DNA of 64,000 bases from Pseudomonas protegens CHA0. GTDB lineage: Bacteria > Pseudomonadota > Gammaproteobacteria > Pseudomonadales > Pseudomonadaceae. The stretch spans positions 5,129,501-5,193,500 of the forward strand of contig NC_021237.1 in the NCBI RefSeq assembly GCF_000397205.1. The letters run 5' to 3'. Below the pieces are notes generated by a model that saw nothing but the letters and a program-made list of their open reading frames with translations, made no database searches and was not told the origin of the DNA. Below, in pieces: positions 1 to 64,000 of this stretch. Positions within the stretch are counted from its first letter, which is position 1; each line of letters opens with the position of its first letter. The position numbers and the translations under genes are program-made.

Positions 1-347
1 GCGTCCAGGGTCGAAGCGTCGATGTGCATGCCGGCCCCCGGCTGCACCACGTTGACCACGATCAGGCCGATCAGCAGGGCGATGGTGGAGACGATTTCGA
101 AGTACAGCAGCGCATAGCCGCCGGTCTTGCCCACCGACTTCATGTTCTGCATGCCGGCGATACCACTCACCACGGTACAGAAAATGATCGGAGCGATGAC
201 CATCTTGATCAGTTTGATGAAGCCGTCACCCAGGGGCTTGAGAGCCACGCCGGTCTGAGGGTAGAAGTGGCCGAGCAGGATGCCGATGGCGATGGCAACG
301 ATCACCTGGAAATACAGGGATTTGTACAGTGGCTGACGAGTCGTCAT
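1..347 (-). CDS. dctA: C4-dicarboxylate transport protein DctA (N-terminal part, runs off the window)
   Basis: This is the first 115 codons of a dicarboxylate:cation symporter, reading from the ATG at 347 to the window edge. The start reads [20 protein letters not shown], then [10 protein letters not shown], a loop with [20 protein letters not shown], and a further membrane segment; these are hallmarks of the DAACS family. DctA takes up succinate, fumarate and malate across the inner membrane. A GAAACTTGC stretch precedes the ATG, and a sigma-54 promoter with paired upstream palindromes lies further upstream, as expected for a DctB/DctD-controlled gene. An AraC-type gene diverges from it. The family call is firm; the C-terminal part is not visible. 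Confidence 0.93.
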
Positions 348-475
348 TGCAAGTTTCCTCAAGAGCCCCGGCATGCACTTTCCGTCGATGCATGCGGTGC
401 CTAAAGTGCGAACCCTCCTGCGCTGGAGGGATTTGTTGTGTCGAGCTGCGTGCTGGCAGATCTTCCGGCTCTATC

Positions 476-490
476 GCAAAGCCCGTGCCA
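476..490 (-). promoter_or_regulatory. sigma-54 promoter of dctA
   Basis: On the minus strand the sequence reads TGGCAC, five bases, TTGC, so the GG and GC doublets are exactly ten bases apart. This matches the -24/-12 consensus TGGCACG-N4-TTGC. Transcription would begin near 464, leaving a leader of about 117 nt before the dctA ATG. dctA is a classic RpoN/DctD-dependent gene in other bacteria. Confidence 0.85.
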
Positions 491-568
491 CCTTGTGAAA
501 AAGCCTTGCAGGCCTTTAGACATCAGGGGTGCGGGCTGATCCTTGCATCCGTTGCGCAGGCTGAAGCT

Positions 569-623
569 GGCGGATTTCCGCCCACTCACCCTCTCTCGTC
601 CTACAATTTGGCGGATATCCGCC
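569..623 (-). promoter_or_regulatory. paired palindromic enhancer sites (probable DctD binding)
   Basis: Two 14-bp palindromes are present: GGCGGATTTCCGCC at 569-582 and GGCGGATATCCGCC at 610-623. Their centres are 41 bp apart and lie about 111 and 152 bp upstream of the predicted dctA start of transcription. The GCGGA-TCCGC core resembles rhizobial DctD sites. A half copy (TCCGCC) occurs at 652-657, just before the AraC-type gene. Together with the promoter this accounts for most of the gap 348-680. Confidence 0.7.
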
Positions 624-680
624 TTGTTCCCTTCCTGGGGGCTGGCTAAGATCCGCCACTCAATGGACGGACCTGCCTGC

Positions 681-1679
681 ATGCGCGAACGCACCATCGC
701 CAGCCACTTTGCCCGTGCCGCCTTGGGCGGAGCACGCCGGCACGGCTATGACTACGCGCCCCTGCTGCATCAGTTGGGCATCAGCCCCGAACTGCTGAAC
801 CAACCCAAGGCCCGTATCGCCCCCGAGCAATTCACCCGTCTATTGCAGCAACTGTGGCTGGAGCTGGATGACGAGTACCTCGGGTTCGGCCATGGCCCCA
901 GCAAGCGCGGGACCTTCGCCATGATGTGCCACGCGCTGATCCACTGCCGTACCTTGGAAAAAGCACTCAATCGCGGCTTATTATTTTATAGCCTGTTTCC
1001 GGAAGCCCCGCGTCTGAGTCTGACGCGTGAAGGAGAAATGGCCCGGCTGAGCCTGGATGATTCCGAGCTATGGGATCCCGAGCACTTTCTCAGCGAGAGC
1101 CTGCTGGTGATCTGGCATCGCCTCGGCAGTTGGTTGATCGGCCAGCGCATCCGCCTGGAGCAGGCCTGCTTCAGCTACCCCAAGCCCGATCACGGCGCGG
1201 AATACGACCTGCTTTTCCCTTGCCCGCTGCAATTCACCCAGGAGCGCAGCAGCCTGCTGTTCCACAGTCGCTACCTGGGCATGCCGCTGCTGCAGGACGA
1301 ACGCACCCTCAAGCACTTCCTCGAACGCTCTCCCGCCGACCTGTTGTCGCGCCCGGATGAAGGCGACAGCCTCAGCAGCCAGCTGCGCCGCCTGCTCAGT
1401 CGCGACCGCGAGCACTGGCCCGACCTGGAAAGCGTCGCCCAGCACCTGCACGTCAGCCCGCAGACCCTGCGCCGGCATCTACGCGAAGAAGGTTCGAGCT
1501 TTCAGGAGCTGAAGGATGAGCTGCGCCGCGACATTGCCATCTACCACCTCGGCCGGGCCGACCTGTCATTGCAACAGATCGCCGAACAACTGGGTTTTTC
1601 CGAGCCCTCGGCCTTTCACCGGGCGTTCAAGAAATGGACCGGCCTGACCCCGGGCGCCTACCGCGCCCGGGAACAGTAG
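681..1679 (+). CDS. AraC-family transcriptional regulator
   Basis: A 332-residue regulator. The N-terminal two thirds look like the arabinose-binding-like domain common in this group of AraC regulators (LLHQLGISPELL, MMCHALIHC). The last 100 residues hold the paired helix-turn-helix domain, with VAQHLHVSPQTLRRHLREEG and IAEQLGFSEPSAFHRAFKKWTG. The start at MRERTIASHF (681) is preferred over an in-frame ATG at 663 because similarity begins there. It diverges from dctA, as the homologue does in P. aeruginosa. Its target is unknown; dctA or its own gene are natural candidates because palindromes lie between the two. Confidence 0.85.
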   Translation: MRERTIASHFARAALGGARRHGYDYAPLLHQLGISPELLNQPKARIAPEQFTRLLQQLWLELDDEYLGFGHGPSKRGTFAMMCHALIHCRTLEKALNRGLLFYSLFPEAPRLSLTREGEMARLSLDDSELWDPEHFLSESLLVIWHRLGSWLIGQRIRLEQACFSYPKPDHGAEYDLLFPCPLQFTQERSSLLFHSRYLGMPLLQDERTLKHFLERSPADLLSRPDEGDSLSSQLRRLLSRDREHWPDLESVAQHLHVSPQTLRRHLREEGSSFQELKDELRRDIAIYHLGRADLSLQQIAEQLGFSEPSAFHRAFKKWTGLTPGAYRAREQ

Positions 1680-1683
1680 CCCC

Positions 1684-3030
1684 CTACAGGGCCGGAAAGT
1701 GAATCCGGAAGGCCGCCCCCCCCAGGGCCGAATCCCCCAGGGTCAGTTGCGCGCCGTAGCTCTCGATGATGTCCTTGACCACCGCCAGGCCGATGCCCTG
1801 CCCCGGGTGCTGGCGATCCAGGCGCTCACCGCGCTGCAGAATCCGCGCCCGCTGATCGGGTGGCACGCCGGGGCCGTCGTCTTCCACACACAACTCGGAG
1901 CCTTCCAGGGTCTCGCGCACGCTGATGCGCACTGAGCTCAGGCACAGGCGATAAGCGTTCTCCAACAGGTTGCCGAGCAACTCCAGCAAAGCGCCGTGCT
2001 CGATCGGCAGGTAGCAGCGTTCCGGCAAGTCGAAGGACACCCGTACCTGCTTGTCGCGATAGACCTTGTCCAGGGTGTCGCAGAGGCTTTGCAGCACCGG
2101 CCGCAGCCGCACCTGGTGGCGCACCAGGCCGCTCTTGCGCAGGCTGGCGCGCTGCAACTGGTAACTGATCTGCTGGCTCATGCGCTCGATCTGCGCCTGC
2201 AGCACCCAGGCCTGCTCACGATCCTGGGGGCGTTGCGCCATGTCCTCGCTCACGCCCTGCAACACCGTCAACGGGGTTTTCAGGCTGTGGGCCAGGTCAT
2301 CCAGGGAGTCACGATAGCGGCTGCGCTGCTCGCGCTCGCTTTGCAGCAGGCGGTTCAACGAGCCCGTCAGGCGCAACAGCTCGCGCGGGTGCTCCTCACT
2401 GAGGCTCTGGCGGGTGCCGCTTTCGATCTGGTCCAGCTCCTGGCTCAAGCGTCGCAAGGCTTGCAATCCCCAGGTCAGGCCGAGCCAGAGCAGTGCCAGG
2501 AGCACCAGCAAGGCAGCGCCGAACCCCAGGTAGAGGTTTTCCCGAACGCCTTCCAGGGTTTGCTGGTACTCACGCACCGGCTGCAGCGCGACGATACTGA
2601 AGGCCGCGCTCTTGCCCCCCAGCAGCTTGATCTCGACGTCGTAGACAAAGAACTCCTGGCCGTTGGCTTCGCGGATCCTGGCGAACTCATTGCCACGCCC
2701 GTCGTACCGCGGCCGGTAGTTGATGTTCTCTTCCTGGGTCGCCCGCGAGCGCCAGACCAGGTGCCCTTCGCGATCGTAGATGTAGCCCAGCAGGCGGCTG
2801 TCGGCGAGGTTGAAGCGCTCGTCGGGCAATTGCGCCGGCATCTGCAGGCGGTTGTTCTCGATCCGCGCCGCACTGATCAGGGTGGTGACATCGGAAGCCA
2901 GGCGCTGCTCGATAGAGTCCTGCAACGCCAGGCTGAACGCCCCCTGCATGGCTGGCAGCAGGGCCAGCATGAACAGCACCGCCAGGGTCGTGGCGGCCAG
3001 CATCAGGCGCAGGCGCAGCGATCGAATCAT
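1684..3030 (-). CDS. phoQ: sensor histidine kinase PhoQ
   Basis: A 448-residue membrane kinase closely resembling Pseudomonas PhoQ. It has an N-terminal membrane segment (LMLAATTLAVLFMLALLPAM), a periplasmic sensor region with NYRPRYDGRGNEF, and a second membrane segment near residue 180. The H-box is DDLAHSLKTPLTVLQG, and the ATP-binding boxes are NLLENAYRLC, VEDDGPGVP and GQGIGLAVV. It senses low Mg2+ and cationic peptides and phosphorylates PhoP. The ATG at 3030 overlaps the phoP stop codon (ATGA), which indicates translational coupling; an in-frame TTG at 3036 is less likely. Confidence 0.94.
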   Translation of the reverse strand: MIRSLRLRLMLAATTLAVLFMLALLPAMQGAFSLALQDSIEQRLASDVTTLISAARIENNRLQMPAQLPDERFNLADSRLLGYIYDREGHLVWRSRATQEENINYRPRYDGRGNEFARIREANGQEFFVYDVEIKLLGGKSAAFSIVALQPVREYQQTLEGVRENLYLGFGAALLVLLALLWLGLTWGLQALRRLSQELDQIESGTRQSLSEEHPRELLRLTGSLNRLLQSEREQRSRYRDSLDDLAHSLKTPLTVLQGVSEDMAQRPQDREQAWVLQAQIERMSQQISYQLQRASLRKSGLVRHQVRLRPVLQSLCDTLDKVYRDKQVRVSFDLPERCYLPIEHGALLELLGNLLENAYRLCLSSVRISVRETLEGSELCVEDDGPGVPPDQRARILQRGERLDRQHPGQGIGLAVVKDIIESYGAQLTLGDSALGGAAFRIHFPAL

Positions 3031-3704
3031 CGGCAACGCTCGTTGAACAGGTAGCCCAGGCCACGCACCGTATCGATCGGCTTGAAGCCCGACGGCCCCT
3101 CAAGCTTGCGCCGCAAGCGGCCCACCAGCACTTCGATGACATTCGGATCGCGCTCGTCGTCGTCCGGGTACAACTGCTCCATGAGCCGGTCCTTGGCCAC
3201 CACTTGCTGATGATGACGCATCAGGTATTCGAGAATCCGGTACTCATAGGCCGTCAGGGCCAGGGGCTGCTCATCCAGGGAGGCCTGCTTGCGATTCAGG
3301 TCCAGCAGCAGCGGCCCGGCAATGATGGTGGACTGGGTAAAGCCACTGGAGCGCCGCAGCAGCGCATTCAGGCGCGCATCCAGCTCTTCGAACTGGAATG
3401 GCTTGACCACATAGTCGTCCGCACCGGCCGCCAGGCCCTCGACCTTGTCCTGCCAGTTGCCACGGGCCGTGAGGATGAGGATCGGGAACGTCTTGCCACG
3501 GTTGCGCAACTGGCGGATCAGGTCCAGCCCGCCCATGCCGGGCAGGCCCAGGTCGATCACCGCCAGATCGTGGTTGAACTGCTCGGTCTGATACAGCGCC
3601 TCCTCGGCGTTGGCCACGGACTCGACGACATGACCGCTGTCGGTGAGGCGGGTTTGCAAATGATGACGCAACAGCGCCTCATCTTCGACGACCAGCAACT
3701 TCAT
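3027..3704 (-). CDS. phoP: response regulator PhoP
   Basis: A 225-residue OmpR-family regulator beginning MKLLVVEDEALLRHHL. The receiver domain has the acidic pair ED near the start, the phosphoacceptor aspartate in LAVIDLGLPG, and the lysine in VVKPFQFEE. The winged-helix DNA-binding domain ends in VRGLGYLFNERCR. A GGGAG ribosome site precedes the ATG at 3704. It is the second gene of oprH-phoP-phoQ and activates its own operon through PhoP boxes in front of oprH. Confidence 0.95.
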   Translation of the reverse strand: MKLLVVEDEALLRHHLQTRLTDSGHVVESVANAEEALYQTEQFNHDLAVIDLGLPGMGGLDLIRQLRNRGKTFPILILTARGNWQDKVEGLAAGADDYVVKPFQFEELDARLNALLRRSSGFTQSTIIAGPLLLDLNRKQASLDEQPLALTAYEYRILEYLMRHHQQVVAKDRLMEQLYPDDDERDPNVIEVLVGRLRRKLEGPSGFKPIDTVRGLGYLFNERCR

Positions 3705-3735
3705 AACGCTCTCCCAGGCAAAATTCGACATCTCC

Positions 3736-3802
3736 AGGGGCGCCCCTGCGCCCTGATGATTAATGCGCCAACGCCGGACCGTGCCCAAGGCACGATCCGG
3801 CG
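3736..3802 (-). repeat. intercistronic hairpin between oprH and phoP
   Basis: Positions 3772-3785 and 3789-3802 form a 14-bp stem with a single C-A mismatch and a CAA loop. A 12-bp palindrome (AGGGGCGCCCCT) lies at 3736-3747. There is no good T tract, so a partial terminator or an RNA-stabilising element for the abundant oprH message is more likely than a full stop. Confidence 0.55.
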
Positions 3803-3823
3803 CGGTCCAGGCCAGGCCGCTTA

Positions 3824-4426
3824 TCAGAAAGCGTAGTTGGCCGACAGGTAGGTCTGGGCGCTGCTGGTAAGGCTCAGCGAACCCTGCTTGCTGCCACCGC
3901 GCTCGCTCATCTCGGTCCCGGCATTGCTGCGCAGGTAACGGTAGCCGAGCTCCACCGAGGTGTTCTGTGAAACCTGTTGCAGGACGCCGGCCTGTACGCC
4001 CACCGCGTAACCAATGTCGCTGTCACGGCTGAAGCCCGGAGACTCCTGAGTCAGCTTGGTCAGGCCGGCCGTGCCGCCGCCAAAGAGTTTGGTGCTGCTG
4101 GTCACCGGCAGGAACATATCGTAGCTGCCCAGCAGGTTCTGCTGGCGCAGTTTAATGCCGTTGTGGGAGCCAGACACATAATCGTAGGTAGCGTAGTAAC
4201 GACCCTGGTCATTCTGTTGACCGGCGCGTATGCCCCAGGTGTTGTCCTTGCCGATCACGCCATCGGCGTTCGGGTGGCCCAGGTTGCTGTTGAGCTGGCT
4301 GGACTTGTTGATCTTGTCGCTGGTCTGGCCGAAGGACAACCCAACGAAGTTGCTGTCAGCGGCTTGGGCAGCGGCGCTGGCGCCGAAGACGGTAAAGGCC
4401 AGGAACAGTTTTTTCAATGAAGTCAT
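3824..4426 (-). CDS. oprH: outer membrane protein OprH
   Basis: A 200-residue precursor with a signal peptide (MTSLKKLFLAFTVFGASAAA, then QAA) and a small beta-barrel ending in the aromatic YLSANYAF. Similarity to P. aeruginosa OprH is clear in WGIRAGQQ, GRYYATYDY, LRQQNLLGSYD and SVELGYRYLRSNA. OprH is a slim barrel induced at low Mg2+ that interacts with lipopolysaccharide and lowers polymyxin access. The ATG at 4426 is preceded by AGGAAACTT. It is the first gene of oprH-phoP-phoQ and is driven by the PhoP box array just upstream. Confidence 0.94.
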   Translation of the reverse strand: MTSLKKLFLAFTVFGASAAAQAADSNFVGLSFGQTSDKINKSSQLNSNLGHPNADGVIGKDNTWGIRAGQQNDQGRYYATYDYVSGSHNGIKLRQQNLLGSYDMFLPVTSSTKLFGGGTAGLTKLTQESPGFSRDSDIGYAVGVQAGVLQQVSQNTSVELGYRYLRSNAGTEMSERGGSKQGSLSLTSSAQTYLSANYAF

Positions 4427-4468
4427 AGGAAGTTTCCTTTGCGCTATTGGCTTTTTGGGTACGGGGCT

Positions 4469-4525
4469 AGAGTAAACAGCCCGCCCTGAACTCCCCCTGA
4501 ACACACCCTTAACCTCGCCTGAACC
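4469..4525 (-). promoter_or_regulatory. oprH promoter with four phased PhoP half-sites
   Basis: Plus-strand hexamers TGAACT (4487), TGAACA (4498), TTAACC (4509) and TGAACC (4520) start exactly 11 bp apart. Each is the complement of the PhoP half-site (T/G)GTTNA, so they form overlapping PhoP boxes. A possible -10 (TACTCT, complement of 4469-4474) lies 12 bp from the nearest hexamer, the spacing typical of PhoP-activated promoters. The array also lies just upstream of the divergent gene at 4572. Confidence 0.75.
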
Positions 4526-4571
4526 AGATCGACTAGGCTGTGCTGACACCTTTTCAACCGGAGTTCCCCTC

Positions 4572-5363
4572 ATGCGCATGCTCGTCGCATTGGTCCTGTT
4601 AACCCTCGGCAGCCTCAGCCAGGCCGCCATCAAGACTCAGGAAATTCCCTATCGCAGCACCGACGGCACTCAGTTGATCGGCTACTACGCCTACGACGAC
4701 GCCCTACAGGGCCCGCGCCCGGGCATCGTGGTGGTGCATGAATGGTGGGGCCTCAACGACTACGCCAAGCGCCGGGCCCGGGACCTTGCCGCCCTTGGCT
4801 ACAGTGCCCTGGCCATCGACATGTACGGCCAGGGCAAGCACACCGAACACCCGGCGGACGCCATGGCCTTCATGCAGGCCGCGCTGAAGGACAGTACCGC
4901 TGCCAGTGCACGTTTCAACGCCGGCCTTGAGCTGTTGAAACAGCAACCGCAGACCGATCCGCAGAAACTCGCCGCCATCGGCTACTGCTTTGGCGGCAAG
5001 ATTGTCCTGGACGCCGCGCGCCAGGGCCTGCCCCTGGCCGGCGTGGTGAGTTTCCACGGTGCCCTGGCCACCGCCACACCGGCTACCCCCGGCAGCGTCA
5101 AGGCCAAGATCCTGGTGGAACATGGGGCCCAGGACAGCATGGTGACGGCGGACAACGTCACCACCTTCAAAACGGAAATGGACAAGGCCGGCGCCGACTA
5201 CCGCTTCGTCAGCCTGGAGGGAGCCAAGCATGGCTTCAGCAATCCCGATGCCGACCGCCTGAGCCATGGCGAACACGGCGGGCCGGACATCGGCTACAAC
5301 AAGGCCGCCGATGAGCGTTCCTGGGCAGACATGCAGGCATTCTTCAAAAAACTGTTTGGCTAG
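4572..5363 (+). CDS. secreted dienelactone hydrolase-family protein
   Basis: A 263-residue alpha/beta hydrolase with a signal peptide (MRMLVALVLLTLGSLSQA). The catalytic triad is visible as Cys139 in GYCFGG, Asp188 in HGAQDSM and His220 in GAKHGF, the pattern of the dienelactone hydrolase family, in which cysteine is the nucleophile. The substrate cannot be deduced; a periplasmic hydrolase acting on esters or lactones is likely. It diverges from oprH and shares its upstream region, so PhoP influence is possible. It is followed by pcpS 93 bp downstream, the same order as in P. aeruginosa. Confidence 0.85.
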   Translation: MRMLVALVLLTLGSLSQAAIKTQEIPYRSTDGTQLIGYYAYDDALQGPRPGIVVVHEWWGLNDYAKRRARDLAALGYSALAIDMYGQGKHTEHPADAMAFMQAALKDSTAASARFNAGLELLKQQPQTDPQKLAAIGYCFGGKIVLDAARQGLPLAGVVSFHGALATATPATPGSVKAKILVEHGAQDSMVTADNVTTFKTEMDKAGADYRFVSLEGAKHGFSNPDADRLSHGEHGGPDIGYNKAADERSWADMQAFFKKLFG

Positions 5364-5456
5364 CCGCCGTACCTGGGTTGCGGTCAGTGCGCTGCGGCAA
5401 CCCTTTGCGCTTCACCCGACTACCCTCAAACGCAGCAACCCGGCACACTAGCGGCC

Positions 5457-6182
5457 ATGAATGCTCTCCCCCCCCTCCCCGCTTGCTGCACCCCTCTGGA
5501 CGCTGCCTGGCCGCTGCCGAACGTCCTGCCCCAAGCCCTCTGGCTAAGTACCCGGTTCGATCCCGGGCAACTTGCCGCGGATGATTTTCAGCGCAGCGGC
5601 ATTGAGGCACCGCCGAGCATCCAGCGTTCGGTGGCCAAGCGTCAGGCCGAATTTCTCGCTGGACGCCTGTGTGCCCGAGCCGCCTTGCAGCAACTGCAAC
5701 GACTGGACTGGGTACCGCCCATTGGCGATGACCGAGCGCCGATCTGGCCCGAACACATCTGCGGTTCGATCACCCACAGCAGCGGACGCGCCGCGGCCAT
5801 CGTCGCCGACAAGCAACACTGGCGTGGCCTGGGAATGGACCTGGAACACCTGCTCAGTGCAGAACGTGCGGCCAAACTGGCGGAGCAGATCCTGACCCCG
5901 GCCGAACTGCAGCGCCGCGACCAGTTGCCGGCCGAGCTGCATGCACTGGCGGTAACCCTGACCTTCTCGATCAAGGAAAGCCTGTTCAAGGCCCTGTACC
6001 CGCTGGTGCACAAACGCTTCTATTTCGAACACGCCGAAGTCCTGGAATGGTCTGCCGAAGGGCCGGTGCGGATGCGCCTGCTGACCGATCTGTCCGAGGA
6101 ATGGCAGCACGGCCGCGAACTGCAAGGGCAGTTCGCCGTGCAAGACGATCATCTGCTGAGCCTGGTGGCCATCAAGGCCTGA
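5457..6182 (+). CDS. pcpS: 4'-phosphopantetheinyl transferase PcpS
   Basis: A 241-residue Sfp-type transferase. The family signatures are KRQAEFLAGRLCARAAL, GSITHS, the Mg2+-binding LGMDLEHL and FSIKESLFKALYPLV, followed by the EntD/PcpS-like RFYFEHAEVLEW. It moves the phosphopantetheine arm from coenzyme A to carrier proteins. In Pseudomonas PcpS serves both fatty-acid ACP and siderophore or secondary-metabolite carrier domains. Overall similarity to P. aeruginosa PcpS is high over the full length. Confidence 0.93.
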   Translation: MNALPPLPACCTPLDAAWPLPNVLPQALWLSTRFDPGQLAADDFQRSGIEAPPSIQRSVAKRQAEFLAGRLCARAALQQLQRLDWVPPIGDDRAPIWPEHICGSITHSSGRAAAIVADKQHWRGLGMDLEHLLSAERAAKLAEQILTPAELQRRDQLPAELHALAVTLTFSIKESLFKALYPLVHKRFYFEHAEVLEWSAEGPVRMRLLTDLSEEWQHGRELQGQFAVQDDHLLSLVAIKA

Positions 6183-6195
6183 ACCGGGGCCGCCC

Positions 6196-7806
6196 TCAAC
6201 GGGGTTCCTGATGCCGTGGCCAGCTCAGGCTGAAGCAGGCACCGCCCAGGTTCTTGCTCTTGCTGATCAGGGCACGGCCCTCGTGCCAATGGATGATCCG
6301 CCGCACAATCGACAGCCCCAGCCCATGCCCGCCGGAAGCCCGGGTGCGGCTGTCATCCAGGCGCAGGAATGGGGTGAAGATCTTTTCCCAGGCATGCTCC
6401 GGCACGCCGGGACCGTCATCTTCCACATCCACCCGGCAGCGCAACTGCCCTACCTGATAGCTGACCGTCACCTGGGACTCGGCATGACGCATGGCGTTGC
6501 CCACCAGGTTCTGCAAGGCCCGGTGCAGGTAGCGCGGCTCGGCCTCGACCCACGCACCGTCACACTCGGCGGCAGACAGGCACAGGCCACGCCGGACCTT
6601 GAGATTGGCCCGCAACGGCGCCAGTTCGCTGATCACCTGGTTGATCAGCGCATCCAGGTCGATACGCTGGAAATTCAGCGCCGGCGAGCCCTGCTCCAGG
6701 CGGGCGTAGGTCAGCATTTCGTCCACCAGCCGGTCGAGGTCCTGAATGTCGTTGTCCATGCCGTCCAGGTACTTCTGCCGGGCCTGATCGGTGCTCGCCG
6801 AAGCAATCATCTCCAGGCCGAAACGCAGCCGCGCCACGGGTGTGCGCAACTCATGGGACACCGCACGTACCAGCTCGCGCTGAATCGCCAGCAGGCGCTG
6901 CAAGTGCTCGGCCATGCCATTGAAGGCCGCCGCCAGGCGCCCCACCGAGTCCGCGCCACGGGCCGGCACGCGGGTTTCCAGGCTGCCCTTGGCGATGCGC
7001 GTGGCCGCCGACTCCAGGCCGCTGAGGCGCCGCTCCAGCTGGCGCACCAATAGATAGACGATCAGGCCGATCAGGCTCAGGCCCAGCACGGCAATCAGCA
7101 CCAGCCATTGCGGCGGATAGGGATTCATCTGATACAGCGGGCCGATCTCCAGCACCCAGGGCGTGCCCACCAGGCCGGCGAAGACCCGGATCGAATCGCC
7201 ACCCTTGCCCAGGGCCATCACCGTGTCGCCCTCGGCCACCCGGCGCCGCTGATCCTCGTCCATGTCGGCGGCGTCCAGAGTCGACAACTGCATATCGAAG
7301 CCAAACCCCTTGGCTTCCTTGAGTGCAGCCAGGCGCTGGGGTTGCTCTGCCACCGGATAACGCACCAGCTCATCCGCCAGCAGGTAGATAGTGGCCCGGG
7401 CCAACTGCTCGCTGATCTGCTGGACCTCGGCACTGAGCAGCAGCTGTTCCTTCTCGCTGACCAGGCGATAGACCCGGGCGGCGAAGGGGCCGGTCTGCTC
7501 CACCAGCGCCTGGCCGCGCAGCACCCGACCGCGCTGGCTACTGTCCAGGTCGGTCTGGCTGAAGGTCTTGAGACTCAGGGGAATGCCCAGCAAGCGCTCC
7601 CACACCGCCAGCGCCCGGCGACGCTCGATCTCGCTCATCGGCTGCAGGTTGTCCGCCATCAGCGAAAAAGTGCCGTGGGCCAGCCGCTCGCGGTACTGCT
7701 CGCTGCGCACCTGGTTCAACAGATGCAGGGCCAGGACTCCAAGCAACGCCACGAGGATCAGCGCGGCGCACATACCGCCGTAGATCCGCAGGAAGATCGA
7801 GTTCAC
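6196..7806 (-). CDS. sensor histidine kinase (EnvZ/RstB type)
   Basis: A 536-residue membrane kinase. It has an N-terminal membrane helix (LILVALLGVLALHLL), a periplasmic domain of about 200 residues, a second helix (WLVLIAVLGLSLIGLIVYLLV) and a HAMP region. The H-box is VRAVSHELRTPVARLRFG, and the ATPase boxes are NLVGNAMRHAE, VEDDGPGVP and GGHGLGLSIV. The start is a GTG whose GTGA overlaps the stop of the response regulator gene. The signal sensed is unknown. Organisation matches the RstB/PA1158 group. Confidence 0.88.
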   Translation of the reverse strand: MNSIFLRIYGGMCAALILVALLGVLALHLLNQVRSEQYRERLAHGTFSLMADNLQPMSEIERRRALAVWERLLGIPLSLKTFSQTDLDSSQRGRVLRGQALVEQTGPFAARVYRLVSEKEQLLLSAEVQQISEQLARATIYLLADELVRYPVAEQPQRLAALKEAKGFGFDMQLSTLDAADMDEDQRRRVAEGDTVMALGKGGDSIRVFAGLVGTPWVLEIGPLYQMNPYPPQWLVLIAVLGLSLIGLIVYLLVRQLERRLSGLESAATRIAKGSLETRVPARGADSVGRLAAAFNGMAEHLQRLLAIQRELVRAVSHELRTPVARLRFGLEMIASASTDQARQKYLDGMDNDIQDLDRLVDEMLTYARLEQGSPALNFQRIDLDALINQVISELAPLRANLKVRRGLCLSAAECDGAWVEAEPRYLHRALQNLVGNAMRHAESQVTVSYQVGQLRCRVDVEDDGPGVPEHAWEKIFTPFLRLDDSRTRASGGHGLGLSIVRRIIHWHEGRALISKSKNLGGACFSLSWPRHQEPR

Positions 7807-8525
7807 GAGCGCATGTCGGCGGCAGCTTCGGGGACGAACAGGTAACCCTTGCTGCGAATGGTCTTGATCAGCCGCGGGTGCTCCGGATCGTCACCGATCT
7901 TCGGGCGGATGCGCGAGATCCGCACATCGATGGAGCGGTCCTGGCCGTCATAGCCGATGCCGCGCAGGGCGGTGAAGATTTCTTCCCGGGACAGGATCCG
8001 CCCGGCATTGGCCACCAGCAGCCACAGCAGGTCGAACTCGGCACTGGTCAATTCGATCCCGGCATCGCTCAGCCAGGCCTCGCGCAGGGCATTGTCCACC
8101 ACCAGCGGGCCGAACTGCAGGCGGCGGGTTTTCTCCACCGCCGGCTCCGGCGCTTCGCTACGGCGCAGCAGGGCCTGGATGCGCGCCAGCAGCAACCGCG
8201 GGCGCACCGGCTTGCAGACATAGTCGTCGGCACCCAGGTCCAGGCCCATGATCTGGTCCATGTCATCGGTACGGGCGGTGAGCATGAGGATCACTCCGTC
8301 ATAACGATCCCGAACCTTGCGGCAGATGCTCAGGCCGTCTTCACCGGGCAGCATCAGGTCGAGGATCACCAGATCCGGCTGCTCGGCAATGATCCTGGCC
8401 GCGGCCCGGGCACCGTTGCCCTCGATCGCCACCTGCAGGCCATTGCTTTCGAGATATTCACGGGTCAACTCAGCCAGACGCTGGTCATCCTCGACAATCA
8501 GTACCTGCCAGGCTTCCTGTTCCAC
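7803..8525 (-). CDS. OmpR-family response regulator
   Basis: A 240-residue regulator beginning with a GTG codon (GTG GAA CAG) preceded by AAGAGG eight bases upstream. The receiver domain shows VLIVEDDQRL, the phosphoacceptor in LVILDLMLPGEDG and DYVCKPVRP. The winged-helix domain contains SRIRPKIGDDPEHPRLIKTIRSKGYLF. It forms an overlapping two-gene operon with the kinase. RstA-like family membership is plausible; targets are unknown. Confidence 0.88.
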   Translation of the reverse strand: MEQEAWQVLIVEDDQRLAELTREYLESNGLQVAIEGNGARAAARIIAEQPDLVILDLMLPGEDGLSICRKVRDRYDGVILMLTARTDDMDQIMGLDLGADDYVCKPVRPRLLLARIQALLRRSEAPEPAVEKTRRLQFGPLVVDNALREAWLSDAGIELTSAEFDLLWLLVANAGRILSREEIFTALRGIGYDGQDRSIDVRISRIRPKIGDDPEHPRLIKTIRSKGYLFVPEAAADMRS

Positions 8526-8869
8526 GCACGACCTCTTCTTGTTCTATTGCCAGTCCACCTTGAGCAGGAAAGCCCCCGTCTTTCTGTCATGAAAAAGGCG
8601 GATAACACGCTCTGGGAAAGGTGGCTGGTTTGCCATGGGAAAGGCCGGGAAACCCCGGTCGATCGCTGCCGATTGTAGCAACCGGCACAGGCGCCGACAC
8701 AAGCGGCTAAAACGACTCGGTCAGGGCGTTTTTTTGTGATAGGGTTCGCGCCCGCAAAAATCCGCCCAAGGCAATTTTCGACGGTAAAAAACAGTGACAA
8801 ACGGTTCCATCCACTGGGACTGCGGGCTGCGTGAGTTTTACCCAGTCCATACACAATTTACGCACAACC

Positions 8870-8878
8870 TTATCCACA
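8870..8878 (+). promoter_or_regulatory. DnaA box upstream of nrdA
   Basis: TTATCCACA is a perfect match to the DnaA box consensus. DnaA controls nrdAB in E. coli, so a site in front of nrdA, 31 bp before the first NrdR-type box, is likely functional. Confidence 0.7.
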
Positions 8879-8905
8879 GGCAGTACGTTGCAATCAGCCC
8901 CCCAA

Positions 8906-8952
8906 ACGCATTATCTTGTAGCCCGGCGGCTAAAAATCCCTATATCTAGGGT
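8906..8952 (+). promoter_or_regulatory. paired NrdR boxes upstream of nrdA
   Basis: The cores CATTATCTTG (8909-8918) and CTATATCTAG (8940-8949) fit the NrdR consensus CWATATATWG with few changes. They start exactly 31 bp apart, the three-turn spacing typical of NrdR box pairs. NrdR is the ATP/dATP-sensing repressor of ribonucleotide reductase genes. Confidence 0.75.
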
Positions 8953-9136
8953 TTTGCGCAAAAAACCAAACACAATTCAGCCAAGAAACTCAAGCCCTTT
9001 TCTTGCCCCGTTTGGTGGAACCAATCGCTGTTTCAGAAGACCAAGACCGCGCGTGCGGATGGCATCGTTTTCCACCCTGTCCAGGAGAAAGCGGTACGGG
9101 TGTTGCAGCAACAAGACTGTCACCCACCAGGAATAA

Positions 9137-9160
9137 GGTGCCGAGCCCCGGCTCGGCACC
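9137..9160 (+). repeat. perfect 11-bp hairpin in the nrdA leader
   Basis: GGTGCCGAGCC, CC, GGCTCGGCACC forms a perfect 11-bp stem. No T tract follows, so it does not look like a simple terminator. It lies between the NrdR boxes and nrdA. Confidence 0.6.
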
Positions 9161-9263
9161 CATGACTTCGGCATGGAAGCGGCGCCTATAGCCCCCTTCC
9201 TGAACTGTCCCGAAGTCGTTATGCCCGGCCTATGCCGGCTGTAGTGCTTCAGGACGGAACGGT

Positions 9264-9282
9264 GGGCACCCAAACGGTGCCC
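9264..9282 (+). repeat. hairpin 30 nt before the nrdA start
   Basis: GGGCACC, CAAAC, GGTGCCC forms a 7-bp stem shortly before the ribosome site of nrdA. It could act in translation or message stability. Confidence 0.5.
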
Positions 9283-9311
9283 AAACAAACATAGAGAACG
9301 TGGAGACACCC

Positions 9312-12203
9312 ATGCAAACCGACACAACTCGCGAGAACTCGCAGGCCAATGCGCCGCAGGCCGCCGATTCCACTCAGGATCTGTCTGCTACCGCACCTGG
9401 CCAATTGCGCGTGATCAAGCGTAACGGCACTGTCGTTCCTTATACCGATGACAAGATCACCGTCGCGATCACCAAAGCGTTCCTCGCAGTTGAAGGCGGC
9501 ACCGCCGCTGCCTCGTCGCGAATCCACGACACCGTGGCGCGCCTGACCGAACAGGTCACCGCAACCTTCAAGCGTCGCATGCCTTCGGGCGGCACCATCC
9601 ACATCGAAGAGATCCAGGACCAGGTCGAACTGGCCCTGATGCGCGCCGGCGAGCAGAAAGTCGCCCGCGACTACGTGATCTACCGTGACTCCCGCGCCAA
9701 GGAACGGGCCACCCGCTCCACCAGCGAAGAGCCGGTACAAGCCCACCCTTCGATCCGCATCACCCGCACCGATGGCAGCTTCGCGCCCCTGGACATGGGC
9801 CGCCTGAACACTATCGTCAGCGAAGCCTGCGAAGGCCTGGAAGAAGTCGACGGCGACCTGATCCAGCGCGAAACTCTGAAGAACCTCTACGACGGCGTGG
9901 CACTCAAAGACGTCAACACCGCTCTGGTGATGACTGCCCGCACCCTGGTCGAGCGCGAGCCGAACTACTCGTTCGTGACTGCCCGCCTGCTGATGGACAC
10001 CCTGCGTGCCGAAGGCTTGGGCTTCCTCGAAGTAGCCGAAAGCGCCACCCACCACGAAATGGCCGACCTGTACGCCAAGGCGCTGCCGGCTTACGTCGCC
10101 AAGGGTATCGAGTTCGAATTGCTGAACCCGGTACTGGCCGAGTTCGATCTGGAAAAACTCGGCAAGGCGATCAACCACGAGCGCGACCAGCAGTTCACCT
10201 ACCTGGGCCTGCAGACCCTGTACGACCGCTACTTCATCCACAAGGATGGCGTGCGTTTCGAACTGCCACAGATCTTCTTCATGCGCGTGGCCATGGGCCT
10301 GGCAATCGAAGAGAAACAACGTGAAGACCGCGCCATCGAGTTCTACAACCTGTTGTCGTCCTTCGACTACATGGCTTCGACCCCGACCCTGTTCAACGCC
10401 GGCACCCTGCGTCCACAGCTGTCGAGCTGCTACCTGACCACCGTTCCGGACGACCTGTCAGGCATCTACGGCGCCATCCACGACAACGCCATGCTGTCGA
10501 AATTCGCCGGCGGCCTGGGCAACGACTGGACTCCGGTACGTGCACTGGGCTCCTACATCAAGGGCACCAACGGCAAGTCCCAGGGCGTCGTGCCCTTCCT
10601 GAAAGTGGTCAACGACACCGCGGTAGCCGTGAACCAGGGTGGCAAGCGCAAGGGCGCTGTCTGTGCCTACCTGGAAACCTGGCACATGGACATCGAAGAG
10701 TTCATCGAGCTGCGCAAGAACACCGGTGATGACCGCCGTCGTACCCACGACATGAACACCGCCAACTGGATCCCCGACCTGTTCATGAAGCGCGTCTTCG
10801 ACGACGGCAAGTGGACCCTGTTCTCGCCATCGGAAGTGCCTGATCTGCACGACCTGACCGGCAAGGCCTTCGAAGAGCGCTACGAGTACTACGAAGCCCT
10901 GACCGAGTACAACAAGATCAAGCTGTTCAAGACCGTCCAGGCCAAAGACCTGTGGCGCAAGATGCTGTCCATGCTCTTCGAGACCGGCCACCCATGGCTG
11001 ACCTTCAAGGACCCGTGCAACCTGCGCAGCCCGCAGCAGCACGTGGGCGTGGTCCACAGCTCGAACCTGTGCACCGAGATCACCCTGAACACCAACAAGG
11101 ACGAGATCGCAGTCTGCAACCTGGGCTCGATCAACCTGCCGAACCACATCGTCGACGGCAAGCTGGATACCGCCAAGCTGCAACGCACCGTGAACACTGC
11201 CGTGCGCATGCTCGACAACGTGATCGACATCAACTACTACTCGGTGCCGCAAGCGAAGAACTCCAACTTCAAGCACCGTCCGGTCGGCCTGGGCATCATG
11301 GGCTTCCAGGATGCGCTGTACCTGCAGCACATCGCCTACGGTTCCGACGCAGCCGTCGAGTTCGCCGACAAGTCCATGGAAGCGGTCAGCTACTACGCAA
11401 TCCAGGCTTCCTGCGACCTGGCCGACGAGCGCGGCGCCTACGAGACCTTCCAGGGTTCGCTGTGGTCCAAGGGCATCCTGCCGCTGGATTCGCAACAGAT
11501 CCTGATCGAAGCCCGTGGCCAGAAGTACATCGATGTGGACCTCAACGAATCCCTGGACTGGGCACCGGTTCGCGCCCGTGTACAGAAAGGCATTCGTAAC
11601 TCCAACATCATGGCCATCGCACCGACCGCCACCATCGCCAACATCACCGGCGTGTCGCAGTCGATCGAACCGACCTATCAGAACCTCTATGTGAAATCCA
11701 ACCTGTCGGGCGAATTCACCGTGATCAACCCGTACCTGGTTCGCGACCTGAAGGCTCGCGGTCTGTGGGACTCGGTCATGATCAACGACCTGAAGTACTA
11801 CGACGGTTCGGTACAGCAGATCGAGCGCATCCCGCAGGAGCTCAAGGAGCTCTACGCGACTGCCTTCGAAGTGGAAACCAAGTGGATCGTCGACGCCGCC
11901 AGCCGTCGCCAGAAGTGGATCGACCAGGCTCAGTCGCTGAACCTGTACATCGCCGGCGCTTCGGGCAAGAAGCTGGACGTGACCTACCGCATGGCTTGGT
12001 ACCGTGGCCTGAAAACCACCTACTACCTCCGCGCCCTGGCCGCCACCAGCACCGAGAAGTCCACCATCAACACCGGCAAGCTGAACGCTGTTTCCAGCGG
12101 CGGCAACCACGGTGACGACTCGGTCCTCGCGGCTCCAGCCGGCCCAGCTCCTGTACCTAAGGCTTGCGCCATCGACGAGCCGGATTGCGAAGCTTGCCAA
12201 TAA
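9312..12203 (+). CDS. nrdA: class Ia ribonucleoside-diphosphate reductase, alpha subunit
   Basis: A 963-residue NrdA. Residues about 30-125 form a complete ATP-cone (VIKRNGTVVPYTDDKITVAI), and a second cone follows (IRITRTDGSFAPLDMGRLN), as in P. aeruginosa NrdA. Active-site cysteines lie in LSSCYLTTVPDDL and NLCTEITLNTN, and the C-terminal redox cysteines in CAIDEPDCEACQ. It reduces ribonucleoside diphosphates with NrdB. The ATG at 9312 is chosen over an in-frame GTG at 9300 because GGAG lies six bases before it. nrdB is not next to it but about 48 kb away. Confidence 0.97.
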   Translation: MQTDTTRENSQANAPQAADSTQDLSATAPGQLRVIKRNGTVVPYTDDKITVAITKAFLAVEGGTAAASSRIHDTVARLTEQVTATFKRRMPSGGTIHIEEIQDQVELALMRAGEQKVARDYVIYRDSRAKERATRSTSEEPVQAHPSIRITRTDGSFAPLDMGRLNTIVSEACEGLEEVDGDLIQRETLKNLYDGVALKDVNTALVMTARTLVEREPNYSFVTARLLMDTLRAEGLGFLEVAESATHHEMADLYAKALPAYVAKGIEFELLNPVLAEFDLEKLGKAINHERDQQFTYLGLQTLYDRYFIHKDGVRFELPQIFFMRVAMGLAIEEKQREDRAIEFYNLLSSFDYMASTPTLFNAGTLRPQLSSCYLTTVPDDLSGIYGAIHDNAMLSKFAGGLGNDWTPVRALGSYIKGTNGKSQGVVPFLKVVNDTAVAVNQGGKRKGAVCAYLETWHMDIEEFIELRKNTGDDRRRTHDMNTANWIPDLFMKRVFDDGKWTLFSPSEVPDLHDLTGKAFEERYEYYEALTEYNKIKLFKTVQAKDLWRKMLSMLFETGHPWLTFKDPCNLRSPQQHVGVVHSSNLCTEITLNTNKDEIAVCNLGSINLPNHIVDGKLDTAKLQRTVNTAVRMLDNVIDINYYSVPQAKNSNFKHRPVGLGIMGFQDALYLQHIAYGSDAAVEFADKSMEAVSYYAIQASCDLADERGAYETFQGSLWSKGILPLDSQQILIEARGQKYIDVDLNESLDWAPVRARVQKGIRNSNIMAIAPTATIANITGVSQSIEPTYQNLYVKSNLSGEFTVINPYLVRDLKARGLWDSVMINDLKYYDGSVQQIERIPQELKELYATAFEVETKWIVDAASRRQKWIDQAQSLNLYIAGASGKKLDVTYRMAWYRGLKTTYYLRALAATSTEKSTINTGKLNAVSSGGNHGDDSVLAAPAGPAPVPKACAIDEPDCEACQ

Positions 12204-12213
12204 GCTGAGCCGA

Positions 12214-12277
12214 CAGGTGCCTGCGGGCACCTGCCCCACCCCCCGATAGACCTCCGGTTTATCGGGGGTTTTCTTTT
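12214..12277 (+). terminator. nrdA terminator (tandem hairpins)
   Basis: A first hairpin (CAGGTGC at 12214, GCACCTG at 12227) is followed by CCCCCGATA at 12240 pairing with TATCGGGGG at 12260, then TTTTCTTTT. The second hairpin has the shape of an intrinsic terminator just after the nrdA stop. Confidence 0.85.
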
Positions 12278-12302
12278 GCCCGCAACAAAGCTGCAGGAGC
12301 CT

Positions 12303-12362
12303 GCTTGCCAGCGAAGAGGCCCGAAGCCTTGCACTGCACCGAGAGCGCCTTCGCTGGCAAGC
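12303..12362. repeat. REP-type inverted repeat between nrdA and flgE
   Basis: GCTTGCCAGCGAAG at 12303-12316 and its exact complement at 12349-12362 are the arms of a REP-like pair, the CTTCGCTGGCAAGC form common in intergenic regions of fluorescent pseudomonads. It sits in the gap where nrdA meets flgE. Confidence 0.75.
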
Positions 12363-12414
12363 CAGCCCCTGCGGCAGCGGTTCTTGCAGAGCGAACAGCA
12401 CTATCGAACAGGCA

Positions 12415-12442
12415 CAAAAAAGCCCCTCGAGGAGGGGCTTTT
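12415..12442 (-). terminator. terminator of flgBCDE (bidirectional shape)
   Basis: AGCCCCT, CGAGG, AGGGGCT with an A run on one side and a T run on the other. It lies right after the flgE stop codon (12468) on the minus strand and could also back up termination from nrdA. Confidence 0.8.
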
Positions 12443-12467
12443 CGTAAAGCGTTTCAGCCAACCTGCA

Positions 12468-13811
12468 TCAGGTCATCTGGATGATGGTCTGCATGATGGT
12501 GCTCTGGGTGGAGATGGTCTTGGCGTTCGCCTGATAGTTGCTCTGGGCCTTGATCAGGTTTACCAGTTCGTTGGTCAGGTTGACGTTGGACTCTTCCAGG
12601 GAGTTGGACTGAATCGCCCCCAGGGTGCCAGTCTTCGGCGCGTCATAACCTGGAATACCGGACGAGTAGGTCTCTTTCCACTGAGTGCCGCCTACCGGCT
12701 GCAGGCCCTGCTCGTTGGTGAAGCTGGCCAGGGAGATCTGACCGATCGGCTTGGTCTGCTCGTTGCTGAAGTTGGCCAGCATCACACCGGTGCCATCGAT
12801 GGTCAGGCTGCTGATCTGGCCAGTGGAGTAGCCGTTCTGCGCGATCACCGAGCGGGTGCTTTCGCCAAACACCGAACCGGTTTTGGTCATGTCGATGCTG
12901 ACACCGTTAGGTGCAGGCTTGGCGCCATTGGGAGTGAACACGCCGTTAGTGACGGTACCCGGGGTCCAGGCCGCAGCCGACATGACAATGCTGTTACCGG
13001 TAATGGTATACGGCGTGGTCCCAGGCGCAGCTGGCGGGGTCATGCTGCTGAGCTTGCCCGACGAGTCGAACTTCATGGTGATCGGCGACTGGTTGGCCAT
13101 GGTGAATGCAGTACCGTCCGGGTTGCGACCATCAATCAGCGTGTAGGTTTGCCACTCATTGGCGTTCGGCGTCTTGATCATGTACTGATCCATGACGTGC
13201 TTGTTGCCCTGGGTGTCATACACAGGCGTGCTGAACTGCTTGGTGTAGGTGGTGTTGTCGGTCGGATTGAACACATAGGCCGGAGTGGTCGCACCCACAT
13301 CGATCGGCGTCGAATCGGAGTTCAGGTTGATCGTCGAGGAGATCGAGTCGGTTGGCTTTGGCGCCAGGTTCGAAGTATCGATCCGCAGGTCGGTCAGCAC
13401 ACCGTTGATGATCTTGCCGTTGGCATCGACCGCATAACCTTGCAGGCGGGCAGTGCCGTCACTGTTGGTGATGTAGCCTTCCTTGTCGGTCTTGAAGGTA
13501 CCGGCACGGGTGTAGGTCAGGGAGCCGTTGGTGCTCAGCACGAAGAAGCCCTGGCCCTGGATGCCCATGTCCAGCACATTACCGGTGTTGTTGATATCAC
13601 CGTTGGTGAACTGCTGGGAAACGTTGGCCAGGCGCACACCGTTACCAATCACCTGGGTGCCGCTGCCCAGCTTGGTGGCCGAATAGACGTCGGCGAACTC
13701 CGCACGGGAGGATTTGAAGCCGGTGGTAGCGACGTTGGCGATGTTGTTGCCGGTAACGTCCAGCTGTTTGTTGGCAGCGTAGAGACCGCTAAGGCCGATA
13801 TTGAAAGACAT
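12468..13811 (-). CDS. flgE: flagellar hook protein FlgE
   Basis: A 447-residue hook protein. The N-terminal rod/hook helix signature is MSFNIGLSGLYAANKQLDVT followed by GNNIANVATTGFK. The variable central domain (about residues 90-350) is rich in Thr, Asn and Ser. The C-terminal helix reads SLEESNVNLTNELVNLIKAQSNYQANAKTIS, with the sequence split here only by reading. It assembles into the flexible hook between rod and filament, using FlgD as cap. It is the last gene of flgBCDE here; flgF does not follow it. Confidence 0.95.
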   Translation of the reverse strand: MSFNIGLSGLYAANKQLDVTGNNIANVATTGFKSSRAEFADVYSATKLGSGTQVIGNGVRLANVSQQFTNGDINNTGNVLDMGIQGQGFFVLSTNGSLTYTRAGTFKTDKEGYITNSDGTARLQGYAVDANGKIINGVLTDLRIDTSNLAPKPTDSISSTINLNSDSTPIDVGATTPAYVFNPTDNTTYTKQFSTPVYDTQGNKHVMDQYMIKTPNANEWQTYTLIDGRNPDGTAFTMANQSPITMKFDSSGKLSSMTPPAAPGTTPYTITGNSIVMSAAAWTPGTVTNGVFTPNGAKPAPNGVSIDMTKTGSVFGESTRSVIAQNGYSTGQISSLTIDGTGVMLANFSNEQTKPIGQISLASFTNEQGLQPVGGTQWKETYSSGIPGYDAPKTGTLGAIQSNSLEESNVNLTNELVNLIKAQSNYQANAKTISTQSTIMQTIIQMT

Positions 13812-13840
13812 ATTCCACTCCTTGTGCCGGTTAGTCGGCT

Positions 13841-14569
13841 CTAGATACCAATGGTTTGTACTTTGGACAGGGCAATCGGGCTGCTCATGCCGGCGAGGTT
13901 CAACATCAACTCGCCGCCGGTCTGGCTGATGGTCACGCTATTGACCGTGGCCGGCAGGTAGGTGATCAGATCAGTGCCCTTGCCATCGATGGTGGTGCTG
14001 GCCTTGAAGGTGTAGTTGCCCGGATCCGCCTTGGTGCCGTCAGTCTTGGTGCCATCCCAGACAAAGCTGGCGTTGCCGGCCTTCTGGCTGCCCATGTCGA
14101 TGGTCTTGACGGTATTGCCGTCCTTGTCGGTGACGGTCACGGTGACCGAGTTCACGCTGGATGGCACGGTGACCGAGCCGGTCATGCTCTTGCTGGTGTC
14201 GACCTGGGTAGTGCCGGTCTGCACGATGACCGAGCGCCCCACCAGGGACGAAGCCTGCAAGGCCTGGGAAGACTTGTAGTTACCCGTGATCGCATTCACC
14301 GAGGAGTTGAGGGTGGTGATGCCTTCCAGGGTGGAGAACTGCGCCAACTGCGCAACGAACGCACTGTTGTCCTGCGGATCCAGCGGGTTCTGGTTGTTCA
14401 GCTGGGTTACCAGCAGCTTGAGGAATGCGTCCTTGCCCAGGCTCTGTTTGCCGGTGGCGCTGTTGGTCGCCGCGGCCAGGCCGTCGGCGCTGGTATTGCT
14501 CGTCGTTTTCGACGAATTCGCCAGGATATCCTTGAGGGATGGGGCGTTGGTGGTATCAGTAACGCTCAT
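13841..14569 (-). CDS. flgD: flagellar hook assembly protein FlgD
   Basis: A 242-residue hook cap protein. The conserved N-terminal region has LGKDAFLKLLVTQLNNQNPL and FVAQLAQFSTLEGI. The C-terminal part is a tandem FlgD tudor/Ig-like domain with FVWDGTKTDG and the ending ALSKVQTIGI. FlgD caps the growing hook and is removed once the hook is complete. It lies between flgC and flgE with short gaps, in one transcription unit. Confidence 0.94.
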   Translation of the reverse strand: MSVTDTTNAPSLKDILANSSKTTSNTSADGLAAATNSATGKQSLGKDAFLKLLVTQLNNQNPLDPQDNSAFVAQLAQFSTLEGITTLNSSVNAITGNYKSSQALQASSLVGRSVIVQTGTTQVDTSKSMTGSVTVPSSVNSVTVTVTDKDGNTVKTIDMGSQKAGNASFVWDGTKTDGTKADPGNYTFKASTTIDGKGTDLITYLPATVNSVTISQTGGELMLNLAGMSSPIALSKVQTIGI

Positions 14570-14584
14570 GGTCTTCGCCCCTTA

Positions 14585-15028
14585 TCACTGACCCAGGGTC
14601 AGGACCTTCTGCATCATGGTTTTGGCGGTGTTCATCATTTCAGCGTTGGTCTGGAACGAACGGCTGGCAGAAATCATGTCGGCCATTTCTTCCACCACGT
14701 TGACGTTGGGGTAGTAGACATAACCCTTGGCATCAGCGGCGGGATGGTTCGGCTCGTAACGAGCTTCGAGGTTGCTCTGGTCTTCGACCACACCCAGTAC
14801 CTGCACGCCCTGGCCGGCAGCGTCCTGGTTCTGGAACAGCGAGTCGCTGCCGCCGCTTTGCGCACCCTGGAACATGGTGGCAAACACCGGGTGACGAGCG
14901 CGGTAGGTCTGGTCGATGCTCGACGAGACGCTCTCGGCGTTGGCGATGTTACTGGCGACGGTGTTCAGACGGGTGGTCTGGGCGCTCATGCCACTACCGG
15001 CAATATTGAAAACACTGGCGAGGGACAT
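14585..15028 (-). CDS. flgC: flagellar basal-body rod protein FlgC
   Basis: A 147-residue proximal rod protein. It begins MSLASVFNIAGSGMSAQTTR with the rod signature LNTVASNIANAES, and ends in the conserved helix EMADMISASRSFQTNAEMMN. It forms part of the periplasmic rod with FlgB, FlgF and FlgG. It starts 3 nt after the flgB stop codon, so the two are very probably co-translated. Confidence 0.95.
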   Translation of the reverse strand: MSLASVFNIAGSGMSAQTTRLNTVASNIANAESVSSSIDQTYRARHPVFATMFQGAQSGGSDSLFQNQDAAGQGVQVLGVVEDQSNLEARYEPNHPAADAKGYVYYPNVNVVEEMADMISASRSFQTNAEMMNTAKTMMQKVLTLGQ

Positions 15029-15031
15029 GGA

Positions 15032-15439
15032 TTACTCTCCGCGCAGGGCTGCTACCAGCCCTTTGAATTTGCTGTTGAGCAGCGTGAAGCTGGCCTGGAA
15101 ATCCACCGAGTTCTGCGCGTAGCTCGATTGCTCCAGCTGGGCGTCCACGGTGTTCTGGTCGATCGAAGGTTGCATCGGGGTGCGATACAGCAGCGATTCA
15201 TCACCACTGCTCAAGCCCTGGGCTTCGATATGCCGGTTGTTGGTCATGTTCAACGCGAAGGTACCGTTCTGGGCCTTCTGATTCTGCTCGGCAAGCACGG
15301 CAGAGAAGTCCAGGTCCCGAGCCTTGTAGTTCGGGGTATCGGCGTTGGCGATGTTGTTGGCCAGAACTTCGGCACGCTTGGCGCGAAAGCCAAGGGCCTG
15401 TTCGTGGATACCGAGCGCTTTATCGAAGCTGATGCTCAT
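15032..15439 (-). CDS. flgB: flagellar basal-body rod protein FlgB
   Basis: A 135-residue proximal rod protein beginning MSISFDKALGIHEQALGFRA, with the rod signature EVLANNIANADTPNYKARD and a C-terminal helix containing FTLLNSKFKGLVAALRGE. The ATG at 15439 is chosen since it begins the conserved region; an in-frame upstream codon would extend past the promoter. It is the first gene of flgBCDE, behind a sigma-54 promoter 44-60 bp upstream. Confidence 0.94.
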   Translation of the reverse strand: MSISFDKALGIHEQALGFRAKRAEVLANNIANADTPNYKARDLDFSAVLAEQNQKAQNGTFALNMTNNRHIEAQGLSSGDESLLYRTPMQPSIDQNTVDAQLEQSSYAQNSVDFQASFTLLNSKFKGLVAALRGE

Positions 15440-15483
15440 GGCGGAAACCTTTGGGTGACCTGATTTTTCGTAACTCGGATATA

Positions 15484-15498
15484 GCAAGCTGCGTGCCA
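15484..15498 (-). promoter_or_regulatory. sigma-54 promoter of flgBCDE
   Basis: On the minus strand TGGCACG, CAGC, TTGCT is a perfect -24/-12 element with GG and GC ten bases apart. The predicted start near 15472 gives a 33-nt leader to the flgB ATG. RpoN with FleQ drives such class II flagellar operons in Pseudomonas. Confidence 0.85.
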
Positions 15499-15642
15499 AG
15501 TCATCAAACCCCGTATTTCAAGGGTTTGCCGGCGACGGCAAGGCGGCAATGCCAGAAAAGCGGCAACGGATTTCCGCGAAACACCGGCAAAGCGGCAACC
15601 ACCCTGCCGCTTTCAGCCGGCGCGTCAGATAATTGCAGGCAC

Positions 15643-15671
15643 AAAAAAGGAGGCCCAATGGCCTCCTTTTT
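15643..15671 (-). terminator. terminator after cheR
   Basis: GGAGGCC, CAAT, GGCCTCC with six A on one side and five T on the other. It separates cheV-cheR from the flgB promoter. Confidence 0.85.
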
Positions 15672-15690
15672 CGGTACGACGATCTGCTGG

Positions 15691-16518
15691 CTACTTGGCC
15701 TGGTAGATGATGCCCGGACTGCATTGCACCATCTGATAATGATCCGGCAGCCCATTGAGGGCTTCGGAAGCCCCCAGGAACAGGTAGCCGCCAGGCTTCA
15801 GGGTGCTGTGAATGCGCATCAGGATGTCCTTCTTGACCTCCGCCGAGAAGTAGATCAACACATTGCGACAGAACACGATGTCGAACTTGCCGAGACTGGC
15901 GTAGCTGTCCAGCAGGTTGAACGAGCGGAACTCCACGCGGCTCTTGATCGGCGCCTTGACCACCCAGCGCCCCGGCCCCTTGGGCTCGAAGTAACGCTGC
16001 AGGCGCTCGGCCGACAGGCCACGTCCAATTGCCAGGCTGTCATATTCACCGGTCTTGCAGTTGTTGAGCATGGTCCCGGACAGATCAGTGGCAACGATCT
16101 GCACCCCCATCTTCAACTGCCCCATGTTGCTACGCTCGAACTCATCGATGGACATCGACAGCGAGTAGGGCTCCTGCCCCGACGAACAGGCCGCCGACCA
16201 GATGCGCAAGCGTTGGTTGGGGCTGGCCTTGATGGCTTCGGGAAGCACCTTGTTCTTCAACACCTCGAATGGGTAGGTGTCGCGAAACCACAAGGTTTCG
16301 TTGGTCGTCATGGCATCCACGACCATCTCGCGCAAACCACTGCGGGGCTGGGTCTGAATCCGCTGGACCAGCTCACCCAAGGTTTTTATCCCTTGCTGCT
16401 CCATCAGTTTGTTGAGACGGCTCGAGACTAGATATTGCTTATTTTCCCCGAGCAAAATACCACAGGCTTTTTCCAGGAAGACCCGGAACTGTTCAAAATC
16501 CAAATTACCCGTAGACAA
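15691..16518 (-). CDS. cheR: chemotaxis protein methyltransferase CheR
   Basis: A 275-residue enzyme that methylates glutamates of chemoreceptors with S-adenosylmethionine. The N-terminal helical domain (FEQFRVFLEKACGILL) is followed by the methyltransferase core with MTTNETLWFRDTYPF, IWSAACSSGQEPYSL, ATDLSGTML, FDIVFCRNVLIYF and LKPGGYLFLGASE. The reading frame begins with TTG at 16518 (STGNLDFEQF); no ATG fits the conserved start, so this is an unusual start codon. It follows cheV after 43 bp in the same orientation, next to flg genes as in P. aeruginosa. Confidence 0.93.
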   Translation of the reverse strand: MSTGNLDFEQFRVFLEKACGILLGENKQYLVSSRLNKLMEQQGIKTLGELVQRIQTQPRSGLREMVVDAMTTNETLWFRDTYPFEVLKNKVLPEAIKASPNQRLRIWSAACSSGQEPYSLSMSIDEFERSNMGQLKMGVQIVATDLSGTMLNNCKTGEYDSLAIGRGLSAERLQRYFEPKGPGRWVVKAPIKSRVEFRSFNLLDSYASLGKFDIVFCRNVLIYFSAEVKKDILMRIHSTLKPGGYLFLGASEALNGLPDHYQMVQCSPGIIYQAK

Positions 16519-16561
16519 TGCTGCCGCCTCTTAAATCTTATGTCCGCCAGGGCGAGTGCCC

Positions 16562-17494
16562 TTAGCTGTGATCTGCTGCTTTGATCCGGTCGACTACCCG
16601 GGATGCCAGGTCATCAGGGCGGAACTTGGCAAGGAAGTCATCGGCACCGACCTTCTTCACCATCGCCTGATTGAACACCCCTGACAACGAAGTATGCAGG
16701 ATGATATGCAGCTTTTGCATGCGTGGATCATTACGTATCTCGGCCGTGAGGGTGTAACCGTCCATTTCGGGCATCTCGATGTCGGAAATCATCATGAGGA
16801 ATTCCTCTTCCGGCTTCTTGCCCTCGTCCACCAGTTTGCGCAAGTAATCCAGCGCTTGCCGGCCATCATTCAATGCCACTACCTCGACACCTACGGTTTG
16901 CAGGCAACGGGTGACCTGCTTGCGTGCCACCGACGAGTCATCGACGGTCAGCACCCGCAGGGAAACAGCCTTGTGCTGGGTTTCGACATCCACCACTCCT
17001 GCCGAGATCGCCTCCGAGGTCGGCGCGACTTCCGCCAGGATCTTCTCCACGTCGATGATTTCCACCAACTGGTTGTCCACCCGAGTGACCGCCGTCAGGT
17101 AGTGATCGCGTCCGGTCCCCTTGGGCGGCGGATGGATCTCTTCCCAGTTCATGTTGACGATGCGCTCCACCGAGCGCACCAGGAAACCCTGGGTCTTGGT
17201 GTTGTACTCAGTGATGATGACGAACGGATTGCTCTGGTCCTGCAGGCCACCAGAACCCGTAGCCATTGCCAGATCCAGGATCGGAATGGTTGCCCCTCGT
17301 ATATTCGCGACACCGCACACCACAGGACTGGATTTGGGCATCAGGGTCAGCTTAGGGCATTGCAGCACCTCGCGAACCTTGAATACGTTGATCCCGTAGA
17401 GCTGCCCACCGTCCAGACGGAACAGCAACAACTCTAGTCGATTCTGCCCAACCAATTGCGTGCGCTGGTTCACCGAATCCATTACACCAGCCAT
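16562..17494 (-). CDS. cheV: chemotaxis coupling protein CheV
   Basis: A 310-residue fusion of a CheW-like domain and a receiver domain. Residues 10-160 carry LLLFRLDGGQLYGINVFKVREVL and GVANIRGATIPILDLA. The receiver part has VLTVDDSSVARKQVTRCL, the phosphoacceptor in MMISDIEMPEMDG, and FLAKFRPDD, where the usual lysine is kept in the LAK motif. It couples receptors to CheA and may tune signalling by phosphorylation. The ATG at 17494 has GGGGAG seven bases upstream; longer in-frame starts lack this. Confidence 0.93.
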   Translation of the reverse strand: MAGVMDSVNQRTQLVGQNRLELLLFRLDGGQLYGINVFKVREVLQCPKLTLMPKSSPVVCGVANIRGATIPILDLAMATGSGGLQDQSNPFVIITEYNTKTQGFLVRSVERIVNMNWEEIHPPPKGTGRDHYLTAVTRVDNQLVEIIDVEKILAEVAPTSEAISAGVVDVETQHKAVSLRVLTVDDSSVARKQVTRCLQTVGVEVVALNDGRQALDYLRKLVDEGKKPEEEFLMMISDIEMPEMDGYTLTAEIRNDPRMQKLHIILHTSLSGVFNQAMVKKVGADDFLAKFRPDDLASRVVDRIKAADHS

Positions 17495-17542
17495 GCCCAG
17501 ACTCCCCAAAGCTTTAAGATCCGACGCACGCTCATTGCTAAA

Positions 17543-17558
17543 CGGCACGGCGCTTGCT
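17543..17558 (+). promoter_or_regulatory. sigma-54-like promoter of flgA
   Basis: CGGCACG, GCGC, TTGCT matches the -24/-12 element with one change, and GG and GC are ten bases apart. The predicted transcription start (about 17569) falls one base before the flgA ATG, so either the message is leaderless or this match is not the real promoter. Confidence 0.5.
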
Positions 17559-17569
17559 TTTTAACTGTT

Positions 17570-18331
17570 ATGAACGCCAAAACGACATTTTTCCGACGCC
17601 TGACATCCCGCTACCGCACTTTGCTGTGCGGGCTGTCGGCTTTGTGCATTTTAAACCCCGGCAACCCTGCCGTTGCTGATTCGGTCACCCTGCCTGATCT
17701 TCTTATCGGCGTCACTCAAGGGTTTCTTGAATTCACGGTAGAAGACTACCTGGCCACCAGTCAAACGGAAGGTCGCTATGAAATCCAGGTCAACCAGCTG
17801 GACCCGCGCATGCGCATGCCCAATTGCGACAAGGAATTGACAGCCAACCTGGAAAGCCCGGCCCAACCGCTGGGGCGGGTCACCGTCAAAGTGCGCTGCG
17901 AAGGCGCCTCGCCATGGACGGTATTCGTGCCGGCGCAGGTCAAGCTGTTTCGCGAGGTGGTCACCACTGCACGCCCGCTCAAGCGCGCCGGCATCATCGA
18001 ACCGGAAGACGTGGTGCTGCGCGAACGGGACATCAGCCAGAACAATCAGGGCTACCTCACCTCAGTGGACCAAGCCATTGGTCAGAAACTTGTCCGACCA
18101 ATGGTCGCCGACCAGCTCGTTACCCTGGCCCATCTGGAGCAGGCGGAAGTCGTGCGCAAGGGCGATCAAGTGGTGATATCGGCACGCAGCGGCACGTTGA
18201 ATGTACGGATGCCGGGCGAGGCGCTGTCCAACGGCGGCATGAGCGAACAGATCCGGGTCAAGAATCTCAATTCGCAACGAGTGATCAAGGCCCGCATCAC
18301 GGCGCCAGGGCAAGTGGAAGTGGCCATGTAG
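17570..18331 (+). CDS. flgA: flagellar P-ring assembly chaperone FlgA
   Basis: A 253-residue periplasmic protein. A long signal sequence (FFRRLTSRYRTLLCGLSALC) precedes the mature part. The C-terminal SAF-like domain shows RPLKRAGIIEPEDVVLRERD, GQKLVRPMVADQLVTLAHLE and VRKGDQVVISARSGTLNVRMP, ending INSQ-like NSQRVIKARIT. FlgA assists FlgI P-ring assembly. It diverges from cheV. The ATG at 17570 lacks a visible ribosome site (TTTTTAACTGTT precedes it). Confidence 0.93.
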   Translation: MNAKTTFFRRLTSRYRTLLCGLSALCILNPGNPAVADSVTLPDLLIGVTQGFLEFTVEDYLATSQTEGRYEIQVNQLDPRMRMPNCDKELTANLESPAQPLGRVTVKVRCEGASPWTVFVPAQVKLFREVVTTARPLKRAGIIEPEDVVLRERDISQNNQGYLTSVDQAIGQKLVRPMVADQLVTLAHLEQAEVVRKGDQVVISARSGTLNVRMPGEALSNGGMSEQIRVKNLNSQRVIKARITAPGQVEVAM

Positions 18332-18368
18332 ATAGCTGGCGCTCAAGCCGTGCGTTCCCTAAACTGTG

Positions 18369-18376
18369 GCCGATAA
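18369..18376 (+). promoter_or_regulatory. possible FliA (sigma-28) -10 element for flgM
   Basis: GCCGATAA is a perfect flagellar sigma-28 -10 box, 107 bp before flgM. I do not see a -35 at the usual spacing; the nearest TCAAG lies too far upstream, so the call is tentative. Confidence 0.4.
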
Positions 18377-18482
18377 AGGGTCGCAGATACCTGACCTGGT
18401 TTGTCGACAATCAAGCCTAAAGTTTTTCAGGGTATGGCCGAAAACATGGCAAGCGTCCAAATACCCAGAGGTTTACTTCATC

Positions 18483-18800
18483 ATGGTCATCGACTTCAGC
18501 CGTTTAAACAGCTCCCCTTCACTGACAGGCAGTACGCGTACCAGCACCAGCAAGGAAACCGGTGATGCCGGCAAATCCACGCCGCTGACAACCGCCGCCG
18601 AGACCAGCAAAAGCGGGGAATCGGTACACCTGAGCAATGAGGCTCAACAGTTGCAGAAAGTCACTGACAAGCTGCGTGATCAGCCTGCCGTCGACAAAGC
18701 CCGGGTGGCCGAGTTGAAGCAAGCGATTGCCGATGGCAGCTATAAGGTCGACAGCAACCGCGTAGCCAGCAAACTGCTTAACTTCGAAGCCCAGCGCTAG
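18483..18800 (+). CDS. flgM: anti-sigma-28 factor FlgM
   Basis: A 105-residue FlgM. It begins [20 protein letters not shown], has a Ser/Thr-rich disordered middle, and ends in the FliA-binding region with [14 protein letters not shown] and [33 protein letters not shown], where the motif is read in pieces. FlgM holds FliA inactive until it is exported through the finished hook. GAGG lies about 13 bases before the ATG at 18483. It is followed by flgN. Confidence 0.93.
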
Positions 18801-18848
18801 CCCCAGGCTTGCGCCAGGCTTTTGGACGCTTAATCCCCAAGGCCAGCC

Positions 18849-19316
18849 ATGCACGACACCAACCTACTGCAATTGATCAACGATGACCTTGCTCCAGCGC
18901 AACACTTGCTGGAGCTGCTACGCGCCGAGTCTATCGCCCTCCACGGCCGCGACATGCCGCTGCTGGAAGATATCCTGGCGCAGAAGCAAGCCTTGGTCAT
19001 CTTGCTGGAACAGCATGGCCGTAAGCGCACGCAAATTCTTGCCAGCCTGAACCTGCCGACCAACCGCGAGGGGCTCGAGCAACTGGCCAGCCACTCCAGC
19101 CTGGGCGCGCAATTGCTCGAACAGAGCAATGTCCTGACCCAATTGCTTGCCGAGTGCCAAGCTGCCAACGAGCTCAATGGTCGCTCGATCCAGATCCAAC
19201 AGGCCACCACCGCCAACCAGCTGAAAATCCTCAATGGTGGCGAACCTCCTGCCCTATACGACGCCCGCGGCTCTACCTCAATGCTTGCGAAGCCACGCCC
19301 ACTCAGTCAGGCTTAA
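18849..19316 (+). CDS. flgN: flagellar export chaperone FlgN
   Basis: A 155-residue helical protein of the FlgN family (LLQLINDDLAPAQHLLELLR, QQLL-type heptads, LLAECQAANELNGRSIQIQQ). It chaperones the hook-filament junction proteins FlgK and FlgL. It lies 48 bp after flgM, the conserved flgMN order. The last 25 residues are low in structure. Confidence 0.9.
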   Translation: MHDTNLLQLINDDLAPAQHLLELLRAESIALHGRDMPLLEDILAQKQALVILLEQHGRKRTQILASLNLPTNREGLEQLASHSSLGAQLLEQSNVLTQLLAECQAANELNGRSIQIQQATTANQLKILNGGEPPALYDARGSTSMLAKPRPLSQA

Positions 19317-19412
19317 ACCCAAAAAATGAGCGCGCGCTACCAAGCCGTGAAACATGCTGGCAAAATGCTGGCTCCTGCGTGTAGTTGTATTTTGTCTGGA
19401 GATTGATGAACC

Positions 19413-20159
19413 GTGTTCAACGCCTCAAATGCGGAAGATACTCCGCAGCCACCCAAGGTGCTCACCACTGCGTTGGAGATCTCTTCCAACCTGCGGTTGC
19501 TGCAAGAGAGCCATGACCCGCTGATCATCACTTTCCACGAGCGTAGCCAGCGCTTCCAAAGCTATCTGGTGGAAGTGGACCGCGATAGCAGCATGATCGC
19601 CCTCGACGAAATGATCCCCCGCGACGGTGAACGCTTCCTGCTCGCAGGCGAACCGTTTCGCGTTGAAGGCTTTCATGAAGGCGTACGCATCGCCTGGGAA
19701 AGCAACGGCTTGCCCACCCTCGACGAATCCAACGGCGGCCGCTGCTACCGCACCACCCTGCCGGACGAAGTGGTCTACCACCAGCGCCGCAACGCCTTTC
19801 GTGCCGCCCTGAAGCTGGCACAACTGGTAGACATCGAACTGAGCGGCGAAAAACTCAAATCGCCCCTCAGCGGCAAGCTGCTGGACATTTCCGCCACCGG
19901 CTGCAAATTGCGTTTCGACGGCGATATTTCCTCACGCCTGCAACTGGGCCAGGTTTACGAGCGCTTTATCGCCGCCCTGCCCTTCGGCAGCATGACGGCC
20001 CCGGTGGAACTGCGTTACCTGCACCACGAAGAACGCATCGACACCACCTTTGCCGGCGTACGCTTCCACAACATGAGCGGCCTGGTACAGCGCCAGGTCG
20101 AACGCTTCGTCTATCAACTGCAGCGTGAAGCGCGGCGCTTCGATAAAGACGACCTCTGA
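19413..20159 (+). CDS. flgZ: PilZ-domain c-di-GMP flagellar brake FlgZ (YcgR type)
   Basis: A 248-residue YcgR-type protein. The N-terminal YcgR domain has [21 protein letters not shown]. The PilZ domain follows with the c-di-GMP signature RRNAFR and [11 protein letters not shown], and ends [20 protein letters not shown]. On binding c-di-GMP it slows the flagellar motor through the stator. It starts with GTG at 19413 with GGAG about 12 bases upstream. Its place after flgMN is the Pseudomonas arrangement. Confidence 0.92.
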
Positions 20160-20175
20160 TTCAAAGGCATCAATG

Positions 20176-20213
20176 AAAACGGGCAGTGCCTTGCGGCAAC
20201 TGCCCGTTTTTTT
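20176..20213. terminator. bidirectional terminator between flgZ and the MFS gene
   Basis: AAAACGGGCAGT pairs with ACTGCCCGTTTT around a small inner GCC-GGC stem, followed by seven T. It serves two convergent genes. Confidence 0.85.
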
Positions 20214-20217
20214 GCGC

Positions 20218-21591
20218 CTAAGGCCTGGCCCCGCTGAGGTGTTCCCGGGCGCATTCCTCGGCAGGCGGTTCGTCCGCAGCCTGCGGGGTATCCGCTGCAG
20301 GCTCATCAGGCACAGCTTCCGGCGCGGGCGCGCTCTGCATCTGGTCCTGAACCACCTGTTCGTCAACCCGCGGGTCCAGAGCCGCCACCAACGGTGAACT
20401 GGACATGCTGTCCGGCATCGCCACGTGATGCAGTGGCGCATCGTCGACCTGATGCAGATTGGTCACGGCCTTCGGCCGAATCCGCCAGACCAGCACCAGG
20501 GCAAAGAAACTGAAGAAGGCGTAGAGCATTTGGCTACCGAACAACTTCATCAGCACGCCTGCCGCCAACGGACCAATACTCGCACCCACGCCATAGGTCA
20601 CCAGCAGCATCGCCGTCAGCGAGACCCGTCGATCCCCTTCCACATGGTCATTGGAGAACGCCACCGCCAGTGGATAGAGACAGAACTGAACCAGGGAACA
20701 CAGGAAGCCCAGAACAAACAGGACCTCCAGCGGCACCGAAGGCAGGATCGCCAGGGGCAAGGCCACCACCGCCAGGAACAACGCAAAACAGCGGATCAGC
20801 AGCGCCCGGTCATAGCGGTCGGACAGCCAGCCCAGCGGCCACTGCACCACCAGCCCGGCGAAAATGCAGCTACCCATGAACAGACCCACCTGCTCGGTGC
20901 TCAAGCCCTGTTGCGAGGCATAGAGCGGCGCCAGACCGTAGAACGAACCGACGATCAGCCCCGAACCCAATACCGTGCTCAGCGATTGCGGTACACGCTT
21001 GATAAAGAAGCGCGGCTCCATGGGTGCAGGGCGCAAGGGTGCCGGGTGAATGCGCCGGGTCATGGCCACCGGCACCAGGCACAGGGCAAAGCACAGCGCC
21101 ACCAGCATCAGCAGCTCCAGGCCCAGGGCCGGGTGCATGACCAGTATCAACTGCCCCAGCACCAGGCCCAGGTAAGAGGCAATCATGTAGCCGCTGAACA
21201 CCAGCCCGCGCTGCTTGGCGTCGGCCTGCTCATTGAGCCAGCTTTCGATGACCATGTACTGGCACATCATCCCCAGGCCCACGATCATCCGCAGCACCAG
21301 CCAGGCCGGCAACCAGTCCACCAGGCCGTGGCCCAGCACTGCTGCGCCGACAATCCCGGCACAGGTGGCGTAGGCACGGATATGCCCGACCCGGGCAATC
21401 AGTCGGTGCCCCAGCTTGCCCCCCAAAACCAGGCCGAAATAGTTGGCCGCCATCAAGGCCCCCACCCATAGCCCGTCGACATGATCGGCGGCCAGGCGCA
21501 GGGCCAGATAAGTGCTGAGCAGGCCAGAGCCAATCAGCATCATCAGCGACGCGAAATAAAGCGCTCGAAAGGATTTCCAGATTTGGCGCAT
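20218..21591 (-). CDS. MFS transporter
   Basis: A 457-residue major facilitator with about 12 hydrophobic segments. The motif-A-like loop reads GKLGHRLIARVGHIRAYA in the first half and GWLSDRYDRALLIR in the second, and VIESWLNEQADAKQRG is characteristic of the YcaD-like subgroup. A charged Pro/Ala/Glu-rich tail of about 80 residues follows the last helix and is probably cytoplasmic. The substrate is unknown. The ATG at 21591 just precedes the first membrane helix; a TTG 45 bases upstream is in frame. It lies downstream of a polyamine-type synthetase, so a related substrate is possible but unproven. Confidence 0.85.
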   Translation of the reverse strand: MRQIWKSFRALYFASLMMLIGSGLLSTYLALRLAADHVDGLWVGALMAANYFGLVLGGKLGHRLIARVGHIRAYATCAGIVGAAVLGHGLVDWLPAWLVLRMIVGLGMMCQYMVIESWLNEQADAKQRGLVFSGYMIASYLGLVLGQLILVMHPALGLELLMLVALCFALCLVPVAMTRRIHPAPLRPAPMEPRFFIKRVPQSLSTVLGSGLIVGSFYGLAPLYASQQGLSTEQVGLFMGSCIFAGLVVQWPLGWLSDRYDRALLIRCFALFLAVVALPLAILPSVPLEVLFVLGFLCSLVQFCLYPLAVAFSNDHVEGDRRVSLTAMLLVTYGVGASIGPLAAGVLMKLFGSQMLYAFFSFFALVLVWRIRPKAVTNLHQVDDAPLHHVAMPDSMSSSPLVAALDPRVDEQVVQDQMQSAPAPEAVPDEPAADTPQAADEPPAEECAREHLSGARP

Positions 21592-21663
21592 CGGCGTTCC
21601 GAGCGGCTCCTTGAATGAGGTATCGAGCCCCGGCAAACCGGGGCCCGACCAGCGACGGTTCGG

Positions 21664-23007
21664 TTATGCCTGGGCCGCTAACACACGCCGCTCCCAGGGA
21701 GTAATTTCATCAAAGAAACTGGTCAACTCCATGGTCTTCGAAGCGATGTAGCCTTCGATGAACTCGTTGCCGAACAGTTCCCTGGCCAACTGGCTACGTT
21801 TCAGACGCTCCAGGGCCGCATGCAAGGTACAGGGCAACGAAAGATTGTCCGGCACTTCGAACTCACCCTGGATGGCAGCGGTTGGCTCCAACTCGTTCTC
21901 GATGCCATGCAAACCTGCTGCCAGGCTCGCGGCGATCGCCAGATAAGGATTGGCGTCCGCCCCCGGCAGACGATTTTCCACCCGTCGCGCCACCGGTGAA
22001 CTGGCCGGAATCCGCAGGCCAGCGGCCCGATTGTCGTGGGACCAGCACGCATTGTTCGGCGAAGCGTAAGGATGACACAAGCGCTGATAGGAGTTCACAT
22101 TGGGGGCGAACAAGGCAGTGAAGTCGGCGAGGCCGGCCTGCAGGCCGCCAATGAAATGCCGGAACATCGCCGTAGGTTGCCCGGCGTCGTCACTGAAAAC
22201 GTTACGGCCGTTACCCATCTCCACCAGGCTCTGGTGTATATGCATCGAGCTGCCCGGCGTGTGAGCCAAGGGCTTGGCCATGCAGACCACGATCAGGCCG
22301 TGCTTGAGCGCCACCTCCTTGAGCAGGTGCTTGAACAGGAAGGTCTGGTCCGCCAACAACAGCGGGTCACCGTGCAACAGGTTGATTTCGAACTGGCTGA
22401 CGCCCATCTCGTGCATGAAGGTATCGCGGGGCAGGCCCAGGGCGGCCATGCCTTCGTAGACCTCCTTGAAGAATGGCCGCAGACCATTGTTGGAACTCAC
22501 GCTGAACGCCGAATAGCCTTCCTCCCGGCGCCCATCCAGGCCGACCGGCGGCCGGAAGGGCTGCGCTGGATCGTCATTGGCCGCGAACACGAAGAACTCG
22601 AGCTCGGTGGCCACCACCGGCGCCAGGCCCAGGGCGGCATAACGGGCGATTACCTGCTTGAGCTGCCCACGAGTGGAGAGCCGCGAACTCTCGCCGCTGA
22701 GCTCATCGGCGTCACAGATGGCCAGCGCTCTGGGCGTTTCGCTCCAGGGCAGGCGGTAGATCTGCCGGGGGTCGGCATTGAGCGCCAGGTCGCCGTCGTC
22801 GCTGCCGTAGAAACGTGCTGGCGGATAACCGCCCATGATGCATTGCAGCAGCACCCCCCGCGCCATCTGCAAGCGCCGCCCTTCGAGGAACCCCTCGGCG
22901 GTCATTACCTTGCCCCGCGGCACGCCATTGAGATCCGCGGTGACACATTCGATCTCATCAATGCCCGTCAATCGCTCGGCGAGTGAACTGTGGCCATCGG
23001 TTGTCAT
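21664..23007 (-). CDS. glutamine synthetase-family enzyme, probable glutamylpolyamine synthetase
   Basis: A 447-residue enzyme of the glutamine synthetase fold. It has ATELEFFVFA, the ATP/glutamate region GSSMHIHQSL, NSYQRLCHPYASPNN and RVENRLPGADANPYLA. Length and sequence fit the PauA/PuuA group, which joins glutamate to putrescine or other polyamines in their catabolism, rather than GlnA. The lack of the GlnA adenylylation-site context agrees with this. It lies 72 bp upstream of the MFS gene in the same direction and diverges from a LysR regulator. The exact amine substrate is not visible. Confidence 0.85.
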   Translation of the reverse strand: MTTDGHSSLAERLTGIDEIECVTADLNGVPRGKVMTAEGFLEGRRLQMARGVLLQCIMGGYPPARFYGSDDGDLALNADPRQIYRLPWSETPRALAICDADELSGESSRLSTRGQLKQVIARYAALGLAPVVATELEFFVFAANDDPAQPFRPPVGLDGRREEGYSAFSVSSNNGLRPFFKEVYEGMAALGLPRDTFMHEMGVSQFEINLLHGDPLLLADQTFLFKHLLKEVALKHGLIVVCMAKPLAHTPGSSMHIHQSLVEMGNGRNVFSDDAGQPTAMFRHFIGGLQAGLADFTALFAPNVNSYQRLCHPYASPNNACWSHDNRAAGLRIPASSPVARRVENRLPGADANPYLAIAASLAAGLHGIENELEPTAAIQGEFEVPDNLSLPCTLHAALERLKRSQLARELFGNEFIEGYIASKTMELTSFFDEITPWERRVLAAQA

Positions 23008-23224
23008 GACTCAATCCTTGTTGTTATACGAGCCGCGAACGGCGACCCGTACAAAATACGCACCACCCGTTCAGGATTTCAAGCAGGCGTGAGTAAAATC
23101 CCCGGCCCTGCCCCCACTGGCGGGGCAAGCAGGCCGCCAGCCTTGTTACAGGTCCATGGTGTCCATCAATCAGGACAAGGGAGTAGGCTCGACAAGTCGC
23201 CTACGCCAACTTGAGGGAGCGCCC

Positions 23225-24169
23225 ATGCTGGGAAGCCTTGCCGATATTGATTTGCGGATGCTGCGGGTGTTCTGCGCCATCGTTGATGCCGGCGGGTTCA
23301 CCGCAGCCCAGGCACGGCTCAACACCAGCCTGTCGCGACTGAGCGTGGTGGTCCGGGACCTTGAGGAGCGCCTGGGCTACTCCCTGTGCAGGCGCGGCAG
23401 CAGCGGATTTCAGCTGACCGATCAGGGCCAGGAGCTGTTCGAGGCAGCACAGTTGCTGTTCGCCGACATCGAGCGCTTTCGCCAGCACGCCAACCGCCTC
23501 GGCCCCATCACCCGCGAGCAGTTGCAGATCGGCAGTGTCGACAGCCTGATCAGCCTGCCCTATGCCCCCCTGTCCCTGGCCCTGGGCCATCTGCGCCGGC
23601 GCCTGCCCCAGGTACGGCCGAACCTGCACCTGATGCGCCCCGACGAACTGGAACAGGCCGTGCTCGACGAACGCCTGCACCTGGCCATCGGCGCTTTCCA
23701 CCATCAACTGTCGGGGTTGCACTATCAGCACCTGTTCGAGGAGGAACAGAACCTCTACTGCGCCAATGGCCATCCACTGTTCCCGCGCACCGACGAAACA
23801 CTGACCCTGGAAGAGATCTGCGCCGCCGATTATGTGAGCCGGGGCTACATGGCGGAGCACCAGCGCCCCCATGACCTGCACTTCAACCAGAGCGTCAGCG
23901 CCTACGCCATGGAGGCCATCGCCACGCTGATTTTCTCCGGCACCTACCTGGGTTACCTGCCCAGCCACTATGCGGCGGCCTGGGTGGCCAAGGGCCAACT
24001 GCGCGCCTTGCTACCCGAGCGCCTGGCCTACCGCTCGCACTTTCACTGCATCACCCGCCAGGGCCAGGAACCCAAGGTCGCACTGGCAACCTTTCTGGAA
24101 TGCCTGGCCCTGGCCGGGCGGCAACTGGGCGAGGCACACCTTCAACCACTCGCGGCTCAGGGCAAGTAG
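23225..24169 (+). CDS. LysR-family transcriptional regulator
   Basis: A 314-residue regulator. The winged helix-turn-helix lies in residues 8-65 (LRMLRVFCAIVDAGGFTAAQ, ARLNTSLSRLSVVVRDLEERLG, CRRGSSGFQLTDQG). The substrate-binding domain follows with QLQIGSVDSLISL. The ATG at 23225 is preceded by GGGAGC. It diverges from the glutamylpolyamine synthetase-like gene, which it may control; this is inference from position only. Its 3' end overlaps the convergent kinase gene by 13 bases. Confidence 0.88.
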   Translation: MLGSLADIDLRMLRVFCAIVDAGGFTAAQARLNTSLSRLSVVVRDLEERLGYSLCRRGSSGFQLTDQGQELFEAAQLLFADIERFRQHANRLGPITREQLQIGSVDSLISLPYAPLSLALGHLRRRLPQVRPNLHLMRPDELEQAVLDERLHLAIGAFHHQLSGLHYQHLFEEEQNLYCANGHPLFPRTDETLTLEEICAADYVSRGYMAEHQRPHDLHFNQSVSAYAMEAIATLIFSGTYLGYLPSHYAAAWVAKGQLRALLPERLAYRSHFHCITRQGQEPKVALATFLECLALAGRQLGEAHLQPLAAQGK

Positions 24170-24846
24170 AGCTTGAACAACCCGCCGCCCAATGGGCCGC
24201 CGTTGCTGATCCGAGTGTGGCCGCACACGCCATTGCGCTGATGCAATTCGGCAATGCGCCCGGCAAAGTACAGGCCCAGCCCGGTGCTGCCGCTGCTTTG
24301 ATTGATGCCCTGCACATAGTCGGCCTGACGCTCGATCATCCCTTGGGGATAGCCTTCGCCATCGTCGTTGATGGACAGCACCACCTGCCCTTCCTCATCA
24401 CTGACGCTGATCAGCAGGGCATGACGTGCATGGCGAATGGAATTGTTGATGCAATTGGCCAATACCGAGGCGATCAGCTCACGATCGAAGAACCCCAGGG
24501 GGCTCAGCGGATCGACTTCATAGGCGGCGGAAATGCCACGGCTCTTGAACACGTCCTGGTGGCTCACCAGTTGCGCTTCGATGAAGTCATCCAGTTCGTG
24601 GTAGGCCGGCTGCAACGGCAGCTGGTTGATCCCCAGCTTGTACAGCCCCAGCAGTTGCACCAGCATGCCGTTGAGGTGGGCGAACTGATAGTCGATCACC
24701 CCCTGCTCTGGCGCATTCTGCTGCTCGGGCAAGCGCGCCAGCCACTGGGCGTGAGCCTGCATCAGCATGGCCAGGGAGTTCTTCATGTCATGTACGGTGG
24801 AGGCGATCACCGTGGAAAAGTCGAGCGCCTGTTGCTTTTCGATCAT
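24157..24846 (-). CDS. soluble sensor histidine kinase without sensory domain
   Basis: A 229-residue kinase core. The probable phosphorylation site is in VIASTVHDMKNSLAMLMQ, and the ATPase domain has NCINNSIRHARHALL, INDDGEGYP and GSTGLGLYFAGRI. There is no membrane segment and no PAS, GAF or HAMP domain, so input must come from a partner. Its ATG overlaps the stop of the preceding TPR response regulator (ATGA), which strongly suggests a functional pair. Confidence 0.85.
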   Translation of the reverse strand: MIEKQQALDFSTVIASTVHDMKNSLAMLMQAHAQWLARLPEQQNAPEQGVIDYQFAHLNGMLVQLLGLYKLGINQLPLQPAYHELDDFIEAQLVSHQDVFKSRGISAAYEVDPLSPLGFFDRELIASVLANCINNSIRHARHALLISVSDEEGQVVLSINDDGEGYPQGMIERQADYVQGINQSSGSTGLGLYFAGRIAELHQRNGVCGHTRISNGGPLGGGLFKLYLP

Positions 24847-26447
24847 TGGCCAAACGCCTTGCTTCGCAGCTTCTGATAGCGCGGATAACGCGCGTCGGTA
24901 TCGGGCATCATGCCCACCAATTTAAGGCACGCCCGGCATTCTTCCAGGAGTGCCGCGTCCGGATTGGCGTCGGCGCCGTGCAGCAGCGACTGGGCCATGT
25001 TCAGGGCAATACTGATGTTCTTCGGTTGCATGGCCAGGGCCTTGCGGAACAACTCCCGCGCTTCCGCGAGGTTGCCGCCCTTGTAGCTGCGCACGCCCTG
25101 ACGGTTGATATCGGCGGCGGCATTGGAAGAACTGAGGATAGTCGGGTCGTCGGTCAGCTTGGCGATGTTCTGCATGACCTTCGGATCGTCACCATAGATC
25201 TCCGCACAGTTCTTGAGCATCGAAGCACCGGCACTGGCCTGCCCCAGCATCTGCAGTTGCTTGGCCACCAGCAGCGCCGCTTCGGGGCTCATGAACTGCT
25301 CCATGCCGTCCAGGCGCAGCAGCGCCTGCTCGGTGAGTTTTTCCGCGGTCTCGGCATCATTGAGCAACAGACTCGTGGCCTTCATCAGCCGCGCGCGAAT
25401 CTGCAGGCCCGGGTCAGTGGGATTCTCCTTGGCCACGGCACTCAGGGTCTGGTTGATTTCCAGCCGGGTGCGCGTGTCCAGGCCCCTCTCGCTGCCCTTG
25501 CTGATCAGGGCATGGGCCAGCCCGAGGTTGCTTTCCGGGTCCTTGAAACGCGACTGCGCGCCCTGGGACACCGCCTGGCGATAAGCCCGGGAGGCGCTGT
25601 CAAAGTCTTCGTTGGCCATGGCCAGCTTGCCCAGCAATGCCTGGCGCCGCACGGCCAGGGGAGAAAGGCGCACCGCCTCTTCCAGCACGTTCTGGGCCCG
25701 CTGGGTATCGCCTTCGGCTACCAGCACCTCTGCCAGCCCGTCGTAGAGGCCCGGCATCATCGGAAAGGCCTTCAAGGCCTTTTCATAAACCGCCTTGGCC
25801 TCGCCAACCTGCCCGCGCTTGAACAGCAGGCGCCCCAGCCCGACGTAAGCCCAGGGCAGCGGCCGGTCCGCCAGGATGCTGTTGTACAGGCGCTCCAGGG
25901 CCTCGTTCTGATGCATGTCGCGCAGGGCATCGGCGCGGTAGCGCAAGCATAACGGCGCGTAACGCGGGTCCTGCTTGCACAGGGCGATGCAGGCGTTGAG
26001 CACCTCCACCGGCTTGCCCCGGTCAAGGGCCTGGAGAATGGGTTTGAGCAACGTCTTGCGCTGCTGCAGGCGCTCCAGGCGCTGGGCCAGACCGGAGCGG
26101 TTGAAAGGCTTGGTCAGGTAGGCATCGGGCTCATGCTCCAGGGCACTGAGCACCATGGCCTGGCTGCTCTCGGCGGTGACCATGAGGAACACGCTCTCAT
26201 GGCTGATGAGCTTTTCCAGCATCAGGTCTTCGAGCACCTGCTGGCCGTTTTTCTTGCCGTCGCCCAGGTGATAGTCCTGGAGGATGAAGTCGTAGCGCTT
26301 CTGCGCGCACATGCGCAGGGCCTGCTCGCCAGTGTCGGCGGTGTCTACATCCTTGACGCCCAGCTCACGCAGCATCGAACGCACCGAACTGCGGAAGTCC
26401 GAGAAATCATCGACGATCAAAAAGCTCTTTTGGTGGTACGCCAGCAT
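24843..26447 (-). CDS. response regulator with C-terminal TPR repeats
   Basis: A 534-residue protein. Residues 8-130 form a receiver domain (SFLIVDDFSDFRSSVRSMLR, phosphoacceptor in FILQDYHLGDG, and YLTKPFNRS). The rest is a string of tetratricopeptide repeats, clear in AYVGLGRLLFKRGQVGEAKAVY, AEVLVAEGDTQRAQNVLEEA and RSYKGGNLAEARELFRKA. There is no DNA-binding or enzymatic output domain, so output is probably by protein contacts. The ATG at 26447 starts the conserved MLAYHQKSFLIVDD; longer in-frame starts reach into non-conserved sequence. It is coupled to the kinase gene downstream. Confidence 0.87.
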   Translation of the reverse strand: MLAYHQKSFLIVDDFSDFRSSVRSMLRELGVKDVDTADTGEQALRMCAQKRYDFILQDYHLGDGKKNGQQVLEDLMLEKLISHESVFLMVTAESSQAMVLSALEHEPDAYLTKPFNRSGLAQRLERLQQRKTLLKPILQALDRGKPVEVLNACIALCKQDPRYAPLCLRYRADALRDMHQNEALERLYNSILADRPLPWAYVGLGRLLFKRGQVGEAKAVYEKALKAFPMMPGLYDGLAEVLVAEGDTQRAQNVLEEAVRLSPLAVRRQALLGKLAMANEDFDSASRAYRQAVSQGAQSRFKDPESNLGLAHALISKGSERGLDTRTRLEINQTLSAVAKENPTDPGLQIRARLMKATSLLLNDAETAEKLTEQALLRLDGMEQFMSPEAALLVAKQLQMLGQASAGASMLKNCAEIYGDDPKVMQNIAKLTDDPTILSSSNAAADINRQGVRSYKGGNLAEARELFRKALAMQPKNISIALNMAQSLLHGADANPDAALLEECRACLKLVGMMPDTDARYPRYQKLRSKAFGQ

Positions 26448-26985
26448 CGAAGATTCCAGGCAAGTAAGAAGATCAATCCAAAGACAGCAGGACCCACCCG
26501 GCTTCGCAGCCTGTTTTTGGCGCGCAGATAATAGCTGCTGGCCACGGGCTATCAAGCACTTTCCGGTCGGCCTGTGATCCAGGCCGCCACTTGGGAACAC
26601 AATTGTCCACTGAGGTTATCGGCCGGATTACGCATTCCCTTATAGCCGACGGGCGGCATTTCACCGCGGATTACACAAGTCTCGACCAGCCCGTGTACTC
26701 AGCCGTAAAAGAGGCCTGTTTGCACGCTCAAACCTTGGATTCTGAAACATCACCTGATAGCGTGCTGCGCCTCACAGCCTCGATCGTTTCTGGCCGGAAA
26801 TGCCCCTGCATTGCAGAGGGTCTGCCGCGCAATAAAGGGTCCATCAGTCGCAAGCGTCGCAGGCTTGCGACCCGGGTGTCGAAGGATCGGCATGACACCC
26901 CACGGCGGCACCAACGACGAGGAAATGCCGGTCTGCCAGGCAGTGCATCACGTGATGCGCAGGTCATTATCAAATGGAGTTAACG
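26448..26985. other. intergenic region before the unknown three-gene operon
   Basis: This 538-bp gap has short open frames with atypical composition and no credible start sites, so I call no gene. It holds a 9-bp stem (GTCGCAAGC at 26847, GCTTGCGAC at 26863) and the palindrome GCATCACGTGATGC at 26945-26958. No tRNA fragment, attachment repeat or mobile-element trace was seen. Confidence 0.6.
26945..26958. promoter_or_regulatory. 14-bp palindrome upstream of the unknown operon
   Basis: GCATCACGTGATGC is a perfect palindrome 28 bp before the ATG at 26986, a position suited to an operator. The binding protein is unknown. Confidence 0.45.
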
Positions 26986-29310
26986 ATGGCGCATAACAGC
27001 AGTGCGATAACCGGCATTGAACTGGAACAGTTCATGGACCGCCTGGAGGCGCAACAGCAAGAACAGGAAACCGATGCCCTGCTGGCTCAGTTGCAGGCAC
27101 AACCGCTGCAGGCCGACTCCCTGGCGTCCATCGATCGCCTGCACACCCTGTGGATGCAGGCCGGTAATTCAGCGGCAGCCCGGGCCGTCATCGATCAGGA
27201 TGGCGACGCTCTTGTACAAGCCGCCCCAGAGCCGGCCCGCGCCGAGCTGATGATGAACCTGGCTATCCTGCGCCTGCGGGTCGCCAACTACCTCGATGAC
27301 GAGCCAACCCTGATCGAAGTGCTCGGACAGCTCGAACAGATGGCCACGCAAACCCTGGATTTCAATGTCGAGCATTACCGCCGCTATCGGATCTTCGACG
27401 ATCTGGAACGCGCTAGTTGTGAAATAGCACTGAAAACCATCGAAGTGCGCTACGCCCTGACCTTGGGCAACCCTGCCCGCGCGGCCCTGCGTGCCTGGGA
27501 TGCCGCCGATCAGTATCAGCGCCGCGCCCGAGTCCTGGCCTACCACGACCGCAATGAAGAGGCCCGCAGTGCAGCCCTGGAGGCGGTCAACGCCGTACGT
27601 ACCGCCGGCCCGGACCAGGATATCGATGAAGGCGACTGGCTGTGGTTGGGCAACTCGCTGATCGAGATCATTCCGCTGCGCCTGGCACTGTTCGAGCAAC
27701 CCATCGCGCAACTGACCGCTGGCCGCTCCCAGCCCCAGCGCCGCGAATGGGAAGTGCGCACTGCACGCTTGGCGGCCCGCGCCCTGCACGCCCAGGGCGA
27801 CCTGGCCGGCGCCCTGAAGATCTGCAATGCCGCGGCCCTGAGCCTGGATTCCGACGGAGGCAACAACTTCATCGAATACGAATTGCCCTGGCTGATGGAA
27901 GCTGGCCGCATCGACGAAGCCGGATTTCGCGCATTCATCGATGTCTATGACCGGCAAACCGAGCTATGGCCTGCCACCGCCCGCCTGGTACTCGATCGCC
28001 TGCAAGACCCTGATGAGCACAGTGCCTGGTGGCCGATTTGCGTGATGCGTGCCTGTATCACCGAGGAAGTGCTGCAGAGCTTCCTGCAAGCGCTGCCCAG
28101 CCTCGAAACCAGCAAGCCTGCCACGCCACTGCTGGCCGCCCTCTCCCTGGCCATGGAGGACCTGCAAGCTGGCGACGCGCTGTATACCGAAGCTCGTGCA
28201 GAAGCGGTGCGTCGGGCGCCCGATCACCCCTGGATCACCCGCCTGGCAGCCGTGCACGACGCTGAGCACGGCCTGATCGATGCGGCCACTGAAGCCAGCC
28301 TGCTGCAAAACGCCATCCAGGCAGGCCGCATGCAAGACAACCGCAGTGCGTTTTCGCTGTTTGCCGCTCGGATCAACAGCCAAGGGATTATCGAGGCACT
28401 CAAAGCGCCCAAGCCCGTCCTGTCCTGCGGCAAGCACGCCTACAACTACGCACTGGGCATTGAAGACCTGGCCGAAGCAGAAGCCGACAAACTGCCCCCG
28501 GACGCCCGGGACCAGGCCTATTCGTTGCTGCGCGAAGCCCAGAGAGATGCCTACGAGCAGGGCCAGGCCCATATGGAGCGCTATTTCGCCAGCGGCAGCG
28601 GCCACCCGTACGATGCCTGCGCGCACCTGTATTCCATGCTCTGCAACAACCTGGCGATCAACTACCGCTACTACAACCCGATTCGCTACGAAGACGCCAT
28701 CGAACTGCATACACGGGGCATCGCCGCCAGCCCGTTCGCCGAACACTACAATGGGCTGCTCAGTGCGCGTATCAGCCTGGAGGATCTGCCCGGCATTATC
28801 GATGCTGCGGAACAGCTTTGGCATTATTCGGCCGAGTTCGGCTACAGCCGCCACAACCCGGATGAATACGTAGCCTCGGTGGCGTACGCCCTGTACAAGC
28901 TCGATCGCGACAATGAGATCCTCATCTGGCTCGAACGCCTGCTCAAGTGGCAGGAAGAGCAAGGCGTCAGCGATCAGCAACTGGACAGCTCGGCGCTGTT
29001 TGCCCGGATCCAGGTCGCACGCTACCTGGCCCATGCCCATCCGGACAACGCCGACAGCCTCTGGCAGCGTTACCAGCCGGCGGTACTGTCCCTGAACGAG
29101 GTCTCGGTCATGTCCGCCTCGGTGGACTTCCTCAAGGCCCGGGGGCGCGCCGCCGAAGCCATTGACTACTGCGCACGCACCCTGGCCCTGTGTGCCCCGG
29201 ACGATGACTACGACATCCGGTGCCGTGCCCGGATCGAGCAAATTCTGAGCGAGCTGCAAGCCCCGGCTCAACCGGCCGGCAAGAAAAACTGGTGGCAGAT
29301 ATGGAAGTAA
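26986..29310 (+). CDS. large helical-repeat protein of unknown function (first gene of a three-gene operon)
   Basis: A 774-residue protein I do not recognise. It is almost wholly alpha-helical by composition, with TPR-like helix pairs such as ARALHAQGDLAGALKICNAA and AEAIDYCARTLALCAP. No signal peptide, membrane segment or catalytic motif is visible. It ends with a basic-aromatic tail, GKKNWWQIWK, which may bind a membrane or a partner. The ATG at 26986 has GGAG six bases before it; an ATG at 26974 is in frame but worse placed. It overlaps the next gene by ten bases. A scaffold role is inferred from the repeats only. Confidence 0.75.
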   Translation: MAHNSSAITGIELEQFMDRLEAQQQEQETDALLAQLQAQPLQADSLASIDRLHTLWMQAGNSAAARAVIDQDGDALVQAAPEPARAELMMNLAILRLRVANYLDDEPTLIEVLGQLEQMATQTLDFNVEHYRRYRIFDDLERASCEIALKTIEVRYALTLGNPARAALRAWDAADQYQRRARVLAYHDRNEEARSAALEAVNAVRTAGPDQDIDEGDWLWLGNSLIEIIPLRLALFEQPIAQLTAGRSQPQRREWEVRTARLAARALHAQGDLAGALKICNAAALSLDSDGGNNFIEYELPWLMEAGRIDEAGFRAFIDVYDRQTELWPATARLVLDRLQDPDEHSAWWPICVMRACITEEVLQSFLQALPSLETSKPATPLLAALSLAMEDLQAGDALYTEARAEAVRRAPDHPWITRLAAVHDAEHGLIDAATEASLLQNAIQAGRMQDNRSAFSLFAARINSQGIIEALKAPKPVLSCGKHAYNYALGIEDLAEAEADKLPPDARDQAYSLLREAQRDAYEQGQAHMERYFASGSGHPYDACAHLYSMLCNNLAINYRYYNPIRYEDAIELHTRGIAASPFAEHYNGLLSARISLEDLPGIIDAAEQLWHYSAEFGYSRHNPDEYVASVAYALYKLDRDNEILIWLERLLKWQEEQGVSDQQLDSSALFARIQVARYLAHAHPDNADSLWQRYQPAVLSLNEVSVMSASVDFLKARGRAAEAIDYCARTLALCAPDDDYDIRCRARIEQILSELQAPAQPAGKKNWWQIWK

Positions 29311-30542
29311 GCGCCGACAAGCGCAGCCCCAGCTACGCCCCGCGCAACCTGCTCAATGCCGATGAACTGAAACGCGGCATCACCCAGCGCAGCCAGCAGC
29401 GCAGGGACGAGCAAGCAGTGCAGGGCTGGCTGTTGAACCACTTCTATCGCCACCTGGCGGGCAACTTCGAACCGGCACGGCGCATCCAGTCCCTGGATGA
29501 CGCCTGTACGGCTCTGGGTAGCGACTCGGTGCCGGCCTGGGTGAGCGGCTATTTCGAGCGCGCTGCCAAGGCGCAATCCGAAGACCCCGCCAAAGCCCTG
29601 GCGCCCCTGGTCTGGATCGACCCGCAGGACCCGCAGCTGCTGCACCAGGAAGCCCAACTGGTGGAGTTCCTGACCTCACGCAAAGGCACGGCTCTTGAGG
29701 GCAAGCTGGATCGCATCACTTGCCCGCAAGCGCTGGCATTGTGGGAAAGGGAGCATGCACAAATGGCGGCCCGGGTCGACCAGGGGTGGCGCCAGAGCTC
29801 TGCCCAAGCCCTGACCGTGACCCTTACCTGTGCCGAGCACACCTGGGTCGAACTGCGCCCGCAAAGCCCGCTGTTGCGTGCCGAGATGGCTTTTGAAAGC
29901 TACGTGATGCGCCATTGCCTCGGGCAGTTCGCCGACCGTCGGGCCCTGACCGGCGGCTACGGAGAGCGTTACGCCGAAGCGGTGGAACAACAGGGCATGC
30001 GCGTGTTCAGCCTGCGCGATGCTCAAGGCCAACCCCACATCACCATCAGCCTGATCATCCAGGACGACGGTGCACTGACGGTGGAGCAGGTCAAAGGCAA
30101 GCAGAACCGCCCGCCCGTCGAACGTTATTTCCACGACCTGCTGCGCTTTCTCAACACCCTGGGTACCGACCAACAGACCCCGGCCGACTGCATTGCCATC
30201 GGCATAGTACGTACCGAGGCGGGTTGGCTGCGTATCGAAGAAGTCAGTGATCCTCAAACCCAGACCCGTCTGGTAGCCCGTTACCCACAGTTGTTCCGAC
30301 GGCTGGAAGCCCCTTCGGCCATGGTCGAGTGGCTGGTCGCGGCACGCCAGTCCGACCTGCTGCTGGAGGTCGCGCCCCAGGCGCCGACCGTCAAGTACGC
30401 CACCCGTCACATCTTCAAGAAAACCCCCTTGCCACCACGTCAGGCCGAGGACCCGCAGTATCGGACCGAAGGCGTGCCCTGGTCAGATATGTCCCCATCC
30501 CTGGCCGAAGAAATCAGCACATGGCAAAACAGAAGCAGGTAA
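29301..30542 (+). CDS. PcfJ-like protein
   Basis: A 413-residue protein. The C-terminal half matches the PcfJ-like family pattern: FESYVMRHCLGQFADRRALT (His205, Cys206), MRVFSLRDAQGQPHITISL and VEQVKGKQNRPPVERY. PcfJ-like proteins occur on plasmids, phages and in chromosomal gene sets; their biochemical role is unknown. The N-terminal 190 residues are helical and unlike anything I can name. The start overlaps the preceding gene by ten bases (ATGGAAGTAA), showing translational coupling. Confidence 0.75.
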   Translation: MEVSADKRSPSYAPRNLLNADELKRGITQRSQQRRDEQAVQGWLLNHFYRHLAGNFEPARRIQSLDDACTALGSDSVPAWVSGYFERAAKAQSEDPAKALAPLVWIDPQDPQLLHQEAQLVEFLTSRKGTALEGKLDRITCPQALALWEREHAQMAARVDQGWRQSSAQALTVTLTCAEHTWVELRPQSPLLRAEMAFESYVMRHCLGQFADRRALTGGYGERYAEAVEQQGMRVFSLRDAQGQPHITISLIIQDDGALTVEQVKGKQNRPPVERYFHDLLRFLNTLGTDQQTPADCIAIGIVRTEAGWLRIEEVSDPQTQTRLVARYPQLFRRLEAPSAMVEWLVAARQSDLLLEVAPQAPTVKYATRHIFKKTPLPPRQAEDPQYRTEGVPWSDMSPSLAEEISTWQNRSR

Positions 30543-30549
30543 TACGCAG

Positions 30550-31209
30550 ATGATGACGGTAATTGTCGTGCTATTCGGCGCCTGGCTGGGCTGGCGTCAC
30601 TTTCGCCGCCCGTCGGGAACATCCCTAGTGGTATTCACACCACGTAAGCGTTGGGCACTAACACTGGCACAACCCATGGTCGATGCCACCGGAATGACCG
30701 GTTTCTACGACCCCGATACCACCCACTTCATGGATCAGGCGAAAAGCACCCTGCGGGCCTCGTTGCTGCACCAGATCGGTTTTCGCAGCAACGCCACCGA
30801 CGACGAAGTCTGCGCCCACCTCAATGGCACCCTGGAGCGCCAGTGGTTTCGTATTGACCTGCATGGCCTGAATCCCAGCGACGACCCGCGAGCAGCCATG
30901 GCCTTCGCCTGCGTGCGCAGCGCATTTTTTGTCCGTTGCGCCATGTTGATGAGCTGGCTCGAACCTGAAACAGGGTGGCGCATCATGCTGCTCAACGCCC
31001 AGCGGGCCCAGGACTGCTTCAACGATTGGGAAGACTTCGGCAAGGCCTTCATGCTGGGCCGCCAGCAATGGATAGCCGCATTCAGGGCCGATTCGCTGGG
31101 AACTTCATTCAATGAAGCGAAGCTGAGCCAGTTGCTTGCACCCGGCAGCGGAGTGTGGGCAAGCGTTGACTGGAAGGGATTGCCGGCGCTCTGTCCGGTA
31201 GCGGATTGA
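30550..31209 (+). CDS. membrane-anchored protein of unknown function (possibly DUF1266-like)
   Basis: A 219-residue protein with an N-terminal hydrophobic anchor (MTVIVVLFGAWLGW) followed by basic residues, so the body is probably cytoplasmic. The C-terminal part (WRIMLLNAQRAQDCFNDWED, then FGKAFMLGRQQWIAAFRA) resembles the DUF1266 pattern, a weak call made from memory. It starts 7 bp after the PcfJ-like gene, with two adjacent ATG codons at 30550 and 30553. It completes the operon. Function unknown. Confidence 0.7.
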   Translation: MMTVIVVLFGAWLGWRHFRRPSGTSLVVFTPRKRWALTLAQPMVDATGMTGFYDPDTTHFMDQAKSTLRASLLHQIGFRSNATDDEVCAHLNGTLERQWFRIDLHGLNPSDDPRAAMAFACVRSAFFVRCAMLMSWLEPETGWRIMLLNAQRAQDCFNDWEDFGKAFMLGRQQWIAAFRADSLGTSFNEAKLSQLLAPGSGVWASVDWKGLPALCPVAD

Positions 31210-31385
31210 CATTTCTGGCCCTGGTGACAAGCAGCCAGATCAGCAAAACAACGTGAATCCTTGCAGGCCATCAAAAACACTCACTGTGGCCCTATTCACA
31301 AGCACGTAGCCCCACGCTGGTCAGGCTGTCACCAATACAAGAAAAAGAGCCCGTTGTTTAACGTGCCCCTCGGATAGACGAAATC

Positions 31386-31424
31386 AAAAAAGCCCCGCCC
31401 GAGGATCGCCCGGTGGGGCTTTTC
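31386..31424 (-). terminator. terminator downstream of tRNA-Arg(CCT)
   Basis: AAAAGCCCC at one end pairs with GGGGCTTTT at the other, with a GCCCG-rich inner part, and T-rich sequence on both sides. It lies after the 3' end of the minus-strand tRNA and could also end transcription from the unknown operon on the plus strand. The rest of 31210-31496 shows nothing else. Confidence 0.75.
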
Positions 31425-31496
31425 TTTATTCTTTCGCTCCGGGGTCCAAGAACAGATCAACCGCGCAGGGATCAGCCCAGAAAGATACGAATTATA

Positions 31497-31573
31497 TGGT
31501 GTCCCAGGGCAGGTTCGAACTGCCAACCTTCCCCTTAGGAGGGGGATGCTCTATCCAATTGAGCTACTGAGAC
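31497..31573 (-). tRNA. tRNA-Arg (anticodon CCT)
   Basis: A 77-nt tRNA with encoded CCA. The acceptor stem GTCTCAG pairs with CTGGGAC, with one T-G pair. The anticodon stem TCCCC/GGGGA encloses CTCCTAA, giving anticodon CCT, and the T loop has the usual GTTCGAA. It decodes AGG. Confidence 0.95.
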
Positions 31574-31708
31574 AAAACAGCGAGCGCCATTGCGGCACGG
31601 CGCGAAGGACGGCGTGCATGTTAACGGCCAAGGCTGCATTTGTCATGTGATCCATAGGGCTTTTTGCAGGAAGCATCAGGCTCGCCCCGCGGCTTCGATG
31701 CCGCGTCG

Positions 31709-31751
31709 TGCAAATTGCATCACTGCAAAAAGCCATCATTGCAAAATGCAA
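31709..31751 (+). promoter_or_regulatory. cluster of TGCAA/TTGCA palindromes upstream of a sigma-54-type promoter
   Basis: TGCAA-A-TTGCA lies at 31709-31719 and TTGCA-AAA-TGCAA at 31739-31751, 30 bp apart, with a further GCAAAAAG copy between them. They sit 80-125 bp upstream of the promoter start, the usual place for an enhancer-binding activator. An inverted repeat CTTTAAAAA/TTTTTAAAG (31761-31769 and 31786-31794) lies between them and the promoter. Confidence 0.5.
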
Positions 31752-31816
31752 TTCAAGAGACTTTAAAAATCAGCTCAACATATTGTTTTTAAAGACTTTA
31801 TCGCCAGGTAAACTCT

Positions 31817-31833
31817 TGGCACGCAGGCTGCTT
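31817..31833 (+). promoter_or_regulatory. sigma-54 promoter of the small-gene pair
   Basis: TGGCACG, CAGG, CTGCTT has GG and GC ten bases apart and one change from the consensus (CTGC for TTGC). The predicted start near 31843 leaves a 24-nt leader with GAGGAG before the ATG at 31867. Confidence 0.65.
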
Positions 31834-31866
31834 AATCAGTGGATAAACACTGAGGAGATGCCGCCC

Positions 31867-32106
31867 ATGAATAGCGCTCTGTTGCTCTTGAATGCGATTG
31901 CCATCGCCGTATTGGCGGCCTTTCACTTTCAACCTGCAGATGACGCTGCCCCTGGCGGGACATCCTTCGCCCATTACCAGCAACGCCTGGCACCCCAGCT
32001 GGCAGTCATGAACACCCAGATTGAGCCTGGCTCAGTGACCCGGGTTACCCAGGGAAAAGCCTCGCAACAGCCAGCCGCCGCACCCACTGAACGCTGGGTA
32101 TTTTGA
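31867..32106 (+). CDS. small single-span membrane or secreted protein, unknown
   Basis: A 79-residue protein beginning MNSALLLLNAIAIAVLAAFH, which is a membrane helix or signal sequence, followed by a Gln/Ala/Pro-rich hydrophilic part ending APTERWVF. The ATG at 31867 is chosen because GAGGAG lies nine bases upstream; the ATG at 31858 directly abuts that site. It is the first of two small genes behind a sigma-54-type promoter. I do not recognise it. Confidence 0.65.
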   Translation: MNSALLLLNAIAIAVLAAFHFQPADDAAPGGTSFAHYQQRLAPQLAVMNTQIEPGSVTRVTQGKASQQPAAAPTERWVF

Positions 32107-32129
32107 GACCGAGACTACAGGAGCCATTT

Positions 32130-32309
32130 ATGTCCACCGCCGCCAAAAGCCTGCTTGTTCTGACGCTACTCAGCGCCATTTCCGCTGTGTTCCTGCCTGA
32201 AGAACCTCTGGGCAGCGCGCCACTGATCATCAGCGGCTCACTGTTCGGCCTGTTCCTGCTGGCACTGCTGGCTGGCCGCAAGATCAAGTTCGACCCTGTA
32301 TTGCGCTGA
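32130..32309 (+). CDS. small membrane protein with two predicted spans, unknown
   Basis: A 59-residue protein with two hydrophobic stretches, LLVLTLLSAISAVFL and IISGSLFGLFLLALLA, joined by PEEPLGSAP, and a short basic end (GRKIKFDPVLR). AGGAG lies six bases before the ATG at 32130. It starts 23 bp after the preceding small gene, so the two form an operon. Its last 26 bases overlap the end of the convergent phnN. Small hairpin-like membrane proteins of this type often regulate membrane complexes, but nothing specific is shown here. Confidence 0.65.
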   Translation: MSTAAKSLLVLTLLSAISAVFLPEEPLGSAPLIISGSLFGLFLLALLAGRKIKFDPVLR

Positions 32310-32865
32310 TACCGTGCTCTTGCAGTATGCCTAAGAGGCGCCTCAAGGTAACCTGCAATTCGGCAGAATTATCCAGGCGAACCACTCCCTCCTCATCCAG
32401 CCAGCCGGCATGGGCAAACTGTTCATTACGCTGCAGGCGCTCTTCTATCTCCGGCAGGCTTTCCCTGGCCCGACGCAGCAAGCGACGGCGTAATACTTCG
32501 TTATCAACCGTCAGAACTATCGGAATCAGATCGGGATACCGAGCTCGTGCCCTGGACAGATAGCCTCTGGACCCGTTGACCAGGACATTGCGCCCCTGCG
32601 CCAACCAGCTATCGATCACCACGGGAATCCCATAACCCAGGCCATTGGCCTGCCAGAACAAAGCGAAATCCCCCCGGCCTACTCGTCCCGCGAACTCCTC
32701 GGCGGTGACCTCAATCGCCTCCTCTCCCACCGACTCGGCAGAGCGCGTGATCACCCTTCTTGCCACTTCACAGCCCAACGCACTTAAAGGCTGCCGGGCC
32801 GCATCAATCAGGCTATCCTTGCCGGCCCCTGAAGGCCCCATCAAGTAGATCAACCTACCCGGCAT
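32284..32865 (-). CDS. phnN: ribose 1,5-bisphosphate phosphokinase PhnN
   Basis: A 193-residue kinase with the P-loop GPSGAGKDSLIDAARQPL and the guanylate-kinase-like fold of PhnN (RVITRSAE, FALFWQANGLGYGIP, NVLVNGSRGYL, RRLLRRARESLPEIEERLQR). It makes PRPP from ribose 1,5-bisphosphate in the carbon-phosphorus lyase pathway. None of the other phn genes lie in this window, so here it stands alone, which is less usual. The ATG at 32865 opens the conserved MPGRLIYLMGP. It overlaps the convergent small gene by 26 bases. Confidence 0.88.
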   Translation of the reverse strand: MPGRLIYLMGPSGAGKDSLIDAARQPLSALGCEVARRVITRSAESVGEEAIEVTAEEFAGRVGRGDFALFWQANGLGYGIPVVIDSWLAQGRNVLVNGSRGYLSRARARYPDLIPIVLTVDNEVLRRRLLRRARESLPEIEERLQRNEQFAHAGWLDEEGVVRLDNSAELQVTLRRLLGILQEHGISAIQGRT

Positions 32866-33244
32866 GGGTGGCTGCTCCGCAGAGCACAACTAGTAAATCG
32901 GCCATTTGCCACTATCCTCTGAGAGGTAGGGATTACACTTTCACCCGCATAGCATGCACCTTCGTCGGTGCACTGACACTCCCGCAGGATGGGAGAATGC
33001 GGCCAGCAACGCGGACCCGACGAACTTTTCAAACCAGTCCGCATTTCTGATAATTGGTGCTGGCATAACGCCTTTATCCAGTTCAATATTTGTCACAGAA
33101 TTGACGCCAAGGATCTGGCAATTTTGAGGCATGATGCGGGCCTCTTAACAATTCAGGTTGAACATTTGGCATTCAGGCTTGTCCTAAAAGACAGCCCGCG
33201 GCCAATTCCGAGAACCGCTCCCCCTGAACTAACCGGTTAAATAT
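32866..33244. other. intergenic region upstream of amrZ
   Basis: This 379-bp gap separates divergent phnN and amrZ. It holds an AlgU-type promoter (listed separately) followed by a leader of nearly 190 nt before the amrZ ATG. No gene is seen in it. Confidence 0.6.
33022..33050 (+). promoter_or_regulatory. AlgU (sigma-22) type promoter of amrZ
   Basis: GAACTT at 33022-33027 and TCTGA at 33046-33050 match the AlgU consensus GAACTT and TCTGA, with 17-18 bases between depending on how the -10 is drawn. amrZ is AlgU-dependent in P. aeruginosa. Confidence 0.6.
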
Positions 33245-33571
33245 ATGCGCCCATTGAAACAGGCAATTTATTCCAGCCGTACGGCTGACAAGTTCGTCGT
33301 ACGTCTACCCGACGGGATGCGTGAACGCATTGCCGAGGTGGCTCGCAATCATCACCGCAGCATGAACTCCGAAATCATCGCGCGCCTGGAACAGAGTCTT
33401 ATTCAGGAAGGCGCCTTGGGTGAAGAGCTGAGCATGCGCCTGGACAGCCCCGAACTGTCCTTGCATGAGCGCGAACTGCTTCAACGTTTCCGCCAACTCT
33501 CACATCGCCAGCAAAACGCTTTGGTTTCGCTGATCGCCCATGACGCTGAAATGGCCGCAGACGCCACCTGA
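33245..33571 (+). CDS. amrZ: ribbon-helix-helix regulator AmrZ
   Basis: A 108-residue Arc-type protein nearly identical to AmrZ of P. aeruginosa, including the beta-strand [37 protein letters not shown] and the C-terminal tetramerisation part [20 protein letters not shown]. AmrZ controls alginate, motility (it represses fleQ in several pseudomonads), c-di-GMP genes and its own promoter. The ATG at 33245 lacks a strong ribosome site. Confidence 0.96.
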
Positions 33572-33589
33572 TTGCATCTCGCAAGCTCA

Positions 33590-33616
33590 AGCCAGCCTAG
33601 TCGCTGGCTTTTTTTT
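33590..33616 (+). terminator. amrZ terminator
   Basis: AGCCAGC, CTAGTC, GCTGGCT followed by seven T, 19 bp after the stop codon. Confidence 0.88.
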
Positions 33617-33626
33617 GCCCCGCCAA

Positions 33627-33655
33627 AAGCAGCGAAGCGCCATTTAGGCGCTTCG
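33627..33655 (-). terminator. probable mgtE terminator
   Basis: CGAAGCGCC, ATTTA, GGCGCTTCG forms a perfect 9-bp stem just past the mgtE stop on the minus strand. It is followed there by GCTGCTTTTGG, a weak T tract. Confidence 0.6.
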
Positions 33656-33680
33656 TCGGTAACCAACAGGGAAGAACGGC

Positions 33681-35123
33681 TCAAAGCAGGAAAATGGTCG
33701 CCAGGCCGAGAAAGATGAAAAAGCCGCCACTGTCAGTCATGGCGGTGATCATCACGCTAGCGCCCATCGCCGGATCACGCCCCAGGCGCGCCAGGGTCAT
33801 GGGGATCAGAACTCCCATCAGCGCCGCCAGCAGCAGGTTCAAGGTCATGGCAGCAGTCATGACCACCCCCAGCGACCAGCTCCCGTAGAGCATGTACGCC
33901 ACGACACCGATCACCCCACCCCAGACCAGGCCATTGATCAGGGCTACGGCCAGCTCTTTACGCATCAAGCGCGAGGTGTTGCCAGTGCTCACCTGGTCCA
34001 GGGCCATTGCCCGGACAATCATGGTGATAGTCTGATTACCCGAGTTGCCACCGATACCCGCAACGATGGGCATCAGGGCCGCCAACGCCACCAGCTTTTC
34101 AATCGAGCCCTCGAACAGCCCAATCACCCGGGACGCGACAAACGCGGTAATCAGATTGATCGCCAGCCAGGCCCAACGGTTGCGCAGGGATTTCCAGACC
34201 GAGGCGAAGATGTCTTCCTCTTCCCGCAGACCGGCCATGTTGAGGACTTCGGTCTCACTTTCCTCACGAATCAGGTCGACCATTTCGTCGATGGTCAAAC
34301 GACCGATCAACTTGTCGTTCTTGTCGACCACAGGGGCCGAAATCAGGTCATAACGCTCAAACGCCTGAGCCGCGTCGTAGGCATCTTCATCCGGATGAAA
34401 ACTCACCGGATCACTGGCCATGACCTCGGCGACCTGCTTGTCCGGGTCATTGACCAGCAGACGCTTGATCGGCAGCACCCCTTTGAGCACGCCGTCGTAG
34501 TCCACCACGAACAGTTTGTCGGTGTGGCTTGGCAATTCTTTCAGACGACGCAGATAACGCAGGACCACTTCCAGGCTGACATCCTCGCGGATGGTCACCA
34601 TCTCGAAGTCCATCAGCGCACCGACCTGCTCCTCATCATAGGACAGCGCGGAGCGAACGCGCTCACGCTGCTGGCCGTCGAGAGCCTCCATCAGCTCATG
34701 GACGACGTCTCGCGGCAGCTCGGGGGCCAGGTCAGCAAGTTCGTCAGCGTCCATCTCCTTGGCGGCAGCCAGGAGCTCGTGATCGTCCATGTCGGCGATC
34801 AGGGTTTCACGTACGGAATCGGATACTTCGAGGAGGATGTCGCCGTCACGCTCGGCCTTGACCAACTGCCAGACGGTCAGACGCTCTTCCAGAGGCAAGG
34901 CTTCAAGGATGTAGGCAACGTCAGCAGAGTGCAGATCATCGAGCTTGCGTTGCAACTCGACGAGGTTCTGCCGATGGACCAGGTTCTCGACCCGGTCATG
35001 ATGATGGCCTTCCTGACGGTGCGTCAGGTCTTCAACTACCCGCTGGCGCTGCAGCAGCTCGACGACTTGAGCCAGGCGGTCTTGCAGGCTTTCCTGCGTT
35101 TTCTTTACTTCTACTTCGGTCAT
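33681..35123 (-). CDS. mgtE: magnesium transporter MgtE
   Basis: A 480-residue MgtE. The N-terminal helical domain has LHSADVAYILEALPLEERL. Two CBS domains follow (GALMDFEMVTIREDVSLEVV; VAEVMASDPVSFHPDEDAYD). The C-terminal five-helix pore domain contains GGNSGNQTITMIVRAMAL and MTDSGGFFIFLGLATIFLL. It is a Mg2+-gated Mg2+ channel of the inner membrane. The ATG at 35123 opens MTEVEVKKTQ. In P. aeruginosa mgtE links to virulence control through the Rsm system. The 420 bp upstream are gene-free. Confidence 0.95.
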   Translation of the reverse strand: MTEVEVKKTQESLQDRLAQVVELLQRQRVVEDLTHRQEGHHHDRVENLVHRQNLVELQRKLDDLHSADVAYILEALPLEERLTVWQLVKAERDGDILLEVSDSVRETLIADMDDHELLAAAKEMDADELADLAPELPRDVVHELMEALDGQQRERVRSALSYDEEQVGALMDFEMVTIREDVSLEVVLRYLRRLKELPSHTDKLFVVDYDGVLKGVLPIKRLLVNDPDKQVAEVMASDPVSFHPDEDAYDAAQAFERYDLISAPVVDKNDKLIGRLTIDEMVDLIREESETEVLNMAGLREEEDIFASVWKSLRNRWAWLAINLITAFVASRVIGLFEGSIEKLVALAALMPIVAGIGGNSGNQTITMIVRAMALDQVSTGNTSRLMRKELAVALINGLVWGGVIGVVAYMLYGSWSLGVVMTAAMTLNLLLAALMGVLIPMTLARLGRDPAMGASVMITAMTDSGGFFIFLGLATIFLL

Positions 35124-35505
35124 AGGCGAACTCCACTCCCAGCAGAGGAGCACGCCGGAAGGATCAATCAGTCAGTTCATGATTGTTAAAACGGGATACT
35201 GAGTAACTACTGGGTAAGTCCATGGAGGTATTCCACAAGCCCCGGCGGGGCTGACGGGCGCAATCATACACCGCTTGACGGTTTTAAACGTTAAAAAATC
35301 GCGGCAAGAACAAGCGCTTGCGGCATAAAGCTGAGCAACGTCCGAATCTATGAGACTGCGACGCCTCGACAGAAAAAGAAAACACACAGCACAGGAAAAA
35401 AGTCGGAGAGACAGACTCACAGGCATTGCATTCGACTTCCGCCGGGCAAAGCCGTTCCAGCCCAGGAGGGCAAAAGAGATAAAGGAGGATAAAAAGGCAG
35501 AAAGC
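35124..35505 (-). other. mgtE upstream region and leader
   Basis: No gene is seen in this gap. On the minus strand a -10-like TATGAT lies near 35265-35270, and a GC-rich AGCCCC/GGGGCT hairpin at about 35238-35254 would lie early in the mgtE leader. I cannot identify a known Mg2+ riboswitch fold by eye. Confidence 0.35.
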
Positions 35506-35535
35506 AAAAAGCCCGCATCTTTCGATGCGGGCTTC
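35506..35535 (-). terminator. terminator after the tRNA-Arg(ACG) genes
   Basis: On the minus strand GCCCGCATC, GAAA, GATGCGGGC, TTTTTG is a clean intrinsic terminator 10 bp past the last tRNA. Confidence 0.88.
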
Positions 35536-35543
35536 CTGATGTA

Positions 35544-35620
35544 TGGTGCACTCGACAGGATTCGAACCTGTGACCGCTCGGTTCGTAGCCGAGTACTCTA
35601 TCCAGCTGAGCTACGAGTGC
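35544..35620 (-). tRNA. tRNA-Arg (anticodon ACG), copy 2
   Basis: A 77-nt tRNA with encoded CCA. GCACTCG pairs with CGAGTGC in the acceptor stem. The anticodon loop CTACGAA sits between CTCGG and CCGAG. It is identical to the copy at 35693-35769. Confidence 0.96.
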
Positions 35621-35692
35621 ATTTTGTGTTTTTAGACCAGACCACAACTGGTTGAAGCCAAGTTAACTACATAACTGTAACTAACTCTTAAA

Positions 35693-35769
35693 TGGTGCAC
35701 TCGACAGGATTCGAACCTGTGACCGCTCGGTTCGTAGCCGAGTACTCTATCCAGCTGAGCTACGAGTGC
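35693..35769 (-). tRNA. tRNA-Arg (anticodon ACG), copy 1
   Basis: Identical in sequence to the copy at 35544-35620, 149 bp away. It lies between that copy and tRNA-Ser in a minus-strand tRNA cluster downstream of csrA. Confidence 0.96.
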
Positions 35770-35876
35770 ATTTGTTGCCGCGCATTATAGGCCGTTAAAT
35801 CTTTTTGTAAAGCACTTTTTCTAGTAATTTCAACAACTTACAGAAGAAGCCAGATTACAACGTACTAAGCAAATAA

Positions 35877-35969
35877 TGGCGGAGAACGGGGGATTCGAAC
35901 CCCCGACACCCTTTTGAGGTGTACTCCCTTAGCAGGGGAGCGCCTTCGGCCACTCGGCCAGCTCTCCGC
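35877..35969 (-). tRNA. tRNA-Ser (anticodon GCT)
   Basis: A 93-nt class II tRNA with encoded CCA. GCGGAGA pairs with TTCTCCGC at the acceptor end. The anticodon stem CTCCC/GGGAG holds CTGCTAA, and a long variable arm follows. It decodes AGC and AGT. Confidence 0.95.
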
Positions 35970-36029
35970 AACACGGGGCGTATATTAACCAGCTTTCTCC
36001 CCGTTTGCAAACAAAAAAAACGATAAAAA

Positions 36030-36218
36030 TTAATGGCTTGGTTCTTCGTCCTTCTCTTTCTTAATCCGCAGGTAAATTTCCTCACGGTGAACCGCCACTT
36101 CTTTGGGGGCGTTGACACCAATACGCACTTGATTACCTTTGACGCCGAGCACGGTCACAGTGATCTCGCCATCACCAATGATCAGGCTTTCTGCGCACCG
36201 ACGAGTCAGAATCAGCAT
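36030..36218 (-). CDS. csrA: carbon storage regulator CsrA/RsmA
   Basis: A 62-residue RNA-binding protein beginning [20 protein letters not shown] and containing [19 protein letters not shown], identical in style to RsmA of P. protegens. It binds GGA motifs in leaders and represses secondary metabolism and other stationary-phase genes; GacA-controlled small RNAs titrate it. GAGGAGAAAGGT precedes the ATG at 36218. It lies between lysC and tRNA-Ser, the conserved Pseudomonas order. Confidence 0.97.
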
Positions 36219-36360
36219 ACCTTTCTCCTCACGCATTACATTTTCAGGGACTACAGTCTGCAAAAAAAAGGGTGTTGGCCTACAACCGGGTCGGCTGCAG
36301 TCCTACACGCCTAAGTATTGACTAGCACGGGCAAAAGAACAGTTTTCTCCCGTGCCGATC

Positions 36361-36396
36361 AAAAACACAAAGGGCGCGGTCAGACCGCGCCCTTTC
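36361..36396 (-). terminator. lysC terminator
   Basis: GGGCGCGGT, CAG, ACCGCGCCC flanked by AAA and TTT, followed on the minus strand by TTTGTGTTTTT, 10 bp after the lysC stop. csrA therefore has its own promoter in 36219-36360. Confidence 0.8.
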
Positions 36397-36405
36397 AAAC
36401 ACGCA

Positions 36406-37647
36406 TCACTCGCCCTGTCGGGCCGGAGCGTCGAGCTCGAAAGCGGTGTGCAGCGCACGTACCGCCAACTCCAGGTACTTCTCCTCGATCACCACCGAAA
36501 CCTTGATTTCAGAAGTGGAGATCATCTGGATGTTGATGCTCTCTTTAGCCAGGGCCTCGAACATGCGGCTGGCAACGCCCGCGTGGGAGCGCATGCCGAC
36601 ACCAACGATCGATACCTTGGCAATGTCTGTGTCGCCTACCACTTCGCGGGCACCGATTTCACGTGCGGTGTTTTCCAGCACGGTCTGGGCCGCCAGGTAG
36701 TCATTGCGGTGCACGGTGAAGGTGAAGTCGGTGGTGTTATCGTGCGAAACGTTCTGCACGATCATGTCGACTTCAATGTTCGCCGCGCTGATCGGGCCAA
36801 GGATCTTGAAGGCCACGCCAGGATTGTCTGGCACGCCACGGATAGTCAGCTTGGCTTCATCGCGGTTGAAAGCGATGCCGGAAATGATCGGCTGTTCCAT
36901 GGATTCCTCTTCATCAATAGTAATGAGGGTGCCCGGACCCTCCTGAAAGCTGTGCAGAACGCGCAGCGGAACGTTGTACTTGCCAGCAAACTCGACCGCA
37001 CGGATCTGCAGCACCTTGGAACCGAGACTGGCCATTTCCAGCATCTCTTCGAAGGTGATCTTGTCCAGGCGCTGAGCCTTGGGCACAACCCGCGGATCGG
37101 TGGTGTAGACGCCGTCCACATCGGTATAGATCTGGCACTCATCGGCCTTCAGAGCCGCCGCCAGCGCCACACCGGTGGTGTCGGAACCACCACGACCCAG
37201 GGTGGTGATGTTGCCGTGCTCGTCAACGCCCTGGAAACCGGCAACCACTACCACACGACCGGCTTTCAGATCGCCACGAATCTTCTGATCATCAATCTGC
37301 AGGATTCGCGCTTTATTGTGAGCGCTGTCGGTGAGGATGCGCACCTGGTTACCGGTATAGGACACCGCCGGAACACCGCGCTTGATCAACGCCATGGCCA
37401 GCAACGCGATAGTCACTTGCTCGCCGGTGGAGACGATCACATCCAGCTCACGGGGAACCGGTTTGGCTTCGCCACTGATCTGCTTGGCCAGATCGATCAG
37501 GCGGTTGGTTTCGCCACTCATCGCCGACAACACGATCACCAGGTCATCGCCGGCTTCGCGGAACTTCTTCACCTTGTCGGCGACCTGCTCGATCCGCTCG
37601 ACAGAGCCGACCGAGGTGCCTCCAAATTTCTGTACGATCAAAGCCAT
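36406..37647 (-). CDS. lysC: aspartate kinase
   Basis: A 413-residue aspartokinase. KFGGTSVGSVERI lies at residues 7-19; the kinase domain continues through VSTGEQVTIALLAMAL and YTDVDGVYTTDPRVV. Two ACT domains form the C-terminal third (LTIRGVPDNPGVAFKILGPI; KVSIVGVGMRSHAGVASRMF). It phosphorylates aspartate as the first step to lysine, threonine and methionine. The length suggests a single-function enzyme with internal beta-subunit start possible near the ACT region. It follows alaS. Confidence 0.96.
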   Translation of the reverse strand: MALIVQKFGGTSVGSVERIEQVADKVKKFREAGDDLVIVLSAMSGETNRLIDLAKQISGEAKPVPRELDVIVSTGEQVTIALLAMALIKRGVPAVSYTGNQVRILTDSAHNKARILQIDDQKIRGDLKAGRVVVVAGFQGVDEHGNITTLGRGGSDTTGVALAAALKADECQIYTDVDGVYTTDPRVVPKAQRLDKITFEEMLEMASLGSKVLQIRAVEFAGKYNVPLRVLHSFQEGPGTLITIDEEESMEQPIISGIAFNRDEAKLTIRGVPDNPGVAFKILGPISAANIEVDMIVQNVSHDNTTDFTFTVHRNDYLAAQTVLENTAREIGAREVVGDTDIAKVSIVGVGMRSHAGVASRMFEALAKESINIQMISTSEIKVSVVIEEKYLELAVRALHTAFELDAPARQGE

Positions 37648-37744
37648 TTTCTAAGCCGCCTCAGCCCGTAAAGGGGCGCCCGTTAAACAATCAAACTGCA
37701 CAGCGCAAGGACCCGCCACTAGACGACGGGCCCGGCTCGGCGCC

Positions 37745-40369
37745 TTAAATACCCTGCTCGACAAATGGCACGGTCAGGGCCAGCGCGGCATCCAGTGCAG
37801 CGGCATCAACACCGCCGCCCTGCGCCATGTCTGGACGACCACCGCCCTTCCCGCCCACTGCCGCAGCGGCTTGCTTCATCAAATCACCGGCTTTGAGTTG
37901 GCCAGTCAGGTCCTTGGTTACACCGGCAACCAGTACGACCTTTTCCTCATGGACACTGCCGAGCAGGATCACTGCGCGGCCGAGTTTGTTTTTCAACTGA
38001 TCCACCAGCGCCAGCAGCGCCTTGCCGTCCTGGCCGTCAAGACGCGCAGCCAGCACTTTCACGCCCTTGACGTCTGCCGCCTGAGCGGACAGATCATCGC
38101 CCGCGGCGCTTGCAGCCTTGGCCTGCAACTGCTCGAGTTGCTTCTCCAGCAAGCGGTTGCGTTCCAGCACTGCTGACAGCTTGTCGATCAGGTTGTCGCG
38201 GCTGCCCTTGACCAGGGTCGCCGCTTCCTTGAGTTGTTCTTCCGCCGCATTCAGGTACGCCAGGGCCGCAGCACCAGTCACTGCCTCGATACGACGCACG
38301 CCGGAAGCCACACCGCCTTCGCTGGTGATTTTCAGCAAGCCGATATCGCCGGTACGATTGGCGTGGATACCGCCACACAGCTCTACCGAGAAGTCGCCGC
38401 CCATGCTCAGTACGCGCACGCTGTCGCCGTACTTCTCGCCAAACAGCGCCATGGCGCCCTTCTTCTTGGCGGTATCGATATCAGTTTCTTCGGTTTCCAC
38501 CGGGGTGTTCTTGCGAATCTCGGCGTTGACGATGTCTTCCAGCGCCTTGATCTGCTCGGGCTTGATCGCCTCGAAGTGGCTGAAGTCGAAACGCAGGCGC
38601 TGGCTGTCCACCAGCGAGCCCTTCTGCTGTACGTGTTCGCCCAATACCTGGCGCAGCGCAGCGTGCAGCAAGTGGGTGGCCGAGTGGTTCAGCGAGGTCG
38701 CGTGGCGCACTTGCGCGTCGACCTGGGTTTCAACCGGCGCACCAACAGTCAGGCTACCCTTGGCCAGCACGCCATGGTGCAGGAAGGCACCGCCGGTCTT
38801 GGTGGTGTCGCGCACGTCGAAACGCGCGTTGCCAGCCTGAAGATAACCGCAGTCACCGATCTGGCCGCCGGATTCGGCATAGAACGGGGTCTGGTCAAGA
38901 ATCACCACACCCTCTTCGCCTTCGCTCAGCACGTCGACCGATTGCCCTTCCTTATAAAGAGCAACCACTTTCGCCGAACCGCTGGTGGCGTGGTAACCGG
39001 TGAACTCGGTGGCCACGTCGACCTTGACCAGGCTGTTGTAGTCCATGCCGAAAGAACTGGCGGAGCGGGCACGCACACGCTGGGCTTCCATTTCGCGCTC
39101 GAAGCCTTCCTCGTCGAGAGTCAGGTTGCGCTCGCGGGCGATATCGCCAGTCAGGTCCATCGGGAAACCGTAGGTGTCGTACAGCTTGAACACCACGTCG
39201 CCCGGCACCACCGAGCCCTTGAGCTCGGCCAGGTCCTGCTCGAGGATCTTCAAGCCCTGCTCCAGGGTCTTGGCGAACTGCTCTTCTTCGGCTTTGAGCA
39301 CACGCTCGATGTGCGCCTGCTGGGACTTCAGCTCCGGGAAGGCTTCGCCCATCTCGGCAACCAGGGCGGCAACGATCTGATAGAAGAAGCTGCCCTTGGC
39401 GCCCAGTTTGTTGCCGTGACGGCAAGCGCGGCGAATGATCCGGCGCAGCACATAGCCACGGCCTTCGTTGGACGGCAGTACGCCGTCGGCAATCAGGAAG
39501 CCGCAGGAACGAATATGGTCCGCCACCACTTTCAGCGAAGCCTGGGCATCGTTGGTACAGCCGATGGCCTTGGCTGCCGCATCCAGCAAGCTCTGGAACA
39601 GGTCGATCTCATAGTTCGAGTGCACGTGCTGCAGCACCGCGCTGATCCGCTCCAGGCCCATGCCGGTGTCCACCGACGGCGCGGGCAGCGGGTGCAACAC
39701 GCCATCGGCGGTGCGGTTGAACTGCATGAACACGTTGTTCCAGATTTCGATGTAACGGTCGCCGTCCTCTTCAGGCGAGCCGGGCGGGCCGCCCCAGATA
39801 TCGGCGCCGTGATCGTAGAAAATCTCGGTGCAAGGGCCGCACGGGCCAGTATCGCCCATGGTCCAGAAGTTGTCGGAAGCGTAAGGCGCGCCCTTGTTGT
39901 CGCCGATACGCACCATGCGCTCGGCGGGTACGCCGACTTCCTTGGTCCAGATGTCGTAGGCCTCGTCGTCGGTGGCATACACCGTGACCCAGAGCTTTTC
40001 CTTGGGCAGGTTGAGCCACTTGTCGGAGGTCAGGAAGGTCCAGGCGAAGGTGATCGCATCACGCTTGAAGTAGTCACCGAAGCTGAAGTTGCCCAGCATT
40101 TCGAAGAAGGTGTGGTGACGAGCGGTATAACCGACGTTTTCCAGGTCGTTGTGCTTGCCGCCGGCGCGGACGCACTTCTGGCTGCTGACAGCGCGGGTAT
40201 AGGCGCGCTTTTCCTGCCCCAGGAAGCAATCCTTGAACTGGTTCATCCCCGCGTTGGTGAACAGCAGGGTGGGGTCGTTGCCTGGGATCAAGGAGCTGGA
40301 GGCTACACGGGTGTGGCCTTGCTCTTCGAAGAAGCGGAGGAAGGCTTCACGGATTTCTGCGCTTTTCAT
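37745..40369 (-). CDS. alaS: alanyl-tRNA synthetase
   Basis: An 874-residue AlaS. The class II core starts [20 protein letters not shown] with [39 protein letters not shown] and [13 protein letters not shown]. The editing domain has [18 protein letters not shown] and [14 protein letters not shown] (zinc ligands His/Cys), and the C-terminal C-Ala domain contains [15 protein letters not shown]. It charges tRNA-Ala and clears mischarged serine and glycine. The ATG at 40369 fits the family start. Confidence 0.97.
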
Positions 40370-40515
40370 TAGGTTCTTCCACGGAGACTGCGGCCAAAGG
40401 CCTGTGCGCAACGTCAACAGACGAAACGACGGCAAAGGGCCGCATTATATCGGCGTTAATCACTAGGTACAGCGTGTTTGTACGATACAAACAGTCAATT
40501 GGACGGAGAACACTG

Positions 40516-41520
40516 TCAGTTACGGGAAAACTCGGCAAAAGTGCTCAGCACGTGCTCGATTTGCCCGGCGCTGACGTCCAGATGAGTGACCAGACGCAAC
40601 CGTGATGCGGCGCTGAGCTTGATCCCGCGCTCGGCGGCGAACGCCTTGAGCGCCTCGGCCCGATCCCCCATCTCTACATACACCATGTTGGTCTGCACCG
40701 GCTCGACACTGTAGCCCACCCGCCGCAGGCCATCGGCCAGCAATTGTGCATGGGCGTGGTCGTCGGCCAGACGCTGTACCTGATGGTCCAGGGCATACAG
40801 CCCCGCTGCCGCCAAACCGCCTGCCTGGCGCATGCCGCCACCGACCATCTTGCGCAGGCGCCGGGCCTTGGCGATCAGTTCCACCGAGCCACACAGCACC
40901 GAGCCCACCGGCGCACCTAGACCTTTGGACAGGCACACCGACACCGAATCGAAATGCTCGGCAATCACCCGTGCATCCACCCCCAGCTTGACCGCTGCGT
41001 TGTACAGCCGCGCGCCATCCAGATGCAGGGCCAGCCCGTGTTCCCGGGTAAAGGCCCGCGCCTGGGCCAGGTAGGCCAAGGGCAGCACCTTGCCCTGCAT
41101 GGTGTTTTCCAGGGCCAGCAGGCGGGTGCGGGCAAAATGAAAGTCATCGGGCTTGATGGCCGCAGCCACCTGGACAAGGTCCAGCGAACCGTCAGCCTGC
41201 AATTCCAGTGGCTGGGGCTGGATAGAGCCGAGTACCGCCGCGCCCCCGCCTTCATATTTATAGGTATGGGCCTGTTGCCCGACGATGTACTCGTCGCCCC
41301 GCTCACAGTGAGCCATCAAGGCCAGCAGGTTGCTCATGGTGCCCGAGGGCACGAACAGCGCCGCAGCAAAACCCAGGCGCCGCGCCAATTCACCTTCCAA
41401 CCGATTGACTGTCGGATCTTCGCCGTACACATCATCCCCGGTGGGCGCACTGGCCATGGCATCGAGCATGCCAGGGGTCGGCTGGGTCACGGTGTCACTA
41501 CGAAGATCGATCACGCTCAT
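40516..41520 (-). CDS. ltaE: low-specificity L-threonine aldolase
   Basis: A 334-residue PLP enzyme beginning [20 protein letters not shown]. It has [28 protein letters not shown], the [13 protein letters not shown] loop and the PLP lysine in [14 protein letters not shown]. It splits threonine or allo-threonine to glycine and acetaldehyde. An in-frame start 90 bases upstream exists but the conserved fold begins at 41520. It is separated from alaS by 146 bp. Confidence 0.92.
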
Positions 41521-41740
41521 CACATCTGGCCTCGGCTGTGGGACCTGCAAGGTCCGCTCTTGAACAGGGGGAACTCCCTTTCGAAACGAAACTGCGGCCA
41601 TGGCCGGCAATAATCAAGCAACAACTGTAGAAAAGCCTGAGTCTGGCGTTGAAAAATCCGATGAGAATTATCCAAAAGGTGCGATGCGTCTCGAGAGGAT
41701 CTGTGTTAAAAACTCACCGCCCGCGAAAAATTGCGGGCAA

Positions 41741-41908
41741 ACGTTCTCAGGGCGGGGTGCAATTCCCCACCGGCGGTAATTGCGTGCAATGCGCATAGCC
41801 CGCGAGCGCTTGGCGAGACCGGTGGCTTGGCCACAGGTGACGACAAGGTCAGCAGACCCGGTGTGATTCCGGGGCCGACGGTCATAGTCCGGATGAAGAG
41901 AGAACGGG
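41741..41908 (+). promoter_or_regulatory. FMN riboswitch (RFN element)
   Basis: The conserved RFN blocks appear in order: TTCTCAGGGCGGGGTGCAAT, CCCCACCGGCGGTAAT, AGCCCGCGAGCGC, GGTCAGCAGACCCGGTGTGA, TTCCGGGGCCGACGGTCATA and GTCCGGATGAAGAGAGAA. It binds FMN and controls the lumazine synthase gene 122 bp downstream. The expression platform lies in 41909-42030. Confidence 0.95.
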
Positions 41909-42030
41909 ATTGGCGCCAAAGGGCCGTTGCCGGGCAGTTCGTGGGAAATCCACGACCGTTCTGCGCGCACCCTTAAATCCCATTCGATTCATATATGCCC
42001 TGTTTTTCACACAAACAGGAGTCAGAACAG

Positions 42031-42540
42031 ATGCAACCCACTGCAATCGATAGCAAAAGCAAACACCACCCCAACGAGCGCGTCGCCTTTATCCAGGCCT
42101 GCTGGCACAAGGAAATCGTCGATCAGAGCCGTCAGGGCTTCGTCACTGAAATGCTCGCCCAGGGCTATCAGGAATCCGATATCGACTTCTTCGAAGTCGG
42201 CGGCGCCTTCGAAATCCCGCTGCACGCCAAGCTGCTGGCCAAATCCGGTCGTTATACCGGGATCGTTGCTGCCGGCCTGGTGGTGGACGGTGGCATCTAC
42301 CGTCACGAGTTCGTCGCCCAGTCGGTCATCAGCGGCCTGATGCAAGTGCAACTGGAAACCGAAGTGCCGGTCTTCTCGGTGGTGCTGACCCCGCATCATT
42401 TCCATGCGGGTGAAGAGCATCAGAAGTTCTTCTTCGAGCACTTCGTGCACAAAGGCCAGGAAGCGGCGAGAACCTGTGCCGACACCCTGCAGAAGGTCCG
42501 CGCCCTGCGCCGTAACGAGCAGCGTGCGGTAGCGGTTTAA
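42031..42540 (+). CDS. ribH: 6,7-dimethyl-8-ribityllumazine synthase paralogue (type II)
   Basis: A 169-residue lumazine synthase. It shows RVAFIQACWHKEIVDQSRQG, FFEVGGAFEIPLHAKLLAKS, AAGLVVDGGIYRHEFVAQSV and PVFSVVLTPHHFH. The sequence resembles the RibH2 (decameric) type known in Brucella and rhizobia more than the house-keeping RibE. It condenses the pyrimidine and butanone phosphate in riboflavin synthesis. GGAG lies nine bases before the ATG, and an FMN riboswitch precedes it, so it answers to flavin shortage. The riboflavin operon itself is not in this window. Confidence 0.88.
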   Translation: MQPTAIDSKSKHHPNERVAFIQACWHKEIVDQSRQGFVTEMLAQGYQESDIDFFEVGGAFEIPLHAKLLAKSGRYTGIVAAGLVVDGGIYRHEFVAQSVISGLMQVQLETEVPVFSVVLTPHHFHAGEEHQKFFFEHFVHKGQEAARTCADTLQKVRALRRNEQRAVAV

Positions 42541-42552
42541 GCGGTAGCGGTA

Positions 42553-42595
42553 TCGCCGGCAAGCCGGCTCCTGCGGGGGCCCGGCTTGCCGGCGA
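42553..42595. repeat. REP-type inverted repeat between ribH and astE
   Basis: TCGCCGGCAAGCCGG at 42553-42567 and its perfect complement at 42581-42595, with a 13-base spacer, separate two convergent genes and may end both transcripts. Confidence 0.8.
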
Positions 42596-42598
42596 ACC

Positions 42599-43609
42599 TC
42601 AGGCCAGGCCGTCGGCCGTGGCCGGCACAATCAGAATCCCTGCGCGCAAGCCGTTCTTCACCTTGGGATTGGGGAAAATGATCCGTGCCCCCGTCTCCTC
42701 GATGACCCAGCGGGTCTGGGCGATATCCTCGGCCAGCAGGTAACCCACTTCCAGTTCGGAAAAGTTCTCGATGTCTGCCGGCAGATGCAGGTGGAAGCTG
42801 TCGCTGTGCTTGATGACTTCCCGAGCCACGCTGAACAACTGCAACCCGTCGAGGCTGTCCTGCTCCGCAGGTGGTTCGCTACCGTCGATGATCTGCTTGA
42901 GCCGGGTTTCCAGGCGTTCGACATTGACCCCCTGGTTCTGCCCGAATGGCCGTGCCTTGCCCAACTCCAGGGTGAAGGACTCGGCCCCCAGCTGATCGTA
43001 GGTGTAGGCACTGAAAACGATGGAGGGCTTGTTCTGCAACAGCACCGCTTCCATACCGGCAGCCCGCAGGCGGGCCAGCTCACGGCGTGAATGCTGACGC
43101 CCGTCCTTCCATGGGTACAGGGCAAACTGCTCGATCTTCGAGCCGCGGATTGCCGTGTGCAGGTCGTAGTGCAGGCGCTGGCGATCGGGCTGGCTGAAGA
43201 AGCTCGCCGCCAATCGCTCCAGTTCACAAGCGCGCAGGGCTTCGAAACCACTGCTCGATTCATGCCGGCCATTGAATAGCCGGTTGACGTCCTGTTCGAC
43301 AAAACGCTCGCCGCGGCGCATGGCCTCGGGGTTGCCGAACAGGAACAGGATACGTGCGCGGGGCTTCAGATCGCCCCGGGCGATGTCATGCAACAAGCGG
43401 TCGAGCAGCTCGATGGGAGCCGTCTCGTTGCCATGGATTCCCGCTGACAGCAGCAGGTCCAGGCCGTTATCGCGAGCCTCGGGCGGCCGCACTTCCAGCG
43501 CCCCCTCGCTCAGCCAGCGCATGCGCACGCCGTCGACAGTCAGTTGAGTCTTCTCCGCCGGTTCACGGCCGGCGAGGGTCAGTTCAAGCAGTTTGCCGAG
43601 GGCGAGCAT
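42599..43609 (-). CDS. astE: succinylglutamate desuccinylase
   Basis: A 336-residue zinc hydrolase of the AstE/AspA family. The zinc ligands lie in [15 protein letters not shown] (HxxE) and [11 protein letters not shown], with [20 protein letters not shown]. It makes glutamate and succinate from N-succinylglutamate, the last step of the arginine succinyltransferase pathway. The ATG at 43609 begins the conserved [10 protein letters not shown]. It is the last gene of the aru/ast operon. Confidence 0.94.
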
Positions 43610-43622
43610 AGAGCGGACTTCC

Positions 43623-43910
43623 TTAGTGAGCGTGGCCGCAGTCAGGGCCGTGCACGTGATCATCGTCACCGGCGTCGGCCGGCTCCATTTCCAGTTGCAG
43701 GCTGACCAGGTTGGTCGCCAGTGGGCGCAGCAGCAGGCTGGCGTATTCCGCATCGCCTTCTTCCACATCCACGCCGATCAGCAGCTGGCCGCGGCCGTCC
43801 TGCTGGATCCACACTTCCTTGCCCTGCCACAGCACGGCGAAACGGGTGCAGGACGTTTCCAGCTGAGTGCCGTCGGTGTCTTCAAGGATCAGCTGCAGGG
43901 TATCGCTCAT
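43623..43910 (-). CDS. small conserved protein with a His-rich C-terminus (ast operon)
   Basis: A 95-residue acidic protein starting [20 protein letters not shown]. It has a beta-rich middle ([20 protein letters not shown]) and a tail [14 protein letters not shown] with four His and one Cys, a probable metal-binding end. An equivalent gene lies between aruB and aruE in P. aeruginosa. Its place directly before the zinc enzyme astE (13 bp) suggests metal supply or another link to that step; this is inference. Confidence 0.8.
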
Positions 43911-43966
43911 GGGTCGGTTCTCATCTGGGGTAAAGCTGCGCGCCCGGGATCGCCGGGCGCTGGCTT

Positions 43967-45313
43967 TCAATTGATCTGGAAGGGATAAACCGCGCCCAGT
44001 TTAAGGATTTGCGTCAGTTCATCCAGTGCCGTCCGGCACTCAAGCAGCAGTTGCGGGTCCGCCAGGTCGCTTTCGCTCAGGCGGTCGCGATAGTGCTTGC
44101 CGACCCATTGGGTCAGGGTGTCGTACAACGGCGCGGTCATGATAACCCCAGGATTGACCGCCGCCAGCTCGGTTTCCTTGAGCGCTACGCGCAAGCGCAG
44201 GCACGCCGGGCCACCGCCGTTCTGCATGCTCTGCTTGAGGTCGAAGACCTTCACTTCACGAATCAGCCCGCCAGAGCTGGTGAGGCTTTGCAGGTACTGC
44301 CAGACCCGCTCGTTGCCGCGGCATTCCTCGGGCACGATCAGCAGCATCGAGCCGTCGGCGCGTGACAGCAACTGGCTGTTGAACAGGTAGGAGCGCACGG
44401 CATCTTCCACCGTCACCTGCGAACGCGGCACGCAGATCGACTGGAAGTTGCCGCCGCGCTTGCCCAGCTTGCCCTGCAACTCGGCGAGCATCTTATCGGT
44501 CTCGAGGAAGGCGTCCTCGTGATAGAACAACACCTCGCCATTGCCCACCGCGATCACGTCGTTGTGGAACACGCCCTGGTCGATCACCGAAGGGTTCTGC
44601 TGGGCATAGACCACCCCTTCCTCGCTCAGGCCATGCAACCTGGCGACGGCCTGGGAAGCTTCCAGGGTCTGGCGTGCCGGGTACTTCTGCGGTGCCGGGT
44701 AGCGAGTATCGAAAGCACTGCGACCGAAGACGAAGAACTCCACGCCGGCCTGGCCATAGTCACGGCAGAAGCGCGTGTGGTTGGCGGCGCCTTCGTCGCC
44801 GAACTGCGCTACCGCCGGCAGGGCCGCGTGATGGGCGAAATGCTTCTGGTCGGCGAACATGGCCCCCAGCACGCGGCTGGTGGTGGGGTGCTCGATACTG
44901 CGATGGTATTTGCAGTTGAGGTTGGCGGCAGTGAAGTGCACACGGCCATCGGCGGTGTCGGCACTGGGGCTGACCGTGGCGGCGTTGGCCACCCACATGC
45001 TCGATGCCGAGCAACTGGCGACCAGCAATGGCATCGCCTGCTTGGCGGCCTGCTGGATGACTTGGGCGTCTGTTCCGGCAAAACCCAGGTTGCGCAGGGC
45101 GGCCACGTCCGGGCGCTCTTGCGGGGCGAGCACGCCTTGCTGAAAGCCCATTTCCATCAGCGCTTTCATTTTCGCCAGGCCTTGCAGCGCCGCTTCCCTG
45201 GGATTGGAGCCCTGCTGGCTGTTGCTCTGGGAGGCAACGTTGCCGTAGGACAGGCCGCCGTAGTTATGGGTCGGCCCCACTAGCCCGTCAAAATTGACTT
45301 CATAGGATTTCAT
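43967..45313 (-). CDS. astB: N-succinylarginine dihydrolase
   Basis: A 448-residue AstB beginning [20 protein letters not shown], with [48 protein letters not shown] (catalytic Cys) and the ending VYPFQIN. It releases two ammonia and CO2 from succinylarginine to give succinylornithine. It is the second-last enzyme gene of the operon order aruC, aruF, aruG, astD, astB, small gene, astE. Confidence 0.96.
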
Positions 45314-45382
45314 CAGCGAGGCTCCACGAATCTGTTTGTTATAGGCAATCGATATCTACACATGGCGAACGCGGTGCGCTCG

Positions 45383-45436
45383 TTCGCCGGCAAGTCGGCT
45401 CCTGCACAGATCTGCAGGAGCCGGCTTGCCGGCGAA
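45383..45436. repeat. long REP-pair hairpin between astD and astB
   Basis: Two 24-bp arms, each carrying the TTCGCCGGCAAG-type REP core, face each other across a 6-bp loop (CAGATC) with a single mismatch. The hairpin fills most of the 136-bp gap inside the operon and would strongly fold in the message. Confidence 0.88.
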
Positions 45437-45449
45437 AAGGCCACGCCAA

Positions 45450-47941
<2,492 letters not shown>

Positions 47942-47955
47942 GCTATCTCCTCAGA

Positions 47956-47977
47956 CGCAGGCCGCTGGCGGCCTGCG
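47956..47977 (-). repeat. intercistronic hairpin aruF-aruG
   Basis: CGCAGGCCGC at 47956 and GCGGCCTGCG at 47968 form a perfect 10-bp stem with a 2-base loop, directly upstream of the aruG ribosome site (GAGGAG). It may affect aruG translation or processing of the message. Confidence 0.65.
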
Positions 47978-48025
47978 CGAAACTCGCTGCTTCTAGGCTT
48001 GCTTTCCAGGTAGTGAAAGCAGGCG

Positions 48026-49045
48026 TTAAACCGCCACCAGGCGCACGCTGGCGCCTTCGCCGACGCCCAGGGCTTCGGCGGCTTGCAGGTCCAGGGTCAC
48101 CGGTTTGCCCGGGGCGTAATCCAGCTCCAGCAACACGGCGCGGTAATCCTGCAACTGGCCGTTGGAGACCAGGTACTGGCGGCCGCCGCCCTTGGCTGCT
48201 TCACCGATCTTCACCGGCACCACGCGGCTCTGGGCAATCGAGCGGATACCCGAGACCCGCGCATGCAAGGTCGGGCCACCGTCGAAGATGTCGATGTAGT
48301 GATCGGTTTCAAAACCTTCGCGCATCAGGATGTCGAAGGTGATCTGTGCCCGCGGGTGCACCTGGCCCATGGCTTCCTGGGCCGCATCCGGCAGCAGCGG
48401 CACGTAGATCGGGTAATGGGGCATCAGCTCGGCGAGGAAGGTCCGGCTTTTCAGGCCGCACAGGCGCTCGGCCTCGGCGTAGTTGAGGTCGAAGAAGTTG
48501 CGCCCGATGGCATCCCAGAACGGCGAGTCGCCATGCTCATCGCTGTAGCCGACGATCTCGGTCACCACCGAATCGGCGAAGCGCTCCGGGTGGCTGGCGA
48601 CAAACAACAGGCGGCCGCGGGAGTTGAGCTCCGACCAGGCCGAGCCCACCAGCTCCGGTACCACGTAGAAACTGGTCAGCAGGCTGTTGCCGGTGAGGTC
48701 GTGGCACTGGGACAGGACGTGGATCTTGTTGTGGATCTTCAGCTCGCGGGAAGCGTGGACGAAGGTTTCGTTGCGAAAGCTGTAGAACGGCTCGGAGTAG
48801 CCGGCCGAGGCGACAATCGCCGAGCAGCCCACCAGCTTGCCGCTGTCGCTGTCTTCCAGGACGAAGAAGTAGCTCTCTTCACCGTTGAAGCTCACTTCAG
48901 CGGCGAACGAAGCCTCGCTTGCGGCGATCTTGTCGCTCAGGCGATCCACATCATCCGGCAAGGAGGTGACACCAATCGGGCTGTCTGCAGCCAGACGCTG
49001 TACCTCGCCCAGATCAGCCATTTGCGCGGGGCGCATCACCAGCAT
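48026..49045 (-). CDS. aruF: arginine/ornithine N-succinyltransferase subunit AruF
   Basis: A 339-residue AstA-family protein, paralogous to AruG. It begins MLVMRPAQMADLGEVQRLAA, with FVLEDSDSGKLVGCSAIVAS, CHDLTGNSLLTSFYV and LPHYPI-like MPHYPIYVPLLPD. With AruG it makes N2-succinylarginine. AAGGAG lies eight bases before the ATG at 49045. Confidence 0.93.
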   Translation of the reverse strand: MLVMRPAQMADLGEVQRLAADSPIGVTSLPDDVDRLSDKIAASEASFAAEVSFNGEESYFFVLEDSDSGKLVGCSAIVASAGYSEPFYSFRNETFVHASRELKIHNKIHVLSQCHDLTGNSLLTSFYVVPELVGSAWSELNSRGRLLFVASHPERFADSVVTEIVGYSDEHGDSPFWDAIGRNFFDLNYAEAERLCGLKSRTFLAELMPHYPIYVPLLPDAAQEAMGQVHPRAQITFDILMREGFETDHYIDIFDGGPTLHARVSGIRSIAQSRVVPVKIGEAAKGGGRQYLVSNGQLQDYRAVLLELDYAPGKPVTLDLQAAEALGVGEGASVRLVAV

Positions 49046-49093
49046 GGTGTCACTCCTTACTCTAAAACAGGTCGGAAACCGTCCGACTCAGGG

Positions 49094-49118
49094 AAAAAAA
49101 TGCCGGGATAGCCCGGCA
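49094..49118 (-). terminator. intrinsic terminator between aruC and aruF
   Basis: On the minus strand TGCCGGG, CTAT, CCCGGCA is followed by seven T, a complete terminator inside the operon. It would lower aruF and later genes relative to aruC. A second hairpin (CGCCGGCC, GCAAA loop, GGCCGGCG) lies at 49135-49155. Confidence 0.75.
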
Positions 49119-49178
49119 CAGGAATTAGGCTCGACGCCGGCCGCAAAGGCCGGCGCCGAGAAGCACCGCCGCCCTGGA

Positions 49179-50761
<1,583 letters not shown>

Positions 50762-51742
50762 TCAGCCGCGCTCGGAAGGCACGGAGGAGAGTTCGAACGG
50801 GCTGCTGCTGCGCCGCTGATTGCGATCTTCACGCGGGGTGGCGCCAAAGAAGTTGCGATAAGCGCTGGAGAAGTGCGGGCCGGAAGAAAAACCACAGGAC
50901 AGGCCGATCTGAATGATTGACTTGCTGGTCTGCATCAGCATCTGCCGGGCCTTGTTCAGGCGCAGCTCCAGGTAATACTGGCTGGGCACGCGGTTCAGGT
51001 ACTGCTTGAAGATCCGCTCCAACTGACGACGGGAAACACAGACGTGCTGGGCAATCTCGTCGGTGGTCAGCGGCTCCTCGATATTGGCCTCCATCAGCAG
51101 CACTGCCTGGGTCAGCTTCGGATGGCTGGAGCCCAGGCGATTTTGCAGCGGGATACGCTGGCGCTCGCCGCCTTCACGAATGCGCTCCACCACCAGTTCC
51201 TCGGACACCGCACCGGCCAGCTCGGCGCCATGATCCCGGGCCAGCACCGCCAGCAGCAAGTCCAGCACCGACATGCCACCGCACGCGGTCAGGCGATCAC
51301 GGTCCCAGTCGAACAGATGGCTGGTGGCGATGACCTTGGGAAAACGCTCGGCGAAATCATCCTGCCAGCGCCAGTGCACCGCTGCCCGATAACCATCGAG
51401 CAACCCCAGTTGTGCCAAGGGGTAAACCCCGGCTGACAACCCACCAATCACACAGCCGGCACGCACCAGCTGCTTGAGGGCACTGCTCAAGCCGGAACTC
51501 ATCGGCGCCGGCGGCTCGTCCGCCAGCAGGAACAGTTTCTGACAACCTTCCAGCTTGCCCGCCCAAGGCTCGCCCGGCAGTTGCCAGGCGCCTTCGGCCG
51601 GGGCCTCAGCCTGCAGGAAAGCCAGCTCATAGACCACTTCCGGGTGCACCCGCTGGGCAACACGCAAGGCCTCCTCAGCCAGCGCCAGCGTCAAGGCTTT
51701 AGTGCTGGGCCAAATCAGGAAACCAATTCGATGGGCAGTCAT
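50762..51742 (-). CDS. argR: arginine-responsive regulator ArgR (AraC family)
   Basis: A 326-residue regulator. The N-terminal domain is of the DJ-1/amidotransferase type (IGFLIWPSTKALTLALAEEA). The C-terminal AraC domain has TDEIAQHVCVSRRQLERIFK and LGLSCGFSSGPHFSSAYRNF, read here in pieces. In P. aeruginosa ArgR activates arginine catabolism and represses synthesis. The ATG at 51742 begins MTAHRIGFLI; it is the last gene of aotJQMOP-argR. Confidence 0.95.
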   Translation of the reverse strand: MTAHRIGFLIWPSTKALTLALAEEALRVAQRVHPEVVYELAFLQAEAPAEGAWQLPGEPWAGKLEGCQKLFLLADEPPAPMSSGLSSALKQLVRAGCVIGGLSAGVYPLAQLGLLDGYRAAVHWRWQDDFAERFPKVIATSHLFDWDRDRLTACGGMSVLDLLLAVLARDHGAELAGAVSEELVVERIREGGERQRIPLQNRLGSSHPKLTQAVLLMEANIEEPLTTDEIAQHVCVSRRQLERIFKQYLNRVPSQYYLELRLNKARQMLMQTSKSIIQIGLSCGFSSGPHFSSAYRNFFGATPREDRNQRRSSSPFELSSVPSERG

Positions 51743-51854
51743 GGCGGGCAATCCGAAACGAAAACAAGGTGAGAAGCCAAGGGCGGCAGCACCAAGTTAG
51801 ACCATCTGGCGCGCGGTGCGCAGCATGACCTAATTTGGTGCACAACGGCAGCTA

Positions 51855-52619
51855 TTACTTGAGGCTGCCCGAGAGGAATTGTTGCAAACGTTCTGATTGC
51901 GGGTTCACCAGCACTTCACGCGGGTTGCCGCTCTCTTCCACCACACCCTTGTGCAGGAACACCAGCTGGTTGGACACCTCACGGGCAAAGCCCATTTCGT
52001 GGGTCACCACCACCATGGTCCGGCCTTCCTGGGCCAGGGCCTGCATGACCTTCAGGACGTCGCCCACCAGTTCCGGGTCCAGGGCCGAGGTCGGCTCGTC
52101 GAACAGCATGACTTCCGGTTCCATCGCCAGAGCCCGGGCAATCGCCACCCGTTGCTGCTCGCCACCGGACATGTGCCCCGGATAGGCATCCTTGCGGTGC
52201 GCCACACCGACCTTGGCCAGGTAGTGCTCGGCCTTCTCGCGAGCCTCGGCCTTGGACACACCCAGCACATGCACCGGCGCTTCCATGATGTTTTCAATCG
52301 CGGTCATGTGCGACCACAGGTTGAAATGCTGGAACACCATCGACAGGCGCGAGCGCATGCGCTGCAACTGCTTGGGATCGGCGGCCTTCAAGGCGCCGTC
52401 CTTGTTGGCTACCAGCTTCAGCTCTTCGTTGTTCAGCAGGATCTTGCCCGCATGGGGCTGCTCCAGCAGGTTGATGCAGCGCAGGAATGTACTCTTGCCC
52501 GAGCCACTGGAGCCGATGATGCTGATTACATCGCCAGCTGCGGCCTTCAGGGACACGCCCTTGAGCACTTCGTGACTGCCATAGCGCTTATGCAGGTCTT
52601 GGACTTCAAGTTTGTACAT
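51855..52619 (-). CDS. aotP: arginine/ornithine ABC transporter ATP-binding protein AotP
   Basis: A 254-residue ABC ATPase with Walker A GSSGSGKS, signature MSGGEQQRVAIARAL, Walker B VMLFDEPTSALD and H-loop VVVTHEMG. It drives the uptake system AotJQMP for arginine and ornithine. The ATG at 52619 begins MYKLEVQDLHKRYG. Confidence 0.95.
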   Translation of the reverse strand: MYKLEVQDLHKRYGSHEVLKGVSLKAAAGDVISIIGSSGSGKSTFLRCINLLEQPHAGKILLNNEELKLVANKDGALKAADPKQLQRMRSRLSMVFQHFNLWSHMTAIENIMEAPVHVLGVSKAEAREKAEHYLAKVGVAHRKDAYPGHMSGGEQQRVAIARALAMEPEVMLFDEPTSALDPELVGDVLKVMQALAQEGRTMVVVTHEMGFAREVSNQLVFLHKGVVEESGNPREVLVNPQSERLQQFLSGSLK

Positions 52620-52642
52620 GCGGTCGGTTCTCACAAAAACAG

Positions 52643-53755
52643 TCAGTCGTTGAGCAAGCGCCCGTGACGCAGCGCTTCGCGCCCCGCCACCTTGGCCAGC
52701 CAGAAACCGGGTTGGGCATAACGCAGCCGCTCAACGGCGAACAGCACGCCGCTGGTGCCAGCACACACCGTGCTGACCCGATCGAATAGGGGATCAATCA
52801 CTTCAAAAACCGGCTCGCCCGCCTCCACCCAGCTACCGGCCGGACGCAGAAAGCTCACCACGCCGGGGTGCGGCGCATACAGCAGTTGGGTGCCTTCGAA
52901 AGGCATGGCCTCGCAGGCTTCGCGCCCGGGGGCCGGCCAATCACCGGCAATCAACCCCTGCTCGGCAAGAAACGCCAGGATGCCTTCGGCGTGCGCTTGG
53001 GCCTGAGGCCGCCCGGTGTCGGCCTGGCCGCCCAGCTCGAGGGTGGTTGCCAGGCAAGCCAAGGGGATCTGCGCTTCAGGGAACTGCCGCGACAGGCGCA
53101 ACCAGGGCAACGAACAGGCTTCGTCGAAGGAACTGCCACCGGAATCTTCCGCCAGCAGGCCGACCTTCACATCCAGGTGCGCGGCCAGGGAGCGCCACTG
53201 CGGCCAATGCTGCGGCAATGCATACATGTGCAGCGCCGCCTCGGCATCGCAATGCAGGTCCAGCACCACATCAGCGCTGCAGGCATGGCTCAGGAGCACC
53301 CGCTGCATGCCCTGCAACTGGCTGGACGCCGGCGGTAGCTCCGCCAGCACCTCGGCCATGGCCTGGCGAATCAGGCGCACATTGGCGTGCGGATCATCCC
53401 CCAGGCGCCCTTGCAGGCGCTGGCCGACCGGCTCGCTCAACTCGACGAAATCACGGTTGAAGTTCTTGCCGCTGCCGGCCTCGAAACGCCCCTGGTGATT
53501 GCCTTGCAGCAACTGGCCCAGGCCCAGCGGGTTGGCCACCGGCACCAGCTCGATGACGCCGTTGAGAGTCCCCTGGGCTTCCAGTTCGCCGAGGCGCTTC
53601 TTCAGCTCCCAGGCAGTACGCATGCCCGGCAACTCGTCAGCATGCAGGCTGGCCTGGATATAGGCCTTGCGCTCGCCGCTGCCGAAACGGAACACCGAGA
53701 TATGCCGCTCGCTACCCAGGTGATTCCAGGGCAATGGATGATCGATGCGTTCCAT
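52643..53755 (-). CDS. aotO: AstE/aspartoacylase-family protein AotO
   Basis: A 370-residue zinc-peptidase-like protein. ASLHADELPGMRTAWELKKR carries the HxxE pair and VLDLHCDAEAALHMY the third ligand; VPVANPLGLGQLLQGNHQGR is typical of the succinylglutamate desuccinylase/aspartoacylase family. In P. aeruginosa aotO lies in the same position but is not needed for transport; its substrate is unknown. It is a second AstE-like gene in this window. Confidence 0.9.
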   Translation of the reverse strand: MERIDHPLPWNHLGSERHISVFRFGSGERKAYIQASLHADELPGMRTAWELKKRLGELEAQGTLNGVIELVPVANPLGLGQLLQGNHQGRFEAGSGKNFNRDFVELSEPVGQRLQGRLGDDPHANVRLIRQAMAEVLAELPPASSQLQGMQRVLLSHACSADVVLDLHCDAEAALHMYALPQHWPQWRSLAAHLDVKVGLLAEDSGGSSFDEACSLPWLRLSRQFPEAQIPLACLATTLELGGQADTGRPQAQAHAEGILAFLAEQGLIAGDWPAPGREACEAMPFEGTQLLYAPHPGVVSFLRPAGSWVEAGEPVFEVIDPLFDRVSTVCAGTSGVLFAVERLRYAQPGFWLAKVAGREALRHGRLLND

Positions 53756-53756
53756 A

Positions 53757-54455
53757 TCAGTGCTTCCGCGGCGCCAGGTAGCGCAGCCAGCGGCCTTCGG
53801 CCAGCTTGAACAGGCGCACCAGGATAAAGGTCAGGCACAGGTAGAACACGCCGGCGGTGATGTAGGCCTCGAACGGCAGGTAGTACTGCGCGTTGACCGT
53901 CCGCGCCGCGCCGGTGATGTCGATCAGGGTCACGATGGACGCCAGACTGGTGGTCTGCAGCATCATGATCACTTCGTTGCTGTACTGCGGCAGTGCGCGG
54001 CGCAGAGCCGATGGCAAGAGAATGCGGCGATACATCTTGTAGCGCGACATGCCCATGGCCTTGGCCGCCTCGATCTCGCCATTGGGCGTGGCCTTGAGGC
54101 TGCCGGCGATGATTTCCGCGGTGTAGGCGCTGGTGTTGATGGCAAAGGCGAGGCAGGCGCAGAAGGTCGCGCTGGACAGCCAGGGCCAGAGGAAACTCTC
54201 GCGCACCGCTTCGAACTGAGCCAGGCCGTAGTAGATCAGGAACAGCTGCACCAGCATTGGCGTGCCGCGGATCACATAGGTGTAGAGCCAGGCTGACATG
54301 TTCACCAGCGGCTGCTTGGACACCCGCATCAGCCCCAGGGGCAGCGCCACCAGCAAACCGAAGAACAGCGACAGCGCCAGCAGTTTCAGGGTGGTCAGCA
54401 GGCCGCCAAAGTACAGCGGCAGGGCCTCATAGATGACGTTGTAGTCGAAGATCAT
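53757..54455 (-). CDS. aotM: arginine/ornithine ABC transporter permease AotM
   Basis: A 232-residue permease of the HisM/ArtM group. Five hydrophobic segments are seen, with YVIRGTPMLVQLFLIYYGL and the EAA loop EIEAAKAMGMSRYKMYRRIL, LPSALRRALPQYSNE. It pairs with AotQ in the inner membrane. Its ATG overlaps the aotQ stop (ATGA). Confidence 0.94.
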   Translation of the reverse strand: MIFDYNVIYEALPLYFGGLLTTLKLLALSLFFGLLVALPLGLMRVSKQPLVNMSAWLYTYVIRGTPMLVQLFLIYYGLAQFEAVRESFLWPWLSSATFCACLAFAINTSAYTAEIIAGSLKATPNGEIEAAKAMGMSRYKMYRRILLPSALRRALPQYSNEVIMMLQTTSLASIVTLIDITGAARTVNAQYYLPFEAYITAGVFYLCLTFILVRLFKLAEGRWLRYLAPRKH

Positions 54456-55141
54456 AGATCAGCCGCCCTTACGCCTACCGAGTAGCGCTTCTCAAGGTAA
54501 CGCAGTGCCAGCAACGAGACGCTGGTGATCACCAGGTACATCGCCGCCACTGCAAGGAAGAAGGTGAATGGCTCGCGAGTGGCATCCGCCGCCTGCTTGG
54601 CCTTGAACATCATGTCTTGCAGGCCCACCACGGAAATCAGCGCGGTCGCCTTGGTCAGTACCAGCCAGTTGTTGGTGAAGCCGGGAATCGCCAGGCGAAT
54701 CATCTGCGGCACCATCACCCGGAAGAACACCTGGAAGCTGCTCATGCCGTAGGCCATGCCGGCTTCCGCCTGCCCCTTGGGGATCGCCATGAAGGCGCCA
54801 CGGAAGGTTTCGGAGAGGTAGGCACCGAAGATGAAGCCCAGGGTGCCGATACCGGCCGCCAGCGGATTGAGGTCGATGTAATCGTCATAACCCAGCAGCG
54901 GCGCCACCCGGTTGAGCAGATCCTGGCCGCCGTAGAAGATCAGCAGGATCAGCACCAGGTCGGGAATACCGCGGATTACCGTGGAGTACAGGTCGCCCAG
55001 CCAGGCCAGCCAGCGCACCGGCGAGAGGCGCAGCGCAACCCCGATCAGACCCAGAACAATGGCCAGGGCCATGGACGACAAGGCGAGCTGAAGCGTCAGC
55101 CAAGCGCCATCGAGGATGACAGCCCCGTAGCCTTTCAACAT
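54452..55141 (-). CDS. aotQ: arginine/ornithine ABC transporter permease AotQ
   Basis: A 229-residue permease of the HisQ group with STVIRGIPDLVLILLIFYGG, GAYLSETFRGAFMAIPKGQA and EAGMAYGMSSFQVFFRVMVP. It forms the membrane channel with AotM. It lies after an intrinsic terminator that follows aotJ. Confidence 0.94.
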   Translation of the reverse strand: MLKGYGAVILDGAWLTLQLALSSMALAIVLGLIGVALRLSPVRWLAWLGDLYSTVIRGIPDLVLILLIFYGGQDLLNRVAPLLGYDDYIDLNPLAAGIGTLGFIFGAYLSETFRGAFMAIPKGQAEAGMAYGMSSFQVFFRVMVPQMIRLAIPGFTNNWLVLTKATALISVVGLQDMMFKAKQAADATREPFTFFLAVAAMYLVITSVSLLALRYLEKRYSVGVRAADL

Positions 55142-55167
55142 GATTCAGGTCCTCGAAAATTGGGATG

Positions 55168-55209
55168 AAAAAATGGCGCAAACTTCAGAGACTCTGCTGC
55201 TTGCGCCAT
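55168..55209 (-). terminator. intrinsic terminator between aotJ and aotQ
   Basis: On the minus strand ATGGCGCAA and TTGCGCCAT pair around an inner GCAGAG-type stem, followed by TTTTTT. Such partial terminators give more binding protein than permease. Confidence 0.75.
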
Positions 55210-55233
55210 CTCGGACTGACTGATTCGACGGTC

Positions 55234-56010
55234 TTACTTGCCGTAGATGTCGAAGTCGAAGTACTTGTCCTGGATTTGCTTGTACTTGCCGTTCTCACGA
55301 ATGGCAGCGATGGCGGCGTTGATCTTGTCCAGATCGGCCTTGTCGCCCTTGCGCACGGCGATCCCTACGCCGTCGCCGAAGTATTTGACGTCGGTGAAGG
55401 CCGGACCGACGAAGGCGAAGCCCTTGCCAGCGTCGGTCTTCAGGAAGCCGTCATTCAACAGGGTAGCGTCCGCCACGGTACCGTCGAGGCGCCCGGCGGC
55501 CACATCCAGGTAGATTTCGTTCTGCGAGCCGTAAGGCTTGATCTGCGCACCCAGGGGAGCCAGCACTTCACGGGCGAAACGCTCGTGGATCGAACCGCGC
55601 TGCACGCCGATGTTCTTGCCCTTGAGCTCGGCCAGGCCGTCGCTGATCTGGGTACCGGCCTTCATCACCAGACGCGCCGGGGTGTTGTAGTACTTGTTGG
55701 TGAAGTCCACGGATTTCTTGCGATCGTCAGTGATCGACATGGACGAGAGGATGGCGTCGATCTTGCGAACCTTCAGTGCCGGGATCAGGCCGTCGAACTC
55801 TTGCTCGACCCAGACACACTTGACCTTCATCTCTTCGCACAGGGCGTTGCCGATGTCGTAGTCGAAACCGACGATGCTGCCGTCCGGCGCCTTGGAGGCA
55901 AACGGAGGGTAAGCCGCTTCGATACCAATTTTCAGCGGCTTTTCATCGGCGAAAGTCGGCAGGGACAGCACGGACAGTGCCAGGGCGCCAAGAAGCACGA
56001 GTTTCTTCAT
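55234..56010 (-). CDS. aotJ: arginine/ornithine-binding periplasmic protein AotJ
   Basis: A 258-residue precursor with signal peptide [20 protein letters not shown] (cleavage after FA, mature DEKPLKIG). The mature part is a family 3 solute-binding protein: [40 protein letters not shown] and [11 protein letters not shown]. It binds arginine and ornithine for AotQMP. The ATG at 56010 has AGTTCTAAG before it and an ArgR-type site about 180 bp upstream. Confidence 0.95.
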
Positions 56011-56558
56011 CTTAGAACTCCATCGGTAAAGGGCGAAAACGGCAGAGTGAGCGACAGCCCAATATGCGAATGGGTGAAATAGCAAATAGCGGCGCTGCGG
56101 CCCGGGCAGCCCGCAGGGGGCTCACACACAGGCAACGACGAGCGAGTGACCGGCATTCTAACGACAGGCTGGAAGCCGATATTTCCTCAATGCGACAACA
56201 AATTACAGAAGCATCGAGAATGCCTGGCCAGCGCATTGACAGCTCTTCAATTCTATGTAAGAGCGAAAGACGGGGAACCGATCTATGCTGCAAATTGCGG
56301 GCCTATTATTGGCAAAGCCTTCTATTCCGGCAAGCGCAGCGTGATGACTTATTTTTTATAAGGATATAAAAGGCCCTGAAATGGGGCCCGGCGTTTCCCA
56401 TTGCCCCGAAAGTAGGCGCAAGGTTACATCTTCGGCCGTACCGGTAACATTCGGATACACCGAACGGATAAATCCGATATTTATTCGCCCCTTCTTCGCG
56501 GGCAAGCCGGCACCTGCAACAGCCACGCAGAGGGCTTTGCGGCCCATCGCCACCGCAC
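56011..56558. other. aotJ upstream region
   Basis: This gap holds the aotJ control region with an ArgR-type site (56182-56197), a single REP copy at about 56494-56520 (CGCGGGCAAGCCGGCACCTG) and the acsA terminator at its end. No gene is seen in it. Confidence 0.6.
56151..56197 (-). promoter_or_regulatory. ArgR-type site upstream of aotJ
   Basis: On the minus strand TGTCGC-N8-AA is an exact ArgR half-site at 56182-56197. A weaker TGTCGT copy begins 31 bp further on (56166), matching the direct-repeat spacing reported for ArgR. ArgR is known to activate its own aot operon in P. aeruginosa. Confidence 0.65.
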
Positions 56559-56594
56559 AAAAAAGCCCCGCCCGGCACAGGGCCGGGCGGGGCT
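56559..56594 (-). terminator. acsA terminator
   Basis: GCCCCGCCCGGC and GCCGGGCGGGGC form a perfect 12-bp stem, followed on the minus strand by TTTTTT. It lies 20 bp after the acsA stop. Confidence 0.9.
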
Positions 56595-56613
56595 GGGTGA
56601 CTCGAAAACCGCC

Positions 56614-58569
<1,956 letters not shown>

Positions 58570-58980
58570 CTTTCTTACCTCGGTGACATAGTTGTTTTTG
58601 TATGACCCCCTTGTAGCCGGGGGGCGTCTATAGAACCATTCGACGATGGTAGTAACAACCCCCTGCGAAATACCCCTTCACTTGCCAACCCCCTTCAAGA
58701 ATGCGCCTTACAGCGATATCCACCCTACCCAAAAAAGTTCCAGCCAGCTGCCAAACAGCCCTTTTTCGGCGATTGTTACAAAAACTGTCAAAGGTGTTTA
58801 TCAAAAGTACGCCTATATGACTGCGGCCCCCGCGCCTAAAATCTGCCTCGCCCAACAGGCAATCTGATTAACCAAGTTGCAGCCCCCACGAAGGCAGTTA
58901 ATCAAACTTCTACTCAAGTTCCACACGCAGCCCCATAAAGGCTGCGTGACCTCACACGACCTTAGAAAGGTAAAACGCAA
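58570..58980. other. acsA to DUF2790-gene intergenic region
   Basis: This 411-bp gap separates divergent genes and contains no credible gene. A 9-bp hairpin (CACGCAGCC at 58924, GGCTGCGTG at 58940) lies in the leader of the plus-strand gene. I see no clear sigma-54 element for acsA. Confidence 0.55.
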
Positions 58981-59244
58981 ATGAAAGCTTTATTAGTTCT
59001 GGCCCTCAGCAGTCTGTGCGTAACCGCGATGGCTGATGAGATCCCGACTGATGTCGCCAACCAGCAAGTACCGGTAGAGGAATACACTTACTCGACTGAT
59101 CTGGATATCGCCAAAGTTATCTCCATGAGCGAAGTTCCAGAAGTATGCGAAGTTGTACCAGCGCGCATGGAATATGAAGACTCCCACGGCCAGCGACATA
59201 TTCTTCAATATCGCGTAATGGGCAACGGTTGCTCTAACGGCTAA
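58981..59244 (+). CDS. small secreted protein, DUF2790 type
   Basis: An 87-residue precursor with signal peptide MKALLVLALSSLCVTAMA. The mature part has EEYTYSTDLDIAKVISMSEV, then PEVCEVVPARMEYEDSHGQR and HILQYRVMGNGCSNG, with two Cys that could form a disulfide. This matches the DUF2790 pattern found in many pseudomonads, several of which respond to copper. Function unknown. GAAAGG lies about eight bases before the ATG. Confidence 0.8.
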   Translation: MKALLVLALSSLCVTAMADEIPTDVANQQVPVEEYTYSTDLDIAKVISMSEVPEVCEVVPARMEYEDSHGQRHILQYRVMGNGCSNG

Positions 59245-59561
59245 TAGCAAAGTTCATTGCACATACCTTGATGACTGCCGGCCGCAAGAAATCCCTCTTG
59301 CGGCACAGATGCCTGATGTCTACCCACCCATGGGCAGCAAAAGGCCTCAGCCTGACGACGTGCGAGCCCGGCAATCGCACGCACCTTTCCTCCTGAGGTT
59401 GATGGCCTTCTCATAGCACCGCCCACGACCTTGCGAGCAACTCCAGCGACCGCTTCGACGGAGGAAATCCGGCCACCCCCTGAAGACCTGCTCCAGGAGA
59501 TTTCCCAAGGCAATACCGAGCGATTCGAGTTGTGTTCAAAACCTCAAAAAAGCTTGCAAAA

Positions 59562-59577
59562 ACACAACATCTAGTAA
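59562..59577 (+). promoter_or_regulatory. NrdR-like box upstream of nrdB
   Basis: ACACAACATCTAGTAA fits the NrdR consensus in all key positions but one. No second box at 31 bp is visible, unlike at nrdA. Confidence 0.5.
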
Positions 59578-59735
59578 AATTGGCTATTTTTTGGCCATTT
59601 CCGGCTATTTTTTTCAAGCGTGAAAAAAAATCTTCAACCGCCAAAGCCTTGTAAACCCGCGCTCTGCTCCAAGTCCCCCCCCCTTCTCGGGCTCGCCTGC
59701 GCCCATCGGTCGCCCCACGCCCCCGAAAATATCCT

Positions 59736-59741
59736 TATAAT
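59736..59741 (+). promoter_or_regulatory. candidate -10 element for nrdB
   Basis: TATAAT matches the consensus exactly and lies 255 bp before the nrdB start. The -35 region is GC-rich and weak, so an activator or different start may be used. Confidence 0.4.
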
Positions 59742-59995
59742 GCGTCCTCAAAACGGGCCTGCAACATTCCCTTACCGGATGAAAACGACCTGCTGAATCC
59801 TGCGCAGGAGCTGGCACGCCAAGCTCCGCCCGACAGCGGCCTCCAGGCACCCGGACACGTATTTCTGTTTATTGCCTGCGTTCACTGCTGCAACAAACGA
59901 TTTCCAATGATTTAACGCGGCCAGCGTGCCGTGTGAAAAACCACCCCTTTTGTTTTCACACGGGCATCTGGCCCTCGAGCAGGAGACGACACGTC

Positions 59996-61243
59996 ATGCT
60001 GAGCTGGGACGAATTCGATAAAGAAGAAGGTGAAGTTGCGGTCAAAGGCGCCAACGCCGGCCACGCTACTGAAGCCAACATGGACCGCCTCGACAGCGCC
60101 GGTGGCGCCGCCGCTCTCGAAGCCCGTACCGTGACTGCCAGCGACTCCGCTGCCGTAGCCCGCGCCAAGGCGTCTCTGGATCAGCTCGACATCGCCGAAG
60201 GCCTGGCCGAGCTGGAAGGCTCTTCCGCCCGTGTCGCGGTTGACGAGAAGCGCATGATCAACTGCCGCGCCGACCTCAACCAGCTCGTGCCGTTCAAGTA
60301 TGACTGGGCCTGGCAGAAGTACCTCGACGGCTGCGCCAACCACTGGATGCCGCAAGAGGTCAACATGACCGCCGACATCGCCCTGTGGAAAAACCCGGAA
60401 GGCCTGACCGACGACGAGCGTCGCATCGTCATGCGCAACCTGGGCTTCTTCTCCACCGCCGACTCCCTGGTTGCCAACAACCTGGTACTGGCCGTGTACC
60501 GCCTGATCACCAACCCGGAATGCCGCCAGTACATCCTGCGCCAGGCGTTCGAAGAGGCGATCCACACCCACGCCTACCAGTACTGCATCGAATCGCTGGC
60601 CATGGATGAAGGCGAGATCTTCAACATGTACCACGAGATTCCATCGGTCGCGAAGAAAGCCGCCTGGGGCCTGAAGTACACCCGTTCGATCTCCGATCCG
60701 AAGTTCGAAACCGGCACCGTCGACACCGACAAGGAACTGCTGCGCAACCTGATCGCCTACTACTGCGTTCTGGAAGGCATCTTCTTCTATTGCGGCTTCA
60801 CCCAGATCCTGTCCATGGGCCGTCGCAACAAAATGACCGGTGTTGCCGAGCAGTTCCAGTACATCCTGCGCGACGAATCCATGCACCTGAACTTCGGCAT
60901 CGACGTGATCAACCAGATCAAGATCGAAAACCCGCACCTGTGGGATGCCGAGATGAAGGAAGAGGCGACCCAGATGATCCTCCAGGGCACCCAACTGGAG
61001 ATCGAATACGCTCGCGACACCATGCCGCGCGGTGTACTGGGCATGAACGCCGCGATGATGGAGGACTACCTCAAGTTCATCGCCAACCGTCGCCTGTCGC
61101 AGATCGGCCTGAAGGAAGAGTACCCAGGTACCACCAACCCGTTCCCATGGATGAGCGAGATCATGGACTTGAAGAAAGAGAAGAACTTCTTCGAGACCCG
61201 CGTGATCGAGTACCAGACTGGCGGAGCCTTGAGCTGGGATTGA
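59996..61243 (+). CDS. nrdB: class Ia ribonucleoside-diphosphate reductase, beta subunit
   Basis: A 415-residue NrdB. The diiron and radical site is clear in [13 protein letters not shown]: Glu187, His190 and the radical Tyr194. Further metal ligands lie in [12 protein letters not shown] and [10 protein letters not shown]. The N-terminal 85 residues are an extension with an internal imperfect repeat ([13 protein letters not shown] and [13 protein letters not shown]). It supplies the tyrosyl radical to NrdA. AGGAG precedes the ATG at 59996. Confidence 0.96.
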
Positions 61244-61268
61244 TTCCCGGATCAATGACACAAACAAG

Positions 61269-61296
61269 AAGCCCTGACCTGGTCAGGGCTTTTTTA
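61269..61296 (+). terminator. nrdB terminator
   Basis: AAGCCCTGACC pairs with GGTCAGGGCTT and is followed by a T run, 25 bp after the stop. Confidence 0.9.
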
Positions 61297-61399
61297 TTGG
61301 CCGCACCAATGTACACAGGGACTGGCTCATCAAAGTACGTGCAGGCTGCATGACCTGCCGCTATAAAGAACCCTCTTCCGCTTAAGGATCAAAGCGCCC

Positions 61400-62380
61400 A
61401 TGAAATTCGATACCGCGTACTGCATCAGCCTCGACGACAAGTTGTCGATCTATGACGTGCGTGATCTGAATTTCGATGAAACCCTGGTCTTCGATTCGGC
61501 CAGGGAAAGTTTCCAGTGCCCCAACGATGCATGCCGCGCAGCGTTCGATAGCACTAATCAACTAGGCACTTTCAACGCCAAGAACGTCAACTACATCCGC
61601 ACGCCGCATTTCAAGAACCTGCCCGCCACGCTTCATATAGAAGGATGCCCTTATGGGGTCAGCAAAAGCGCCGGTAGCGTGGAAGGCACCGCGACCGAAG
61701 AGGAACGCGAGGAGCATTTCCCCTCGGAGCTGCTCTTAAGCCGCCGTGAATACGTGCGCAAGCCGGCTAGCCCCCAAGCGGCAGTGGATGCCCCACAGGA
61801 CACTCCGCCAGCCGCTACGGCCAGTTCGCACAAGCCCCATCCCGGGCGCGACACTACCCCGGACAAGACCAGCGTCTTCGCCCACCCAGTGGAGTGCTTT
61901 GTGTCGAACATCGACGACAAGGAACTGCTCAAGCGCATGCCGCTGAAGGTCGGCGAACACACGGCCAGCTACGCCTCATTCTTCAAGAAGATCGAGTACC
62001 TGCTGGACAACAAGGGGCTTATCTACTGGGGCAAGATCAAGGAGATCAAGGACTACACCCAAAGCTTTCGCATCGATTTCGAGCAGAAAGTCTGGTTCAA
62101 GGCAGAGGGCGAAACCAAGAAGAAGCCCTACTCGGTCAATGTCTACCTGAGCAAGAAGCTGATCGACAGCTACCGCAAGCGCAAAGCCTTCCTCGAGGAG
62201 ATCAAGGGCGCCGCCGACAGCCAGCGGGAGCTGTACTGTTTCTTCTATGGCGTGACGCCGGCGCTCAAGCAAGTGCCGAGCAAGAAAGACCCCGAGTCGA
62301 CCTTCGGGGTCTTCAGCGCCAATATCGAGAACCTGGATCACTTCGTGATCCGTGAGGCGCCGGGGCTGGAAGCAAAATAA
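61400..62380 (+). CDS. protein of unknown function with N-terminal CX4C...HX3C zinc-finger-like domain
   Basis: A 326-residue protein with three parts. Residues 1-90 contain Cys40, Cys45, His79 and Cys83 (FQCPNDACRAAF and LHIEGCPYG), a likely zinc site resembling the N-terminal region of CoiA-type proteins. Residues 122-158 are a Pro/Ala-rich linker. The C-terminal 165 residues (HPVECFVSNIDDKELLKRMP, then IYWGKIKEIKDYTQSF and VNVYLSKKLIDSYRKR) form a basic domain I do not recognise. It is 156 bp after nrdB and beyond the terminator, so probably has its own promoter. A nucleic-acid-related role is a guess. Confidence 0.75.
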   Translation: MKFDTAYCISLDDKLSIYDVRDLNFDETLVFDSARESFQCPNDACRAAFDSTNQLGTFNAKNVNYIRTPHFKNLPATLHIEGCPYGVSKSAGSVEGTATEEEREEHFPSELLLSRREYVRKPASPQAAVDAPQDTPPAATASSHKPHPGRDTTPDKTSVFAHPVECFVSNIDDKELLKRMPLKVGEHTASYASFFKKIEYLLDNKGLIYWGKIKEIKDYTQSFRIDFEQKVWFKAEGETKKKPYSVNVYLSKKLIDSYRKRKAFLEEIKGAADSQRELYCFFYGVTPALKQVPSKKDPESTFGVFSANIENLDHFVIREAPGLEAK

Positions 62381-62392
62381 CCTCCTTCGGTT

Positions 62393-63592
62393 TCAATGCT
62401 TGGGCAGCTCCAGAGCGACGGCCCCGGGGTGCTTCCTGACCAACGCATACGGCAGCACCGCCCACTCAGGCCCGTCACAGGCCCGCGCTACCCGAGGAAA
62501 GTAGGCCTTGAGGAACAGCCCCTTGGGAGTGAAGTACCAACTGTTATCGCCCCAGACGCTCTCATCGCTGTAGTTGCAGCCCTCGTCGGGGTCGGTCGGC
62601 TCGCGCATCTTGGCGGGGTACAAGGCGCGAAACTGCTGGACCAGCCAGGGTGCCAGTTTTTCCTGGGTGTATTCGTAGAGGCCTGTGCGCTCAGCTTCGG
62701 TGAGACGAGTGTCCCCTTTGCCATTGCGGTCGCTGTGCAATAGCGGTTTGCCTTGCCCCACCCAGAGCACATCGGACAGTGACAACGGGTGGCCACTGTT
62801 CACGTCGATATTCATGGGGGAGTCGCCAAAGTCCGGGTGAGCACCGCCGCAGGAATAGCTGGTGGAGATATTCACGCTCAGTACCGCCGCTGAGAAGAAC
62901 TGTGGTTTTACCGTCTGCATGAATTCGCCCTCCTGGGAGCCGGCTCCCAGCAGGCACTCGTGGTAGGCGCTCACCTCGCGCCACAGACGCTCCATCAACA
63001 ACTGATTGAGACGCTGTTGCTGAGCTTCCGGGTAACCGCCGACCACCTTGAACATCGACAGCTTCGACCCTGGCTCGCTCCACCATTGCAGGGTGTAACC
63101 CATGAAGCTCTGCTGCTTGCCCTGCTTGAGGGCCAGGCCCTGCAGGCGCAGGTATTCGTACAGATCATTCGGATAAAGCTGCGCCAGATAGGGCAACGCA
63201 TCCGGCTTGGGCGCCTCAGCCTTGGCCGTGGACAACTGCACATCGAGAGTCTTGCCCTTGGAGTCCTGCCACTGCCCCTGCCAGCCATCGGCAGTTTGCT
63301 GCAACTTGAAGGTGGGCAGGGCCGCCTGCTCATCGTCAGGGCGGCCTCCTCCCTCCCGCAGCTCCAGCGCCTGCCCGACAAGCGTGCCGTTGAGTGCCAG
63401 ATCATGGTGATACTTCTGATAGAAATATCGCCCTGTGACGTCCTTGGGATCGCCGGTATTGATTTCCAGCACAATCGGCATCTTGCCCAGAGTGCCGCTG
63501 AGAACCTGTCGAGAGGGCGAGGCCTGCAGACCCTGAAGGTAGATACACAGCAACAGGGCACCGAGGATCTGGCGCATCAATCCGTTGAACAT
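62393..63592 (-). CDS. secreted protein of unknown function (DUF3298-like C-terminus)
   Basis: A 399-residue precursor with a signal peptide (LMRQILGALLLCIYLQGLQA). The C-terminal part has SVNISTSYSCGGAHPDFGDS, then DVNSGHPLSLSDVLW and WYFTPKGLFLKAYFP, similar to the RsiV/DUF3298 pattern of extracytoplasmic proteins. The N-terminal part (VLSGTLGKMPIVLEINTGDP) looks beta-rich. GGGAG lies five bases before the ATG at 63592. It is convergent with the gene at 61400, with 12 bp between them. Function unknown. Confidence 0.75.
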   Translation of the reverse strand: MFNGLMRQILGALLLCIYLQGLQASPSRQVLSGTLGKMPIVLEINTGDPKDVTGRYFYQKYHHDLALNGTLVGQALELREGGGRPDDEQAALPTFKLQQTADGWQGQWQDSKGKTLDVQLSTAKAEAPKPDALPYLAQLYPNDLYEYLRLQGLALKQGKQQSFMGYTLQWWSEPGSKLSMFKVVGGYPEAQQQRLNQLLMERLWREVSAYHECLLGAGSQEGEFMQTVKPQFFSAAVLSVNISTSYSCGGAHPDFGDSPMNIDVNSGHPLSLSDVLWVGQGKPLLHSDRNGKGDTRLTEAERTGLYEYTQEKLAPWLVQQFRALYPAKMREPTDPDEGCNYSDESVWGDNSWYFTPKGLFLKAYFPRVARACDGPEWAVLPYALVRKHPGAVALELPKH

Positions 63593-63713
63593 GGAAACTC
63601 CCTTGCATGAAAAGGCCGCCAGCGTCGTCAGCAGCGCCTGGGCCTGTGGTAAGCGACGAGCAATTATGGACCGGCGCCCCAGGACAATCGAGCGGCCAAG
63701 CGTGACGCTTCTA

Positions 63714-64000
63714 TCACTTCAGGCACATGCTCAGCAGCACCAGAAACAACAGACCGATGTAAACCCTCGCATGTACCCGGTCAGGGATCCTGCCGATCCA
63801 GGGCGCGGCCAGACGAATACCCAGCAACGAACCCAGGGTGAGGACAAAAAACGCCAGCAGGTCGACATAACCGACAAACCAGGGGCCCAGATCGAAGCGG
63901 CTATAGCCTGCCAGCGCCATATAGGTCGCAGTACCCGCCAGCGCCACGGGGACACTCAGCGGATTGGCCATGGAGGTGGCCTGGGTCATGCTCAGGCCGC
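63714..64000 (-). CDS. TauE/SafE-family permease (C-terminal part, runs off the window)
   Basis: The open frame continues past the window edge. The visible 94 residues have GLSMTQATSMANPLSVPVAL, DLLAFFVLTLGSLLGIRLA and VYIGLLFLVLLSMCLK, typical of the last helices of TauE/SafE permeases, which export sulfite or organosulfonates in characterised members. The substrate is not known here. Confidence 0.78.
   Translation of the reverse strand, partial: GLSMTQATSMANPLSVPVALAGTATYMALAGYSRFDLGPWFVGYVDLLAFFVLTLGSLLGIRLAAPWIGRIPDRVHARVYIGLLFLVLLSMCLK

Follow-up and report, generated by a model that had tools for sequence, protein, structure and literature searches.

A three-gene operon (A, B and C) was found in the analyzed window, the whole stretch of 64,000 nucleotides from Pseudomonas protegens CHA0; its genes are tightly coupled, they keep the same order in related genomes, and some relatives carry B and C as a fusion. 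Structure models predict a helical solenoid for the product of A and a GNAT-like core for that of B. We tentatively propose that the three products form a single membrane-tethered complex, with B as a GNAT-like transferase of acyl or aminoacyl groups, A as a substrate-binding helical scaffold and C as an inner-membrane anchor. The complex would probably be protein-modifying.

Gene A (26986-29310, + strand) encodes a protein of 774 aa, modelled as an all-helical TPR-type solenoid and predicted to be a scaffold or substrate binder; its start ATG lies at 26986, and a second in-frame ATG is located upstream at 26974. Gene B (29301-30542, + strand) encodes a PcfJ-like protein of 413 aa from the ATG at 29301, with a 440-aa ORF from 29220 as a longer reading in the same frame. 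Gene C (30550-31209, + strand) encodes 219 aa, a short N-terminal hydrophobic stretch followed by a DUF1266 domain, and its product is predicted to sit as an anchor in the membrane and to act together with B. The A/B overlap of 10 bases and the B/C gap of 7 bases, as well as the ORFs themselves, were as described in the earlier note, which had seen three tightly coupled genes. The same arrangement was observed in the 11 of the 18 relative loci that were measured, with an overlap of 10 bases between A and B in all of them (n = 11/11) and a gap of 2-11 bases between B and C. Homologues were recovered for A (n = 78, counted within the best 7998 candidates scored), B (n = 343) and C (n = 61), excluding a chance origin of the ORFs and confirming that A, B and C are three real genes. 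A tRNA-Arg (CCT) gene detected by ARAGORN (31497-31573, - strand) adjoins the operon. The G+C content is 0.59-0.65 across 26500-30999, similar to the stretch upstream; no promoter-like site was found on the + strand, Rfam at the gathering threshold yielded four tRNAs and nothing else, and the only repeats that could mark an insertion were weak two-copy pairs.

B was present in 19 of the 398 genomes of the genus and in four of the 398 genomes of the phylum, its own genome included in both counts; one of these four (G787) showed only a 27-residue match (E 5.6e-4), which was taken as chance, and tblastn detected no A, B or C there. All the other genus genomes found with B carried A, B and C adjacent and in the same order (n = 18/18), so that the question raised in the earlier note, whether the three genes are kept together across Pseudomonas, can be answered in the affirmative. 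B was split in one of these genomes, and the identities dropped to 28, 45 and 41% (A, B and C) in another. The order was also the same in two further genomes of the same class (n = 2/2), at identities of 27-29, 41-44 and 40-42%, and in all the Pseudomonas contigs (n = 13/13), a set that overlaps the 18 genomes and includes the split B. Interrupted B copies, recorded in P. protegens 14B2 (L033:7001-8231) and in one Salmonella record (L096:6959-8186), could be due to sequencing error or decay.

The site beside the tRNA is variable and the operon is accessory. Part of the window's flanks was shared by seven of the 18 genomes, suggesting long residence at the site, while two pairs shared other flanks and the rest had their own. 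A, B and C are absent from all 13 genus sites that were fetched around relatives of the upstream response-regulator gene; some of these sites are cut off where the contig ends, the shortest at 2.9 kb, and six of them extend to tRNA-Arg(CCT). The distance from the response-regulator/TPR gene to tRNA-Arg(CCT) (26600-31573) is 4.9 kb here, against 1.5, 2.1 and 5-7.5 kb (four) in six relatives, and in G029, where the gap is 1.5 kb, the operon is located elsewhere. Two near-identical integrase genes (99%; Phage_integrase) were observed downstream of the operon in two relatives (L038:3150-4388 and L050:7494-8732), with no tRNA within the 20 kb around these copies.

The AlphaFold2 model of the gene A product (mean pLDDT 93.2) is helical along its whole length and forms an all-helical repeat superhelix of the TPR/solenoid kind. 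Foldseek returned 65 PDB matches at E<=0.001, of which the best 50 were mostly TPR or other solenoid complexes, and the gene A profile matched the designed TPR 8bu0 (E 1.7e-6); no Pfam family scored above its cut-off. The protein ends in a basic-aromatic tail, GKKNWWQIWK (29278-29307, + strand), which carries a W-x-x-W motif on a low-confidence linker (pLDDT 53 and 46 in the final two blocks of the model) and overlaps gene B by its last two codons only. The motif was kept in all the aligned sequences (n = 58/58) and the stretch preceding it varied. The earlier description of A as a long TPR-type scaffold with a basic-aromatic tail was borne out on both counts, by the modelled solenoid and by a tail that is real and conserved.

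The PcfJ relationship of gene B is more distant. B matched PF14284 (PcfJ) at E 0.022 and 15 bits, under the Pfam cut-off of 25, and a PF14284 search of its own genome at E<=0.001 gave no match; 21 of the 28 aligned B sequences matched the family at E<=0.1 (best E 6.1e-7). All the viral ORFs supplied, from 12 viral loci fetched, were recovered with the B profile (n = 6/6; E between 5e-16 and 1.2e-8, the set being small), and the sites HC, LRD-like, PH.T-like and KGKQNRP were common to B and these six ORFs. Of five bacterial PF14284 loci, three were found at E 0.18-0.93 and two were absent, which counts against a close link, and B had no tblastn match in 50,697 phage records. The motifs MRHC, FSLRD and QVKGKQN are all present in gene B, and the residues invariant over the 28 aligned sequences are M, R, H and C of the first, S and R of the second, and Q, K, G, K, Q and N of the third, while the remaining positions vary. 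The PcfJ-like signature noted earlier is upheld by these motifs and by the relatives that match PF14284, but B itself stays below the cut-off, and on its sequence it is best called PcfJ-like rather than filed as a PF14284 member. In a control search, PF14284 was above cut-off in the E. coli control genome.

The core of B (~residues 159-310; 29775-30230, + strand) is predicted to adopt a GNAT-like, acyltransferase-type fold, with landmarks at MRHC 203-206, GGYG 218-221, R239, H246 and QVKGKQNRPP 263-272. The fold was modelled in P0092, a fused B-DUF1266 relative (54% identical), for which 44 of 50 rows among the Foldseek matches listed were titled acyltransferases, and five FemX, with modest scores. 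GNAT-type chains aligned over residues ~150-315 of the P0092 model, and in this protein the conserved motif comes after strand 245-252 and before helix 259-272. The GNAT donor-binding motif is [QR]-x-x-G-x-[GA]; in B the corresponding residues read Q263-V-K-G266-K-Q268, ending on an invariant Q in place of G/A. A profile comparison (hhalign) against 11 GNAT ORFs gave a probability of 0.6%, a weak test of low power, as only 11 of 30 GNAT loci were retained (selected on length, motif and frame). The earlier statement that the operon held no recognised enzyme may need revising in view of the predicted GNAT-like core of the PcfJ-like protein, although neither the complete donor motif nor a profile relation was found. 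A different role for B, the handling of nucleic acid, as plasmid and phage PcfJ proteins may do, with A and C placing it at the membrane, would fit the best BFVD matches of the fusion model (phage PcfJ-like proteins, E 8.8e-9) and the basic QVKGKQNR; it is quite unlikely, as no nuclease or nucleic-acid-binding protein was among the 50 matches listed for the fusion model, and no role for PcfJ was found in the literature at the level of search results.

Gene C matched PF06889 (DUF1266) at E 8.3e-14 and 52.6 bits (cut-off 27), covering positions 83-175 of the 175 of the profile, which makes firm what had been noted as a possible DUF1266 region. The membrane anchor, also proposed earlier, is weak in this copy and clearer in its relatives: the best 17-residue hydropathy value is 1.35 within the first 75 residues, and 22 of 31 aligned C sequences, gene C here not among them, exceed 1.6. 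Only weak matches were obtained for the three genes in NCBIfam and PHROGs, and for C both NF008480 (20.7 bits, cut-off 386) and phrog_1465 (E 0.013) were set aside. In at least seven relatives among the 120 listed (three Zoogloeaceae, one Accumulibacter and three others) the B-like part runs on into a DUF1266 domain, and the four fusions tested have hydrophobic stretches of 1.75-2.4 between both parts. DUF1266 was detected in 20 of 398 genomes, three of which hold the operon; in the other 17, 8-13 kb fetched from each contained no A, B or DUF4034, ruling out DUF1266 as a sure marker of the system. In ten genomes (L103-L112), eight of them from one family, DUF1266 matches twice within a single ORF (open frame of 484-967 aa), and no PcfJ lies nearby.

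A second architecture was found in the plasmid collection, where a C-like gene adjoins B in all the records with B (n = 8/8). Gene A was in front in one of them (Eleftheria) and a DUF4034 gene was behind in seven (four from Salmonella and three from Burkholderia), its identity being confirmed by Pfam in the two of the seven records scanned; the Salmonella records, which hold core chromosomal genes, may not be true plasmids. This PcfJ-DUF1266-DUF4034 locus, located between baeR and yegQ in Salmonella and on replicons of Burkholderia, resembles ours in its homologous B (37-42% identity) and adjacent C-like gene (n = 7/7), and differs from it in that no A was found and the pair is followed by a DUF4034 protein of 662-703 aa. 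The exchange of A for DUF4034 beside B-C suggests that B and C are a fixed pair of which the large partner changes, and the scaffold thus seems exchangeable. A itself is not supported as a DUF4034 relative (hhalign probability of 0.3% and 0.6% in comparisons with two individual DUF4034 proteins). A TPR gene lies after DUF4034 in a Salmonella Abortusequi record (L060:13031-13750). By tag order, STM2133 is presumably the PcfJ-like gene of Salmonella, an assignment not used as evidence. In PMC4219756, STM2133 is tabulated among the Salmonella deletion mutants whose motility was raised. PMC7400221 describes an insertion site upstream of yegQ, and an islet of orphan immunity genes, putatively for T6SS/CDI, inserted between yegQ and the ~700-aa gene STM2135, a gene whose place would match that of DUF4034 in the PcfJ-DUF1266-DUF4034 locus.

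That immunity-gene islet, together with the patchy presence of the operon in the genus, its variable site near a tRNA gene and the integrase genes downstream of two copies, could point to a conflict system, anti-phage or otherwise, that senses through A, acts through B and has C as its membrane component. We consider this unlikely. No family of PADLOC-DB 2.0.0 matched A, B or C at E<=1, and 82 neighbouring ORFs, of 135 listed, yielded just two PADLOC families at 1e-10, with two ORFs each; these ORFs were called mechanically, so that false antisense ORFs may be among the 82, and the ORFs left out include every one from L034, L039 and L047 and part of those from other loci. The neighbour Pfam families were mostly ordinary (among the 25 listed of 69), and the partial flank sharing also speaks for long residence. 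The earlier note had proposed a scaffold, effector and anchor complex with a possible role in stress response or defence: gene order, coupling and B-C fusions favor a dedicated complex, but the defence role finds no support, the neighbourhood not being defence-rich. The ordinary neighbours, and a G+C content resembling the stretch upstream, would suit a plain metabolic or envelope operon whose order reflects co-inheritance only, a very unlikely reading given that order and coupling persist across changed flanks and at 27-45% identity, and that some relatives have B and C as one fused protein.

In the membrane-tethered complex that we favor, the products of A, B and C would bind one another. 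B would be catalytic, with the invariant H205-C206, R239, H246 and Q263-x-K-G-K-Q-N placed around the GNAT donor-holding site, and acetyl-CoA, another acyl-CoA or aminoacyl-tRNA as candidate donors. A may select, its solenoid and W-x-x-W tail bringing the protein substrate or docking to B, C or the membrane, and C would hold B at the cytoplasmic face through its N-terminal hydrophobic stretch. A broader and more doubtful idea is that PcfJ proteins, bacterial and phage, form a new GNAT-type branch, represented here by a NatA-like machine tethered by DUF1266 and aimed at proteins by an exchangeable scaffold (the TPR protein A or DUF4034). At the level of search results, the literature contained no description of the three-gene system and no assigned function for PcfJ, DUF1266 or DUF4034. 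The shared operon, the fusions and the candidate fold join these three families in one testable hypothesis, namely that PcfJ is an acyltransferase placed by DUF1266 and a large partner; if true, it would provide the first chemistry for PcfJ and also a starting point for understanding phage PcfJ-like proteins.

Among known systems, the PcfJ-like family (PF14284), phage PcfJ-like proteins included, is close to B through six viral-contig ORFs that have its core sites HC, PH.T and KGKQNRP and an LRD or similar site, whereas B scores below the Pfam cut-off and lies beside A and C. The E. coli K-12 pairs ybeR-djlB and ybeU-djlC, beside hscC (Hsp70), resemble our locus in that a DUF1266 gene overlaps a larger partner with two Sel1-repeat genes near, but these partners are annotated J-domain proteins (with the J domain beneath the Pfam cut-off in both djlB and djlC) and there is no annotated PcfJ gene in the 16-kb stretch examined. 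This setting indicates that DUF1266 proteins can occur in chaperone contexts, and it would agree with a co-chaperone-type, membrane-linked protein handling, in which unfolded or client proteins would be held by A and C, and B would serve as a GNAT-like adaptor without catalytic activity. Such a role appears somewhat unlikely, since A, B and C have no J-domain or Hsp70 match, and the numerous polar residues (H, C, R, K and N) that are invariant in the core of B fit an active site better than an adaptor. For the proposed acyltransferase complex, a known parallel would be NatA, the eukaryotic assembly of a GNAT enzyme (Naa10) and a TPR scaffold (Naa15) that acts at the ribosome. No sequence relation to NatA was shown, NatA has no counterpart of C, and the GNAT donor motif is only partly present in B; yet NatA/NatE chains made up eight of the 50 best Foldseek matches for gene A, and the two systems would work alike if the GNAT reading of B is right.
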